The position numbers were made by a program, and so were the translations under genes. Of a DNA stretch of 48,821 nucleotides, positions 1-48,821 are shown in pieces. Under the pieces are notes generated by a model. The model was not told the origin of the DNA. It saw only the letters and a program-made list of their open reading frames with translations, and made no database searches. Within the stretch, counting starts at the first letter, position 1, and every line of letters starts with the position of its first letter. This DNA is from Alphaproteobacteria bacterium (GTDB lineage: Bacteria > Pseudomonadota > Alphaproteobacteria > SMXQ01): NCBI GenBank assembly GCA_030831315.1, contig JAURLI010000046.1, forward strand, positions 1 through 48,821. The letters run 5' to 3'.

Positions 1-78
1 GTTGCGTTCGGCGAGCGTCGCCAGCATCTCGCGACCGACGTTGCCGGTGGCACCTGCAACTGCGACCTTGTAACCCAT
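1..78 (-). CDS. asd: Aspartate-semialdehyde dehydrogenase, N-terminal fragment (cut by window edge)
   Basis: Only the first 26 codons are present; the gene runs off the left edge. The peptide starts MGYKVAVAGATGNVGREML, an N-terminal Rossmann nucleotide-binding loop (GATGxVG) typical of aspartate-semialdehyde dehydrogenase, which reduces aspartyl phosphate with NADPH in the Lys/Thr/Met branch. The gene follows leuB on the same strand, and leuC-leuD-leuB-asd is a common alphaproteobacterial order, which supports the call. N-acetyl-gamma-glutamyl-phosphate reductase has a similar start but is less likely here. Between leuB and this start lie two self-complementary GGGCCC blocks (95-100 and 105-110) that could form a small hairpin. 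Confidence 0.8.
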   Translation of the reverse strand, partial: MGYKVAVAGATGNVGREMLATLAERN

Positions 79-139
79 GATATCTGGTCCTTATGGGCCC
101 CTTAGGGCCCGTTGAAAACGCGTTGATCTAGCGCCAATG

Positions 140-162
140 AGGCGGCGGTTCAACCGCCGCCT
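140..162 (-). terminator. GC-rich hairpin at the end of leuB (weak terminator or attenuator)
   Basis: An almost perfect inverted repeat, AGGCGGCGGTT / AACCGCCGCCT, begins inside the leuB stop codon. On the leuB strand no run of T follows, so it may be a partial terminator or an mRNA-stabilising end ahead of asd rather than a strong intrinsic terminator. Confidence 0.45.
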
Positions 163-1273
163 ACTTGCCCCGCTTGGCCATGGCCTCGACCACGGCGGCG
201 CCCATGTCGGTGCAGGTAAGCAGCTTCTTGCCGTCCTGCATGATATCGGCGGTGCGGTAGCCCGCGTCCAGCACGTCGCGCACGGCCGCTTCCAAAAGAT
301 CTGCTTCCGAGGCGAGGTCGAAGGAATAGCGCAGCATCATGGCGTAAGACAGGATGGTGGCGAGCGGGTTGGCCTTGTTGGTACCCGCGATGTCGGGCGC
401 CGAGCCGTGCACCGGCTCGTAGAGCGCCTTGCGCCGGCCGGTCGCATCGGCGGCGCCGAGCGAGGCCGACGGCAGCATGCCGAGCGAGCCGGTCAGCATC
501 GCTGCGCAGTCGGACAGCACGTCGCCGAACAGGTTGTCGGTCACGATGACGTCGAACTGCTTGGGCGCGCGCACCAGCTGCATGGCGCAGTTGTCGGCGT
601 ACATGTGGCTGAGCTTCACGTCGGAATATTCGGCGGCGTGCAGCTTGGTGATTTCCTCGCGCCACAGCACCCCCGATTCCATGACATTGGCCTTTTCGAC
701 CGAGCACAGGCGGCCGTCGCGCTTGCGCGCCAGCTCAAACGCCACGCGGCCGATGCGCACGATTTCGTGGGTGTCATAGACCTGGGTGTTGACGCCGCGG
801 CGCTCACCGTTGGGCAGCTGGGTGATGCCGCGCGGCTCGCCGAAATAGACGCCGCCGGTCAGCTCGCGGATGATCAGGATGTCGAGGCCGGCGACGAGGT
901 CGCGCTTGAGCGTCGAGGCATCGGCCAGTGCGTCAAACACGATGGCCGGGCGCAGGTTGGCGAACAGCTCCATGTCCTTGCGCAGGCGCAACAGGCCGCG
1001 TTCGGGCTGCGAAGCGAAGGGCAGCTTTTCCCACTTCGGGCCGCCGACGGCGCCGAGCAGCACCGCATCCGCCTTCATCGCCTTGTCCATGGTGGCGTCG
1101 GCGAGCGGGGTACCATGCTTGTCGTAGGCGCAGCCGCCGACGAGGTCCTCGTCGACGTCGAAGCTGACGGCGCTATGGCCGTCCATCCAGTTGATGACCT
1201 GCTTGACCTGCCCCATCACTTCGGGGCCGATGCCGTCGCCGGCGAGAATGAGAAGTTTCCTGTTCGCTGCCAT
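161..1273 (-). CDS. leuB: 3-isopropylmalate dehydrogenase
   Basis: The 370-residue protein has the length and landmarks of LeuB: an N-terminal [13 protein letters not shown] nucleotide-binding segment, [10 protein letters not shown] near residue 75, the substrate-binding [14 protein letters not shown] stretch near 100, [10 protein letters not shown] and [11 protein letters not shown] with the metal-binding aspartates, and [14 protein letters not shown] near the C-terminus. It oxidises and decarboxylates 3-isopropylmalate to 2-oxoisocaproate, the third step of leucine synthesis, in the cytoplasm. It follows leuC and leuD on the same strand, about 45 bases after leuD, consistent with one operon. 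Nothing unusual was seen. Confidence 0.97.
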
Positions 1274-1318
1274 TTTCCGTGTCTTGCTTTTGCGTCTTGT
1301 TGGGTCGTCGCGGCCGCT

Positions 1319-1930
1319 CTAGCGGAACAGCCAGGGGGTCGACGACTTGTGCTGCGATTCGTAGCCCGAGATGGCGTCCGCCTTCTGGAGCGTGAGGCCG
1401 ATTTCGTCCAGCCCGTTGAGCAGGCAGTGCTTGCGGAACGGGTCGATGTCGAAGTGCACTTCCTCGCCGTCCGGGCGCACGATGACCTGGCGTTCCAGAT
1501 CGACCGTGAGCCGCGCATTGGCGCCCTTCTCCGCGTCCGACATCAGCTTGTCCACCGTCTCCTGCGGCAGCTTGATCAGAAGGATGCCGTTCTTGAACGA
1601 GTTGGAATAGAAGATGTCGGCGAAGTCCGGAGCGATGATGCAGCGGAAGCCGAAATCGAGCAGCGCCCAGGGCGCATGCTCGCGCGAGGAGCCGCAGCCG
1701 AAGTTTTCGCCCGTCACCAGGATCTTGGCGTTGCGGTACGGTTCCTTGTTGAGGATGAAATCGGGATCCTCGGAACCGTCCTTCTTGTAGCGGATGGCTT
1801 CGAACAGGGCCGGGCCGAGACCGGTGCGCTTGATCGTCTTGAGCCAGCGGGCCGGAATGATCTTGTCGGTATCGACGTTGATCATCGGCAGGGGCGCTGC
1901 GATGGCGGTGAGCGTCGTGAACTTTTCCAT
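1319..1930 (-). CDS. leuD: 3-isopropylmalate dehydratase small subunit
   Basis: The 203-residue protein is the swivelling (small) subunit of isopropylmalate isomerase and pairs with LeuC to convert 2-isopropylmalate to 3-isopropylmalate. Visible landmarks are the start [21 protein letters not shown], the [15 protein letters not shown] segment, and [19 protein letters not shown] near residue 95, the family signature loop. It lies 21 bases downstream of leuC and is probably co-translated in the leuC-leuD-leuB run. Length is normal for the bacterial small subunit. Confidence 0.97.
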
Positions 1931-1951
1931 TTTTCTGTCCTTCCCTCGGGC

Positions 1952-3358
1952 CTAGTCGAAGTCGCGCACGTCGGCGATGTGGCCGGCAATCGCGGCAGCG
2001 GCGACCATGGCCGGGCTCATCAGGTGGGTGCGCCCGCCGGGGCCCTGGCGGCCTTCGAAGTTGCGGTTGGAGGTCGAAGCCGAACGTTCGCCCGGCGCCA
2101 GCTTGTCGGGGTTCATGGCGAGACACATGGAACAGCCCGCCTCGCGCCACTCGAAGCCCGCTTCGGTGAAGACGCGGTCGAGGCCTTCCTTTTCGGCCTG
2201 TTCCTTGACGAGGCCCGAACCCGGAACCACCAGCGCGCGCACGCCGGCGGCTACCTTGCGGCCCTTGGCGATGGCGGCGGCCTGGCGCAGGTCTTCAATG
2301 CGGCCGTTGGTGCAGGAGCCGATGAAGGCGGTCTGGATCGCGATGTCGGTCATCTTGGTGCCGGCCTTGAGGCCCATGTACTCAAGCGAGCGGATCATGG
2401 CGCGGCGCTTGTTCTCGTCGCGCGCCGTCGCGGGATCGGGAACCGCGCCGGTGATTTCCACGACGTCTTCCGGGCTGGTGCCCCAGGTGACGATCGGCGC
2501 GATCGAAGCCGCATCGAGGGTCACTTCGCGGTCGTACTTGGCGCCCGCGTCGGAGGGCAGCGTCTTCCAGTAGGCGACGGCCTTTTCCCATTCCTCGCCC
2601 TTGGGCGCCATCGGGCGGCCCTTCATGTAGGCGTAGGTCTTTTCGTCCGGCGCGACGAGGCCGGCGCGCGCGCCAGCCTCGATCGTCATGTTGCAGACCG
2701 TCATGCGGCCTTCCATGGACAGCGCCTCGATCGCGGGACCGGCGAATTCGACCACATGGCCGGTGCCGCCGGCGGTGCCGATCTTGCCGATGATGGCAAG
2801 GATGATGTCCTTCGCGCCGACGCCCGCATGCGGCGTGCCTGTCACGGTGATGCGCATGTTCTTGGCCGGCTTCTGGTAGAGCGTCTGGGTGGCCAGAACG
2901 TGCTCAACTTCAGAAGTGCCGACGCCGAATGCAAGCGCGCCGAAGGCGCCGTGGGTCGCGGTGTGGCTGTCGCCGCAGACGATCGTCATGCCCGGCTGGG
3001 TGAAGCCCTGTTCGGGGCCGACAATGTGCACGATGCCCTGGCGCGCGTCGGTCAGCGGGAAATACGGGATCCCGAATTCCTTGACGTTGCGCTCCAGCTC
3101 GGCGACCTGGATGCGGCTGTCTTCGTCCTCGATGGGCTTGCCGCGGTCGGTCGTCGGAACGTTGTGATCGCAGACCGCCAGATTGGCCTCGGGCCGGCGC
3201 GCCTTGCGGCCGGTAAGCCTAAGGCCCTCGAAGGCCTGGGCGCTCGTGACCTCGTGCACCAGCTGCCGGTCGATATACAGCAGGCAGGTGCCTTCTTTCG
3301 AGGTCTCAACGACATGGCTGTCCCAGATCTTGTCGAACAGGGTCTTAGGTTGGGCCAT
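1952..3358 (-). CDS. leuC: 3-isopropylmalate dehydratase large subunit
   Basis: The start was set at the ATG giving [17 protein letters not shown] because GAAGGAG lies just upstream; the frame stays open 15 codons further but without family-like sequence. The 468-residue product is the aconitase-type large subunit. It shows [20 protein letters not shown], and cysteines suited to the 4Fe-4S cluster in GSCTNGR and in [11 protein letters not shown]. With LeuD it performs the isomerisation step of leucine synthesis. It lies about 60 bases after rplS on the same strand, so leucine genes may be partly read through from the ribosomal-protein operon. Confidence 0.96.
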
Positions 3359-3421
3359 CGGGCGGGCTCCTTCACACACTTGAGTTCCAACGACGCGGGG
3401 CACGGCGGCCCCGCGGGACGA

Positions 3422-3871
3422 TCAGTTCTGGCCTTCGGTGTTGCCGGCAGGGGCCTCAGCGGCGGGGGCGGCGTCGCCCTCGACCGGAACCTCGGCGCCC
3501 TTGGTCGCACGCAGGCCGGTGGTCTCGGCGATACGCGCCGACTTGCCGCGGCGCCCGCGCAGGTAATAGAGCTTTGCGCGGCGGACAGCACCCTGGCGCT
3601 TGACCTCGATGGAGTCGATGTTGGGCGAGTACAGCGGGAACACGCGCTCCACGCCTTCGCCGTAGGAAATCTTGCGCACGGTGAAGGACGAGTTCACCCC
3701 GGCATTCTTGCGGGCGATGCAGACGCCTTCGAAGGACTGCACGCGGCTGCGTTCACCTTCGACGACCTTGACCGCGACGCGCAGCGTGTCGCCGGGGGTG
3801 AAGTTGGGGACTTTCCGCTCGGCGGAGAGGCGCTCCATTTCCTGCTTGGCGATCTGTTCGACGATATTCAT
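3422..3871 (-). CDS. rplS: 50S ribosomal protein L19
   Basis: The start [15 protein letters not shown] is preceded by GAGGAAG at good spacing. The core matches L19: [21 protein letters not shown], then [21 protein letters not shown], then [16 protein letters not shown]19 sits at the 30S-50S interface. The 149-residue product is longer than a minimal L19 because of an Ala/Glu/Pro-rich C-terminal tail of roughly 25 residues, a kind of extension often seen in alphaproteobacteria. It follows trmD in the standard rpsP-rimM-trmD-rplS order. Confidence 0.97.
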
Positions 3872-3920
3872 GTCTTTCTTCCTCAAGTGTGCGGCAGTGC
3901 CGCTGGTTTCAAACTGTTAC

Positions 3921-4646
3921 TCAGGCCCGTCCGGCCTTGCGCGCGGCGTAGCGGTCCCAAAGGTCCGGCCGCCGCTCGCGGGTGATTTTCTCCATCTGGT
4001 CGTGCCGCCAGGCACGGACCTTTTCATGGTGACCGGAGATCAGGATCTCCGGCACGGCGCGCCCGTTCCACTCCTGCGGGCGCGTGTAAAGCGGGTACTC
4101 GAGCAGGCCTTCGGCAAAACTTTCCTCGGCGAGGCTTTCCTCGTTGCCGACGACGCCCGACAGAAGGCGCACGCAGGCATCGATCAGAACCAGCGCCGCC
4201 GGCTCGCCCCCCGACAGCACGAAATCGCCGATCGAGACTTCTTCCAGGCCGCGCGCCTCGATCACCCTTTCGTCGACGCCTTCGTAGCGTCCGCACAGGA
4301 TGACGACGCCGGGACCGGCAGCCAGTTCCCTGACGCGGGCCTGATCCAGCAGCCGCCCGCGCGGGCTGAGATAGACGCACGGCGCATCGGGACACTGGGC
4401 CCGGGCCGCGGCGACGGCGGCATCGACTACGTCGGGCTTCATCACCATCGAGGCGCCGCCGCCAAACGGCGTGTCGTCCACGGTGCGATGCCTGTCGGTG
4501 GCGAAGTCGCGGATGTTGACGGTCGCAAGACGCCAGCGACCATCCGCCAGCGCCTTTCCGGCGAGCGAATGACCGAGCGGCCCCGGAAACATGTCCGGGA
4601 ACAGGGTGGCGACCGACGCCGTCCAGACCTGCGTTTGCGTGCTCAT
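3921..4646 (-). CDS. trmD: tRNA (guanine-N1)-methyltransferase
   Basis: TrmD methylates G37 of tRNAs reading CNN codons and suppresses +1 frameshifting. The 241-residue protein has [20 protein letters not shown] at the N-terminus, the [14 protein letters not shown] segment near 60, and the SAM-binding trefoil-knot motifs [25 protein letters not shown] and [15 protein letters not shown]. The ATG at 4646 is preferred; a GTG codon directly before it (4649) is the alternative. It begins 7 bases after the rimM stop, so the two are probably translationally coupled. Confidence 0.96.
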
Positions 4647-4653
4647 CACCGGC

Positions 4654-5190
4654 CTACTTGCCTTCCTCGTCTTCCATCAACTCCGGCGGCGGATCGAGCG
4701 TGATCCGTCCCGCGTCCAACTCCACTTCCCGCACCACCTCGGCAGTCAAAGGCAGATAGAAGGTCTCTCCCTTCGTATCCTCCAGCACCAGCACGGGGCC
4801 CGCGCCGAAGTCCTCTACCGCCGCGATGCGGCCCAACTTCTCTCCCGCCACATCGAAGGCCGCGAGGCCCGCGAGATCGTGGTGGTAGTACTCGCCTTCC
4901 GCCGTTTCCGGCAGCGCAATACGGGACACGAACAGTTCCTGTCCCGTCAGGGCCGCCGCTTCGTCCCGGTCATTGATCCCGGCAATCCGGGCGGTAACGT
5001 CCGCCCCGGTTGCCCGCAAGACCTCGACCGTCAGCTTGCGGCCCCCGGCCGTCTCGACCGGACCATAGGCGGCGATGTCCTCGGGCCTTTCGGTGTAGGA
5101 CCAGATGTGAATCTGCCCCCTGACCCCGTGCGGCCGGCCGATCTTGCCGACCGCGACCCGATCGCGCCCCTGGCCAGATGACCCGGCCAC
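4654..5190 (-). CDS. rimM: 16S rRNA processing protein RimM (GTG start)
   Basis: RimM binds S19 and helps mature the 30S head. The protein contains [20 protein letters not shown] at the N-terminus, the [22 protein letters not shown] linker and a PRC-barrel-like C-terminal half ending in [13 protein letters not shown]. The frame is open into rpsP, but those residues are an Arg/Pro-rich shadow of the rpsP tail. I chose the GTG at 5190, which is 7 bases after the rpsP stop, has GGAG about 10 bases upstream and gives 178 residues, the usual RimM length. No ATG lies between the rpsP stop and the conserved core. Confidence 0.9.
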
Positions 5191-5197
5191 CGGCGCG

Positions 5198-5605
5198 TTA
5201 CTCCGCCTTCGCTTCCTCGGCCGGAGCAGCGTCCGCAGCCGGTTCGGCGGCGGCCGCGGCAGCGGCTTCGGCGGCATCGGCCGCGGCCTTCAGGCGTTCC
5301 TGCGCCTTGGCCTTGGGCAGATGCTTCTTCGACTGCGTCGGCACGGCGGGCTTTTCGGCGAGGCCCACCGTGTGCAGGAAGCCCTGCACGCGGGTCGAGG
5401 GCGTCGCACCGGAAGCGAGCCAATGCTTGATGCGGTCCTGGTTCATGACCAGGCGCTGCGGATGATCCTTTTTCAGCATCGGGTCGAAATGACCGACGCG
5501 CTCGATGAAGCGGCCGTCACGGGCCTTGCGCGATTCGGCGATGACGATCCGATAGAACGGACGCTTCTTCGCGCCTGCGCGCGAGAGTCGAATTTTCAAT
5601 GCCAT
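5198..5605 (-). CDS. rpsP: 30S ribosomal protein S16 with Ala-rich tail
   Basis: The first 80 or so residues are S16: [20 protein letters not shown], then [20 protein letters not shown]. After the core comes a tail rich in Ala, Glu and Lys (from about residue 95), bringing the protein to 135 residues; extended S16 tails are common in alphaproteobacteria. It heads the rpsP-rimM-trmD-rplS block, about 80 bases downstream of ffh on the same strand. Confidence 0.97.
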
Positions 5606-5688
5606 GCGATGTCTTGTCCTTTCCGTGTACTCGAAACGTTGGTTGTGTGTGTCGAAACTAAAAAACGCAAAAAACGAATTCCGAATTC

Positions 5689-7083
<1,395 letters not shown>

Positions 7084-7163
7084 CGACCCTTCGGCCCCTT
7101 CGGACCGACCATGCAAACAAACGAAAATCGCGCCAGTGCGCGAAACTCGCGGGCTGGCGGACC

Positions 7164-7205
7164 TCCCGGCGGGGCCGGGAAGCTCTCAGACGGCTTGTGT
7201 GAGAG
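7164..7205 (-). other. Two adjacent hairpins in the ffh upstream leader
   Basis: TCCCGGC-GGG-GCCGGGA (7164-7180) and CTCTCA-N11-TGAGAG (7183-7205) are perfect inverted repeats lying 80-125 bases upstream of the ffh start, in the 246-base divergent gap with dapF. They could be part of a 5' leader or a small RNA. No known regulatory RNA family was recognised. Confidence 0.35.
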
Positions 7206-7329
7206 CGGGCGGAATTTAGGGGCGGCTCGGACCCGAGTCAAGCAAATCCGCCCCTTTCGGCCTGCCCGGGTCCGGGACCCCGCCCCGAATCCCGTTGCTT
7301 TAGGGCCGTTTCGCGCCATATAAGCCCCC

Positions 7330-8175
7330 ATGGACGCGATCCCCTTCATCAAGATGCATGGGCTCGGCAACGATTTCGTCATCATCGACGCCCGCCAGCA
7401 GCCCGTTTCCATCGGCCCAGACGCCGCCCGGCGCATATCCGACCGGCGGATGGGGGTCGGCTGCGACCAGCTGATCGTCCTCGAAAAGCCCAGAAACCGC
7501 GACGCCCAGGCCTTCATGGCGATCCGCAATGCCGACGGCGGGGCGTCCGCCGCCTGCGGCAATGCCACGCGCTGCGTGGCGGCGCTGCTGATGGGCGAAT
7601 CGGGCTCCGACGAGGCCGTGATCGAGACCGAGGCCGGCCTGCTGCTGGGCCACGGCGAGGCTGACGGCATCACCGTCGACATGGGCCGCCCCCGCCTCAA
7701 GTGGGAAGAAGTCCCGCTGGCCGAGGACGCCGACACCCTGCACCTGCCGCTTTCCGCCGGGCCGGTGTCGGACCCGGCCGCCTGCTCGATGGGCAACCCG
7801 CACGCCACCTTCTTCGTTCCCGACGTCGCGGCCCTCGACATCCCGGCCATCGGCCCCGGTTTCGAACATCACGCCATGTTCCCCGAACGCGCCAACATCG
7901 GCTTCGCCCAGGTGCTGGACCGCGCGCACATCCGCCTGCGGGTGTGGGAGCGCGGCGCCGGGCTGACCCTTGCCTGCGCAACCGGCTCCTGCGCCGCCGT
8001 CGTCAACGGCGTGCGCCGGGGGCTGCTTGATCGCCGCGTGACCTGCCTGCTCGACGGCGGCACACTGATCGTCGAATGGCGCAAGACGGACGACCACGTG
8101 ACCATGACCGGCCCCGTCGCCGTCAGCTTCACCGGCGTACTTGCGCCCGATCTCGTGACGGGCTCTGGCCGATGA
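7330..8175 (+). CDS. dapF: Diaminopimelate epimerase
   Basis: DapF interconverts LL- and meso-diaminopimelate for lysine and peptidoglycan synthesis, using two cysteines as acid and base. The 281-residue protein starts [20 protein letters not shown] and has the two active-site segments: Cys76 in [15 protein letters not shown] and Cys216 in [26 protein letters not shown] near residue 155 is also typical. It is the first gene of a plus-strand dapF-mtaB-ftsY run in which each start overlaps the previous stop (ATGA, GTGA), so the three are likely translationally coupled. Confidence 0.97.
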
Positions 8176-9461
8176 GCGCCGCCGAAAAGACGCCTGCGCC
8201 TGCCCCGACCGCCTCCGAAGTGCTGACCTTCGGCTGCCGCCTGAATGCCTTTGAATCAGAAGTCATGCGCCGCCACGCGGAAGCCGCCGGCCTGGGCAAT
8301 GCCATCATCGTCAACACCTGCGCGGTGACGAGCGAATCCGAGCGCCAGTCGCGCCAGGCCATCCGCCGGGCGCGCCGCGAAAATCCCGATGCGGTGATCG
8401 TCGTCACCGGCTGCGCCGCACAAGTCAACGCCGCCCGCTTCGCCGCCATGCCCGAAGTGGACCATGTCATCGGCAACACCGAGAAGATGAAAGCCGAGAC
8501 ATTTACCGATCTCGCCCGCGGGCGGATGGAAGCCCGCGTCGTCGTCAACGACATCATGTCGGTGCGCGATACCGCGGCCCACCTTGTCGAGGGTTTCGAA
8601 GGTCGCGCGCGCGCCTTCGTCGAAGTCCAGCAGGGCTGCGACCACCGCTGCACCTTTTGCATCATCCCCTACGGGCGCGGCCCCTCGCGCTCGGCCCTGC
8701 CCGCCGACATCATCGCCCAGACGCAGGCTCTGGTCGCGGGCGGCTACAACGAGTTGGTGCTGACCGGCGTCGACCTGACCGCCTGGGGCGCCGATCTCGC
8801 GGGGGCGCCGGTGCTCGGCGACCTCGTGAGGCGCATCCTTCTGGAGGTGCCCGACCTCAGCCGCCTGCGCCTTTCCTCCATCGACGTCGCCGAAGTGGAT
8901 GACGAATTGTTCCGCTTGATCACGGATGAGCCGCGCCTGATGCCGCACCTGCATCTCAGCCTTCAGGCGGGCGACGACATGATCCTCAAGCGCATGAAGC
9001 GCCGCCACTCGCGCGGCCAGGCCATCGACTTCTGCGCCCGCGTGCGCGCGGCGCGCCCCGATGTCGTCTTCGGCGCCGACCTGATCGCCGGTTTCCCGAC
9101 GGAAACCGACGCCATGTTCGAAAACACCCTTCGCATGATCGATGAAGCGGGCCTCACCTGGCTGCACGTCTTTCCCTACTCGGCGCGCCCCGGCACGCCT
9201 GCGGCGAAGATCCCGGGCCTGCCTGGCGACATCGTGCGCGAACGCGCGCGCGCCCTGCGAACGGCTGGCGAAGCCTCGCGCAATGCGTTTCTCGAATCCT
9301 GCGTCGGCGGCATCGAAGACGCACTGGTCGAGCAGCCCGGCCTTGGCCGCACCGCGCGCTATGCCCATGTCACGCTGCCTGATGATGCCGCGACGGGCAG
9401 CGTGCTCCGTGTACGCATTACCAATGCCGCCGACGGCCGCCTCGCGGGAATCCCGGCGTGA
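8172..9461 (+). CDS. mtaB: tRNA t6A37 methylthiotransferase, MtaB type
   Basis: This is a radical-SAM methylthiotransferase of the MiaB/MtaB family, which adds a methylthio group to N6-threonylcarbamoyladenosine at tRNA position 37. The start [12 protein letters not shown] overlaps the dapF stop. The N-terminal cluster cysteines are in [17 protein letters not shown] and VTGCAAQV; the radical-SAM CX3CX2C is in [30 protein letters not shown] and [18 protein letters not shown] follow. FGCRLN (rather than the GCQMN seen in MiaB) favours MtaB. Length is 429 residues, normal for the family. Confidence 0.93.
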
Positions 9462-10393
9462 GCGATGAAGCGCCCAAAGGCTGGCTCGCGCGGCTCGGCG
9501 CGGGGCTGAAAAAATCCTCCGCCGCTATTACCGGCGGGCTTACCCGCATCTTCACCCACAAGAAGGTCGATGCGGCGACCATCGACGAGCTGGAAGAGTT
9601 GCTGATCACCGCCGATCTCGGCCCGGCGACGGCGGCAAAACTGGCCGATGCCATTCGCGCCCGGCGCTTCGAGGGCGAAGCCGATGCGAACATCGTCGCC
9701 GAGGCGCTGGCCGGAGAAATCACGAAAATTCTGGCGCCGCTCGCGCGCCCGCTCGACTTCGATGGCGCCGTAAAGCCTCATGTCGTGCTCGTCGTCGGCG
9801 TGAATGGCAGCGGCAAGACGACGACCATCGGCAAACTCGCGGCCGAGCTGAAGTCGCGCGGCAAGTCGGTGATGGTGGCGGCGGGCGATACCTTCCGGGC
9901 GGCCGCCATCGAGCAGCTTCACGTCTGGGCCGAGCGCGCGGGCGCCGCCTTCTTTTCGGGCGAGAGCAAGGATGCGGCGGCAATCGCCTTCGATGCGCTG
10001 GCGGCGGCGCGCGCGGCAAATGTCGACGTGCTGCTGGTCGATACCGCCGGACGGCTGCACAACAAGGCCGACCTGATGGCGGAATTGGAAAAGATCGAGC
10101 GCGTCCTGAAGAAGGCCGATGCCGCGGCCCCGCACGCGACGCTGCTGGTGCTCGATGCCACCACGGGACAGAACGCCCATGCCCAGGCGCAGACCTTCCG
10201 CGACATAACCCATGTCACGGGGCTGGTGGTGACGAAACTGGATGGATCCGCCAAGGGCGGCGTGGTGGTGGCGCTGGCCGACCGCCTGGGCCTGCCCATT
10301 CACGCCATCGGCGTGGGCGAAGGCATCGGCGATCTCAGGCCGTTCTCGGCCGAAGATTTTGCCCGCTCGCTGGTCGGGCTGCCGGCGCGCTGA
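9458..10393 (+). CDS. ftsY: SRP receptor FtsY (GTG start)
   Basis: FtsY is the membrane-associated SRP GTPase that receives Ffh-ribosome complexes. The GTG at 9458 overlaps the mtaB stop. The 311-residue protein has a short N-terminal region, the helical N domain, then VNGSGKTTTIGKLAAEL (P-loop), AAGDTFRAAAIEQL, VDTAGRLHNKADLM, TKLDGSAKGGVVVAL and GVGEGIGDLRPF. The long acidic A domain found in enterobacterial FtsY is absent, which is usual in alphaproteobacteria. It ends immediately beside the converging small gene at 10394. Confidence 0.97.
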   Translation: MSDEAPKGWLARLGAGLKKSSAAITGGLTRIFTHKKVDAATIDELEELLITADLGPATAAKLADAIRARRFEGEADANIVAEALAGEITKILAPLARPLDFDGAVKPHVVLVVGVNGSGKTTTIGKLAAELKSRGKSVMVAAGDTFRAAAIEQLHVWAERAGAAFFSGESKDAAAIAFDALAAARAANVDVLLVDTAGRLHNKADLMAELEKIERVLKKADAAAPHATLLVLDATTGQNAHAQAQTFRDITHVTGLVVTKLDGSAKGGVVVALADRLGLPIHAIGVGEGIGDLRPFSAEDFARSLVGLPAR

Positions 10394-10651
10394 TTAAACC
10401 ACTATGTTGATGATGGAGCCGCGCGGCAGGTTGCGCTGCGGTTGGGTCTCGGTGCCGGGCGCCGAGGCGGCGGCCTGCGCCATGGCGCGCGCGGCAAGCG
10501 CGCGTTCAGCCGCGGCGAGCGCACCGGTGGCGCGGGTCGCGGCGACGTTCTGGACGGGCTGCGTCGACTGAGCAGGCTGCGCCGGACGAACCGGTGCCGT
10601 CGGCATGGTCGAAAGGGCGCGAAGAAGGGCTGAGGTCGGCGGAATCTGCAT
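10394..10651 (-). CDS. Small Ala/Pro-rich protein of unknown function
   Basis: An 85-residue protein starting MQIPPTSALLRALSTMPTAP. The middle is low-complexity Ala/Pro/Gln, then an Ala-rich helix (ALAAAERALAARAMAQAAAS), and it ends in PRGSIINIVV, which looks like a short conserved hydrophobic tail. No signal peptide or membrane helix is visible. It converges with ftsY with zero spacing and faces a 385-base intergenic region containing a CtrA-like box. No clear ribosome-binding site was seen. Codon composition is like the neighbours. I do not recognise its function; it could be a spurious frame. Confidence 0.55.
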   Translation of the reverse strand: MQIPPTSALLRALSTMPTAPVRPAQPAQSTQPVQNVAATRATGALAAAERALAARAMAQAAASAPGTETQPQRNLPRGSIINIVV

Positions 10652-11036
10652 GGCACGTCTTTGGCGTCTGGTGATCCGGCAACGGGAGACCTGCCTGGGC
10701 CCGCAACCAACGCGATGGCGCCGCCGTCCTGTAGCGCCGGTCCTGGCCCTAGCCCAAGCCGGTTAAGAGACGCTTAATCCGCCCGCAGATCGGGCCAAAA
10801 GGGCACGGTCCGATAAGTGGCGCTTGACGTACTCATTTATGCTCAAATGCAAGCAATACCAGCTTGGTAGAACCGTCAGAACGGGTCGATATTTACCCTC
10901 GGTTAATCGAAAGAACCTTATCAATGAACGGCTGGCCATTCCCATGCGGGGAACCTGGGGCCGTGGTTTGCGTATCTTCGCTTCGCGGATTTCTTTTCGC
11001 GTAATTTTAAAAGGGGACGGCTTCGGCTCGGTTGAC
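10652..11036. other. 385-base divergent intergenic region
   Basis: This region separates the small minus-strand gene from the DUF2336 gene and is visibly richer in A and T than the flanking coding sequence from about 10780 on. It holds the TTAA-N7-TTAA box at 10763-10777. A TTGACG hexamer occurs at 10824 but has no well-spaced -10 partner. The frame of the DUF2336 gene stays open back to 10824; those residues do not look like protein, so I treat them as untranslated leader. Confidence 0.6.
10763..10777. promoter_or_regulatory. Candidate CtrA binding site (TTAA-N7-TTAA)
   Basis: The sequence TTAAGAGACGCTTAA exactly matches the full CtrA consensus TTAA-N7-TTAA known from Caulobacter and other alphaproteobacteria. 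It lies 112 bases upstream of the small minus-strand gene and 260 bases upstream of the DUF2336 start, so it could serve either. A single match by chance is possible, though less likely in GC-rich DNA. Confidence 0.5.
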
Positions 11037-12230
11037 ATGAGCGACAAACCCGAATCAAACGATTTCGAACTTCTGCTCGCCATGGCGCGCGACAAGTCCT
11101 CCGTGGGCCGGCGCACCCTGGTGTCTGCCGTCAGCGACCTGTTTTTCAACAAGGGCGAAGTGCTGAGCGACCGCGAACGCGCGCTCATGTCCGACATCCT
11201 GCGCCAGATCATTCACGATGTGGAAATGTCTGTTCGCCGCGAACTGGCGAGCCGCCTGATCAAGGCCAAGGACGCCCCCCATGAACTCGTGGTGACGCTT
11301 GCCAACGACGACATCGAAGTCGCCCATCCGATCCTGCTCGCCAGCGAAATCCTGCACGACACCGACCTCGTCGAGATCATTCAGCACCGTACCATGCAGC
11401 ATCAGCTCGCCATCGCGATGCGCAAGAACCTGAGCGAATGCGTGACCGACGCGCTGGTCGAGACGGGCAATTCGGACGTCATCAAGACGATGCTCGAAAA
11501 CCCGAACGCGCGGCTGTCCAAGACCACGATGGAATACCTGGTCGAACAGGCCAAGCGCATGGACACCTACCAGAACCCTCTCCTGCGCCGCCCCGACCTC
11601 GAGCCGGAATTGGCCAAGCGCATGTACTGGTGGGTGTCGGCAGCGCTACGACAGCACATCGTGGAGCATTTCGACGTCGATCCGTCGGAGCTCGACGTAA
11701 CGATCGAATCCACGGTCAAGGACATCATGAGCAGCGAGAGCGGCGGCGGGCTGAACGGGTCCAAGCCGACCGAACTTGCCGAGCACCTTGATCACGACGG
11801 CAAGATCACCGCCGACCTTATGGTGAAGGTTCTGCGCTAGGGCGAGGTGCCGCTGTTCGAGGCGATGTTCGCGCGGCGCAGCGGTTTGCGCCTGCGCCTG
11901 CTGCGCCGTCTTCTGTTTGAGCCGGGTGGCGAAGCCCTGGCTGTCGCCTGCAAGGGCATCGACATCCCGAAGTCCGATTTCGCCACGATTTTCATGCTGA
12001 CGCGGAAAGCGCGCTCGAGCTCCAGCGTCATGAACCCACGCGAGTTGACGCGGGTGCTGGCGCTCTATGACCGCGTAAGGCCGGAAGCCGCCCACGCGAT
12101 GATCGCCCGCTGGCAGCGCGATTCGGATTTCCTGAATGCCGTGCGCGTCCTGGAAAACAACGGCGGCCTCGAGGCCGAAGCCAACGAACGACGCGCCGGC
12201 ATTGAACGGCGCGATACGACGGGCAGCTAG
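11037..12230 (+). pseudogene. DUF2336-family protein interrupted by an in-frame TAG
   Basis: The first part (11037-11840, 267 residues) starts MSDKPESNDFELLLAMARDK and has the all-helical, HEAT-like pattern of DUF2336 proteins: VRRELASRLIKAKDAPHELV, LIxAMRKNLSE-type repeats and DVDPSELD. It ends at TAG (11838-11840). The next codons in the same frame, GEVPLFEAMFARR to LLFEPGGEALAVACKGIDIP, are the usual C-terminal part of the same family and stay open to 12230. Reading the TAG as a sense codon gives one 397-residue protein of normal length. A CAG, GAG or AAG changed to TAG is the simplest cause. A GTG at 11847 could start a separate short product. The histidine kinase follows directly. DUF2336 function is unknown. 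Confidence 0.8.
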
Positions 12231-12249
12231 GACTCTTGCGGTGACCGTT

Positions 12250-14181
12250 ATGGGGATGCGGCGCAGGACAGGCGCAGGACTTACCGGCCCCGGCAAGGGG
12301 CAGCCGGTATTGACCGCGGTCCCGTCCGGCACCAGCGCACCGGCACCGGCCATGACCGGCGAAGACGCCCTGCGCGCCTTGGCGCAATTCGGCCCCGCCA
12401 GTTACGTCGCCAACCTCGACGGTGAAATCGTTTACGCTTCGCCGCGCTACATCCAGTACGCCGAAGACGCGCATGGCAAGGACCGGGACCCGCTCACGCC
12501 CGCTTTCCCCTTGGACGAAGAAATCACGAACATCATCGCGGGCGAGCCCGAGGTGAGCAAGCGCGTCGGCCTCAAGATCAACGGCGTCGAAACCTATTTT
12601 CACGCTCGCCATTTTCCCATCTTTGCTGCCGACGGAGCCCTGACCGGGATAGGTGGCATTTACCGCGAATCGTCCCGCGAATGGGACGAAATGCGATTCA
12701 TCAAGGATCGTTATGAGGACATTTCCCGGCTGTCGTTCGACATCATCTGGGAAACCGACGTCGATTTCCGCATCACCTATATTTCCCCGCGTATCACCGA
12801 AGTGCTGGGCTTTCATTCTCGTGAAATGATCGGCCAGAGCCTGATAAGCCTGGGCACCGCCATGCAGGGGTCTTCGTCGCTGACCGCCGATCGGCGTTCG
12901 CCGTTTCGCAATGTCGCCATGTCGGTCACCCATCGCGACGGTCGCATTCGCAAGCTACGGCTGTCGGGCCTGCCGATCTTCAATGAAGACACCGGCGCCT
13001 TTACCGGATTCCGCGGCACCGCCACGGACACAAGCGCTGAACATGAAGCCCGCGCAAGCGCCATCATGTCGCGCGACCGCCTGACGATGGCGATCGAAAA
13101 TATCTCGGAAGGCTTCGCGCTTTACGACGACCATAACCGCCTGCTGCTGTGCAACAGCCGGTTCCGGGAATACCTGGGCAGCGCGAAGAAAATGCTGTTC
13201 CCGGGCGTGTCTCTCAACGGCATCCTGCACGGCCTCGCCGATCGCAACATTCTGGCGGCACCGGAAGAAACGCTGGACGCTTGGCTCTCCCTGCGGGAAA
13301 AAGCCGAGCGCGATGGCGAGGCGACGATCGAGGTCCGCCTGAACGAAGGCCGGTGGCTGCGCGTCACCGACCGGCCGACCGAAGGCGGCGGCATCGTCAG
13401 CATCGTCTCGGACATCACCGAGACCCACGAACGCGAAGACACCCTGCGCAATGCAAAGGAACTGGCCGAACAGGGCAGCCGTTCGAAGTCCGAGTTCCTC
13501 GCCAACATGAGTCACGAGCTGCGCACCCCGCTCAACGCCATCATCGGCTTTTCCCAGATCATGCGCGCCGAGACCCTCGGTCCCATCGGCAGCCCGCGCT
13601 ACATCGAATACCTGAACGACATCATCGAATCGAGCGAACACCTGCTCGGTGTCATCAACGACATTCTCGACGTCGCCAAGTCGGAAGCGGGCAAGATCGA
13701 TCTCTACGAAGAACTGGTCGATATCGGCGCTGAAGTCCTGCTGACCGGGCGGCTCTTCGCCGAACAGGCGACAGAAGCAGGCGTGACGCTGATTGCCGAG
13801 CCGTCGCGGGGCTTGCCCAAGCTGTGGTCGGACCAGCGCAAGATCCGCCAGATCCTTCTCAACCTCGTCTCCAATGGGATCAAGTTCACGCCGAACGGCG
13901 GACGCGTCAGCGTCACCATCGAACCCGGGGCTGACGGCGGCCTTGTGCTGGCGGTGACCGATACCGGCATCGGCATCCGCAAGGAAGACGTCGCGCGCGC
14001 CATGGCGCCCTTCGGCCAGGTCGAAAGCAGCCTGTCGCGGCGTTACGAAGGCACCGGCCTCGGCCTGCCGCTGACCCAGGCGCTGGTGGAGCGCCACGGC
14101 GGGCGCCTCGTGCTCGACAGCGAGCCCGGCAAGGGCACCCGCGTCGCCGCTTACTTCCCGGCCGAGCGCGTCCGCGCCTGA
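12250..14181 (+). CDS. Soluble PAS-domain sensor histidine kinase
   Basis: A 643-residue hybrid-free histidine kinase. With the start at 12250 it has a PAS-like segment at about 35-135, a second PAS near 155-265 (SFDIIWETDVDFRITYISPR), a third (PAS_7 type) near 275-385 (IENISEGFALYDDHNRLLLC), a HisKA domain with phospho-acceptor His422 in ANMSHELRTPLNAIIGFSQ, and a HATPase domain from about 525 (QILLNLVSNGIKFTPNGG, VTDTGIGI, YEGTGLGLPLTQAL). No membrane helix or signal peptide is visible, so it should be cytoplasmic. No response regulator is adjacent. The HisKA core resembles alphaproteobacterial PleC/DivJ-type kinases. The start is uncertain: GTG 12241, ATG 12256 and ATG 12352 are alternatives. 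Confidence 0.9.
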   Translation: MGMRRRTGAGLTGPGKGQPVLTAVPSGTSAPAPAMTGEDALRALAQFGPASYVANLDGEIVYASPRYIQYAEDAHGKDRDPLTPAFPLDEEITNIIAGEPEVSKRVGLKINGVETYFHARHFPIFAADGALTGIGGIYRESSREWDEMRFIKDRYEDISRLSFDIIWETDVDFRITYISPRITEVLGFHSREMIGQSLISLGTAMQGSSSLTADRRSPFRNVAMSVTHRDGRIRKLRLSGLPIFNEDTGAFTGFRGTATDTSAEHEARASAIMSRDRLTMAIENISEGFALYDDHNRLLLCNSRFREYLGSAKKMLFPGVSLNGILHGLADRNILAAPEETLDAWLSLREKAERDGEATIEVRLNEGRWLRVTDRPTEGGGIVSIVSDITETHEREDTLRNAKELAEQGSRSKSEFLANMSHELRTPLNAIIGFSQIMRAETLGPIGSPRYIEYLNDIIESSEHLLGVINDILDVAKSEAGKIDLYEELVDIGAEVLLTGRLFAEQATEAGVTLIAEPSRGLPKLWSDQRKIRQILLNLVSNGIKFTPNGGRVSVTIEPGADGGLVLAVTDTGIGIRKEDVARAMAPFGQVESSLSRRYEGTGLGLPLTQALVERHGGRLVLDSEPGKGTRVAAYFPAERVRA

Positions 14182-14193
14182 TCCGGAAACGAA

Positions 14194-14215
14194 AAGGGCG
14201 GCTCGCGCCGCCCTT
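14194..14215. terminator. Bidirectional terminator between the kinase and pgk
   Basis: AAGGGCGGC-TCGC-GCCGCCCTT is a perfect 9-bp hairpin midway between two converging genes. On the pgk strand it is followed by TTCGTTT and on the kinase strand by CGCCATCTTT, so it can plausibly stop transcription from both sides. Confidence 0.7.
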
Positions 14216-14236
14216 CGCCATCTTTCCCTGAAAGAG

Positions 14237-15448
14237 CTATTTCGCCGCGCGGCCAAGCGCCGCAACGCCGGGCAGCACCTTGCCCTCGAGCCACTCGAGG
14301 AACGCGCCGCCCGCGGTCGAAACATAGGTGAACGCATCGCCGACGCCGGCATGGGCCAGCGCCGCGACGGTATCGCCGCCGCCCGCCACCGACAGGATCT
14401 TGCCTGCGCGCGTCTGTTCGGCCACCGCGCGCGCGACCGCATTGGTGCCGCCGTCGAAAGGCGGAAATTCGAAAGCGCCGAGCGGGCCGTTCCACACCAC
14501 CGTGCGGCATTCACCAAGGGCCGCGATCAGGCCGCGCACGGTTTCGGGGCCGACATCGAGGATCATGTCCTTGTCGCCGACCGCATCGATGGCAATGGTG
14601 CGCGCCGCATTGCCTTCCTTGATCCCCGGCGCGACGACGGCATCGGTCGGCAGCAGGATGTCGCAGCCGTTCGATTTCGCCTTGGCCAGGATATCGCGGG
14701 CGGTATCGGCCATGTCGCGCTCGCAAAGCGATGCGCCGACGTTCACGCCCTTGGCATGCAGGAACGTGTTGGCCATGCCGCCGCCGATGACCAGCTTGTC
14801 GACGCGGCCCGACAGATTGCCGAGGAGATCGAGCTTGGTCGAGACCTTGGCGCCGCCCACCAGCGCGGCAACGGGACGCGCGGGCTTTTCGAGCGCCGCA
14901 CCAAGGGCTTCCAGCTCCGCCTGCATCAGCCGTCCGGCATAGGCCGGTAACAGGTGGGTGATGCCTTCGATGGAGGCATGCGCCCGATGCGCCGCGGAAA
15001 ACGCGTCATCAACGTAGATCTCGCCCAGTTCCGAAAGCGCGCGGGCAAAATCCTGATCGTTCTTTTCCTCGCCCGGATGAAAGCGCAGGTTTTCCAGCAC
15101 CGCGACATCGCCATTGCCGAGCGCGCCGACGACGGACATCGCCGCCGCACCGACGCAATCGGCGCCAAACGTCACCTTGCGCCCGAGCGAGCGCCCGAGG
15201 GCATCCGCGATCGGGGCAAGCGACATTTCCTTTACGACCTTGCCGCCCGGCCGGTCGAAATGCGACAGCACGACGACACGCGCGCCCTTGTCCGCCAGTT
15301 CGCGGATGGTGGGCGCCACGCGCTCGATGCGCGTCATGTCGGTAACCTTGCCATCGCGCACAGGAACGTTGAGGTCGACGCGGACAAGCACCCGCTTGCC
15401 CGCAACGTCAACGCCGTCGAGGGCATTGAAGGCGATCGCTCCGGCCAT
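14237..15448 (-). CDS. pgk: Phosphoglycerate kinase
   Basis: Pgk transfers phosphate from 1,3-bisphosphoglycerate to ADP. The 403-residue protein has the classic landmarks: [20 protein letters not shown] near the N-terminus, [68 protein letters not shown], the [17 protein letters not shown] hinge and GGGDTVAAL at the C-terminus. It is the last gene of a minus-strand tkt-gap-pgk run, 17 bases after gap. Confidence 0.98.
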
Positions 15449-15465
15449 GGATTGCGAACCCTGTA

Positions 15466-16473
15466 TCAGCCGAGCTTACCGACGAGAGCGGCGACGTCGA
15501 CCATGCGGTTCGAGAAGCCCCACTCGTTGTCGTACCAGCTGAGAATGCGCACGAGATCGTCGCCGATGACCTGGGTTTCAAGGGAATCGAAAATCGAGCT
15601 GGCCGGGTTGTGCATGAAGTCGCCCGAAACCAGCGGCTCATCGATGTATTCCAGCACGCCCTTGAGCGGACCATTCGCCGCCTTCTTCACCGCCGCGTTG
15701 ACCTCTTCCTTCGTGGTCTTGCGCTTGGCAACGAAAGTCAGATCGACCATCGAGACGTTGATCGTCGGCACGCGTACGGCAGTGCCGTCGAGGCGGCCCT
15801 TCAGCTCCGGCAGCACCAGGCCGACAGCCTTGGCCGCGCCGGTCGAGGTCGGGATCATGTTCATCGCCGCGGCGCGGGCCCGGCGCAGGTCCTTGTGCAG
15901 GGTGTCCTGGATGCTCTGGTCGCCGGTGTAGGAATGCACCGTGGTCATGAAGCCGCGGTCGATGCCGACGGTCTTGTGCAGGGCATAGGCAACGGGTGCC
16001 AGGCAGTTGGTCGTGCACGAGGCATTCGAAATGATGCGGTGCGACTTCTTCAGCTTCGTGTGATTGACGCCGCGCACGACGGTAATGTCTTCGCCGGTCG
16101 CCGGCGCCGAAATCAGCACGCGCTTGGCGCCCGCTTCGAGGTGCTTGCCCGCCCCTTCGCGGTTGACGAAGATGCCCGTGCATTCAAGGGCGACGTCGAC
16201 CTTGAGGTCCTTCCACGGCAGCTTGGCGGGATCGCGCTCGGCCAGCACCGGCACTTCGCCGCGGCCGAAATCGATGCCCTTCTTGCCGGCCTTCACATTC
16301 GCCGGGAAACGGCCATGGGCGGTGTCCCACTGAAGCAGATGGGCGTTCGTGGCAATCGAACCGAGATCGTTGATGGCAACAACCTGAATGTCCTTGCGGC
16401 CCTGTTCGACGATAGCCCTGAGAACGAGGCGGCCAATGCGCCCGAAACCGTTGATCGCGACCCGTGTCGGCAT
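15466..16473 (-). CDS. gap: Glyceraldehyde-3-phosphate dehydrogenase, type I
   Basis: The 335-residue protein has an N-terminal Rossmann fold ([17 protein letters not shown]), the catalytic Cys153 in [12 protein letters not shown], the [11 protein letters not shown] segment with the active-site histidine, and [15 protein letters not shown] at the C-terminus. It oxidises glyceraldehyde 3-phosphate with NAD(P). AAGGAG lies upstream of the start. Placement between tkt and pgk suggests a shared central-carbon operon serving glycolysis, gluconeogenesis or the pentose phosphate pathway. Confidence 0.98.
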
Positions 16474-16515
16474 GATCCTGTCTTGCTCCTTTGCTTGAGA
16501 CGCCCGTAACCGAGT

Positions 16516-18552
16516 TCAGCCCGCGAGAAGGTCCTTCGCCTTCTTCGCTGCCGCTTCGGCAGTGATGCCGAAATGCTTGTACAAGTCTTCCGCCGGCGCT
16601 GATGCGCCGAAAGTAGTCATGGCGACGGCGGCGCCGCGCGCGCCGAGCCAGCGTTCCCAGCCGAAGGCGATGCCCGCCTCGATGGCGATGCGCACGCAAT
16701 TGCCACCCAGCACCTTTTCGCGTGCCGCGGGCGTCTGCTTGTCGAACAGTTCCCATGACGGCATGGACACAACGGCAGCACCTATGCCGTCGGCGGCCAG
16801 CAGGTCGCGGGCCTTCATGGCGATCTCGACCTCGGAACCGGTGGCAAGCAGCGTCACCTTGCGCGCGCCCTTTTCCGATTCGGCCAGCACATAGGCGCCT
16901 TCGGCAGAACGGTTGGCCTTCCAGGCTTCGGTACGCAGCGCCGGCAGGTTCTGGCGGGTCAGCGCCAGGACGGAAGGCCCGTCCTTGCGTTCGAGCGCCA
17001 GCGCCCAGCATTCCGCGGTTTCCACCGCATCGGCGGGACGGAACACGGCGACATTGGGCATCGCGCGCAGGCTCATCAGGTGTTCGACCGGCTGGTGGGT
17101 CGGCCCGTCCTCGCCGAGGCCGATGGAGTCATGCGTCATGACGTAAATGACGCGCAGGCCCATCAGCGCAGAAAGCCGGATCGAGGGACGGCAGTAATCG
17201 GTGAAAACAAGGAACGTGCCGCCGTAGGGAATGATGCCGCCGTGCAGCGCCATGCCGTTCATGGCCGCGGCCATGCCGTGCTCGCGCACGCCGTAATGGA
17301 TGTAGCGCCCGCCGTAGTTGGCGCGGTCGAGCACCGACTGGACCTTCGACTTCGTGTTGTTGGAGCCGGTGAGGTCGGCCGAGCCGCCGATCATTTCGGG
17401 CACGGCCGGGGTCAGGGCCTCGAGCGCTTCCTGGGACGACTTGCGCGTCGCCCAGTTGGGCTTCTCGACGGCGATCTTGTTGATGTAATCGGACAGCGCC
17501 GCGCCGAAGCCCGCAGGCAAGTTGCCCGACAGCGCCGCATCGAAGGCGGCGCGATTGGCGGACTTGGCATGGCGTTCGGCCCAGGCCTTGCGCGCGGGAG
17601 CGCCGCGTGCGCCGGCAGCCTTCCACGCGGCCGCGACGTCACCCGGGATTTCAAAGGGTGCGGCCGTCCAGCCCAGCTTTTCGCGCGCGCCCTTGATTTC
17701 GTCGGCGCCAAGCGGCGAGCCGTGGGTGGACGCGGAGCCCGCCTTCTTCGGCGCGCCGTAGCCGATGGTGGTGCGCAGCGCGATCAGCGACGGCTTGTCG
17801 GTCTTCTGCGCCGCCGCAATGGCGGCCGCCACCGCGTCCGGATCATGGCCGTCGGCGGCAAAAGTGTCCCAGCCGTAGGCTTCGAACCGCTTGCGCTGGT
17901 CGTCGACGACGGTCAGTTCGGTCGGCCCGTCGATGCAGATGTGGTTGTCGTCGAACAGGACGATCAGGCGCGACAGGCCGAGATGGCCGGCGAGCGAGGC
18001 CGCTTCATGGCTGATGCCTTCCATCAGGCAGCCGTCGCCCGCAATCACGTAAGTGTAGTGATCGACCAGATCGGCGCCGAAACGGGCGGCCATGTGACGT
18101 TCGGCGATGGCCATGCCGACGGCATTGGCGATGCCCTGGCCAAGGGGGCCGGTGGTCGTTTCAATGCCGGCGCCGTGGCCGAATTCGGGATGGCCCGCCG
18201 TGCGCGCGCCGAGCTGGCGGAAATTCTTCAGCTGCTCGATCGGGAAATCGGCGTAGCCGGTCAGGTGCAGCAGGGAATAAAGCAGCATCGAGCCGTGACC
18301 GGCCGAAAGGACGAAACGGTCGCGGTCGGGCCAGGCCGGGTCGGCCGGGTCGAATTTCAGGAACCGGGTAAACAGCACCGTCGCCGCGTCGGCCATGCCC
18401 ATGGGCATGCCGGGGTGACCGGATTTAGCCGCCTCGACCGCATCGGCAGCCAGAAAACGGATGGCATTTGCCATGCGGGAATGGAGTGCGTGATCGATAG
18501 CGGGAATAGCCGCCTCCGGCGCAGACCTGTTGGACACGCTTGACGCCCCCAT
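16516..18552 (-). CDS. tkt: Transketolase
   Basis: A 678-residue thiamine-diphosphate enzyme that moves two-carbon ketol units between sugar phosphates. Seen in order: [20 protein letters not shown] near 40, [15 protein letters not shown] near 85, the thiamine-binding [18 protein letters not shown] near 170, [32 protein letters not shown], the pyrimidine domain from about 355 with [29 protein letters not shown] and [19 protein letters not shown], and the C-terminal [11 protein letters not shown] domain. It is the first gene of the tkt-gap-pgk run; a 226-base gap separates it from the divergent AbrB-type gene. Confidence 0.97.
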
Positions 18553-18778
18553 TCGATGAAATCAGCCAGCAGATGAGCCGCCGACGACACTGGTTGATAA
18601 GCAATCACGCGCTAGGAGTCCATGCCGAATCGGCGGCATTGGGAAAAATGCTGTCCATTCCCGGAACCAATCGCCGCGGGTGATGCAACGGCGCTCGCCT
18701 TGCGCGCCGTCATGGGCTATACGGGGCCCGGACTTTCCAGAATTATCCACAGCCCCGGAAGGGAGTCGCAGGCCGCCC

Positions 18779-19867
18779 ATGAGCGAGTTTTCCAACCTTC
18801 GCCAGCGCCTGCCCCGCATCCTGATCGCCCTTGCCATCGGCATTCCGGCGGGCGCCCTGTTTTCGTGGCTGGACACCCCGATCCCCTGGATGATCGGGCC
18901 GATGATCGCGGTCGCCGCCTGCAACCTGATGGGCGCCAAGCTGCAATCGGTACCCTTCGGCCGCCAGACCGGGCAGGTCATCCTGGGCTCGGCCGTGTCG
19001 CTCTACTTCACGGCGACGGTGCTGGCGGCACTCGCCTCGCATCTCGGTGCCATCATCGCTTCGACCGTTTCGGCCTTCGTCATCGGCGGGGTCGGCGCGC
19101 TGATCCTGAGCCGGGTGTCCGGCGTCGACGGCAAATCGACCTTCTTCGCCTCGATCCCCGGCGGCGCCATGGCCATGGCGGTGCTGGCGGAACGCTACGG
19201 CGCCTCGATCCCGGCCGTCGCCGTCGCCCACAGCCTGCGGGTGTCCTTCGTCGTCATCGCCGTGCCTTTCGCCGTGACCTACAGTGGCATCCCGCTGGAA
19301 GGCTTCGGCCCCGTGCGCCCCGAGGTGCCCTTCGATCCCGTGATCCTCGTGTTGTGGCTGGCGGCGGGATTCCTGATCGGCGGCGTCGCGGAAAAGTTCA
19401 AATTCCACAACGGCTACCTGCTGATGCCGATCTTCTTCGGCGCCATCCTGACCGTCAGCGGCGTGCAGCTTTCCGGCATCCCGCACTGGATGACCGACTT
19501 CGCCCAGCTCATGTTCGGGCTCATCCTGGGGGCGCGTTACGACCGCGATTTCTTCATCCGCTACAAGCTGTTCGTGCCTTTCGCCCTGGTCAACGCGGTC
19601 CTCATCCTCGTGCTGTCGGCGCTGGTCGGCATCCTGCTGTCGTGGATGTTCGCCCTGCCCATCGCCACCATGCTGGTGGCGACCGCGCCGGGGGGCCTTG
19701 CGGAAATGACGCTGGCGGCACAGGCGCTCGGCATCGGCGTGCCGCTGATCGTCGCCTTCCATTTCTTCCGCGTCATCATCGTCAACATGGGCGCCCAGCA
19801 TATTTTCGTCGTCGGCTGCTGGATCGGGCGCAAGCTGCGCCCGGCGGCGGGCGCCGACAACGCGTGA
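18779..19867 (+). CDS. AbrB-family inner-membrane protein
   Basis: A 362-residue, very hydrophobic protein with about ten predicted membrane segments arranged as two similar halves, typical of the AbrB/membrane-AbrB duplication family (often labelled ammonia monooxygenase-like in databases, with no evidence for that activity). Visible motifs include LDTPIPWMIGPMIAVAACN near 35, the SIPGGAMAMAVLAERYGAS loop near 130 and the matching TAPGGLAEMTLAAQALGI loop near 300. It is separated by 7 bases from the downstream CoA-isomerase-like gene, suggesting that it carries a substrate for, or product of, that enzyme. Transport function is an inference. Confidence 0.85.
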   Translation: MSEFSNLRQRLPRILIALAIGIPAGALFSWLDTPIPWMIGPMIAVAACNLMGAKLQSVPFGRQTGQVILGSAVSLYFTATVLAALASHLGAIIASTVSAFVIGGVGALILSRVSGVDGKSTFFASIPGGAMAMAVLAERYGASIPAVAVAHSLRVSFVVIAVPFAVTYSGIPLEGFGPVRPEVPFDPVILVLWLAAGFLIGGVAEKFKFHNGYLLMPIFFGAILTVSGVQLSGIPHWMTDFAQLMFGLILGARYDRDFFIRYKLFVPFALVNAVLILVLSALVGILLSWMFALPIATMLVATAPGGLAEMTLAAQALGIGVPLIVAFHFFRVIIVNMGAQHIFVVGCWIGRKLRPAAGADNA

Positions 19868-19874
19868 GGCAGGC

Positions 19875-21158
19875 ATGGCGACACGCCTCAAGGACGAACC
19901 CGAACACGATCGCGAACCGCCGGTGAAGCCCGCGCCGCTGCTCAAGGGCCTGCGCGTGGTCGAAGGTTCGGCCTTTGTCGCGGCACCGCTCGGCGGCATG
20001 ACGCTCGCCGAGCTCGGCGCCGACGTCATTCGCTTCGATCCCTTGGGCGGCGGGCTCGATTACGCGCGCTGGCCTGTGACCAAGGAAGGCCGCAGCCTGT
20101 TCTGGGCCGGCCTCAACAAGGGCAAGCGTTCCATCGCCATCGACCTGCTGCGCCCCGAAGGCGTCGAAATCGCGACCCGGCTGATCGCGGGTGAAGGGCC
20201 CGATGCGGGCCTGTTCCTGACCAATTTTCCGGCGCGCGGCTGGCTTGATTACAAGCGGCTGAAAAAATTCCGCGAAGACCTGATCATGGTCAACGTGACC
20301 GGCGATCACGAAGGGCGCAGCGCCGTCGATTACACGGTCAATGCCGCCATGGGCTGGCCCTATGCCACCGGCCCCAAGGGCACCGAAGGTCCGGTCAACC
20401 ACGTGCTGCCGGCCTGGGACGCGGTGTGCGGCATCTGGGCAGCGACGGGCATGCTGGCGGCCGAGCGCCACCGCAGGCTGACCGGCGAGGGCCAGCTGGT
20501 GACGCTGCCGCTTTCCGACGTGGCGCTGGCGGTGACCGGCGCGCTCGGCATCTTCGCCGAGGTCGCGATCAACGGCGAAGAGCGCGCGCGCCACGGCAAT
20601 GATCTGTTTGGCGGCTTCGGCCGCGATTTCGAGACGAAGGACGGCCGCCGCGTCATGGTCGTCGGCCTGACCGGACGCCAGTGGAGCGGGTTGGTCAAGG
20701 CCACCGGCATCAAGGACCAGGTGGCGGCACTGGAAAAGAAACTGGGCCGCGATCTCACGCGCCAGGGCGAACGTTTCGAGGCCCGCGCCGAGCTTGCGGA
20801 ACTGGTGGCGCCATGGATCGCCGGCCACTCGCTGGCCGAGGTCGCCGCCGAATTCGAGATCTACGGCGTCTGCTGGGGTCCCTACCAGAGCTTCCGCGAA
20901 CTGGTCGAGACCGACCCGCGCTGCTCGCCCGCCAACCCGCTGATCTCGATGCTCGACCAGCCCGGCATCGGGCGCTATCCGGCGGCGGGCTCGCCGCTCG
21001 ATTTCGGCGCCTTCCCGCGCCCGCCCGCCCGCCCGGCGCCGCTGCTCGGCGCCGATACGGACGCCATCCTGGCCGAGGTTCTGGGCCTGCCCGACGGCGA
21101 AATCGGCCGCCTGCACGACGCCGGCATCGTTGCCGGACCGGACACAATTTCGACATAG
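19875..21158 (+). CDS. CaiB/BaiF-family protein, 2-methylfumaroyl-CoA isomerase-like
   Basis: A 427-residue class III CoA-transferase-fold protein. GLRVVEGSAFVAAPLGGMTL, ELGADVIRFDPLGGGLDYAR, LFWAGLNKGKRSIAIDLLRP and NFPARGWLDYKRLK at the N-terminus, and DFETKDGRRVMVVGLTGRQW in the middle, are what I recall of 2-methylfumaroyl-CoA isomerase (mesaconyl-CoA C1-C4 transferase, Mct), which moves CoA within mesaconate. Most CaiB proteins instead begin GxRVLDLSRVLAGP, so the EGSAFVAAPLGG start is distinguishing. No other 3-hydroxypropionate-cycle genes are nearby; only the AbrB-type membrane protein 7 bases upstream. A different CoA transfer within this fold cannot be excluded. Confidence 0.7.
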   Translation: MATRLKDEPEHDREPPVKPAPLLKGLRVVEGSAFVAAPLGGMTLAELGADVIRFDPLGGGLDYARWPVTKEGRSLFWAGLNKGKRSIAIDLLRPEGVEIATRLIAGEGPDAGLFLTNFPARGWLDYKRLKKFREDLIMVNVTGDHEGRSAVDYTVNAAMGWPYATGPKGTEGPVNHVLPAWDAVCGIWAATGMLAAERHRRLTGEGQLVTLPLSDVALAVTGALGIFAEVAINGEERARHGNDLFGGFGRDFETKDGRRVMVVGLTGRQWSGLVKATGIKDQVAALEKKLGRDLTRQGERFEARAELAELVAPWIAGHSLAEVAAEFEIYGVCWGPYQSFRELVETDPRCSPANPLISMLDQPGIGRYPAAGSPLDFGAFPRPPARPAPLLGADTDAILAEVLGLPDGEIGRLHDAGIVAGPDTIST

Positions 21159-21205
21159 TGGCCCGGCACCCTCCATCCCCTTATAAAGTTAACGAAATCT
21201 GCCTC

Positions 21206-21233
21206 TTGAAATCTCTCATTCAGACCCTAAAAA
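21206..21233 (+). promoter_or_regulatory. Candidate sigma-70 promoter for the ABC/GldG operon
   Basis: TTGAAA (21206-21211) and TAAAAA (21228-21233) are separated by 16 bases, matching 5 of 6 and 4 of 6 consensus positions. They lie in an AT-rich patch about 80 bases upstream of the ATP-binding gene, in a 152-base gap. Confidence 0.4.
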
Positions 21234-21310
21234 ATAACCGCGGCCCCGGCCGCAATGGCCGAAAGTGGACGGAGCAAGCCGTTCCAGCCAAACCAGGGAG
21301 TTCGTGACAC

Positions 21311-22273
21311 ATGGCAGCGATGATCGAGGTTGCCGGACTGGCCAAGCGCTTTGGCGCCATCCAGGCGGTAGACGGCATTTCGCTCGAGGTCAAAAAAGGC
21401 GAGGTGCTCGGCTTTCTCGGCCCCAACGGCGCCGGCAAGTCGACGACCATGAAAATGATCACCGGGTTTCTCGAGCCCGACGCGGGCACGGCGCGCGTCT
21501 GCGGTTTCGACATCCAGAAAAACCCGATCGAGGCCAAGCGCCATTTCGGCTACATGCCCGAAGGCGCGCCCAGCTACCAGGAGATGACGCCGCTCGGATT
21601 TTTCGGCTTCATCGCGGGCGTGCGCGGCTTTTCCGGACAGGAAGCGGACGACCGCATCAAGATCGCATCGAAGCGCACCCAGCTCGAAAGCGTCATGTAC
21701 CAGCCGATCGATACCCTGTCGCGCGGCTACAAGCGCCGCGTCGGCCTCGCCGCAGCGCTGCTGCATGATCCTGACGTGCTGATCCTCGACGAGCCGACCG
21801 ACGGCCTCGACCCCAACCAGAAGCACGAGGTGCGCACCCTGATCCAGGAGATGGCGCCCAACAAGGCGATCATCATTTCGACGCATATCCTCGAGGAAGT
21901 CGACGCGGTCTGTTCGCGCGCCATCATCATCGCACGCGGCCGCATCGTCGCCGACGGCACGCCCGGCGAACTCGAAGCCCGCTCGGCGACACACAACACG
22001 GTTTCCATCACGGCGACGGCGGAAACGCTGGCGCAACTGCAAGAGCCGGTATCATCTCTCAACAAGATCATGCGCGTCGATATCGACGGCAACCGGCTGA
22101 TCGCCGTGCCGGCAGCGGGCGCGGACGCCCTCGACGACGTGCGCGCGCTGGTACGCCAGAAAGGCGTGTCGGTGCAGGACATCCGTCTGGAACGGGGCCG
22201 GCTGGAGGACGTCTTCCGCGCCGTCACGACCGGTCAGTCCGCAGGCAACCAGTCCGCGGGAGGTGCACGATGA
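21311..22273 (+). CDS. ABC transporter ATP-binding protein (GldA-like)
   Basis: A 320-residue ABC ATPase with a C-terminal extension. Walker A is GPNGAGKSTT (about residue 38), the signature is LSRGYKRRVG (unlike the usual LSGGQ), Walker B is VLILDEPTDGLDP and the H-loop is ISTHILEEVD. LSRGYKRR-type signatures are seen in the GldA/Gld-like ATPases paired with GldF/GldG proteins. The stop overlaps the start of the permease gene (ATGA), so the two are co-translated. The exported substrate is unknown. In Bacteroidetes relatives are linked to gliding, but gliding is not implied here. Confidence 0.9.
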   Translation: MAAMIEVAGLAKRFGAIQAVDGISLEVKKGEVLGFLGPNGAGKSTTMKMITGFLEPDAGTARVCGFDIQKNPIEAKRHFGYMPEGAPSYQEMTPLGFFGFIAGVRGFSGQEADDRIKIASKRTQLESVMYQPIDTLSRGYKRRVGLAAALLHDPDVLILDEPTDGLDPNQKHEVRTLIQEMAPNKAIIISTHILEEVDAVCSRAIIIARGRIVADGTPGELEARSATHNTVSITATAETLAQLQEPVSSLNKIMRVDIDGNRLIAVPAAGADALDDVRALVRQKGVSVQDIRLERGRLEDVFRAVTTGQSAGNQSAGGAR

Positions 22274-23004
22274 GCACGGCCATGACCCTTTTCCGCCGCG
22301 AGTTCCTCAGCTACTTCGTGACGCCCGTGGCCTACGTTTTCATCGTCATCTTCCTGGCCCTGCTGGGCGCGATGACGTTCTTCCTTGGTGGGTTCTTCTC
22401 GCGCGGGCAGGCCGATCTGGCGCCGTTCTTCGCCTTTCATTCATGGCTTTACCTGCTGCTGATTCCCGCCGTCTCCATGCGGCTGTGGTCTGACGAGCGC
22501 AAGACCGGCACCATCGAACTGCTGCTCACCCTGCCAATTTCGCCGACCACCGCGGTGCTGGCGAAGTTCTTCGCCGCATGGGCCTTCGCCGCGGTCGCGC
22601 TGGCGCTGACCTTCCCGATCTGGATCACGGTCAATTACCTGGGCAATCCGGACAACGGCGTGATCGTCGCGGGCTATGTCGGCAGCCTCGTCATGGGGGG
22701 CGCGTTCCTCGCCATCGGGTCGTGTTTCTCGACCGCGTCGAAAAACCAGGTCATCGCCTTCGTGCTGGCGGTGATGGTCAGTCTGATCTTCACCGTGGCC
22801 GGCACGCCGCTGGTGCTCGAATTCATTTCGGGATGGGCGCCGCAGGCGGCAATCGACCTGGTGGCGAGCCTGTCGTTCATCGCCAATTTCGACGCCATAT
22901 CGAAGGGCGTGCTCGATCTCGTGAATCTCGTCTACTTCGCGTCGGTGATCGTGCTGTTCCTGTTCATCAACGTCGTCCTCGTCAACACGCTCAAGGCGCG
23001 ATAG
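22270..23004 (+). CDS. ABC transporter permease (GldF-like, ABC-2 type)
   Basis: A 244-residue integral membrane protein with six likely helices. It starts MSTAMTLFRREFLSYFVTPV, has the SMRLWSDERKTGTIELLLTLP cytoplasmic motif near residue 75 that is typical of ABC-2/GldF permeases, and ends in a hydrophobic segment with LFLFINVVLVNTLKAR. It overlaps the ATPase gene by 4 bases and is followed 10 bases later by the GldG-like gene, so it is the membrane partner of both. Confidence 0.9.
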   Translation: MSTAMTLFRREFLSYFVTPVAYVFIVIFLALLGAMTFFLGGFFSRGQADLAPFFAFHSWLYLLLIPAVSMRLWSDERKTGTIELLLTLPISPTTAVLAKFFAAWAFAAVALALTFPIWITVNYLGNPDNGVIVAGYVGSLVMGGAFLAIGSCFSTASKNQVIAFVLAVMVSLIFTVAGTPLVLEFISGWAPQAAIDLVASLSFIANFDAISKGVLDLVNLVYFASVIVLFLFINVVLVNTLKAR

Positions 23005-23014
23005 GAGAAGACCA

Positions 23015-25072
23015 ATGGCGAATTCTTCCTTCCTCTCGTCCCTCGCTGGCCGCCGTTCGCTCGCGGTCTGGGCGATCGCGCTCGGCATCGTGCTGTTCGT
23101 GTCCGCCAACATCATCGCCCGCAGCGCGCTGGTGGGCGCGCGCGCCGACCTGACGTCGGACAAGCTGTTCACGCTTTCGCCCGGCACCTACAAGGTGCTG
23201 AGCCAGATCGACGAACCGGTGACGTTGCGCCTCTATTTCTCCGCCGCGCTCGGCAAGCAGCTTCCCGCGCTTTCAAAATACGCGACACGGGTACGCGACC
23301 TGCTCAAGGAATATGTCGCTAATTCGGGCGGCAAGATCCGCCTGCTGGAAGTCGATCCCGTTGCCTTCTCCGACGCCGAAGACGAAGCCGTCGCCGCCGG
23401 GCTTCAGGGCCTGCCGCTCGATCGCACCGGCGAGATGGTCTACTTCGGCCTTGCGGGCACGAATTCGACCGACGAGAGCGAGGTCATCTCGTTCTTCTCG
23501 CCCGACCGCGAAGCCTTCCTCGAATACGACCTGACCAAGGTCATCTACCGGCTGGCGAACCCGGAACGCAAGGTGATCGGCCTGATGAGCTGGCTGCCGG
23601 TGCGCGGCTTCCCCGGCTCGATGATGGCGCGCATGTCGGCGATGGGCCAGCCCTGGCAGATGCCGACGCAGCTCGCGCAGCTGTTCAAGGTCGAGGATGT
23701 CTCCACCGAGGCCGCGGAAATCCCTGCCTCCGTCGATGTCCTGTTCGTTTTCCATCCGGCGGGCATTTCGCCCCGCGCGCTTTATGCCGTCGATCAGTTC
23801 CTGATGCGCGGCGGCCGCGCGCTAATCTTCGTCGATCCGCTGGCCGAGGTCGCCCAGCAGGTCCCCGGCCCCACCGGCAAGTTCGTCGATACGTCTTCCA
23901 GCCTGAAGCCGATCTTCGACCAGTGGGGACTTGAATACGACCCGACCAAGGTCGCCGCCGACATGGTCGCGGCCTATCGCGTCAATGCGGGCAACGATTC
24001 GCGCCCCGTGCCCATCGCCTATCCGGCGTGGTTGCGGCTGGACAAGTCGAATGCCGTCGGCAACGACCTGATCACCACCGAAATCGACAACATGGTCATG
24101 GCGACGGCCGGCGCCCTTTCGATGAAGGCCGGCACGGGCATGAGCTTCACGCCGCTGGTTGCGACGTCGGAACAGTCGATGCTGCTGAACGCCGAGGAAC
24201 TGAAAGGCGGGCGCCCCGATTTCGAGGGCATCGTGCGAAACTTCAAGCCGACCGGCAAACGGCTGGTGCTGGCGGCCCGCATCAGCGGCCCGTCCAAGAC
24301 CTCCTTCCCGAAAGGACCGCCGGCGGTCGAGGAATACATGAAGGACGACCCGGAAGGCGAGCGCAAGCGCCGGGCCGAAAACGACGAACTGCCTCGCAAG
24401 AAGACAGATGCGGAAAAACGCAAGGAAGCGGAAGACATCCGCGCCCGCCTTGCCAAGTCGCACCGCGACCAGTCGGCGCAGCCCATCCATGCGGTCGTCG
24501 TCACCGACGCCGACATGCTGCAGGACCGCTTCTGGGTGCAGGCGCAGAACCTGTTCGGCCAGACCATCGCCGTGCCGGTGTCCGACAACATGAACCTGAC
24601 CACGAACGCGATCGACAACCTGACCGGCTCTAACGAGCTGATCGGGCTGCGCTCGCGCGGCGTGTCGCGCAGGCCCTTCACCCTGGTCGAGGATCTCACC
24701 CGCAAGGCGGAGCTGAACCTGCGCGCCAAGGAACGCGAGTTGCAGAAGCGGCGCGAGGAAACTGAGCGTAAGCTGGCCGAACTGCAGACGCCGGGCCGTG
24801 GCCCCCAGCAGGGCGCAGGGGCCGAACGCACGATCCTGAGCCCGGCGCAGGTTCGCGAAATCAACAAGTTCAAGGCGGAACTCCTGTCCATTCGCAAGGA
24901 ACTGCGCGCAGTCCAGCTTGGCCTGCGCAAGGACATCGAGGAACTGGAAGGCCGCCTGTGGCTGTTCAACATCGGGATGATCCCGCTTCTGGTGGCACTG
25001 GCCGCGATCGGCCTTGGGCTTGCGCGGATGCGCCGGCGCCGCCAGCGCATGGAAACGGAAGCGAGGGGCTAA
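23015..25072 (+). CDS. GldG-like ABC transporter auxiliary protein
   Basis: A 685-residue membrane-anchored protein with one N-terminal helix (about 15-40), a large periplasmic part and one C-terminal helix (about 650-670) followed by a basic tail. ADLTSDKLFTLSPGTYKVL and LRLYFSAALGKQLP are hallmarks of the GldG / ABC_transp_aux family. Between about 430 and 480 and again at 560-640 it has charged helical, probably coiled-coil stretches (KAKERELQKRREETERKLAE). AGGAGAAG precedes the start. Families of this type work with GldA/GldF-type transporters; the role outside gliding bacteria is not settled. Confidence 0.88.
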   Translation: MANSSFLSSLAGRRSLAVWAIALGIVLFVSANIIARSALVGARADLTSDKLFTLSPGTYKVLSQIDEPVTLRLYFSAALGKQLPALSKYATRVRDLLKEYVANSGGKIRLLEVDPVAFSDAEDEAVAAGLQGLPLDRTGEMVYFGLAGTNSTDESEVISFFSPDREAFLEYDLTKVIYRLANPERKVIGLMSWLPVRGFPGSMMARMSAMGQPWQMPTQLAQLFKVEDVSTEAAEIPASVDVLFVFHPAGISPRALYAVDQFLMRGGRALIFVDPLAEVAQQVPGPTGKFVDTSSSLKPIFDQWGLEYDPTKVAADMVAAYRVNAGNDSRPVPIAYPAWLRLDKSNAVGNDLITTEIDNMVMATAGALSMKAGTGMSFTPLVATSEQSMLLNAEELKGGRPDFEGIVRNFKPTGKRLVLAARISGPSKTSFPKGPPAVEEYMKDDPEGERKRRAENDELPRKKTDAEKRKEAEDIRARLAKSHRDQSAQPIHAVVVTDADMLQDRFWVQAQNLFGQTIAVPVSDNMNLTTNAIDNLTGSNELIGLRSRGVSRRPFTLVEDLTRKAELNLRAKERELQKRREETERKLAELQTPGRGPQQGAGAERTILSPAQVREINKFKAELLSIRKELRAVQLGLRKDIEELEGRLWLFNIGMIPLLVALAAIGLGLARMRRRRQRMETEARG

Positions 25073-25075
25073 ATC

Positions 25076-26173
25076 ATGTCCATTAAATCCTTCGCCAATC
25101 TTGTTATCGTCACCATTATCGCGGCGCTGGTCGCCGGATGGATCGTCATCGGCCGCGACACGGGCTCGGGCCTGCGCGGCGACGGCACGGTGATGTTCCC
25201 CGACCTCGCCCAGCGCGTGAACGATGTTCGCTCCATCAAGACGACGCGCGGCACCTTTACTTCGACGCTGGAAAGCCGCGAAGCGGGCGGCAAGATCACC
25301 TGGTCGCTTAAGGAGCTTTACGGCTACCCGGTGCCGATCGAGATCGTCCGCGCTGTCGCCGCCGGCATGGCGCAATTGCGCCAGATCGAGGCCAAGACTG
25401 CGCGCCCGCGACTTTATGGGCGCATTCACGTTTCCGATCCGCACACCGACAAGGCGTCCAAGGGCGCACTGGTCGAACTGTTCGACGCCAAGGGCGGGAA
25501 GATGGGCGAGTTGATCGTCGGCCTCGACAAGGGCAGCGTGCTCTCCATCGGCGACATCTACGTGCGCCGCCCGGGCGAAGAGCGCGCATGGCTCGCCCGT
25601 GGCAAGGTGCCGGTCCCGGACAAGCAGGTCGGCTGGCTGAACCAGATGATCGTCGAGGTGGACCTGCCGCGGATGCGCGAGACGACGCTGTTCGTCCCCG
25701 GCGAAAAGCCGTTGCGCGTCTACAAGAACACGCAAGACGACCGCGACTTCATCCTCGAGGGGATGCCGAAGGACCGTGAGCTTAAGGAACTGTTCGGGGC
25801 CGAGGACATTCCGCGCGCGCTGCAGAGCCTGAATTTCGAGGACGTCAAGCGCGACAGCGATATCGGCATCGATTACGCGGCAACGCCGCGTGCCCGCCAC
25901 TTCACCTTCGACGGACTGATCGTCGAGGTCTGGGCCAAGACCGTCGACGGCAAGCTGTGGGTCGCGATCAAGGCGCGCCCCGATCCCGCGCCGAAGGATC
26001 CGGCCAAGGTGGATGCCGCCAAGATCGCCGCCGACGTTGCCAAGATCAACGGCGTGGTCGGCGGTTGGGCCTACACGCTCAACGAGTTCGAGACAAAGAA
26101 CCTGAACAAGACCATGGCCAACATGACGCAACCGCGTGATGCGGGCGGCGATCCGTCGAAGAAGAAGAACTAG
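25076..26173 (+). CDS. DUF4340-domain protein
   Basis: A 365-residue protein with one N-terminal hydrophobic helix (about 7-25, IVTIIAALVAGWIVIGRD) and a soluble periplasmic part rich in beta-strand pattern. VNDVRSIKTTRGTFTSTLES and WLARGKVPVPDKQVGWLNQ fit the DUF4340 repeats that commonly accompany GldG-like genes. It starts 3 bases after the GldG-like stop and ends the four-gene operon. Its molecular role is unknown. It converges on the GntR regulator gene 14 bases away. Confidence 0.83.
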   Translation: MSIKSFANLVIVTIIAALVAGWIVIGRDTGSGLRGDGTVMFPDLAQRVNDVRSIKTTRGTFTSTLESREAGGKITWSLKELYGYPVPIEIVRAVAAGMAQLRQIEAKTARPRLYGRIHVSDPHTDKASKGALVELFDAKGGKMGELIVGLDKGSVLSIGDIYVRRPGEERAWLARGKVPVPDKQVGWLNQMIVEVDLPRMRETTLFVPGEKPLRVYKNTQDDRDFILEGMPKDRELKELFGAEDIPRALQSLNFEDVKRDSDIGIDYAATPRARHFTFDGLIVEVWAKTVDGKLWVAIKARPDPAPKDPAKVDAAKIAADVAKINGVVGGWAYTLNEFETKNLNKTMANMTQPRDAGGDPSKKKN

Positions 26174-26187
26174 GTGAAGGCCCGACC

Positions 26188-26922
26188 CTAGCGCAGGGTA
26201 TTGCGGTAACGCAGCCGGTCGGTGGGAAAGCGCATGCGGCGGGTTTCCGCGGGCGTGCCGTCGAGCGCATAGGAAATACGGTGAACCCCGAGCAACGGCG
26301 TGCCTTCGGCAATGTCGAGCTGGGCCGCGTCCTCTGCATCGGCGGCGACCGCCTCGATCCATTCCTCGGCGCGAACGACAAGAATGCCGAAGTGCTTCTC
26401 CATGATCAGGTATGAATTCATCCGCACCGCATCGCGCATCAGCTCCGGCAGGCCGGGGAAGCGCTTGCTTGAAACGACAATGCGCTCGATCAGCGCCGGA
26501 CGGTTATCGACCGGGCGAATCCGGTAGATACGATAGACGGGCTCGTCTTCGGCAAGGCGCAGGTCGCGGCTTTCGCGCTCGTTGGCCTCGCCTTCGGTCC
26601 AGGCGAAATGGAGCGCCTTGCCCGGCGAGGCAATGCGGTTGTCTTCGGTGACGATGGAAAAGAAATGCAGCGCCGATTCGGAGCCGCGCGCCGACACGAA
26701 AGTGCCCTTGCCCTGATGGCGGATGACGAGGTGATCGGCGGCCATCTCCTCGATGGCCTTGCGCACGGTACCCTGGCTGACCCGGTATTCGGCGGCAAGC
26801 TTCGCCTCGCTGGGCAAAACCTCCCCCGGCTTCCAGTCGCCCGAAAGGACGCGCTGGATCAGCAATTCCTTGATCTGCTGGTACAGGGGGTGAAAACCGA
26901 GCCCCTGATTAGATTCCGACAT
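26188..26922 (-). CDS. GntR-family regulator with UTRA domain (HutC subfamily)
   Basis: A 244-residue transcription factor. The start MSESNQGLGFHPLYQQIKEL was chosen because the recognisable fold begins there; the frame is open 36 codons further. The winged helix spans about 12-78 (GDWKPGEVLPSEAKLAAEYR, VSQGTVRKAIEEMAADHLVI) and is followed by GKGTFVS. The UTRA ligand-binding half spans about 100-240 (EPVYRIYRIRPVDNRPALIE, EGTPLLGVHRISYALDGTPA). It is the last gene of the run with an SDR, two PrpD proteins and a TctC-like protein, so it probably represses those genes in response to a small acid. GTATAC at 27002-27007 is a possible operator half. Confidence 0.93.
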   Translation of the reverse strand: MSESNQGLGFHPLYQQIKELLIQRVLSGDWKPGEVLPSEAKLAAEYRVSQGTVRKAIEEMAADHLVIRHQGKGTFVSARGSESALHFFSIVTEDNRIASPGKALHFAWTEGEANERESRDLRLAEDEPVYRIYRIRPVDNRPALIERIVVSSKRFPGLPELMRDAVRMNSYLIMEKHFGILVVRAEEWIEAVAADAEDAAQLDIAEGTPLLGVHRISYALDGTPAETRRMRFPTDRLRYRNTLR

Positions 26923-27057
26923 CTGCGCGGAATACCCGACCGATACCGAGGGGCGGCCTCCCTTGCCGCCCGTTGCGACTTTTTCACCTGATTTTGCAGC
27001 AGTATACCGCCCGCCCATGAAGGTGATCAAGCGGCGCTAAACCTCGAAACGCGGCGA

Positions 27058-27813
27058 TCACGGCAAATAAGCGCCGCCGTTGACGTGAATCGTCTGGCCG
27101 GTGACGTAACGGGCATGGGGACCGCACAGGTGACGCACCATGCCCGCGACCTCGTGCGGGCGGCCCTGGCGGCCGACGATCGCCTCCAGATGGCCATGCG
27201 CGTGCGGCACCGCACTGTTGCCGTCGCGGGTGGTGTCGATCAGACCCGGCACGACGCAATTGACGGTGATGCCGTGGGGCGCCAGCTCATGGGCAAGGCC
27301 CTTGGTCAGCCCGACGATGCCCGCCTTGGCCGCCGTCACATGGCAGCGCTCGGCGGCGCCGGCATGAGCGGTCAGGCCGCCCATGGAAATGATGGCGCCG
27401 GACTTCTGGGCGATCATGTGCGGGGCCACGGCGCGGGCGCAGAGGAACGCGCCATCGAGGATGATCGCCACCACCTTGCGCCATTCTTCGAAGGACATCT
27501 CGGTCAGCGGCGAGCGCAACCGCACGGCAGCGTTGTTGACGAGGATATCGACCCTGCCGAAGGCCTTGATTGTCTGCGCGACCAGGTTCTGGACATCGGC
27601 TTCCTTGGTCACATCGCCCTGAACAGCGATGGCTTCGCCGCCCGCGTCGCGGATTTCCTTCGCCACGCCTTCAGCAAGGTCCATGGACGCGCGGGTATTG
27701 ACGACGATCCGCGCGCCGCCTTCGGCGAGCGCCAAGGCCATGGCGCGGCCGATGTTCTGGGCCGAGCCGGTGAGGATGGCAACCTTGCCGTCGAGTTCGC
27801 GGGCGGTGGTCAT
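27058..27813 (-). CDS. Short-chain dehydrogenase/reductase-fold protein lacking the usual Ser/Tyr
   Basis: A 251-residue SDR. The Rossmann motif TGSAQNIGRAMA, the NNAA motif at about 93-96 and the C-terminal VTGQTIHVNGGAYLP are normal. The active-site region is not: the stretch ISMGGLTAHAGAAERCHVTA followed by AKAG has Lys163, but the position four residues before it, normally Tyr, is Val159 (preceded by His158), and the position of the usual Ser is Gly146. I recall related proteins with the same HV..AKAG pattern, so it may be a subfamily rather than a lesion. It lies 17 bases after the PrpD gene at 27831 and probably acts in the same pathway. Confidence 0.88.
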   Translation of the reverse strand: MTTARELDGKVAILTGSAQNIGRAMALALAEGGARIVVNTRASMDLAEGVAKEIRDAGGEAIAVQGDVTKEADVQNLVAQTIKAFGRVDILVNNAAVRLRSPLTEMSFEEWRKVVAIILDGAFLCARAVAPHMIAQKSGAIISMGGLTAHAGAAERCHVTAAKAGIVGLTKGLAHELAPHGITVNCVVPGLIDTTRDGNSAVPHAHGHLEAIVGRQGRPHEVAGMVRHLCGPHARYVTGQTIHVNGGAYLP

Positions 27814-27830
27814 GGGTCTGTCTCCGTTGG

Positions 27831-29195
27831 TTAGTCACGAAAGGCCGAGAGCGCGCCGAGATCACCGAGCGCGGGCAGGCCTTCGAGAAGCGCCAGCAGG
27901 CGGTCGGCACGGTCTGCCGTCATGCCGCCATAGGCGAGGTTGGCGCGGAATTTTTTCACGATGTCTTCGCGTGTCAGCGGCTGGCGCACGCCACCGCGCA
28001 GGCAGGGCTGGAATTCCTCGCGCACGCTGCCGTCTTTCAACACGGCACGGACATGGCCGGTGTAGTTCGCGGGATATTCGTTTGCGGGATCGACCTCAAA
28101 GGACACCTTGGCGGCAAGCGCCAGAACGTCGGGCGCCTGTACGCGCGTGTCGGTGAACTGGGCAAGGCCGGCATCGCCGTCGAGGAACCCGACGGCGACA
28201 CAATAGGGACCGGAGAACTTGCCGCCATAGGCCGATGGCGGACGGCGCTTGAGCTCGATCGGCGCCCACAGGCGATGGACAGTGCCCTCGCCCACCTTGC
28301 AGGTGATCGCCTCGATGTCATCGGCGCGCACGCCAGATGCGGCAAGGCGCACGGCGCAGTCGATATAGGGCTGGCACATGGTGCCGCAGGCATAGGGCTT
28401 GAACGACAGGCGGCCCGCCTCCCATCGGGTGCCGAGATCATCGACCAGCGGGCTGCAATCGGGCGCCTTGTCATGGGCGAAGGCAAAGTAGAAACCGTGG
28501 GTACCCTCGAACACCGAGGACGGCCCGCGGAACCCGGCACCGGCCATGCGCCCGGCGCGGATGCCGGCCTGCGCCGCCCAGCCCGCGTGCATGCGCTTGG
28601 TCCAGGACCCGTCGGCAAGGTATTCGATGATGCCCGAGGCCATCGACCCGGCGAGGCCGAAGGCGTTGACCAGTCCCGCGCGGTCGAGGCCGAGCGCGAC
28701 ACCGGCCGCCGCGGCGGCCCCCATGGCGCCGATCACCGCGGTCGGGTGATAGCCCGCCTTGTGAACGTTGGTGCCGGCAATGAGGCCCATGCGGCACATG
28801 ATCTCGATGCCCGCCGCCATGGCGGTGAAGGCACGCGCGCCGGAAATGCCCTTCTCCTGCGCCAGCGCCAGAACCGCAGGCACGACCACCGCGCCCGAAT
28901 GCACCGGGCAGCCTTCGTAGGTGTTGTCGAAGTCCTCGCCATGCGCGCCGGTGCCGTTGATCATCGCGGCGGTAACCGCGTCGGCATCGCGCCCGTGGCC
29001 GAAGACGGTCGCCTTGCCGGGCCCGGCATCCCAACCCACCGCCAGCATCTTCATGTAGTCTTCGATGCGGGCCGCGTAAGACAGGCCGACGGTGTCGATC
29101 AGGCTGAACAGCGTGCCTTCATGGGCGCCTTCCGGCAGCTTCACCCCATCGAGCCCGACCAGCCAGTCGGCAAGCGTTTCGGCGACCGTCGCCAT
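27831..29195 (-). CDS. MmgE/PrpD family protein (first of a pair)
   Basis: A 454-residue protein of the MmgE/PrpD fold, which includes 2-methylcitrate dehydratase, cis-aconitate decarboxylase and iminodisuccinate epimerase. Visible segments: NGTGAHGEDFDNTYEGCPVH near 95 (the conserved HxxDxDD-like active-site region), GYHPTAVIGAMGAAAAAG near 145, KRMHAGWAAQAGIRAGRMAG near 200 and KPYACGTMCQPYIDCAVRLA near 265. Its ATG overlaps the stop of the upstream PrpD gene (TGATG), so the two are co-translated and may form a heteromer. The substrate cannot be told from sequence. Confidence 0.9.
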   Translation of the reverse strand: MATVAETLADWLVGLDGVKLPEGAHEGTLFSLIDTVGLSYAARIEDYMKMLAVGWDAGPGKATVFGHGRDADAVTAAMINGTGAHGEDFDNTYEGCPVHSGAVVVPAVLALAQEKGISGARAFTAMAAGIEIMCRMGLIAGTNVHKAGYHPTAVIGAMGAAAAAGVALGLDRAGLVNAFGLAGSMASGIIEYLADGSWTKRMHAGWAAQAGIRAGRMAGAGFRGPSSVFEGTHGFYFAFAHDKAPDCSPLVDDLGTRWEAGRLSFKPYACGTMCQPYIDCAVRLAASGVRADDIEAITCKVGEGTVHRLWAPIELKRRPPSAYGGKFSGPYCVAVGFLDGDAGLAQFTDTRVQAPDVLALAAKVSFEVDPANEYPANYTGHVRAVLKDGSVREEFQPCLRGGVRQPLTREDIVKKFRANLAYGGMTADRADRLLALLEGLPALGDLGALSAFRD

Positions 29196-30613
29196 CAGTG
29201 CGCGGCCTCGGTCTGGATGACGCGTGCAAGCTCCGAGGCGTCCGCCATGTCTTCGACGCCCCAGGCCGCGGCGATCACCGCGCCCTTGCGGTCATCGTTC
29301 ATAAGCCCTGCGACACAGGCCGCGACCTTGCCTTCAAGATCGGCGTCGGTCATCGGGTTGTCGGGACCGCCGCGGTACCGCAGGTCGGCCTCCTGCACCA
29401 GCTTCTTGCCGGACTTGGTGATCAGCTCGATGCGCGAACGGATCAGGTCCATGCCCTGGGCCTCGATCGCGGGATCGAGCTTGCAATCGACGCGACGCTG
29501 CATGTCCTGCATGGCGGCGGACTGGACGAATTCGTCGGTGAATTCGGCACGGCCCGCACGGCGCGCGATAACGATCATCGACAGGAGCGCCGCCATCGAG
29601 AACTTCGCCTGCAGGTGATCGGCAGCGATCGGGTAACGAATCGGGTTGAGGATGTTTGAGCCCGCGAAGAAGTCGATGCGCTCCACATCGCCGGGCTTCA
29701 CGTCGTTTGCCGTGACCAGCTTGAGCATGGCATCCATGGACTGGTGCGTCACGATGCCGGACGGATACGGCTTGATCGACACGCCCGGGTCGGCGATGGA
29801 AAACGTCTTGCCGAAGCCCTGGGCGAGCTTTTCCGGATAATGGCCGCCGGCAGTCACCTGCATGAATCCCCAGGGACCGTCGATGGCGGCAGGGTCGGCT
29901 TCGAACCCGCGTGCGGCCAGCAGCGCTGCGGTGACGCCGTTTTCGGCCGCGCGCCCGACATGCAGCGGCTTGGTCATGGTGCCGAAGTTGCAGCGCAGGC
30001 CGGCAGCAAAACTCGCCGCCATGCCGAGGGCATTGAGCAGCGGGCGGCCCGTGAGACCGAGCAGCTTCGCCGCCGCCGAGACGGCGCCGAAGGTGCCGAC
30101 GGTGGCCGACGAATGGAAACCCTTGCGATAGTGATCGGTCAGCATCCATTCGGAAATCTTGCTCTCGACCTCGACCCCGGTGACGAAGGCGTTGACGAAA
30201 TCGCGCCCCGACACCTTGCCGAGCCGCTGGGCCATGACGAGGGAGGCGGCAAGCGGCGGGATGGTCGGATGGGTGAGAAGGCCATAGATGTGACGCGGAT
30301 CACGCGATACCTGGGTGTCGTCCCAGTCATGGGCATGGCCCGCGGTGCCGAGCACGCGCGCGGCAAGGGGTGCCGGCACCCGCGCGGGACCGCGCGTCAG
30401 CACCAGCGCGTCGGGGCGGCCGCCCTGGTCGGTTACCTCGTCGGCGAGAATCTGGACCGAATGCTCCGCCCCGCCTGCGACCATGAGGGCAAGGCCATCA
30501 AGGATGCAGCGCTTTGCAACGCGCCGGGCTTCTTCGGGGATCGACGCGAAACCGGCCTTTTCGATAAAGGCCGCCGCGTCGGCGGTGATGTGGGTGGCTT
30601 CTGCCGCCGCCAT
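29195..30613 (-). CDS. MmgE/PrpD family protein (second of a pair)
   Basis: A 472-residue MmgE/PrpD protein. The ATG at 30613 has GGAG 7 bases upstream and gives MAAAEATHITADAAAFIEKA. The HDWDDTQVSRDPRHIYGLLT segment near 95 is the family active-site region; FHSSATVGTFGAVSAAAKLL near 145 and PLHVGRAAENGVTAALLAAR near 215 correspond to the GYHP and KRMHAG regions of the downstream paralogue. The pair is divergent rather than a recent duplication. It is likely a dehydratase, decarboxylase or epimerase acting on a small polycarboxylate; the neighbouring TctC-like protein and MFS carrier would supply the substrate. Confidence 0.9.
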   Translation of the reverse strand: MAAAEATHITADAAAFIEKAGFASIPEEARRVAKRCILDGLALMVAGGAEHSVQILADEVTDQGGRPDALVLTRGPARVPAPLAARVLGTAGHAHDWDDTQVSRDPRHIYGLLTHPTIPPLAASLVMAQRLGKVSGRDFVNAFVTGVEVESKISEWMLTDHYRKGFHSSATVGTFGAVSAAAKLLGLTGRPLLNALGMAASFAAGLRCNFGTMTKPLHVGRAAENGVTAALLAARGFEADPAAIDGPWGFMQVTAGGHYPEKLAQGFGKTFSIADPGVSIKPYPSGIVTHQSMDAMLKLVTANDVKPGDVERIDFFAGSNILNPIRYPIAADHLQAKFSMAALLSMIVIARRAGRAEFTDEFVQSAAMQDMQRRVDCKLDPAIEAQGMDLIRSRIELITKSGKKLVQEADLRYRGGPDNPMTDADLEGKVAACVAGLMNDDRKGAVIAAAWGVEDMADASELARVIQTEAAH

Positions 30614-30751
30614 TGAGGTCTCCATTTCGGGCTGCTGATCTGTTCGCGCCAAACAACCAAAGGGCGGGCCGCAGCGCAACTGAAAAAGTCGGGGACCGGT
30701 CCGTCGCTATTTGCAGGCGAGCCGCGATGCCTGCACGGCCATGGCGGATGG

Positions 30752-31930
30752 CTAGGCGATCTCGCAGAGCATTCCGGTACGCAGACCCGCCAGAGGTTCT
30801 TCGCTCCGAGACGCGGCCCCGGCGATCGTCACCTCGGTCAGTTCAGCATCGGCGCTGAGATCATGGATTTTACCGTCGAGGCCGAGATAGCGCAGGCGCC
30901 TGCCGCCGTCTTCGACCTCGGTCAGTTTGCCGCGCGTCTGCATTTCCGCGGGCGCCCCCGCCAGAACCGGCGCAACCCGCGCCGCCGCGTCCCACCACTG
31001 GCGCACGATGGGCAAAAGCTGGTCATGGGCAAGGCCGGCCGTATCGGGCGAGAGGTCGAGTTCTTCGAGGGCCTCCAGATAATCCTTATCGGCACGGGCA
31101 GCGTCGAGGGTGCGGCGCAACCGGTCGTGGCGCTCCGGGAAACTGTTGCGCAGTCCGGCATGCACCGTGATCGTGGCATACCCTCCCGCCGGCGCAGCGG
31201 GAACTCCCATCAGGGTGGAAAAAGTGACGACGTGACTGGCCGTCGCCGCATCGAGAACGCCGGCATGAGCCAATATGCGCAACGACCGCCGATGCTCCCG
31301 CAAAAGAGACATGCGGCCCAAGGCAAGGCGCACGGTCCCGCGCGAGGCAACACTGAAAAGCCCCTCGCCGCCGCCTGCGGGCGTCACGGCGAAACGCAGT
31401 CCAGCAGCCCGGGCGGCATCCTGCAGCACGATATTCTCGATCGAATCCCATGCACTGACGGCAACCGGATAGGGTTGACTGCGCGCCGCCGCCTGAACCT
31501 CTCCGAAATCGTCGAGGCCGCTCGACCGCGATGTAAACACAACAGCGGGATCGACAGCAAAAATGCCGATGTGTTCGAGACTGCGGGCCCATAACCAGTC
31601 GGGACGCGCGCGCGCGTAAGTGATCGCCAGGGCGCCGAGATCCCCCGCCACCACAAAACGGCCATCGCGCGGCTTGAGCATGAGTTCGCCCGCAGCGCGC
31701 AGCATGCTGGCCCGCCCGCGCGGCACGACCACGACGGGAACACCCAGATGCTTTTGCCAGGCAGCACCGAGCGCCATCGCGGCGCGGCCGAAACTGCCCG
31801 ACGGCGCATGTCCCGAATAAACGGTGATCTTGTCGGGCCGCCAATCCTCCGCGCGCGCAACACCGGACGCCAACGCCGGGAGCATCGCGGTCAGGCATGC
31901 AACGAGGATGCGGCAGGAAACAAAATTCAT
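30752..31930 (-). CDS. TctC-like periplasmic substrate-binding protein (divergent)
   Basis: A 392-residue exported protein. The chosen start gives a clear signal peptide (MNFVSCRILVACLTAMLPAL, cleavage near ARAED). The mature part begins DKITVYSGHAPSGSFGRAA and has the two-lobed periplasmic-binding layout of TctC/Bug proteins, though the usual GGxxD motif is replaced by GHAPSGSFG. A C-terminal extension of roughly 60 residues (LTEVEDGGRRLRYLGLDGKI onward) adds a small beta-rich unit not usual for TctC. No TctA/TctB membrane genes are in the window. It starts 32 bases after the MFS gene and precedes the PrpD pair on the same strand. Confidence 0.7.
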   Translation of the reverse strand: MNFVSCRILVACLTAMLPALASGVARAEDWRPDKITVYSGHAPSGSFGRAAMALGAAWQKHLGVPVVVVPRGRASMLRAAGELMLKPRDGRFVVAGDLGALAITYARARPDWLWARSLEHIGIFAVDPAVVFTSRSSGLDDFGEVQAAARSQPYPVAVSAWDSIENIVLQDAARAAGLRFAVTPAGGGEGLFSVASRGTVRLALGRMSLLREHRRSLRILAHAGVLDAATASHVVTFSTLMGVPAAPAGGYATITVHAGLRNSFPERHDRLRRTLDAARADKDYLEALEELDLSPDTAGLAHDQLLPIVRQWWDAAARVAPVLAGAPAEMQTRGKLTEVEDGGRRLRYLGLDGKIHDLSADAELTEVTIAGAASRSEEPLAGLRTGMLCEIA

Positions 31931-31962
31931 GAGAGCGTTCTCAGCATGGCAGCCGCCGCCTG

Positions 31963-33237
31963 TCAATCTAGCGCGCGGCGGCGCGCGGCTTCCGACGGGC
32001 TTTCCTCTATCTCTTTTTCAAGCTCCGCCGCCATATCCCTTTGGCGCGTCGTCGCCCATGCCCACAGCAGCAGACAGAGGACAGCGCCGGCACCGACCGT
32101 CATGGGAAGACCGAAAAATTCCGACAGCCAGCCCATGACCAGTGCGCCGAGAGCCGGGCCGCCACGCCCGACGACGCCATAAATGCCCATGACGCGCCCG
32201 CGCATTTCCGGCACCACCGAGGTCTGCAGCATGGTCTGGATGGCGACCCCCTGAATGACGAAGCCGATGCCGGTCAGAAACATGATCGGCAGGGCCACCC
32301 AGTAGACATGCACGGTGGTGAAGATCAGCAGTGAAAGCGCCAGCAGCAGAAGGCTCGCCACGAGCAGGCGCGTGAAGCCGGCGACGCCGCCGCGCCCGGC
32401 CAGGTAATAGCCGCCGATCATGGCGCCGATGCCATGCAGGGCCAGCATCGTCGAATAGGCATCGACGCCGCGCCCGAAGACCTTGTCCGCAAAACCGGGC
32501 AGAAGATCGATGAATGGCCGCACGAAGATGCTGTCGAGCAACATGACGATCAGCAGGAACAGGATGCCGCTCTGCCCCAGCGCATAGCGCACGCCATCGA
32601 CCGAATCGCGCCACAGGCCGGTCTTCTTCTTACCCTCGATGGTCGTCGGCGGAATCTTGATCATCAGCAGGATGACGACGAAGGCCAAGTAGGTGAAGGC
32701 GTTATAAGTGAAAGCCCAGCCCGCGCCGCCCAGCGCCGTCAGCGCGCCGCCCAGCGCCGGGCCGACGAAACGCGATGAATTGAAGATCATCGAATTGATG
32801 GCGATCGCCGAGGACAGATGCTCGCGCCCAATGATGTAATAGACCGTCGTCATGCGCGCAGGCCTGTTGAAGGCGACAAGAACGCCGCGCACCAGCGCAA
32901 AGAACAACAGCCACCACACCGTGACGATGCCCGTGAACACCGTCGCCGCCAGCGCCGCGACCTGGATGAACTGGAGAACCTGTGACCAGCGCAGAAGCCG
33001 CATCGAATCGGTGCGGTCCACCAGCGCGCCCGCCATCAGACCGATGACGAAGGTCGGGAACATGTCGGCGAAGGCGATCACGCCGAGCCACCCGGCAGAA
33101 CCGGTCAACTCCCACGTCAGCCAGCCCATTGCCACCCGCTGCACCCAGTTCCCGGAGGTCGAGAACAGGTTGCCGATGACGTAGAGCCGGTAATTACGGT
33201 TGGCGAAGGTCTGGCGGATGACCTGAAAACCGCTCAT
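31963..33237 (-). CDS. Major facilitator superfamily transporter
   Basis: A 424-residue inner-membrane protein with about twelve hydrophobic segments. It starts MSGFQVIRQTFANRNYRLYV, and NWVQRVAMGWLTWELTGSAG near 30 resembles the EntS/MFS_3-type exporters and uptake carriers. GALVDRTDSMRLLRWSQ near 70 is the loop 2-3 motif. The C-terminus is a charged tail (ELEKEIEESPSEAARRRALD). It lies 39 bases downstream of the ornithine-cyclodeaminase-like gene and could move the substrate or product of that run. The direction of transport is unknown. Confidence 0.9.
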   Translation of the reverse strand: MSGFQVIRQTFANRNYRLYVIGNLFSTSGNWVQRVAMGWLTWELTGSAGWLGVIAFADMFPTFVIGLMAGALVDRTDSMRLLRWSQVLQFIQVAALAATVFTGIVTVWWLLFFALVRGVLVAFNRPARMTTVYYIIGREHLSSAIAINSMIFNSSRFVGPALGGALTALGGAGWAFTYNAFTYLAFVVILLMIKIPPTTIEGKKKTGLWRDSVDGVRYALGQSGILFLLIVMLLDSIFVRPFIDLLPGFADKVFGRGVDAYSTMLALHGIGAMIGGYYLAGRGGVAGFTRLLVASLLLLALSLLIFTTVHVYWVALPIMFLTGIGFVIQGVAIQTMLQTSVVPEMRGRVMGIYGVVGRGGPALGALVMGWLSEFFGLPMTVGAGAVLCLLLWAWATTRQRDMAAELEKEIEESPSEAARRRALD

Positions 33238-33276
33238 TCGGCGGGACTCCGGGTTGGCCTCAAGATGGCGGGCCGA

Positions 33277-34374
33277 TCAGGGCGAGGGCCGGAATCCGGC
33301 CGCATAGAGCGCGCCGAGATCGGTGCCGAGCCATTCCGTCGGGATCTGGCGGTTGGTGCCTTCCGCCATCACGCGGTCGTAAACGACGCGGCCGGCGGCC
33401 GCGAACTGGATAGCCAGGCCGGAATTGTTCTTGAAGTAGACGATGCCTTCGCCGCCCGAACGCACATCGGCCTTGCCGGCGACGACGTCGCCCAGTTCGA
33501 CGATCTGGTCGCGGGAAACGACGCCCGCGTCCATCAGGTCGAGCAGCTCGCGCTGGTCGTTGTCGATGACGCTTTCCCAGTCATTGACGACGATGTTGCG
33601 CGCCTTGCGATAAGTCGCCTCGTCCACCTCGGTGCGTGTGCGGTTTGTCGAATCCGAATTGGCGATGGAGACGACGAGCTGGCCGTCAACGAGCCAGTCG
33701 CCGTCGAACACCGGCTTCATCGCCGTGGTGCAACAGACGATGACATCGGCACCCTTCACCGCCGCCTCGGGCGAGGCCGCATCGATGATCTCGATCTTGC
33801 CGCCTGTTTCCTTGCGCTTGCGCGCGACGAAATCGGCGCGGTGCTCGGCCGACGGGCTGTAGACGACGATGCGTTCGAAATCTCGCACGCAGTTGAGCGC
33901 ATCAAAGGCTGAACCCGCCTGCTTGCCGGTGCCGAACAGGCCGAGCGTCTTGACCCCCGCGGGCGCGATCTTGTCGACGGCGAGCGCCGTGGTGGCGCCC
34001 ACGCGCATGCCGGAAAGATGGAACTCGTGCATCAGGGCGAGCGGCTCCGCCGTTTCGATATCGAACAGGATGACGATGCCCCAGCAGAAGGGGCGCGGGT
34101 TTTCGTAAAGCCGCCGGTCATTGGTGGGCGACGGCGGCTTGATGATCTGCGAGCCGGCACGCACGCAGGCGAGTCCCGCCGAGGGCACCGCGCCGACATG
34201 GACATTGGCGAAGTATTTGCGCTCGGGGTCGGGGTGGCGGGCCTGGTAGCGCGCACGCGGCAGGTTGACGGCATCGCCCGCGGCGAAATCACGAAACGCG
34301 GTGTCCATGGCGCCGATGCAGTCGGCCATCGACAGGTGCCGGGCAACGTCGTCGTCGGTGATGATCACGGTCAT
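33277..34374 (-). CDS. Ornithine cyclodeaminase / mu-crystallin family protein
   Basis: A 365-residue NAD(P)-binding protein. MTVIITDDDVARHLSMADCI starts the dimerisation part, and GLFGTGKQAGSAFDALN near 150 is the Rossmann nucleotide-binding loop of the family. ADVIVCCTTAMKPVFDGDWL near 215 and ELGDVVAGKADVRSGGEGIV near 300 are also typical. Members include ornithine cyclodeaminase, alanine dehydrogenase, ketimine reductases and tauropine-type enzymes, so the exact substrate is open. It heads the seven-gene minus-strand catabolic run. The upstream gap holds a long hairpin at 34484-34516. Confidence 0.9.
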   Translation of the reverse strand: MTVIITDDDVARHLSMADCIGAMDTAFRDFAAGDAVNLPRARYQARHPDPERKYFANVHVGAVPSAGLACVRAGSQIIKPPSPTNDRRLYENPRPFCWGIVILFDIETAEPLALMHEFHLSGMRVGATTALAVDKIAPAGVKTLGLFGTGKQAGSAFDALNCVRDFERIVVYSPSAEHRADFVARKRKETGGKIEIIDAASPEAAVKGADVIVCCTTAMKPVFDGDWLVDGQLVVSIANSDSTNRTRTEVDEATYRKARNIVVNDWESVIDNDQRELLDLMDAGVVSRDQIVELGDVVAGKADVRSGGEGIVYFKNNSGLAIQFAAAGRVVYDRVMAEGTNRQIPTEWLGTDLGALYAAGFRPSP

Positions 34375-34483
34375 GGTTCAGGCTCCCTTGCGGCGATGAC
34401 TGGCGCCGGCCCCCGCCAAGGCCAATTAAGGCACCGGCTTTACAGAATAAAGTTGACAACTACCCCGATATATTGTGCGCTTT

Positions 34484-34516
34484 CCCCTTGGAACCACTAT
34501 TCGTGGGTCCAAGGGG
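34484..34516. other. Long hairpin in the intergenic region before a small membrane-protein gene
   Basis: CCCCTTGGAACCAC (34484-34497) and GTGGGTCCAAGGGG (34503-34516) pair over 14 positions with one mismatch around a TATTC loop. It lies about 95 bases upstream of the small plus-strand gene at 34612 and about 110 upstream of the minus-strand cyclodeaminase-like gene. No T-run follows on either strand, so it looks more like a leader structure or protein-binding site than a terminator. A TTGACA hexamer lies at 34453. Confidence 0.5.
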
Positions 34517-34611
34517 TGGTCCTTCAAAGTCATCTTCCACCTGCAGGCCGTCACGGGCCACCCGGAACACGATCAGGCGGCCGGGGGAGGATACACGAAG
34601 GAGGGGGATGC

Positions 34612-34845
34612 ATGACATTCCTTGACAAAGTGAAGGGTTGGCTCGGCCAGATCGTCGAAGTCGGCCTCATGTTGATCGCCCTTGGCATAGTGGTTCAGGT
34701 TCTGATCGGCCCCAAGGTCGCCTTCATCGGCGATGTGGTGGCCAATCTCCTGGCCCTGATCAAGGCTCTCGGTGACAACGGACTCGTCGGGCTGATCGCC
34801 ATCGCGATCATCCTCTGGCTGTTTGCCAAGAGAAGCCCTGGCTGA
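34612..34845 (+). CDS. Small two-helix membrane protein, unknown function
   Basis: A 77-residue protein starting MTFLDKVKGWLGQIVEVGLM with GAAGGAGGGGG directly upstream, a strong ribosome-binding site. Two hydrophobic helices are visible, about 14-34 (LMLIALGIVVQVLIG) and 55-72 (LVGLIAIAIILWLFAK), with a basic C-terminal end. It stands alone, with its own upstream region and a terminator at 34884, so it is probably transcribed as a single gene. I do not recognise the family. Confidence 0.8.
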   Translation: MTFLDKVKGWLGQIVEVGLMLIALGIVVQVLIGPKVAFIGDVVANLLALIKALGDNGLVGLIAIAIILWLFAKRSPG

Positions 34846-34883
34846 TTGTTTCCTTCGTAACCTGCAGGTAGCACGCTTGAGTG

Positions 34884-34906
34884 AGGGCCGGGGCGATCCC
34901 GGCCCT
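34884..34906 (+). terminator. Terminator after the small membrane-protein gene
   Basis: AGGGCCGGG-GCGAT-CCCGGCCCT forms a stem of at least 8 GC-rich pairs and is followed by TTCCTCGTT. It lies about 40 bases after the small plus-strand gene and just beyond the stop of the converging AMDase-like gene, so it may serve both. Confidence 0.65.
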
Positions 34907-34919
34907 TCCTCGTTGGGCA

Positions 34920-35645
34920 TCAGAAATCGCGCAGCAGGCGCCCGTAACCCTCGATCCGGTCATTGACGCCGCAGCGGCGCAGGGTCTGCCAGACGATCGA
35001 CTGCAACGGCTGGATGACGGTGACGCCAAGTTCCTTTTCCAGCGTGTCGATGGCGCCGATCATCGCGTAATGCGGGCACGAATAGTAGATCGTGTCGATG
35101 TCGGGATACTTGCGCTTCAGTTCGCGGCCGAGCTCGACGGCCTTTTCCTCGGGCACCATGCCGAGCTCGACGAACTTGGCGTAATGGCGGGTGCAGCCCG
35201 CGGCCTCGAGGCCGAACTCGCGGATATATTCCAGATGACGCTCGTCGTGGGATTCGTCATACGGATGCACCACGCCCGCCTTCCTGCCGCCCAGAACCTT
35301 GAACGCCTCGCGCTGGGCCGAAAACGACGTGGTGATGGGAATGCCGACTTCCTTTTCGGTTTCGGCGATCAGCTCGTCGACGTTGGAAAAACCGCGGCTG
35401 ACGTTGATCGGCAGCCCGCCGAAGCACAGGATATCGACCTTGGCCCGCGCCATGACATGGGCGGCCCGCAGGGAGGCTTCATAGGAACGGTCCACTTCCT
35501 CGCTGTTGCGCTCGACCAGCGGCAGGGTATGCACCACCAGCGTCACCCCATCGGGCACGATCTTGTAAAATTCGTACGGGAAAACCTCGGTCGCCGAGGG
35601 CGGCGAGGTATAGCCGATTCGCGCGCGATGGCCGTACATGGGCAT
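34920..35645 (-). CDS. AMDase/maleate isomerase-family protein, paralogue A (Cys form)
   Basis: A 241-residue member of the Asp/Glu racemase superfamily, closest to the arylmalonate decarboxylase / maleate cis-trans isomerase branch. It starts MPMYGHRARIGYTSPP, with AGGAGG upstream. The first active-site loop is LCFGGLPINVS (Gly rather than the racemase Cys); the second is YYSCPHYAMIGAI with Cys190, matching the single catalytic cysteine of arylmalonate decarboxylase. It ends GYGRLLRDF, as AMDase ends GYGRLF. It follows the frameshifted hydrolase by 26 bases. Reaction unknown: decarboxylation, racemisation or cis-trans isomerisation of a small dicarboxylate are all possible. Confidence 0.87.
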   Translation of the reverse strand: MPMYGHRARIGYTSPPSATEVFPYEFYKIVPDGVTLVVHTLPLVERNSEEVDRSYEASLRAAHVMARAKVDILCFGGLPINVSRGFSNVDELIAETEKEVGIPITTSFSAQREAFKVLGGRKAGVVHPYDESHDERHLEYIREFGLEAAGCTRHYAKFVELGMVPEEKAVELGRELKRKYPDIDTIYYSCPHYAMIGAIDTLEKELGVTVIQPLQSIVWQTLRRCGVNDRIEGYGRLLRDF

Positions 35646-35671
35646 GGGGTCCTCCTTCGTTTTGTCTTTTT

Positions 35672-36462
35672 TCAGTTGGGCTCGGGCATCAAACCATGAT
35701 CGCGCAGGAATTCGATCACCAGCGCATCGAACCCGGCCGGGTCCTCCATCATGCAGGCATGGCCCGCGCCCGCAAGAATGCGATGGCGCGCGCCGGGAAT
35801 GAGGGCGGCGGTTTCCTCGCCGCGGGGGCGTGCGCCGTCGAACTCGCCGTTGATGAGAAGCGTCGGCGGCTTGTAGGTGGCAAGATAAGGGCGCGCGTCA
35901 CCCGCCGACAGAGCCCGGAACACCGCGGCAATGCCCGCCGGATCGTTGAGCGGATCGCGTTCGGAAAACATGTCGTGCAGGTAGGCGCCGATGGGCGTGT
36001 CGCCGAAACCTTCGCGGTTGCCGAAGCGCATGTGTTCGCGCCGGTAGGGCGAGAACGGCTGGGACAGGTAGCCCTCGATCCGGTGCTCAAACGGCTGCGG
36101 GCCGGAATTGCCGCCGACCTGGATGACGGCGGAGAACTTTTCCGGCGCCATGCCGCCGAGCAGCAGGGCAAGCTTCGATCCGATCGAGCAGCCCATGACC
36201 ACGGCGCGGTCCACCCCCTCGTCCCCCATGACGCCGAGGACGTCTTGGGCCATGTCTTCGAAACTGTAGGGCGTCGTCACCTTGGCGGAGCGGCGAAGCC
36301 GCGCAGATCGACCGAAATCACCCGAAAAAACGTGGAAAACCGGGCCTGCTGGTAGAGCCACAGGCTGTGGTCGAAGGGAATGGCATGGATCAGGACCATC
36401 GCCGGCCCGCGGCCCGCGACTTCGTAATAGATATCGACGCCGTTGGCGCGGCTGACGGGCAT
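35672..36462 (-). pseudogene. Alpha/beta hydrolase with a single-base frameshift
   Basis: The N-terminal part (start 36462, GGGAGGG upstream) reads MPVSRANGVDIYYEVAGRGP, with oxyanion-side AMVLIHAIPFDH and ISVDLRGF, then runs into a stop at 36277. The rest lies in another frame from about 36294 on: GRSAKVTTPYSFEDMAQ, nucleophile Ser in GCSIGS, acid in LLINGEFDG and histidine in LAGAGHACM. Adding one base near 36293/36294 turns TTCGCCGCTCC into TTCGGCCGCTCC and restores the expected DLRGFGRSAKV. The intact protein would be about 263 residues. The rest is well preserved, so the lesion is recent or a sequencing error. It precedes paralogue A on the same strand. Confidence 0.8.
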
Positions 36463-36614
36463 GGCTTCCCTCCCCGGTTCCACCCTTTTGGCCCCGCGCA
36501 GCAATCCGCGTGACAGGGTGTTTCCTTTCCGATTAGCCTTGTTGGCAGGAAACGGCAAGCCCAAGCTTGCCGGTCCCAATAAGAACGACACGACACCTTA
36601 CAGGGAGAACCAAG

Positions 36615-37727
36615 ATGGCACCGGGCAAATTGTTCTGGCTGCTTGCCTGCGCCGTGGCGCTGGCCGGAGCGGGCGCGGGCGGCGCGAAGGCCGACGCGGT
36701 CAGCGATTTCTACAAGGGCAAGCGTTTCAGCTTCATCATCGCGAGCGACGCGGGCGGCGGCTACGACACCTATGGGCGCGTCCTGATGCGCCACTACAAC
36801 CGCCACCTGCCGGGCTCGCCCAACGTCGTTTCCAAGAACATGCCGGGCGCCAGCGGGTTGCGCGCCGGTGCCTATCTCTACAACACGGCGCCGCGCGACG
36901 GCACGGAGATGGGCATTCTCTACAACACCAATCTTCTCGAGCCGCTGTTCGGCAACAAGAAGGCCCATTACGACCCGATGAAGATGAACTGGGTCGGCTC
37001 GATGGGGAAACTGCAGAACATCTGCGTGACCTGGCAGACGAGCCCGGTCAAGACCTTTGAGCAGCTCAAGGGCGAAAAGCAGTTCACCGTCGCGGCCACC
37101 GGCGTCACCGGCAATTCGGCCCAGATGCCCTACCTGTTCAACGCGCTGCTCGGCACCGACATCAAGGTGATCGCGGGCTATTCGACCTCCGGCCAGCGCC
37201 TTGCGCTGGAACGCGGCGAGGTGCAGGGCATCTGCGGGCTGGGCTATTCGACGCTCACCGCGTCCAACCCCGAATGGTTCGAAAAGAAGAAGATCAACAT
37301 CCTGATCCAGGTCGGCCTGTTCAAGGCCGACGCCATGCCGAGCGTGCCGATGGCGCTCGATTACATCAAGGACGACAAGAGCCGCAGGGTGATGGAGCTG
37401 CTGCTGATCCGCCAGGAATGGGGACGGCCCATCGGTGCCCCGCCGGCGGTCCCCGCCGACCGCATACAGGCGCTGCGCACGGCGTTTGATGCGACGCTGA
37501 AGGACCCGAAGTTTCTTTCCGAAGCCAAGCGCGTGAAGCTGGAACTGGAACCTCTGACCGGGCAGCAGATGCATGACCTGCTCGCCAAGGCCTATGGCTA
37601 TCCCGCCGAGATCATCGCCGCGGCGGGCCGTCTCGTCACCGGCAAGGTCAGCTTCGACGACTGCGCGAAATTCGCGAAAGATTCGAAACAATGCGCGAAG
37701 AAGAAGAAAAAGAAGAAATCAAGCTGA
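36615..37727 (+). CDS. TctC-type periplasmic binding protein 1, CX9C and poly-Lys tail
   Basis: A 370-residue exported protein (MAPGKLFWLLACAVALAGAG, cleavage after AKADA) with GGGAGAACC upstream. FSFIIASDAGGGYDTYGRV and NMPGASGLRAGAYLYNTAP are the TctC/Bug-family substrate-binding motifs; IAGYSTSGQRLALERGEVQG and GICGLGYSTL follow. The family feeds tripartite tricarboxylate transporters, but no TctA or TctB is present here. After the fold comes Cys350-X9-Cys360 and a run of seven lysines to the C-terminus. A strong terminator follows, then a paralogue with the same tail. It is divergent from the hydrolase gene. Confidence 0.88.
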   Translation: MAPGKLFWLLACAVALAGAGAGGAKADAVSDFYKGKRFSFIIASDAGGGYDTYGRVLMRHYNRHLPGSPNVVSKNMPGASGLRAGAYLYNTAPRDGTEMGILYNTNLLEPLFGNKKAHYDPMKMNWVGSMGKLQNICVTWQTSPVKTFEQLKGEKQFTVAATGVTGNSAQMPYLFNALLGTDIKVIAGYSTSGQRLALERGEVQGICGLGYSTLTASNPEWFEKKKINILIQVGLFKADAMPSVPMALDYIKDDKSRRVMELLLIRQEWGRPIGAPPAVPADRIQALRTAFDATLKDPKFLSEAKRVKLELEPLTGQQMHDLLAKAYGYPAEIIAAAGRLVTGKVSFDDCAKFAKDSKQCAKKKKKKKSS

Positions 37728-37743
37728 GCGCATGGCGCCATCG

Positions 37744-37779
37744 AAACCCCCGGGGCGATCCCCCGGGGGTTTTTCTTTT
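37744..37779 (+). terminator. Rho-independent terminator after binding protein 1
   Basis: AAACCCCCGGGG-CGATC-CCCCGGGGGTTT is a perfect hairpin of about 12 pairs followed by TTTTTCTTTT. It lies 16 bases after the stop. The same stem sequence recurs after binding protein 2 at 39057. Confidence 0.92.
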
Positions 37780-37925
37780 CATATCCGACTGATTTCGCGC
37801 ACGTTTTCCTAACGGGTGGAACCACCCGCCGGGATCGTCTACGATTTTTCCGATAGCGGCGCAAAAACAAAAGCATCGCCTCAAATCTCGATAACAACGT
37901 AACAACAAAAGGGAGACACCGCGTC

Positions 37926-39047
37926 ATGATCAAAATCCGTTCATCAATTTTCATGGCTGCCGCAGGGCTGGCCGTCGCCGCATCGGGCGACGCGGCCAAG
38001 GCCGATACGATCAGCGATTTCTACAAGAACAAACAGGTGTCGATGATCATCGCGTCCGGCGTCGGCGGCGGCTACGACACCTACTCGCGCACTTTCGCCC
38101 GGCACCTCGAGCGCAAGATTCCGGGCAACCCGAACATCGTTGCCAAGAACATGCCCGGTGCAGGCGGCCTGCGCGCCACCAACTTCGTCTACAGCAAGGC
38201 CGAACGCGACGGATCGCTGTTCGCATCGACCTACAACACGATGACGCTGGAACCACTGTTCGGAAACAAGGGGGCCAAGTTCGACGTCTTCAAGCTCAAC
38301 TGGCTGGGTTCGCTCGGCAAGTTGCAGGCGGTCTGCGTCAGCTGGCACACCAGCCCGATCAAGACCCTGGCCCAGGCCAAGGGCAAGACGCTCACCGTGT
38401 CGGCGACGGGCGCCACCGGCAATTCGGCCAAGATGCCGCTTCTGTTCAACTGGGCCGTCGACACCAAGTTCAAGGTGATCCTCGGCTATTCGACGACCGG
38501 TTCGCATCTGGCGCTTGAACGCGGTGAAGTCGACGGCATCTGCGGGCTGGGCTATTCGACCCTGAAGGCGGCGCGGCCAGACTGGATCGTCAACAAGCAG
38601 CTCAACTACCTGGCGCAGATCGGCCTCTATCCGCACCCTGCCCTGCCCGACGTCCCGATGGTGCTGAACGACGTCAAGGACGCCAAGACCAAGAAGGTGA
38701 TGGAACTGATCCTCACCCAGCAGGAGCCGGGGCGCCCATTCATCGCGCCCCCGGGCGTGCCGAAGGACCGCGTGCAGGCGCTGCGCACGGCCTTCATGGC
38801 GGCGGCGAAGGATCCCGCGTTCCTTGCCGATGCCGAACGCGCCAAGCTGGAAGTGACGCCGATGAGCGGCGAGGAGATCGACGCCATCCTGCGCCGCGCC
38901 TACGACTATCCACGCGATGTCGTCGAGGCGGCGGCCAAGCTGGTCGGCCCGCCCGCCAAGGGCACGGTGACCAACTGCAACCAGTTCACCAAGGAAGCCA
39001 AATGGTGCCGCAAGGCCAAGAAGAAAAAGGCGCAGAAGAAAAGCTGA
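37926..39047 (+). CDS. TctC-type periplasmic binding protein 2, CX9C and Lys-rich tail
   Basis: A 373-residue exported paralogue of the preceding gene. The signal peptide is MIKIRSSIFMAAAGLAVAAS, cleaved near AKADT. It shares the layout of its neighbour: MIIASGVGGGYDTYSRTF, NMPGAGGLRATNFVYSKAE, TGNSAKMPLLFNW, LGYSTTGSHLALERGEVDG and GICGLGYSTLKA. The tail again has Cys351-X9-Cys361 followed by a lysine-rich end (RKAKKKKAQKKS). AAAGGGAG precedes the start. It has its own upstream region of about 145 bases after a terminator, so it can be expressed separately. Ligand unknown. Confidence 0.88.
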   Translation: MIKIRSSIFMAAAGLAVAASGDAAKADTISDFYKNKQVSMIIASGVGGGYDTYSRTFARHLERKIPGNPNIVAKNMPGAGGLRATNFVYSKAERDGSLFASTYNTMTLEPLFGNKGAKFDVFKLNWLGSLGKLQAVCVSWHTSPIKTLAQAKGKTLTVSATGATGNSAKMPLLFNWAVDTKFKVILGYSTTGSHLALERGEVDGICGLGYSTLKAARPDWIVNKQLNYLAQIGLYPHPALPDVPMVLNDVKDAKTKKVMELILTQQEPGRPFIAPPGVPKDRVQALRTAFMAAAKDPAFLADAERAKLEVTPMSGEEIDAILRRAYDYPRDVVEAAAKLVGPPAKGTVTNCNQFTKEAKWCRKAKKKKAQKKS

Positions 39048-39056
39048 CGCAGACCG

Positions 39057-39085
39057 AAACCCCCGGGGCCTTCCCCGGGGGTTTT
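39057..39085 (+). terminator. Rho-independent terminator after binding protein 2
   Basis: AAACCCCCGGGG-CCTT-CCCCGGGGGTTTT forms a perfect hairpin with a T-run. The stem is the same as that at 37744 with a shorter loop, so the terminator was duplicated with the gene or maintained by similar selection. Confidence 0.9.
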
Positions 39086-39089
39086 CGTT

Positions 39090-39545
39090 TCAGCGCAGGC
39101 CTTCCTCGACGCGCCAATCGGGCCGGCTTATGCGCATCCGTCCGTAATCCGCCGCGAAGGTCGCGCAGTTTGGTAAGGGGAAACGCCCCTGGCCCATCGA
39201 GACCATCCATGATTCGACCCAGCCATCGACAATCAGGCTACCGGATGCGGTGTTGCCGTTGGAGAGTTTCGAATTTGCGGCGACACCTTCGAGCCGCGAC
39301 ACCACCGCCCCGGCGCGGTTCGTGAAACGGGACTTATCCGTCTCCGCGGTGCGGCACAGGATCATGTAAGCGACGATGCCGACACTACGATCATAAGCGG
39401 CATTGGCCGCAGCCTGGCGAAAGACCAGTGGCGGGGCCTGTGTCTTGGCCTTTGGCTGGGACTGGGCAAGTGCCACAGCGGACGGCAACATGCCGAGTGC
39501 AGCAATCGCATACGAAAATACGAACGCTCTGGTCCACCTACCCAT
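39090..39545 (-). CDS. Exported protein of unknown function
   Basis: A 151-residue protein starting MGRWTRAFVFSYAIAALGML with AAGGAGG at good spacing and a signal peptide ending near ALAQS. The mature part is about 120 residues, with Cys in AYMILCRTAETD and in LPNCATFAADYG, which could form a disulfide in the periplasm. It ends in RISRPDWRVEEGLR. It lies 22 bases after paralogue B on the same strand and converges on binding protein 2, suggesting that it belongs to the AMDase-like operon. No family recognised. Confidence 0.75.
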   Translation of the reverse strand: MGRWTRAFVFSYAIAALGMLPSAVALAQSQPKAKTQAPPLVFRQAAANAAYDRSVGIVAYMILCRTAETDKSRFTNRAGAVVSRLEGVAANSKLSNGNTASGSLIVDGWVESWMVSMGQGRFPLPNCATFAADYGRMRISRPDWRVEEGLR

Positions 39546-39567
39546 GCCATCCTCCTTCAATGCGAGG

Positions 39568-40293
39568 TCAGAACTCGCGGAACAGCCGGCCGAAGCCCTC
39601 GATCTTGTCGTTGATGCCGGCGGTCCGCAGCGCCTTCCAGACGATCGCCTGCTGGGAGGTCATCACCGCGACGCCCAATTCGCGCTCCACCGCCTCGATG
39701 GCGAAAGCCGTCGGCCAATGGGCAGAGGCGAAATGGATGCAATCGGTTTCAGGCCACTGCTGCATGAGCTGGCGGGCGAGCTTGAGGGCTTCCCCTTCGT
39801 CGATCTTGCCGTAATGCAGTAGTTTATGACGTTCGGGCGACAGCACGCCAACCGATTCAAAACCCATGTTGCGCATCTGCTCGTGGTGGCGCTCGATGTG
39901 ATGCGGCCCCGCCATGTGGGCCGTCGCCACCTTGCTGACGCCGAGTTTTTCCATCGCTTCTTTCTGGCAAAGCGTTGAGGCGATCACCTTGGTGCCGATT
40001 TCGGCGGCAAGGTCGGAACAGATTTTCGGCAGGTTTTCGATGCCGCGCGACTGGTTGACGGGGTTGCCGCCGAGCACGACGACGTCGGCCCCTGCTTCGC
40101 CCATGGCGCGGGCGGCGGCAAGGGAACGGTCATAGCTGCCGTCGAAGGCCTGCTTAGTATATTCGTTGCCGACCTCCAGCGTGGTGATCATCAGGGTCAC
40201 GCCGTCGGGTACCATCTTGTAGAACTCGTAGGCGAACACCTCGGTGACGAAGGGCGGCGAACAGTAACCGATGCGGGCGCGATGGCCGTACAT
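39568..40293 (-). CDS. AMDase/maleate isomerase-family protein, paralogue B (Ser form)
   Basis: A 241-residue paralogue starting MYGHRARIGYCSPP, with AGGAG upstream. The first loop is VVLGGNPVNQS. The second loop reads HFASAHWPTAFAI, so Ser190 stands where paralogues A and C have Cys; the codon is TCT. It ends GFGRLFREF. It starts 11 bases after paralogue C and is third in the D-C-B run. Without either superfamily cysteine it cannot use the standard thiol mechanism, so it may be a serine-dependent variant or a non-catalytic partner. Codon use looks like that of its neighbours. Confidence 0.85.
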   Translation of the reverse strand: MYGHRARIGYCSPPFVTEVFAYEFYKMVPDGVTLMITTLEVGNEYTKQAFDGSYDRSLAAARAMGEAGADVVVLGGNPVNQSRGIENLPKICSDLAAEIGTKVIASTLCQKEAMEKLGVSKVATAHMAGPHHIERHHEQMRNMGFESVGVLSPERHKLLHYGKIDEGEALKLARQLMQQWPETDCIHFASAHWPTAFAIEAVERELGVAVMTSQQAIVWKALRTAGINDKIEGFGRLFREF

Positions 40294-40304
40294 GGGGGCT
40301 CTCC

Positions 40305-41045
40305 TCAGAATTCGGACAGAAGACGGCCGTAGCCCTGCACGCGGTCGTCGACCCCGGCAAGGCGCATGGAATGCCAGGCGATGGCCTGCAGCGACGTCAT
40401 CACGCTGACACCGAATTCCTTTTCCAGCGGCGCGATGGCGTCGATCACCGACCAGTGCGGGCAGCCGAAATAGATGGTGTCGGCATCGGGGTGCGCCTTG
40501 ATCGCGGCGCGGCCCCATTCGAGGGCGCGTGCGGGCGGGAGCGTGCCGAGCGCGATCAGGCTGGACCCGCCCGCGTATTCGCCGACGGGCGTCAGGCCGA
40601 AAAATTCGCGCATGGTGCGTTCATGGCGCGGATTCTGGTCGGGAAGGAACGGATGCACGGTGACGACTTTCTTCGAGCCCAGGCACTTGAAGGCCGCGAC
40701 CTGCGCCGCCGCCGATGACGACACCCGTACGCCGATCTCGCGCGAGAGATTGCCCATCAGGTCTTCGACCGTGCCCTCGCCCTTGGAAATATTGATCGGC
40801 AGGCCGCCGAGGACGACGAGGTTTGCACCCGCCTTCGCCATCGTCTTGGCCGCGTCGATGGAAATCTGGTAGCACTTCTCCACATCTTCCTTCGAGCGCG
40901 TGCCGAGCGGCAGGGTGATCATCATCAGCGACACGCCGTCAGGCACCACGCGGTACCAGTCGATGGGATAGACCTCGGTGGTGACGGCGGCGACGGTATA
41001 GCCGATGCGCGCGCGATAGCCCCGGATGCGGTTCATCTCGTCCAT
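40305..41045 (-). CDS. AMDase/maleate isomerase-family protein, paralogue C (Cys form)
   Basis: A 246-residue paralogue starting MDEMNRIRGYRARIGYTVAA, two bases after the stop of paralogue D, so translation is probably coupled. The first loop is VVLGGLPINIS and the second is YFGCPHWSVIDAI with Cys195, the AMDase-type catalytic position. It ends GYGRLLSEF. It lacks the MYGH start shared by A and B. With A it is one of the two members expected to be active by the cysteine mechanism. Confidence 0.86.
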   Translation of the reverse strand: MDEMNRIRGYRARIGYTVAAVTTEVYPIDWYRVVPDGVSLMMITLPLGTRSKEDVEKCYQISIDAAKTMAKAGANLVVLGGLPINISKGEGTVEDLMGNLSREIGVRVSSSAAAQVAAFKCLGSKKVVTVHPFLPDQNPRHERTMREFFGLTPVGEYAGGSSLIALGTLPPARALEWGRAAIKAHPDADTIYFGCPHWSVIDAIAPLEKEFGVSVMTSLQAIAWHSMRLAGVDDRVQGYGRLLSEF

Positions 41046-41047
41046 GA

Positions 41048-41782
41048 TCAGAAATCCTTGAACAGGCGGCCGTAGCCGGAAATCGAATCCTTGATCCCGG
41101 CAAGGCGCAGGGCCTGCCACAGGATCGCCTGGATGGAGGACATGACGGTAACGCCAAATTCTTCCTCCAGCGGCGCGATGGCGTTGATCACCGGCCAGTG
41201 CGGCGAGGGGAACATGATGGTATCGGCGTCGGGGTGTTCCTTCATCAGCTCGCGCGCCATCTTCACCGCTGCGTCATCGGGAATGCCGCCGATGCGGTTG
41301 AAGGGAGAGCCCCAGGCGCGGGTGCCGAGCACCTCGGCCCCGAACTTCTGGGCGTAATCGTCGAAGCGGTGGTTGTCCTCGGCCTTGTAGGGGTGCGCCA
41401 CCAGCAGCTTCCTGCAGCCGAGCAGGCGGAAGGCTTCCTTCTGGGCCGAGGCCGAGGTGGCGACGGGAATGCCCAGCTGCTGCTCCAGATCCTTGATCAT
41501 GCGGTCGGCGTTCTCCACCCCCTTGGCGAGGTTGATGGGCACGCCGCCCAGCACGATGGAATCGCAGCCGGCTTCGGCCATCTGTTCGGCCGCCTTCATG
41601 GAAATGTCGTAGGACTGGTTGACCTCGGCGGCCGAGCGCACCGTGATCGCAAGGGTGGTGATCACCAGCGTCACGCCGTCGGGCACGACCTTGTAGAATT
41701 CGTATGGAAAGACTTCGCTGGTGAGCGGCGGCGAGGCGTAGCCGATGCGCGCGCGATAGCCGTACTTGTCTCCCCGGATCAT
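41048..41782 (-). CDS. AMDase/maleate isomerase-family protein, paralogue D (Ser form)
   Basis: A 244-residue paralogue starting MIRGDKYGYRARIGYASPP, with GGGAGGG upstream. The first loop is IVLGGVPINLA. The second loop is MFPSPHWPVINAI with Ser193 (codon TCG) in place of the catalytic Cys. It ends GYGRLFKDF. It is first in the D-C-B-exported-protein run; a perfect 9-bp inverted repeat lies 17 bases upstream of its start. As in B, no superfamily active-site cysteine remains. Confidence 0.86.
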   Translation of the reverse strand: MIRGDKYGYRARIGYASPPLTSEVFPYEFYKVVPDGVTLVITTLAITVRSAAEVNQSYDISMKAAEQMAEAGCDSIVLGGVPINLAKGVENADRMIKDLEQQLGIPVATSASAQKEAFRLLGCRKLLVAHPYKAEDNHRFDDYAQKFGAEVLGTRAWGSPFNRIGGIPDDAAVKMARELMKEHPDADTIMFPSPHWPVINAIAPLEEEFGVTVMSSIQAILWQALRLAGIKDSISGYGRLFKDF

Positions 41783-41798
41783 GGGGCCCTCCCTGAAA

Positions 41799-41823
41799 CG
41801 ATTGTTGTTTGGATCAACAATCG
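41799..41823. promoter_or_regulatory. Perfect inverted repeat upstream of the D-C-B operon (candidate operator)
   Basis: CGATTGTTG (41799-41807) and CAACAATCG (41815-41823) form a perfect 9-bp inverted repeat with a 7-base spacer. It sits 17 bases upstream of the paralogue D start and 30 bases after the TSUP stop. No T-run follows, and centre-to-centre spacing is near 1.5 helical turns, so a regulator dimer site is more likely than a terminator. Confidence 0.5.
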
Positions 41824-41853
41824 CCCAGCAGGGAAGCGCGCGCAAGGGCGCCC

Positions 41854-42675
41854 TCAGGGCACCAGCGACCACAGCATGTTGAGGGCGGCAAGGCCGAGAA
41901 AACCCGCGAACACGAAGCCGAGCCCGCGCTGGGGCATGCGGTGCGCTAGGCGCGCGCCGATCGGCGCCATCACGGCTGTTACCGGCGCCAGCACGGCGAA
42001 GGCCGCGAGATTGACGTAGCCCAGCGAAAACGGCGGCAGTTCCGCCATGTTCCAGCCGATCATGGCGAAGCCGACGGCGCCCGGCAGCGACACCAGCACG
42101 CCGACGGCGGAAGCGGTGCCCACCGCCATGTGGATCGGCACCGAATAGAGCGTCAGGATCGCGACCGTCATGGCGCCGCCGCCGATGCCGGCCATGGTCG
42201 ACACGCCACCGGTCAGAAGCCCGAGCACCCCCGAACCCGCTTTTCCGGGCATCGTTGTCCCCAGCCGGAAGGCGCGGTTGCCGCGCAGCATGTTGAGCGA
42301 CACGGCGATGGCGGCGGCAGCAAAAACGATGGTCAGCACCGCACCCTTCACCATCGCGGCAATCAGCGTGCCCGCCAGCACGCCCACCAGTACGCCGGGC
42401 GCGTAGGTCTTGAGGATACCGACATCGACAGCGCCGTGGCGCCAGTGGGTGGCGACGGAGGTGACGGCCGTCACCATGATCACGGCAAGGGACGTTCCTA
42501 CCGCCAGGTGCATGCGGTGGACATCGGCAACGCCGAGAAAACCTTCGACATAATAGAGTGCCGGCACGATGACGACGCCGCCGCCGATGCCGAGCAGGCC
42601 CGCCATCAGGCCGGCGAAAGCCGCGATGACGGCGAGGCCGACCGCCAGTGCGGCATATATCATCAGGTCTTCCAT
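41854..42675 (-). CDS. TauE/SafE (TSUP) family anion transporter
   Basis: A 273-residue inner-membrane protein with about eight hydrophobic segments in two repeats. The repeat motif is plain in both halves: GLMAGLLGIGGGVVIVPAL near 20 and STMAGIGGGAMTVAIL near 160. Family members export or import sulfite, sulfoacetate, organosulfonates or other organic anions. The start MEDLMIYAAL was chosen as the first ATG before the first helix; the longer open frame upstream is not family-like. It lies 71 bases upstream of the AMDase-like run and may handle an acid of that pathway. Confidence 0.9.
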   Translation of the reverse strand: MEDLMIYAALAVGLAVIAAFAGLMAGLLGIGGGVVIVPALYYVEGFLGVADVHRMHLAVGTSLAVIMVTAVTSVATHWRHGAVDVGILKTYAPGVLVGVLAGTLIAAMVKGAVLTIVFAAAAIAVSLNMLRGNRAFRLGTTMPGKAGSGVLGLLTGGVSTMAGIGGGAMTVAILTLYSVPIHMAVGTASAVGVLVSLPGAVGFAMIGWNMAELPPFSLGYVNLAAFAVLAPVTAVMAPIGARLAHRMPQRGLGFVFAGFLGLAALNMLWSLVP

Positions 42676-42783
42676 GGAACGGTCCGGGCAAAGAGGCGGT
42701 CGGGCGCCATCAATCCCCATCGGCCCCGGCCCGTCAAGCGTGCTAAACAGGGGCAACACCACAATCCGCCGGGGGAGGCAACC

Positions 42784-43209
42784 ATGGCCGTCATGTCCGC
42801 AAAACAGGTCCGCACCATTCTCGATACCGCGCTGAAGGAGGCGCGCAAGCGCAAGCTGCCGCCGATGGCAATAGCGGTGGTCGATGCGGGCGGCCATGTG
42901 CTGGGCTACATGGCGGAGGACGGCTCTGCCCCTATCCGCTTCGAGGTTGCCCGCGGCAAGGCCTGGACCGCCGCCATGCGGGCCGAAGGCACGACGCGGC
43001 TTGCCGAACAGGCGGCCCGCAATCCCGTGCTGGTGGCATCATTACAGGCGATGAGCCCGCATTACTTTCCTGTGCGCGGCGGTGTGCTGGTGCGCGCGGC
43101 ATCGGGCGAAAACGTCGGCGCCATCGGCGTCACCGGCGCCACGTCCGAACAGGATGAAATCTGCGCGCTGGCGGGCGCGCGCGCGGCAAAGCTGAAAGCC
43201 GTGCCCTGA
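42784..43209 (+). CDS. GlcG/HbpS-family protein
   Basis: A 141-residue protein with GGGGGAGG upstream of the ATG. MAIAVVDAGGHVLGYMAEDG near 28, ARGKAWTAAM near 56 and PVRGGVLVRAASGENVGAIG near 97, then GVTGATSEQDEICA, are the landmarks of the GlcG/HbpS fold. Members bind haem or cobalamin or accompany glycolate and other oxidation enzymes. No signal peptide is seen, so it should be cytoplasmic. It is divergent from the TSUP gene and converges with msrB 3 bases apart. Confidence 0.88.
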   Translation: MAVMSAKQVRTILDTALKEARKRKLPPMAIAVVDAGGHVLGYMAEDGSAPIRFEVARGKAWTAAMRAEGTTRLAEQAARNPVLVASLQAMSPHYFPVRGGVLVRAASGENVGAIGVTGATSEQDEICALAGARAAKLKAVP

Positions 43210-43212
43210 GGC

Positions 43213-43608
43213 CTATTTCTTTTCGAGCTTGAGCGACGCCGAATTGATGCAGTAGCGGAGGCCCGTCGGCGCGGGCCCGTCCGGGAACACATGACCAAGA
43301 TGCGCGTCGCATCGCGAACAGGTCACTTCCGTGCGGATCATGCCGTAGGACGCGTCGGTTTCCTTGTCGAGCGCGCCGTCGACGACCGGCTGGGTGAAGC
43401 TCGGCCATCCGGAACCCGAATCGAACTTGTGCGCGGCATCGAACAGCGGCGCGCCGCAGCAGACGCAGGTATACGTTCCCGCGTCGTGGCAGTCCCAGTA
43501 GCGTCCGGTAAAGGCGCGTTCGGTGCCTTTCTGGCGGGCGACCTGGTATTCGTCCGCAGACAGCTGCTTGCGCCACTCGGCATCGGTCTTGGTGATTTTC
43601 TCGCTCAT
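43213..43608 (-). CDS. msrB: Peptide-methionine (R)-S-oxide reductase
   Basis: A 131-residue MsrB that reduces methionine-R-sulfoxide in proteins. Zinc-binding CxxC pairs are in [11 protein letters not shown] and [28 protein letters not shown] precedes them structurally, and the catalytic Cys is in [11 protein letters not shown] near the end. Length and order are standard. No MsrA domain is fused. The start [16 protein letters not shown] is the first ATG in a well-conserved frame. Confidence 0.97.
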
Positions 43609-43643
43609 CGCAGTCTTCCGGTCATGGTGTCTTGCATTACGGC

Positions 43644-44192
43644 TCAGCGCAGGTAAGGGGCGGTGCCTTCGGGCAGGCCCACATCGAATCCTTTTATCGA
43701 AACGGCAATCAGCGAATAGAACCCGAGCAGCGAAACCAGTTCGATCACCCCCGGCTCGCCAATGGCATCAATCGCCGCCTGGTAGATTTCATCGCTGATC
43801 CCGCCTGGCTCATACATCGCATGGGCATAGTCGTACACGGCGCGCTCGGCCGCGTAGGCAAATTCAGGCCGGCGATTTTCCGCTATGGCGGCAAGCGCCG
43901 CTTCATCGAGTCCCAGACGCCGGGCATGCTGAATATGGACATGCCACTGGTATTGCGATGTCCAGTGGCGGGCATTGACCAGAATGGCAAGTTCGCGCAG
44001 TCGCGCGGGGAGCGCGCGTTCATCCTTGAAATAAAGCGCGAGATCGTTGACCCGCCTGAGCAGTTCCGGGCTTTTCAGCCAGATCGGGAAAGGCCCCCGG
44101 GTCAGGCCGCTGCGCGGACCGGCGATTGCCGCCGACAGGCTTTTCTGCTCGGGGGTCATCTGCAACTCATCAAGGGGAGCGATGCGGCTCAT
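43644..44192 (-). CDS. Carboxymuconolactone decarboxylase-family protein (PcaC/AhpD fold)
   Basis: A 182-residue all-helical protein starting [19 protein letters not shown]; its ATG overlaps the stop of the upstream hydrolase (ATGA). [20 protein letters not shown] followed by [15 protein letters not shown] near 85 is the carboxymuconolactone decarboxylase-family core. The CxxC of AhpD is absent, so a peroxidase role is unlikely. Paired with a PcaD-like hydrolase it recalls the protocatechuate branch, but no other beta-ketoadipate genes are here and the true substrate is open. Confidence 0.87.
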
Positions 44193-45025
44193 GGTTCGTG
44201 CCTCGGAAAGTTGGAGCCTCCCAGAAAAGCGAGCAGCGTCCGGTTGAAGGTCTCGGCATGATCGATATGGGGATAATGATGGGCCCCGTCGATGATGTCG
44301 AGGACGGCGCCCGGGATGGCCGCTGCCAGCGCCCGCGCCGCGCGCCCGGGCACGCCGCCCGCAACGTTGCTGGCATCCTCGCCCCCCGTGACGACCAGCG
44401 TCGGCGAAGCGATACGGCCGAGGCGCGCGCAACTGTCGAAGCGGCCCAGGTCTTCCATGATCGCGACATAGGTTTCCGGATCATTGGCGAGGTAATGGCC
44501 GCGATACCAGTCCATCACCTGCGGATTCGCGGCGCAGAAATCGGCGGGAAAATGGCTGTCGATCTGGGGGCCGGCGGCAACCTTCATGCCGCCTGCGCGG
44601 ATGGCGGCGTTGCGTTCGGCGCGCGCGCCCGAATTGCCTGCGGCAATGCGGCAGGCGGTGGAGACCAGCACAAGACGGTCCACCCGCGATGGATGATCAA
44701 GGGCGAGCATTTGGGCAACGAAACCGCCGAGTGACACGCCGACGACATGAGCATGGGCAATGCCAAGCGCGTCGAGAAAAGCGATGGCCGCGACGGCATA
44801 AGATTCGACGCCGGGGATGACATCACCGCGGGGCGAGCGGCCAAGGCCGGGAAAATCGAAACGCAGTACGCGAAAGCCCGCATCGGCCAGCGGCGCAACC
44901 TGTTCGCGCCAGCCCTCGCGCGTGGACAGGCCCACCGAATGCAGCAGCAAGACCGGGGCGCCGTTTTCCGGTCCATCGAATTCGGCCGCCAGCGCACCTG
45001 CGGCGGTGTCAATCATCTGTTCCAT
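44189..45025 (-). CDS. Alpha/beta hydrolase, 3-oxoadipate enol-lactonase-like
   Basis: A 278-residue alpha/beta hydrolase. It has VLLLHSVGLSTREGW (oxyanion region), FDFPGLGRSPRG, nucleophile Ser in VVGVSLGGFVAQMLAL, acid in LVVTGGEDASN and histidine in DGAHHYPHIDH. Overall layout resembles PcaD-type enol-lactonases. It overlaps the downstream carboxymuconolactone-decarboxylase-like gene by 4 bases, so the two probably act in sequence on a lactone or related ester. Unlike the hydrolase at 35672, this one is intact. Confidence 0.88.
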   Translation of the reverse strand: MEQMIDTAAGALAAEFDGPENGAPVLLLHSVGLSTREGWREQVAPLADAGFRVLRFDFPGLGRSPRGDVIPGVESYAVAAIAFLDALGIAHAHVVGVSLGGFVAQMLALDHPSRVDRLVLVSTACRIAAGNSGARAERNAAIRAGGMKVAAGPQIDSHFPADFCAANPQVMDWYRGHYLANDPETYVAIMEDLGRFDSCARLGRIASPTLVVTGGEDASNVAGGVPGRAARALAAAIPGAVLDIIDGAHHYPHIDHAETFNRTLLAFLGGSNFPRHEP

Positions 45026-45062
45026 GGCACCTGATTAACGCGGGCGCGCGGGACCCACAAGC

Positions 45063-45091
45063 GAAACGGCGGGCTACATGCCCGCCGTTTC
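45063..45091 (-). terminator. Terminator after the molybdenum hydroxylase genes
   Basis: GAAACGGCGGGC-TACAT-GCCCGCCGTTTC is a perfect 12-bp hairpin in the gap between the molybdopterin subunit stop and the hydrolase start. Read on the minus strand it ends TTTCGCTTG, a short T-rich tail. It should separate the two minus-strand units. Confidence 0.7.
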
Positions 45092-45105
45092 CCCCCTCCA
45101 GGCTA

Positions 45106-45123
45106 CTGGTCTCAGGAGACCAG
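45106..45123. repeat. Perfect inverted repeat over the stop codon of the molybdopterin subunit
   Basis: CTGGTCTC-AG-GAGACCAG pairs over 8 bp with a 2-base centre and includes the stop codon. It is close to the larger hairpin at 45063 and may simply add to transcript-end structure. Confidence 0.45.
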
Positions 45124-47409
45124 CGCCTTGACTCTTTCCGCCGTCACCGGACCACGGCGCAGGCGCCGCCCGGTGGCGTCGTAAACGGCATTGGCGATCG
45201 CACCCGATACCGGACGGGTTGCCGCCTCACCCGCGCCCGTCGCGGGCTTGTCGGGCCGGTTGAGCAGCACGCAGTCGATCACCTCGGGCGCATCCGGCGT
45301 TTCCAGGATCGGGTAGGTCGCCCAGTCCACGCTGGTTACGCGGTCGGCATCGAACATCACTTCCTCGTACAGCGAACGGCTGGCGGCCATCACGATGTTG
45401 CCTTCGAGACAGAGCTTGAGGGCTTCCGGATTGATGATCAGGCCGCAGTCGTGGGCGACCGTGAACTTGCGCGGCCACACCCGACCCGTGGTCTTGTCCA
45501 CCTCGACCTCGGCGATGACGACGACGCGGGTGCCGTTGCGGTAGGCGTAGGAAATGCCGCGCCCCGATACCGTGGTCTTGCCGCCCTGGTCCTTGCGCGG
45601 GCCGACCCGTTCCTTCCAGCCCGACTTTTCGACCGCCGCCTTGACGAGATCGCGGTCGCGCGGGTCCTTCAGGTACTTGAGCCGGTAAGCCGCCGGGTCC
45701 ATGCCGGCCACTTCGGCCATTTCGTCGTGGAACTGCTCGGATGCGAACTGGATCTGCGGGCCGAGCGGGTCGCGCAGATGCGAGGTGCGCAGCGGCGAGT
45801 AACGCGGGATGAACGGCGGGATCACTTCCCAACCGATCAGGCGGGCGCCGACGTTGTACATGTCTTCCGGCGAACGAAAGGTCTTCGCCGGACGCAGCTT
45901 GGCGCCGATCTGCTGGCCCGCGAGGTTGTCCTGCGGTTTCGATTCGTTCGAGCGCACGTCCTGGCGGTCGAAACCCTTGGACATGAATTCGAACGCAACA
46001 ACATTGCCGTTGGCGTCCAAACCGCCGCGACAGCGATGGATCGACGCCGGGGACTTCGGATCCCAGGCAGTGCCTTCGTGGCGCATGCCCTGCACGCGCA
46101 CGGGTTTGCCCACGGCCTTGGACAGCAGCGCCGCCTGCGCCGCCGCGTCGCCCGCGTCGTTGCGCCCGTAGGAGCCGGGACCCGGCACCCAGATGCCGCG
46201 CACGTCGTCGGCCTTGATCTTCAGGATCGCGGCGACGCCTTCGGCGGTGTAGTGCGGCTTCTGCGAGCCGGTCCACACCACGGCGTTCTTCGGGTTGGCA
46301 TCGACGATGGCGCAGGCCGGGCCCATGGAGGCATGGGACTGGAAGGGCCATTCGTATTCCGCCTCGATCACCTTGGCCGCACCCTTGAGCGCGGCGGCAA
46401 CGTCGCCTTCCTTGGTGTCGTGCTTCTTGGCGATGACCTTCGCCTTGCGGATGTGGTCATACAGGTTCTTCTGGTCGCCGAACGGGTTGCCGCCGTCGGA
46501 CCACGTCACCTTCAACTCCTGGGACGCGCGGACAGCATCCCATTCGGTGTTGGCCACGACGCCGATGAAGCCCTTTTCATGGACGACGCGCGCGCCCTTG
46601 ATGTGCTTGATCGATGAGGCGTCGAAGGCCTTCGGCATCCCGCCCGCCTTTTCCGGGTGGATGACGCGGCCATGCACCATGCCCGGCACCCTGACGTCGG
46701 TGATCATGGGCGAGGTGCCGTAGACCTTGCCCGGGATGTCGGTGCGCGGGAAGCTCTGGCCGACCACCTTGTATTCGGATGGCTTCTTGGGCTTCGCCTT
46801 GCCCTCGGAATAAAGCCCGTTGCCGTATCTCTTGTTCCACTTGAGCTTGTGGTTGAAGTAGCGGCCCTGAAGGATGTCGGCGTAGGAAATCTTCTTTGCC
46901 GCGTTGCCCTTGACGCTGACCACGCCGTCATCGACGACGAGATCACCGACACTGGCGCCGAGCCGCTTCGCGGCCTCTTCGACCAGCACCCGGCGCGCTT
47001 CGGCGGCGATGGCGCGCATCGCCTTGCCGCCGTTCTGCACGGCGGTGGAGCCCGAGGCCCCGCCCTGGTTCACCGAGGTTTGCGTGTCGCCGAGGATCGA
47101 GGTCACGCGCTCGTACTTCACGTCGAGCTCTTCGGCGACGATCTGGCTGATCGCCACGTCGACACCCTGGCCCATGTCCATCTTGCCGAAGAAGGCCGTG
47201 ACCTTGCCGTCGGCGGTGATGGCGATGAAGCTGTCGAGCTGGTCGGGCTTGAGCGCCGGCTTGACGGCGGAGCCGAAGGCAGCCGTAGCGGCTCGCGCCT
47301 TCTTGGCGGCCACGGCCGGCGCAGCGGCGCTGACGACCAGCGCGCCCGCACCCTGCAGCAGCTTGCGGCGGGAAAAGGCGAAATCCTCTATCGAGATCAT
47401 CTTGGTCAT
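45112..47409 (-). CDS. Molybdenum hydroxylase large subunit (isoquinoline 1-oxidoreductase beta type)
   Basis: A 765-residue molybdopterin-binding subunit of the xanthine-oxidase superfamily. A twin-arginine leader (FSRRKLLQGAGALVV) near residue 12 shows export of the folded enzyme to the periplasm. FFGKMDMGQGVDVAISQIVA near 75, GGASGSTAVQNGGKAMR near 115, the PGPGSYGRNDAGDAAAQAA molybdopterin loop near 415 and the catalytic Glu in GAGEAATRPVSGAIANAV near 730 follow. This arrangement, with an N-terminal signal and no separate FAD subunit, fits the IorB/aldehyde dehydrogenase type. It lies 14 bases after the 2Fe-2S subunit. Likely substrate: an aldehyde or N-heterocycle; not determinable here. 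Confidence 0.92.
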   Translation of the reverse strand: MTKMISIEDFAFSRRKLLQGAGALVVSAAAPAVAAKKARAATAAFGSAVKPALKPDQLDSFIAITADGKVTAFFGKMDMGQGVDVAISQIVAEELDVKYERVTSILGDTQTSVNQGGASGSTAVQNGGKAMRAIAAEARRVLVEEAAKRLGASVGDLVVDDGVVSVKGNAAKKISYADILQGRYFNHKLKWNKRYGNGLYSEGKAKPKKPSEYKVVGQSFPRTDIPGKVYGTSPMITDVRVPGMVHGRVIHPEKAGGMPKAFDASSIKHIKGARVVHEKGFIGVVANTEWDAVRASQELKVTWSDGGNPFGDQKNLYDHIRKAKVIAKKHDTKEGDVAAALKGAAKVIEAEYEWPFQSHASMGPACAIVDANPKNAVVWTGSQKPHYTAEGVAAILKIKADDVRGIWVPGPGSYGRNDAGDAAAQAALLSKAVGKPVRVQGMRHEGTAWDPKSPASIHRCRGGLDANGNVVAFEFMSKGFDRQDVRSNESKPQDNLAGQQIGAKLRPAKTFRSPEDMYNVGARLIGWEVIPPFIPRYSPLRTSHLRDPLGPQIQFASEQFHDEMAEVAGMDPAAYRLKYLKDPRDRDLVKAAVEKSGWKERVGPRKDQGGKTTVSGRGISYAYRNGTRVVVIAEVEVDKTTGRVWPRKFTVAHDCGLIINPEALKLCLEGNIVMAASRSLYEEVMFDADRVTSVDWATYPILETPDAPEVIDCVLLNRPDKPATGAGEAATRPVSGAIANAVYDATGRRLRRGPVTAERVKALVS

Positions 47410-47423
47410 TGTTCTGCCCTCCC

Positions 47424-47900
47424 TCAGCTCGCCATTTCCTTGGCGGCACGCTTGACCGCCCGGATGATGGACATGTGGGTACCGCAGCGGCACTTGAGGC
47501 CGGCGAGCCCTTCCCTGATCTGCTTGTCGTCGGCCTTGGGGTTCTTCTTGAGAAGCTCCGCCGCCGTCATGATCCAGCCATTGACGCAGTAGCCGCACTG
47601 GGGAACCTGTTCGTCCACATAGGCTTTCTGCAGGGGATGGGGCTTTTCCGGGGTGCCGAGACCGGCCAGCGTCACCACCTTCTTGCCTTCGGCCTGGCCG
47701 ACGGTGAAGGAGCACGAGCGCGTCGCGGCACCATCGACATGAACGGTGCAGGCGCCGCACTGGGCGAGGCCGCAGCCGAAATGCGGGTTATCAAGCCCGA
47801 TGTCGTTGCGCAGCGCGTAAAGGAGCGGCATCTCCGGATCGGCCGTGACCGAATACGGCTTGCCGTCGACATTCAGTTTTATGCGTTTTGGTGCTGCCAT
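47424..47900 (-). CDS. 2Fe-2S subunit of the molybdenum hydroxylase (IorA type)
   Basis: A 158-residue iron-sulfur protein with GGGAGG upstream of MAAPKRIKLNVDGKPYSV. The N-terminal plant-type ferredoxin cluster is in HFGCGLAQCGACTVHVDG plus Cys in TRSCSFTVGQ; the C-terminal helical cluster uses VPQCGYCVNGWIM and LKCRCGTHMSI. It passes electrons from the molybdenum site of the partner encoded 14 bases downstream. No Tat leader is visible here, so it presumably leaves the cell attached to the large subunit. Confidence 0.95.
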   Translation of the reverse strand: MAAPKRIKLNVDGKPYSVTADPEMPLLYALRNDIGLDNPHFGCGLAQCGACTVHVDGAATRSCSFTVGQAEGKKVVTLAGLGTPEKPHPLQKAYVDEQVPQCGYCVNGWIMTAAELLKKNPKADDKQIREGLAGLKCRCGTHMSIIRAVKRAAKEMAS

Positions 47901-47942
47901 TGCGGCCTCCCTGCTTTTGTCGGCCACAACTGGCGATGCAAA

Positions 47943-47995
47943 CGCGGGGAGGGAAACCCCGCGCGACGACGACCATCCACCCCAAACGGGGGTGG
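47943..47995 (-). other. Two consecutive hairpins upstream of the 2Fe-2S gene
   Basis: CGCGGGG-AGGGAAA-CCCCGCG (47943-47963) and CCACCCC-AAACG-GGGGTGG (47977-47995) are perfect 7-bp stems in the 243-base gap between the MobA-like gene and the 2Fe-2S gene. On the minus strand they sit 43-95 bases before the start. They may be a structured leader or the end of the MobA-like transcript. No match to a known molybdenum-cofactor riboswitch was recognised. Confidence 0.4.
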
Positions 47996-48143
47996 CGAAC
48001 CGTCGCACACCTACCGGTTACGGACCAAACGAATGAAGCTCCCCATACGTGCCGCGCATTCTTGTATTCGGGGCGCGGCGATTTGCATCATTTCGAACCC
48101 TCACGCCTGAACTGTCAAGCCGGATGCGCGGGGGCGGCGATGC

Positions 48144-48740
48144 TTATTGATTTTGCGTGCGATTATAGGCGTCGATTTCCGCTTCGGTGTCGAGGTCGGT
48201 CAGGGTCCCTGGGCCATCGAGCGGCACTTCGCGCAGTTTTTCCGGATGCGCCGCGATCAGGCGGCGCGCGCCTTCGTCACCCGAAAGCGCCATCAGGGCC
48301 GCGAACATTTCGCGCGCGAACAGCGCCGGGTTGCCGCGCCGCCCGCCCGCCACCGGCACGCAGATCGCCGCACCGCCCGCAGCAAACGCATCCATCAGCC
48401 TGCCGAGGTCAGCCGCCGTCAGTGCCGGCATGTCGCCGAGACAAACAAGCGCCGCCGATGCGTCTGCGGGCAGTGCGCCGATGCCGGCACGGATCGAAGT
48501 GCTGATGCCTTCGGCATAATCGGGATTGTGGACGAAGCACACATCGCGCCCGGCAAGGGCGGCGCGGACTTTTTCGGCTTCATGGCCGGTGACGACGATG
48601 ACGGGGCGCGCCACAGACGCCAGCACCGCGTCTACGGCGCGGGCCACCATCGGCACGCCCGCGACCGGCGCTGTCAGCTTGTTGGTCTTGCCCGCCCGGG
48701 TCGATCGCCCGGCCGCCAGCACGATGGCCGCGACGGTCAT
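48144..48740 (-). CDS. Molybdenum cofactor nucleotidyltransferase, MobA/MocA-like
   Basis: A 198-residue NTP-transferase. MTVAAIVLAAGRSTRAGKTN followed by KLTAPVAGVPM is the LAAGxSxRxGxxNK nucleotide-binding motif; LVCLGDMPALTAADLGRLMD carries the metal-binding Asp, and VAGGRRGNPALFAREMF is the GxRGNP loop typical of MocA/NicK-type cytidylyltransferases. They attach CMP to molybdopterin for hydroxylases, which fits the enzyme genes downstream. An upstream TTG at 48749 is an alternative start; ATG 48740 is preferred. Confidence 0.9.
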   Translation of the reverse strand: MTVAAIVLAAGRSTRAGKTNKLTAPVAGVPMVARAVDAVLASVARPVIVVTGHEAEKVRAALAGRDVCFVHNPDYAEGISTSIRAGIGALPADASAALVCLGDMPALTAADLGRLMDAFAAGGAAICVPVAGGRRGNPALFAREMFAALMALSGDEGARRLIAAHPEKLREVPLDGPGTLTDLDTEAEIDAYNRTQNQ

Positions 48741-48756
48741 CGCCTGCAAACCCGGG

Positions 48757-48821
48757 TCATGCGGATTTGACGCCCTTTTTCTTCGGGCGCAGGACGTCGA
48801 TCATCTGGGCGACGATGGACA
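48757..48821 (-). CDS. C-terminal end of a probable XdhC-family maturation protein (cut by window edge)
   Basis: Only the last 20 residues are visible, SIVAQMIDVLRPKKKGVKSA, then TGA at 48757-48759. The hydrophobic-helix-plus-basic-tail ending resembles XdhC/CoxI proteins (which typically end SIxAEIxxxRR), and an XdhC-type gene beside a MobA-like gene and a molybdenum hydroxylase is a common arrangement. XdhC inserts the sulfurated cofactor into the enzyme. The call is provisional because of the short overlap. Confidence 0.5.
   Translation of the reverse strand, partial: SIVAQMIDVLRPKKKGVKSA

Follow-up and report, generated by a model that had tools for sequence, protein, structure and literature searches.

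Serine in place of the classical active-site cysteine in paralogues related to arylmalonate decarboxylase and maleate isomerase

Enzymes of the racemase superfamily are commonly characterised by one or two catalytic cysteines, and automated annotation labels proteins of this kind as racemases or arylmalonate decarboxylases (AMDases). The window that we analysed, a stretch of 48,821 nucleotides from an alphaproteobacterial genome (contig JAURLI010000046.1), carries four paralogues of this kind, A to D. In two of them, B and D, a serine occupies the position of the catalytic cysteine. This raised the question of whether the serine forms are decayed copies, partners of the cysteine forms, or proteins that function in their own right.

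Sequence and fold of the four paralogues

Three of the genes lie on the minus strand as one co-directional unit, D-C-B. Paralogue D (41048-41782, 244 aa) has Ser193 at the catalytic-cysteine position, in FPSPHW, with His195 two residues on. Paralogue C (40305-41045, 246 aa), which starts 2 bases after D (TGA-TC-ATG), has Cys195 in FGCPHW, and Ala-Ala replaces Pro-Pro in its first loop. Paralogue B (39568-40293, 241 aa) comes 11 bases after C and has Ser190 in FASAHW, as well as a lineage-specific Cys11. Paralogue A (34920-35645, minus strand, 241 aa), with Cys190 in YSCPHY, stands apart from this unit. The second-loop motifs, their numbering and the 2-base gap between C and D had been given in the initial annotation, and all were exact. 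In the alignment, Cys190 of A, Ser190 of B, Cys195 of C and Ser193 of D fell in one column, equivalent to Cys188 of AMDase. A first-loop cysteine was absent from all four, as had also been noted, since A-D have glycine at the equivalent of AMDase Gly74. Cys74 of A is located in a strand, three residues ahead of the first loop, and not at the first-loop position.

The AlphaFold2 models of D and B were confident (pLDDT 90) and had the family fold. These models matched both maleate isomerase and AMDase along almost their entire length (Z about 25-28, with ties that were not separable). The Asp/Glu-racemase fold, with its two pseudo-symmetric alpha/beta domains, is thus predicted for D and B from the models, and for A and C by homology. 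The best Foldseek match was PDB 4ix1 (Rhodococcus opacus OPAG_01669, function unknown; E 5e-19, 28% identity). This protein likewise lacks the second-loop cysteine (glycine in the alignment), but it differs in having no His-Trp at the equivalent columns. A characterised cysteine-free member was not found in our literature search, which was limited, and one may exist.

The maleate cis-trans isomerases of Nocardia farcinica (2xec/2xed) and Pseudomonas putida S16 (Iso, 4fq5/4fq7) share the whole-chain fold (Z about 27-28). However, maleate isomerase needs two cysteines, a first-loop nucleophile and a second-loop acid/base. One active-site cysteine per loop was seen in none of A-D in the alignment, as the first loop has glycine throughout and only A and C have the second-loop cysteine. 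The ectoine utilisation protein EutA (TIGR02990) was a weak match (40-60 bits, far below the 318-bit cut-off), and A-D lie outside any ectoine operon.

Glutamate racemase MurI belongs to the same fold superfamily, and its second-loop Cys-Thr-His resembles the [Cys/Ser]-[Pro/Ala]-His of A-D. It differs in that its catalytic residues include two cysteines and its first loop has an Asp, and it is remote from A-D in sequence (HMMER E 0.004 to 1b73), with Z about 11-12. The S/C-x-H of the paralogues could be profile-aligned with the C-T-H of glutamate racemase, although weakly for so distant a branch (hhalign probability 5%, E 0.0086, one pair). In the window's own genome, the glutamate racemase model TIGR00067 matched no protein at E <= 0.001, neither A-D nor any other, and A-D are without the first-loop cysteine. 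No full match to this model was seen in any genome of the window's bacterial family (the own genome and G000-G010), the one partial match being of 77 bits in G002. We also considered A-D as a stand-in for the missing glutamate racemase. This was rejected, since the genes are part of a catabolic island, their products have no first cysteine, and a D-amino-acid-transaminase-like gene exists. The latter scores just under its cut-off (275.8 vs 277.45 bits) and may supply D-glutamate.

The initial annotation had proposed that A and C could be AMDase-like. All four proteins indeed matched Pfam Amdase (PF17645, cut-off 25.9 bits) better than any other family, and each of them passed the cut-off (A 73.7, B 62.9, C 63.4 and D 91.0 bits). 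The AMDase of Bordetella bronchiseptica (PDB 3dg9/3ixl) shares with them this Pfam family and the whole-chain fold (Z about 26-28). Its Gly74 is found in A-D and its Cys188 in A and C, but not in B or D, which have serine. TTT transport genes have been reported near AMDases (PMC5812351). It could therefore be argued that A and C are AMDase-like decarboxylases, and that B and D, with serine, perform a variant of this chemistry that differs in stereochemistry or rate.

The AMDase-defining residues argue against this. These include the dioxyanion hole T75, S76, Y126 and G189 (Table 4, PMC4996985). We observed that T75 is replaced by L/N/L/V and G189 by P/A/P/P (in the order A/B/C/D), and S76 by P in all four, so that A and C both read L, P, P at T75, S76 and G189; Y126 corresponds to Y/A/F/Y. 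Further, G190 is His in all four, and at V43 A, C and D have Arg and B has Glu (the L40-Y48 region was read from the HMMER alignment, as the MAFFT placement was misaligned there). Pro14-Pro15, the PP motif that lines the AMDase pocket (PMC4996985), is present in A, B and D and missing from C. Identity to AMDase is 22-25%, and the scores against the NCBIfam AMDase equivalog NF052327 (56-91 bits for A-D; A 74, C 68) are far below its 225-bit cut-off. Since A and C are without the dioxyanion-hole residues, their sequences indicate that they are not AMDases, whatever their cysteine, and AMDase-like chemistry in this array appears quite improbable.

The own genome (2.7 Mb, 99.2% complete) contains ten Amdase-family genes, among which A-D make up one subfamily. 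Four of the further proteins (L003, L004, L006 and L010) have glycine at the catalytic-cysteine position, in motifs such as LLGSGW and LSGSH, which indicates that loss of the cysteine is common in this Pfam family.

Serine lineages, selection and the pocket

We scanned the species genomes of GTDB for conserved N-terminal patterns, which are blind to the cysteine position, and obtained 78 loci. Together with the window these yielded 97 full-length members of the subfamily that have GG-x-P in the first loop. The residue at the cysteine position was Ser in 52, Cys in 34, Ala in 6, Gly in 2, Asn in 2 and Gln in 1. The histidine two residues beyond was kept in 93 of the 97 and absent from 4. Glu20 (near the first strand), Gly76-Gly77, Pro79 and Trp219 (A numbering) were each present in 97/97. 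Given this mixture of residues at one position against the near-constant histidine and GG-x-P, the cysteine is not a signature of the branch, while the histidine and the GG-x-P loop are. In this branch the first loop follows the pattern G-G-x-P, and the second loop x-[C/S]-[P/A]-H-W. The sequence comparison thus shows that the classical cysteine position can hold different residues in different lineages, with His, Glu20, GG-x-P and Trp219 almost invariant.

To place these forms we used a maximum-likelihood tree from which the motif columns had been left out. The tree was made by a 'quick' method and has some long branches, so its deep joins are unsure, but the named clades are well supported. 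The D clade (34 rows, SH-aLRT 100), drawn mostly from Rhizobiales metagenome-assembled genomes, has serine in 34/34. The B clade (15 rows, SH-aLRT 100) has Ser in 11, Asn in 2 and Cys in 2. All 11 rows of the A clade (SH-aLRT 96) carry Cys, as do 11 of the 12 in the C clade (SH-aLRT 97), the remaining one having Gln. Serine and cysteine were clustered on the tree, and none of 500 shuffles was as low, so the pattern is not due to chance. Counting all states, the position changed at least nine times over the tree.

We also estimated dN/dS (Nei-Gojobori; dS 0.57-0.77) against the L021 orthologues, which are of the same genus and 85-93% identical. The values were 0.064 for A, 0.072 for B, 0.157 for C and 0.097 for D. 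The columns equivalent to the AMDase pocket had a conservation of 0.94 in D, 0.96 in A and 0.95 in C, compared with 0.66-0.72 for the remainder of the protein. With serine fixed throughout the D clade, the pocket conserved and dN/dS low, the serine does not appear to be a mark of decay. As judged from these sequences, the serine forms are old, constrained lineages, and neither a recent loss nor decay. The description of B and D as serine variants was therefore borne out, by the shared column and by the serine lineages on the tree. Their description as pseudo-enzymes is disfavoured, since the serine lineages keep the pocket and catalytic-loop residues, with dN/dS as low as in the cysteine paralogues.

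When the B members were pooled, no excess of pocket conservation was seen (0.667 vs 0.635 elsewhere). Within each of three B sub-clades, pocket identity was 0.95-1.0 (small groups, P 0.03-0.05). This sub-clade-specific conservation suggests that specificity varies from one B sub-clade to another.

Another conserved cysteine in the pocket of B or D would have changed this picture, as the initial annotation had recognised. For D there is none, its only cysteines being C73 and C123, but in B the invariant Cys11 is a candidate. This residue ends the first strand and precedes the PP motif by two residues. A cysteine is present at its column in 15/15 members of the B clade, and nowhere else among the 97. 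B might thus keep thiol chemistry through a relocated cysteine that replaces the one of the second loop, and in favour of this the PP motif beside it lines the pocket in AMDase. However, two B-clade members (L085 and L087) carry Cys11 together with the classical cysteine, so that it did not simply originate as a replacement, and D has no cysteine at that column. We regard the relocation as having very little probability.

Distribution of cysteine and serine forms

The 2-base gap between C and D had suggested that they might be an active/inactive pair. More generally, B and D could be catalytically dead and form heteromers with C (and A), in which their role would be regulatory or structural. 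The short gaps between the co-directional genes fit this, and so does the damage that Cys-to-Ser exchanges do to family enzymes tested elsewhere. In the window's family, moreover, a B-type gene directly follows C wherever the flank is visible.

When we examined whole genomes, we observed that the D-type was the only detected subfamily member in 12/20 D-bearing genomes. Conversely, G084 and G085 had the C-type only and G081-G083 the A- and C-types only, with no serine-type detected in any of these five (E <= 1e-40). With this cut-off, and with many of the genomes being drafts, a gene may have been missed in single cases, but this is unlikely in all. In G081 the reading frame of the C-type gene is broken by a TAG stop. 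Cysteine and serine forms are thus not always found together, as an obligate heteromer would demand, and a C-D pair is unlikely. In addition, D is restricted within the window's family to the window's genus, most C-containing arrays have no D, and the serine lineages retain the His, the Glu and the pocket residues. Together, these observations make dead partners an improbable account of B and D.

An A-B pair, which had also been suggested, has no positional basis; A is 3.9 kb away, and two binding-protein genes on the opposite strand lie between them. If any pair matters, the distribution of the genes points to C-B rather than C-D, since in the window's family a B-type follows C at every visible flank and D occurs only in the window's genus. 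In four arrays of this family (L022:464-3479, L023:4715-7718, G008:C161 and G010:C26) a C-type gene is followed in tandem by up to three B-types, which differ in their pocket residues.

Gene neighbourhood and a possible mechanism

The order of genes at the locus is a molybdenum hydroxylase, hydrolases, D-C-B, binding proteins, a hydrolase, A, an ornithine-cyclodeaminase-like gene, a transporter, two MmgE/PrpD genes, an SDR and a GntR gene, and this order is partly kept in L021-L024. For the catabolic neighbours, all NCBIfam names fell under their cut-offs, and no pathway could be assigned. The alpha/beta hydrolase beside A (35672-36591, minus strand) is split over two frames in comparison with its intact L021 orthologue (4744-5607), owing either to a genuine frameshift or to an error in the assembly. 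A palindrome in the gap before D (ATTGTTG-N7-CAACAAT, 41801-41821, a perfect 7-base inverted repeat) was considered as an operator and rejected, as it occurs only once in the window and is missing from L021.

Two homologous solute-binding proteins are encoded on the plus strand between A and B. SBP2 (37926-39047) is TctC-like (Pfam TctC 31.2 bits, cut-off 27) and has homologues that adjoin D-type genes elsewhere; SBP1 (36567-37727) has no Pfam match by itself. A TctC-like gene was present near the D-type gene in 31/32 loci elsewhere, most often as the next, co-directional gene. These D-linked proteins are TctC-like but divergent, and only some of them reach Pfam significance. TTT systems mostly carry carboxylates (PMC5812351). 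By analogy, the neighbouring TctC-like proteins make a carboxylate the likely substrate of A-D.

The constant presence of this gene could also mean that the serine forms are non-catalytic ligand-binding proteins, that is, sensors or carriers for the carboxylate of the neighbouring binding protein. A pocket conserved without the classical cysteine is equally what would be expected of such a protein. On the other hand, the conserved His and Glu look catalytic more than merely binding, no regulator or sensor domain is attached, and the solo D-type genes have no conserved cysteine-type enzyme to sense for. A binding role is in our view unlikely.

We favour the reading that A-D are old paralogues in an uncharacterised AMDase/maleate-isomerase branch, and that B and D would be functional, with changed chemistry or specificity and with no need of a cysteine-bearing partner. 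Together with the mechanism proposed below, we give this an even chance. In glutamate racemase the second-loop Cys, Thr and His take part in the deprotonation of L-glutamate, and a Cys-to-Ser exchange costs about 1000-fold (PMC6927343). For AMDase, the engineered double mutant G74C/C188S has a rate 20,000-fold below that of the wild type (PMC12576825). If the chemistry were canonical, the serine forms would accordingly be poor enzymes. Yet serine is fixed in the whole D clade although the exchange is crippling in cysteine-dependent enzymes, from which we infer that the cysteine may not be essential to the mechanism. The conserved histidine is the best candidate for the constant catalytic group, but it could be structural or substrate-binding instead of an acid/base.

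In the mechanism that we propose, a carboxylate would be delivered through the TctC-like binding proteins, and an enolate-type intermediate would be stabilised in the inter-domain cleft. The invariant histidine, equivalent to that of the Cys-Thr-His in glutamate racemase, would by analogy serve as acid/base, and the Cys or Ser beside it might tune the reaction or its stereochemistry. That the branch as a whole was freed from the catalytic cysteine in this manner, with Cys, Ser, Ala, Gly and Asn all compatible with function, is a tentative proposal to which we give somewhat less than an even chance. A conserved lineage without the cysteine would widen the known chemistry of the fold, and would caution against annotation by the cysteine alone. 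It might also provide starting points for cofactor-free decarboxylases or racemases in biocatalysis. As the cysteine and serine forms lie side by side in this array, the question is directly testable.

We also observed that SBP1 and SBP2 both end in a lysine-rich tail after two cysteines (e.g. CAKKKKKKKSS). This tail is absent from Rhizobiales and other homologues (L042, L039 and L041), and is kept in L021, L022, L023 and L080.
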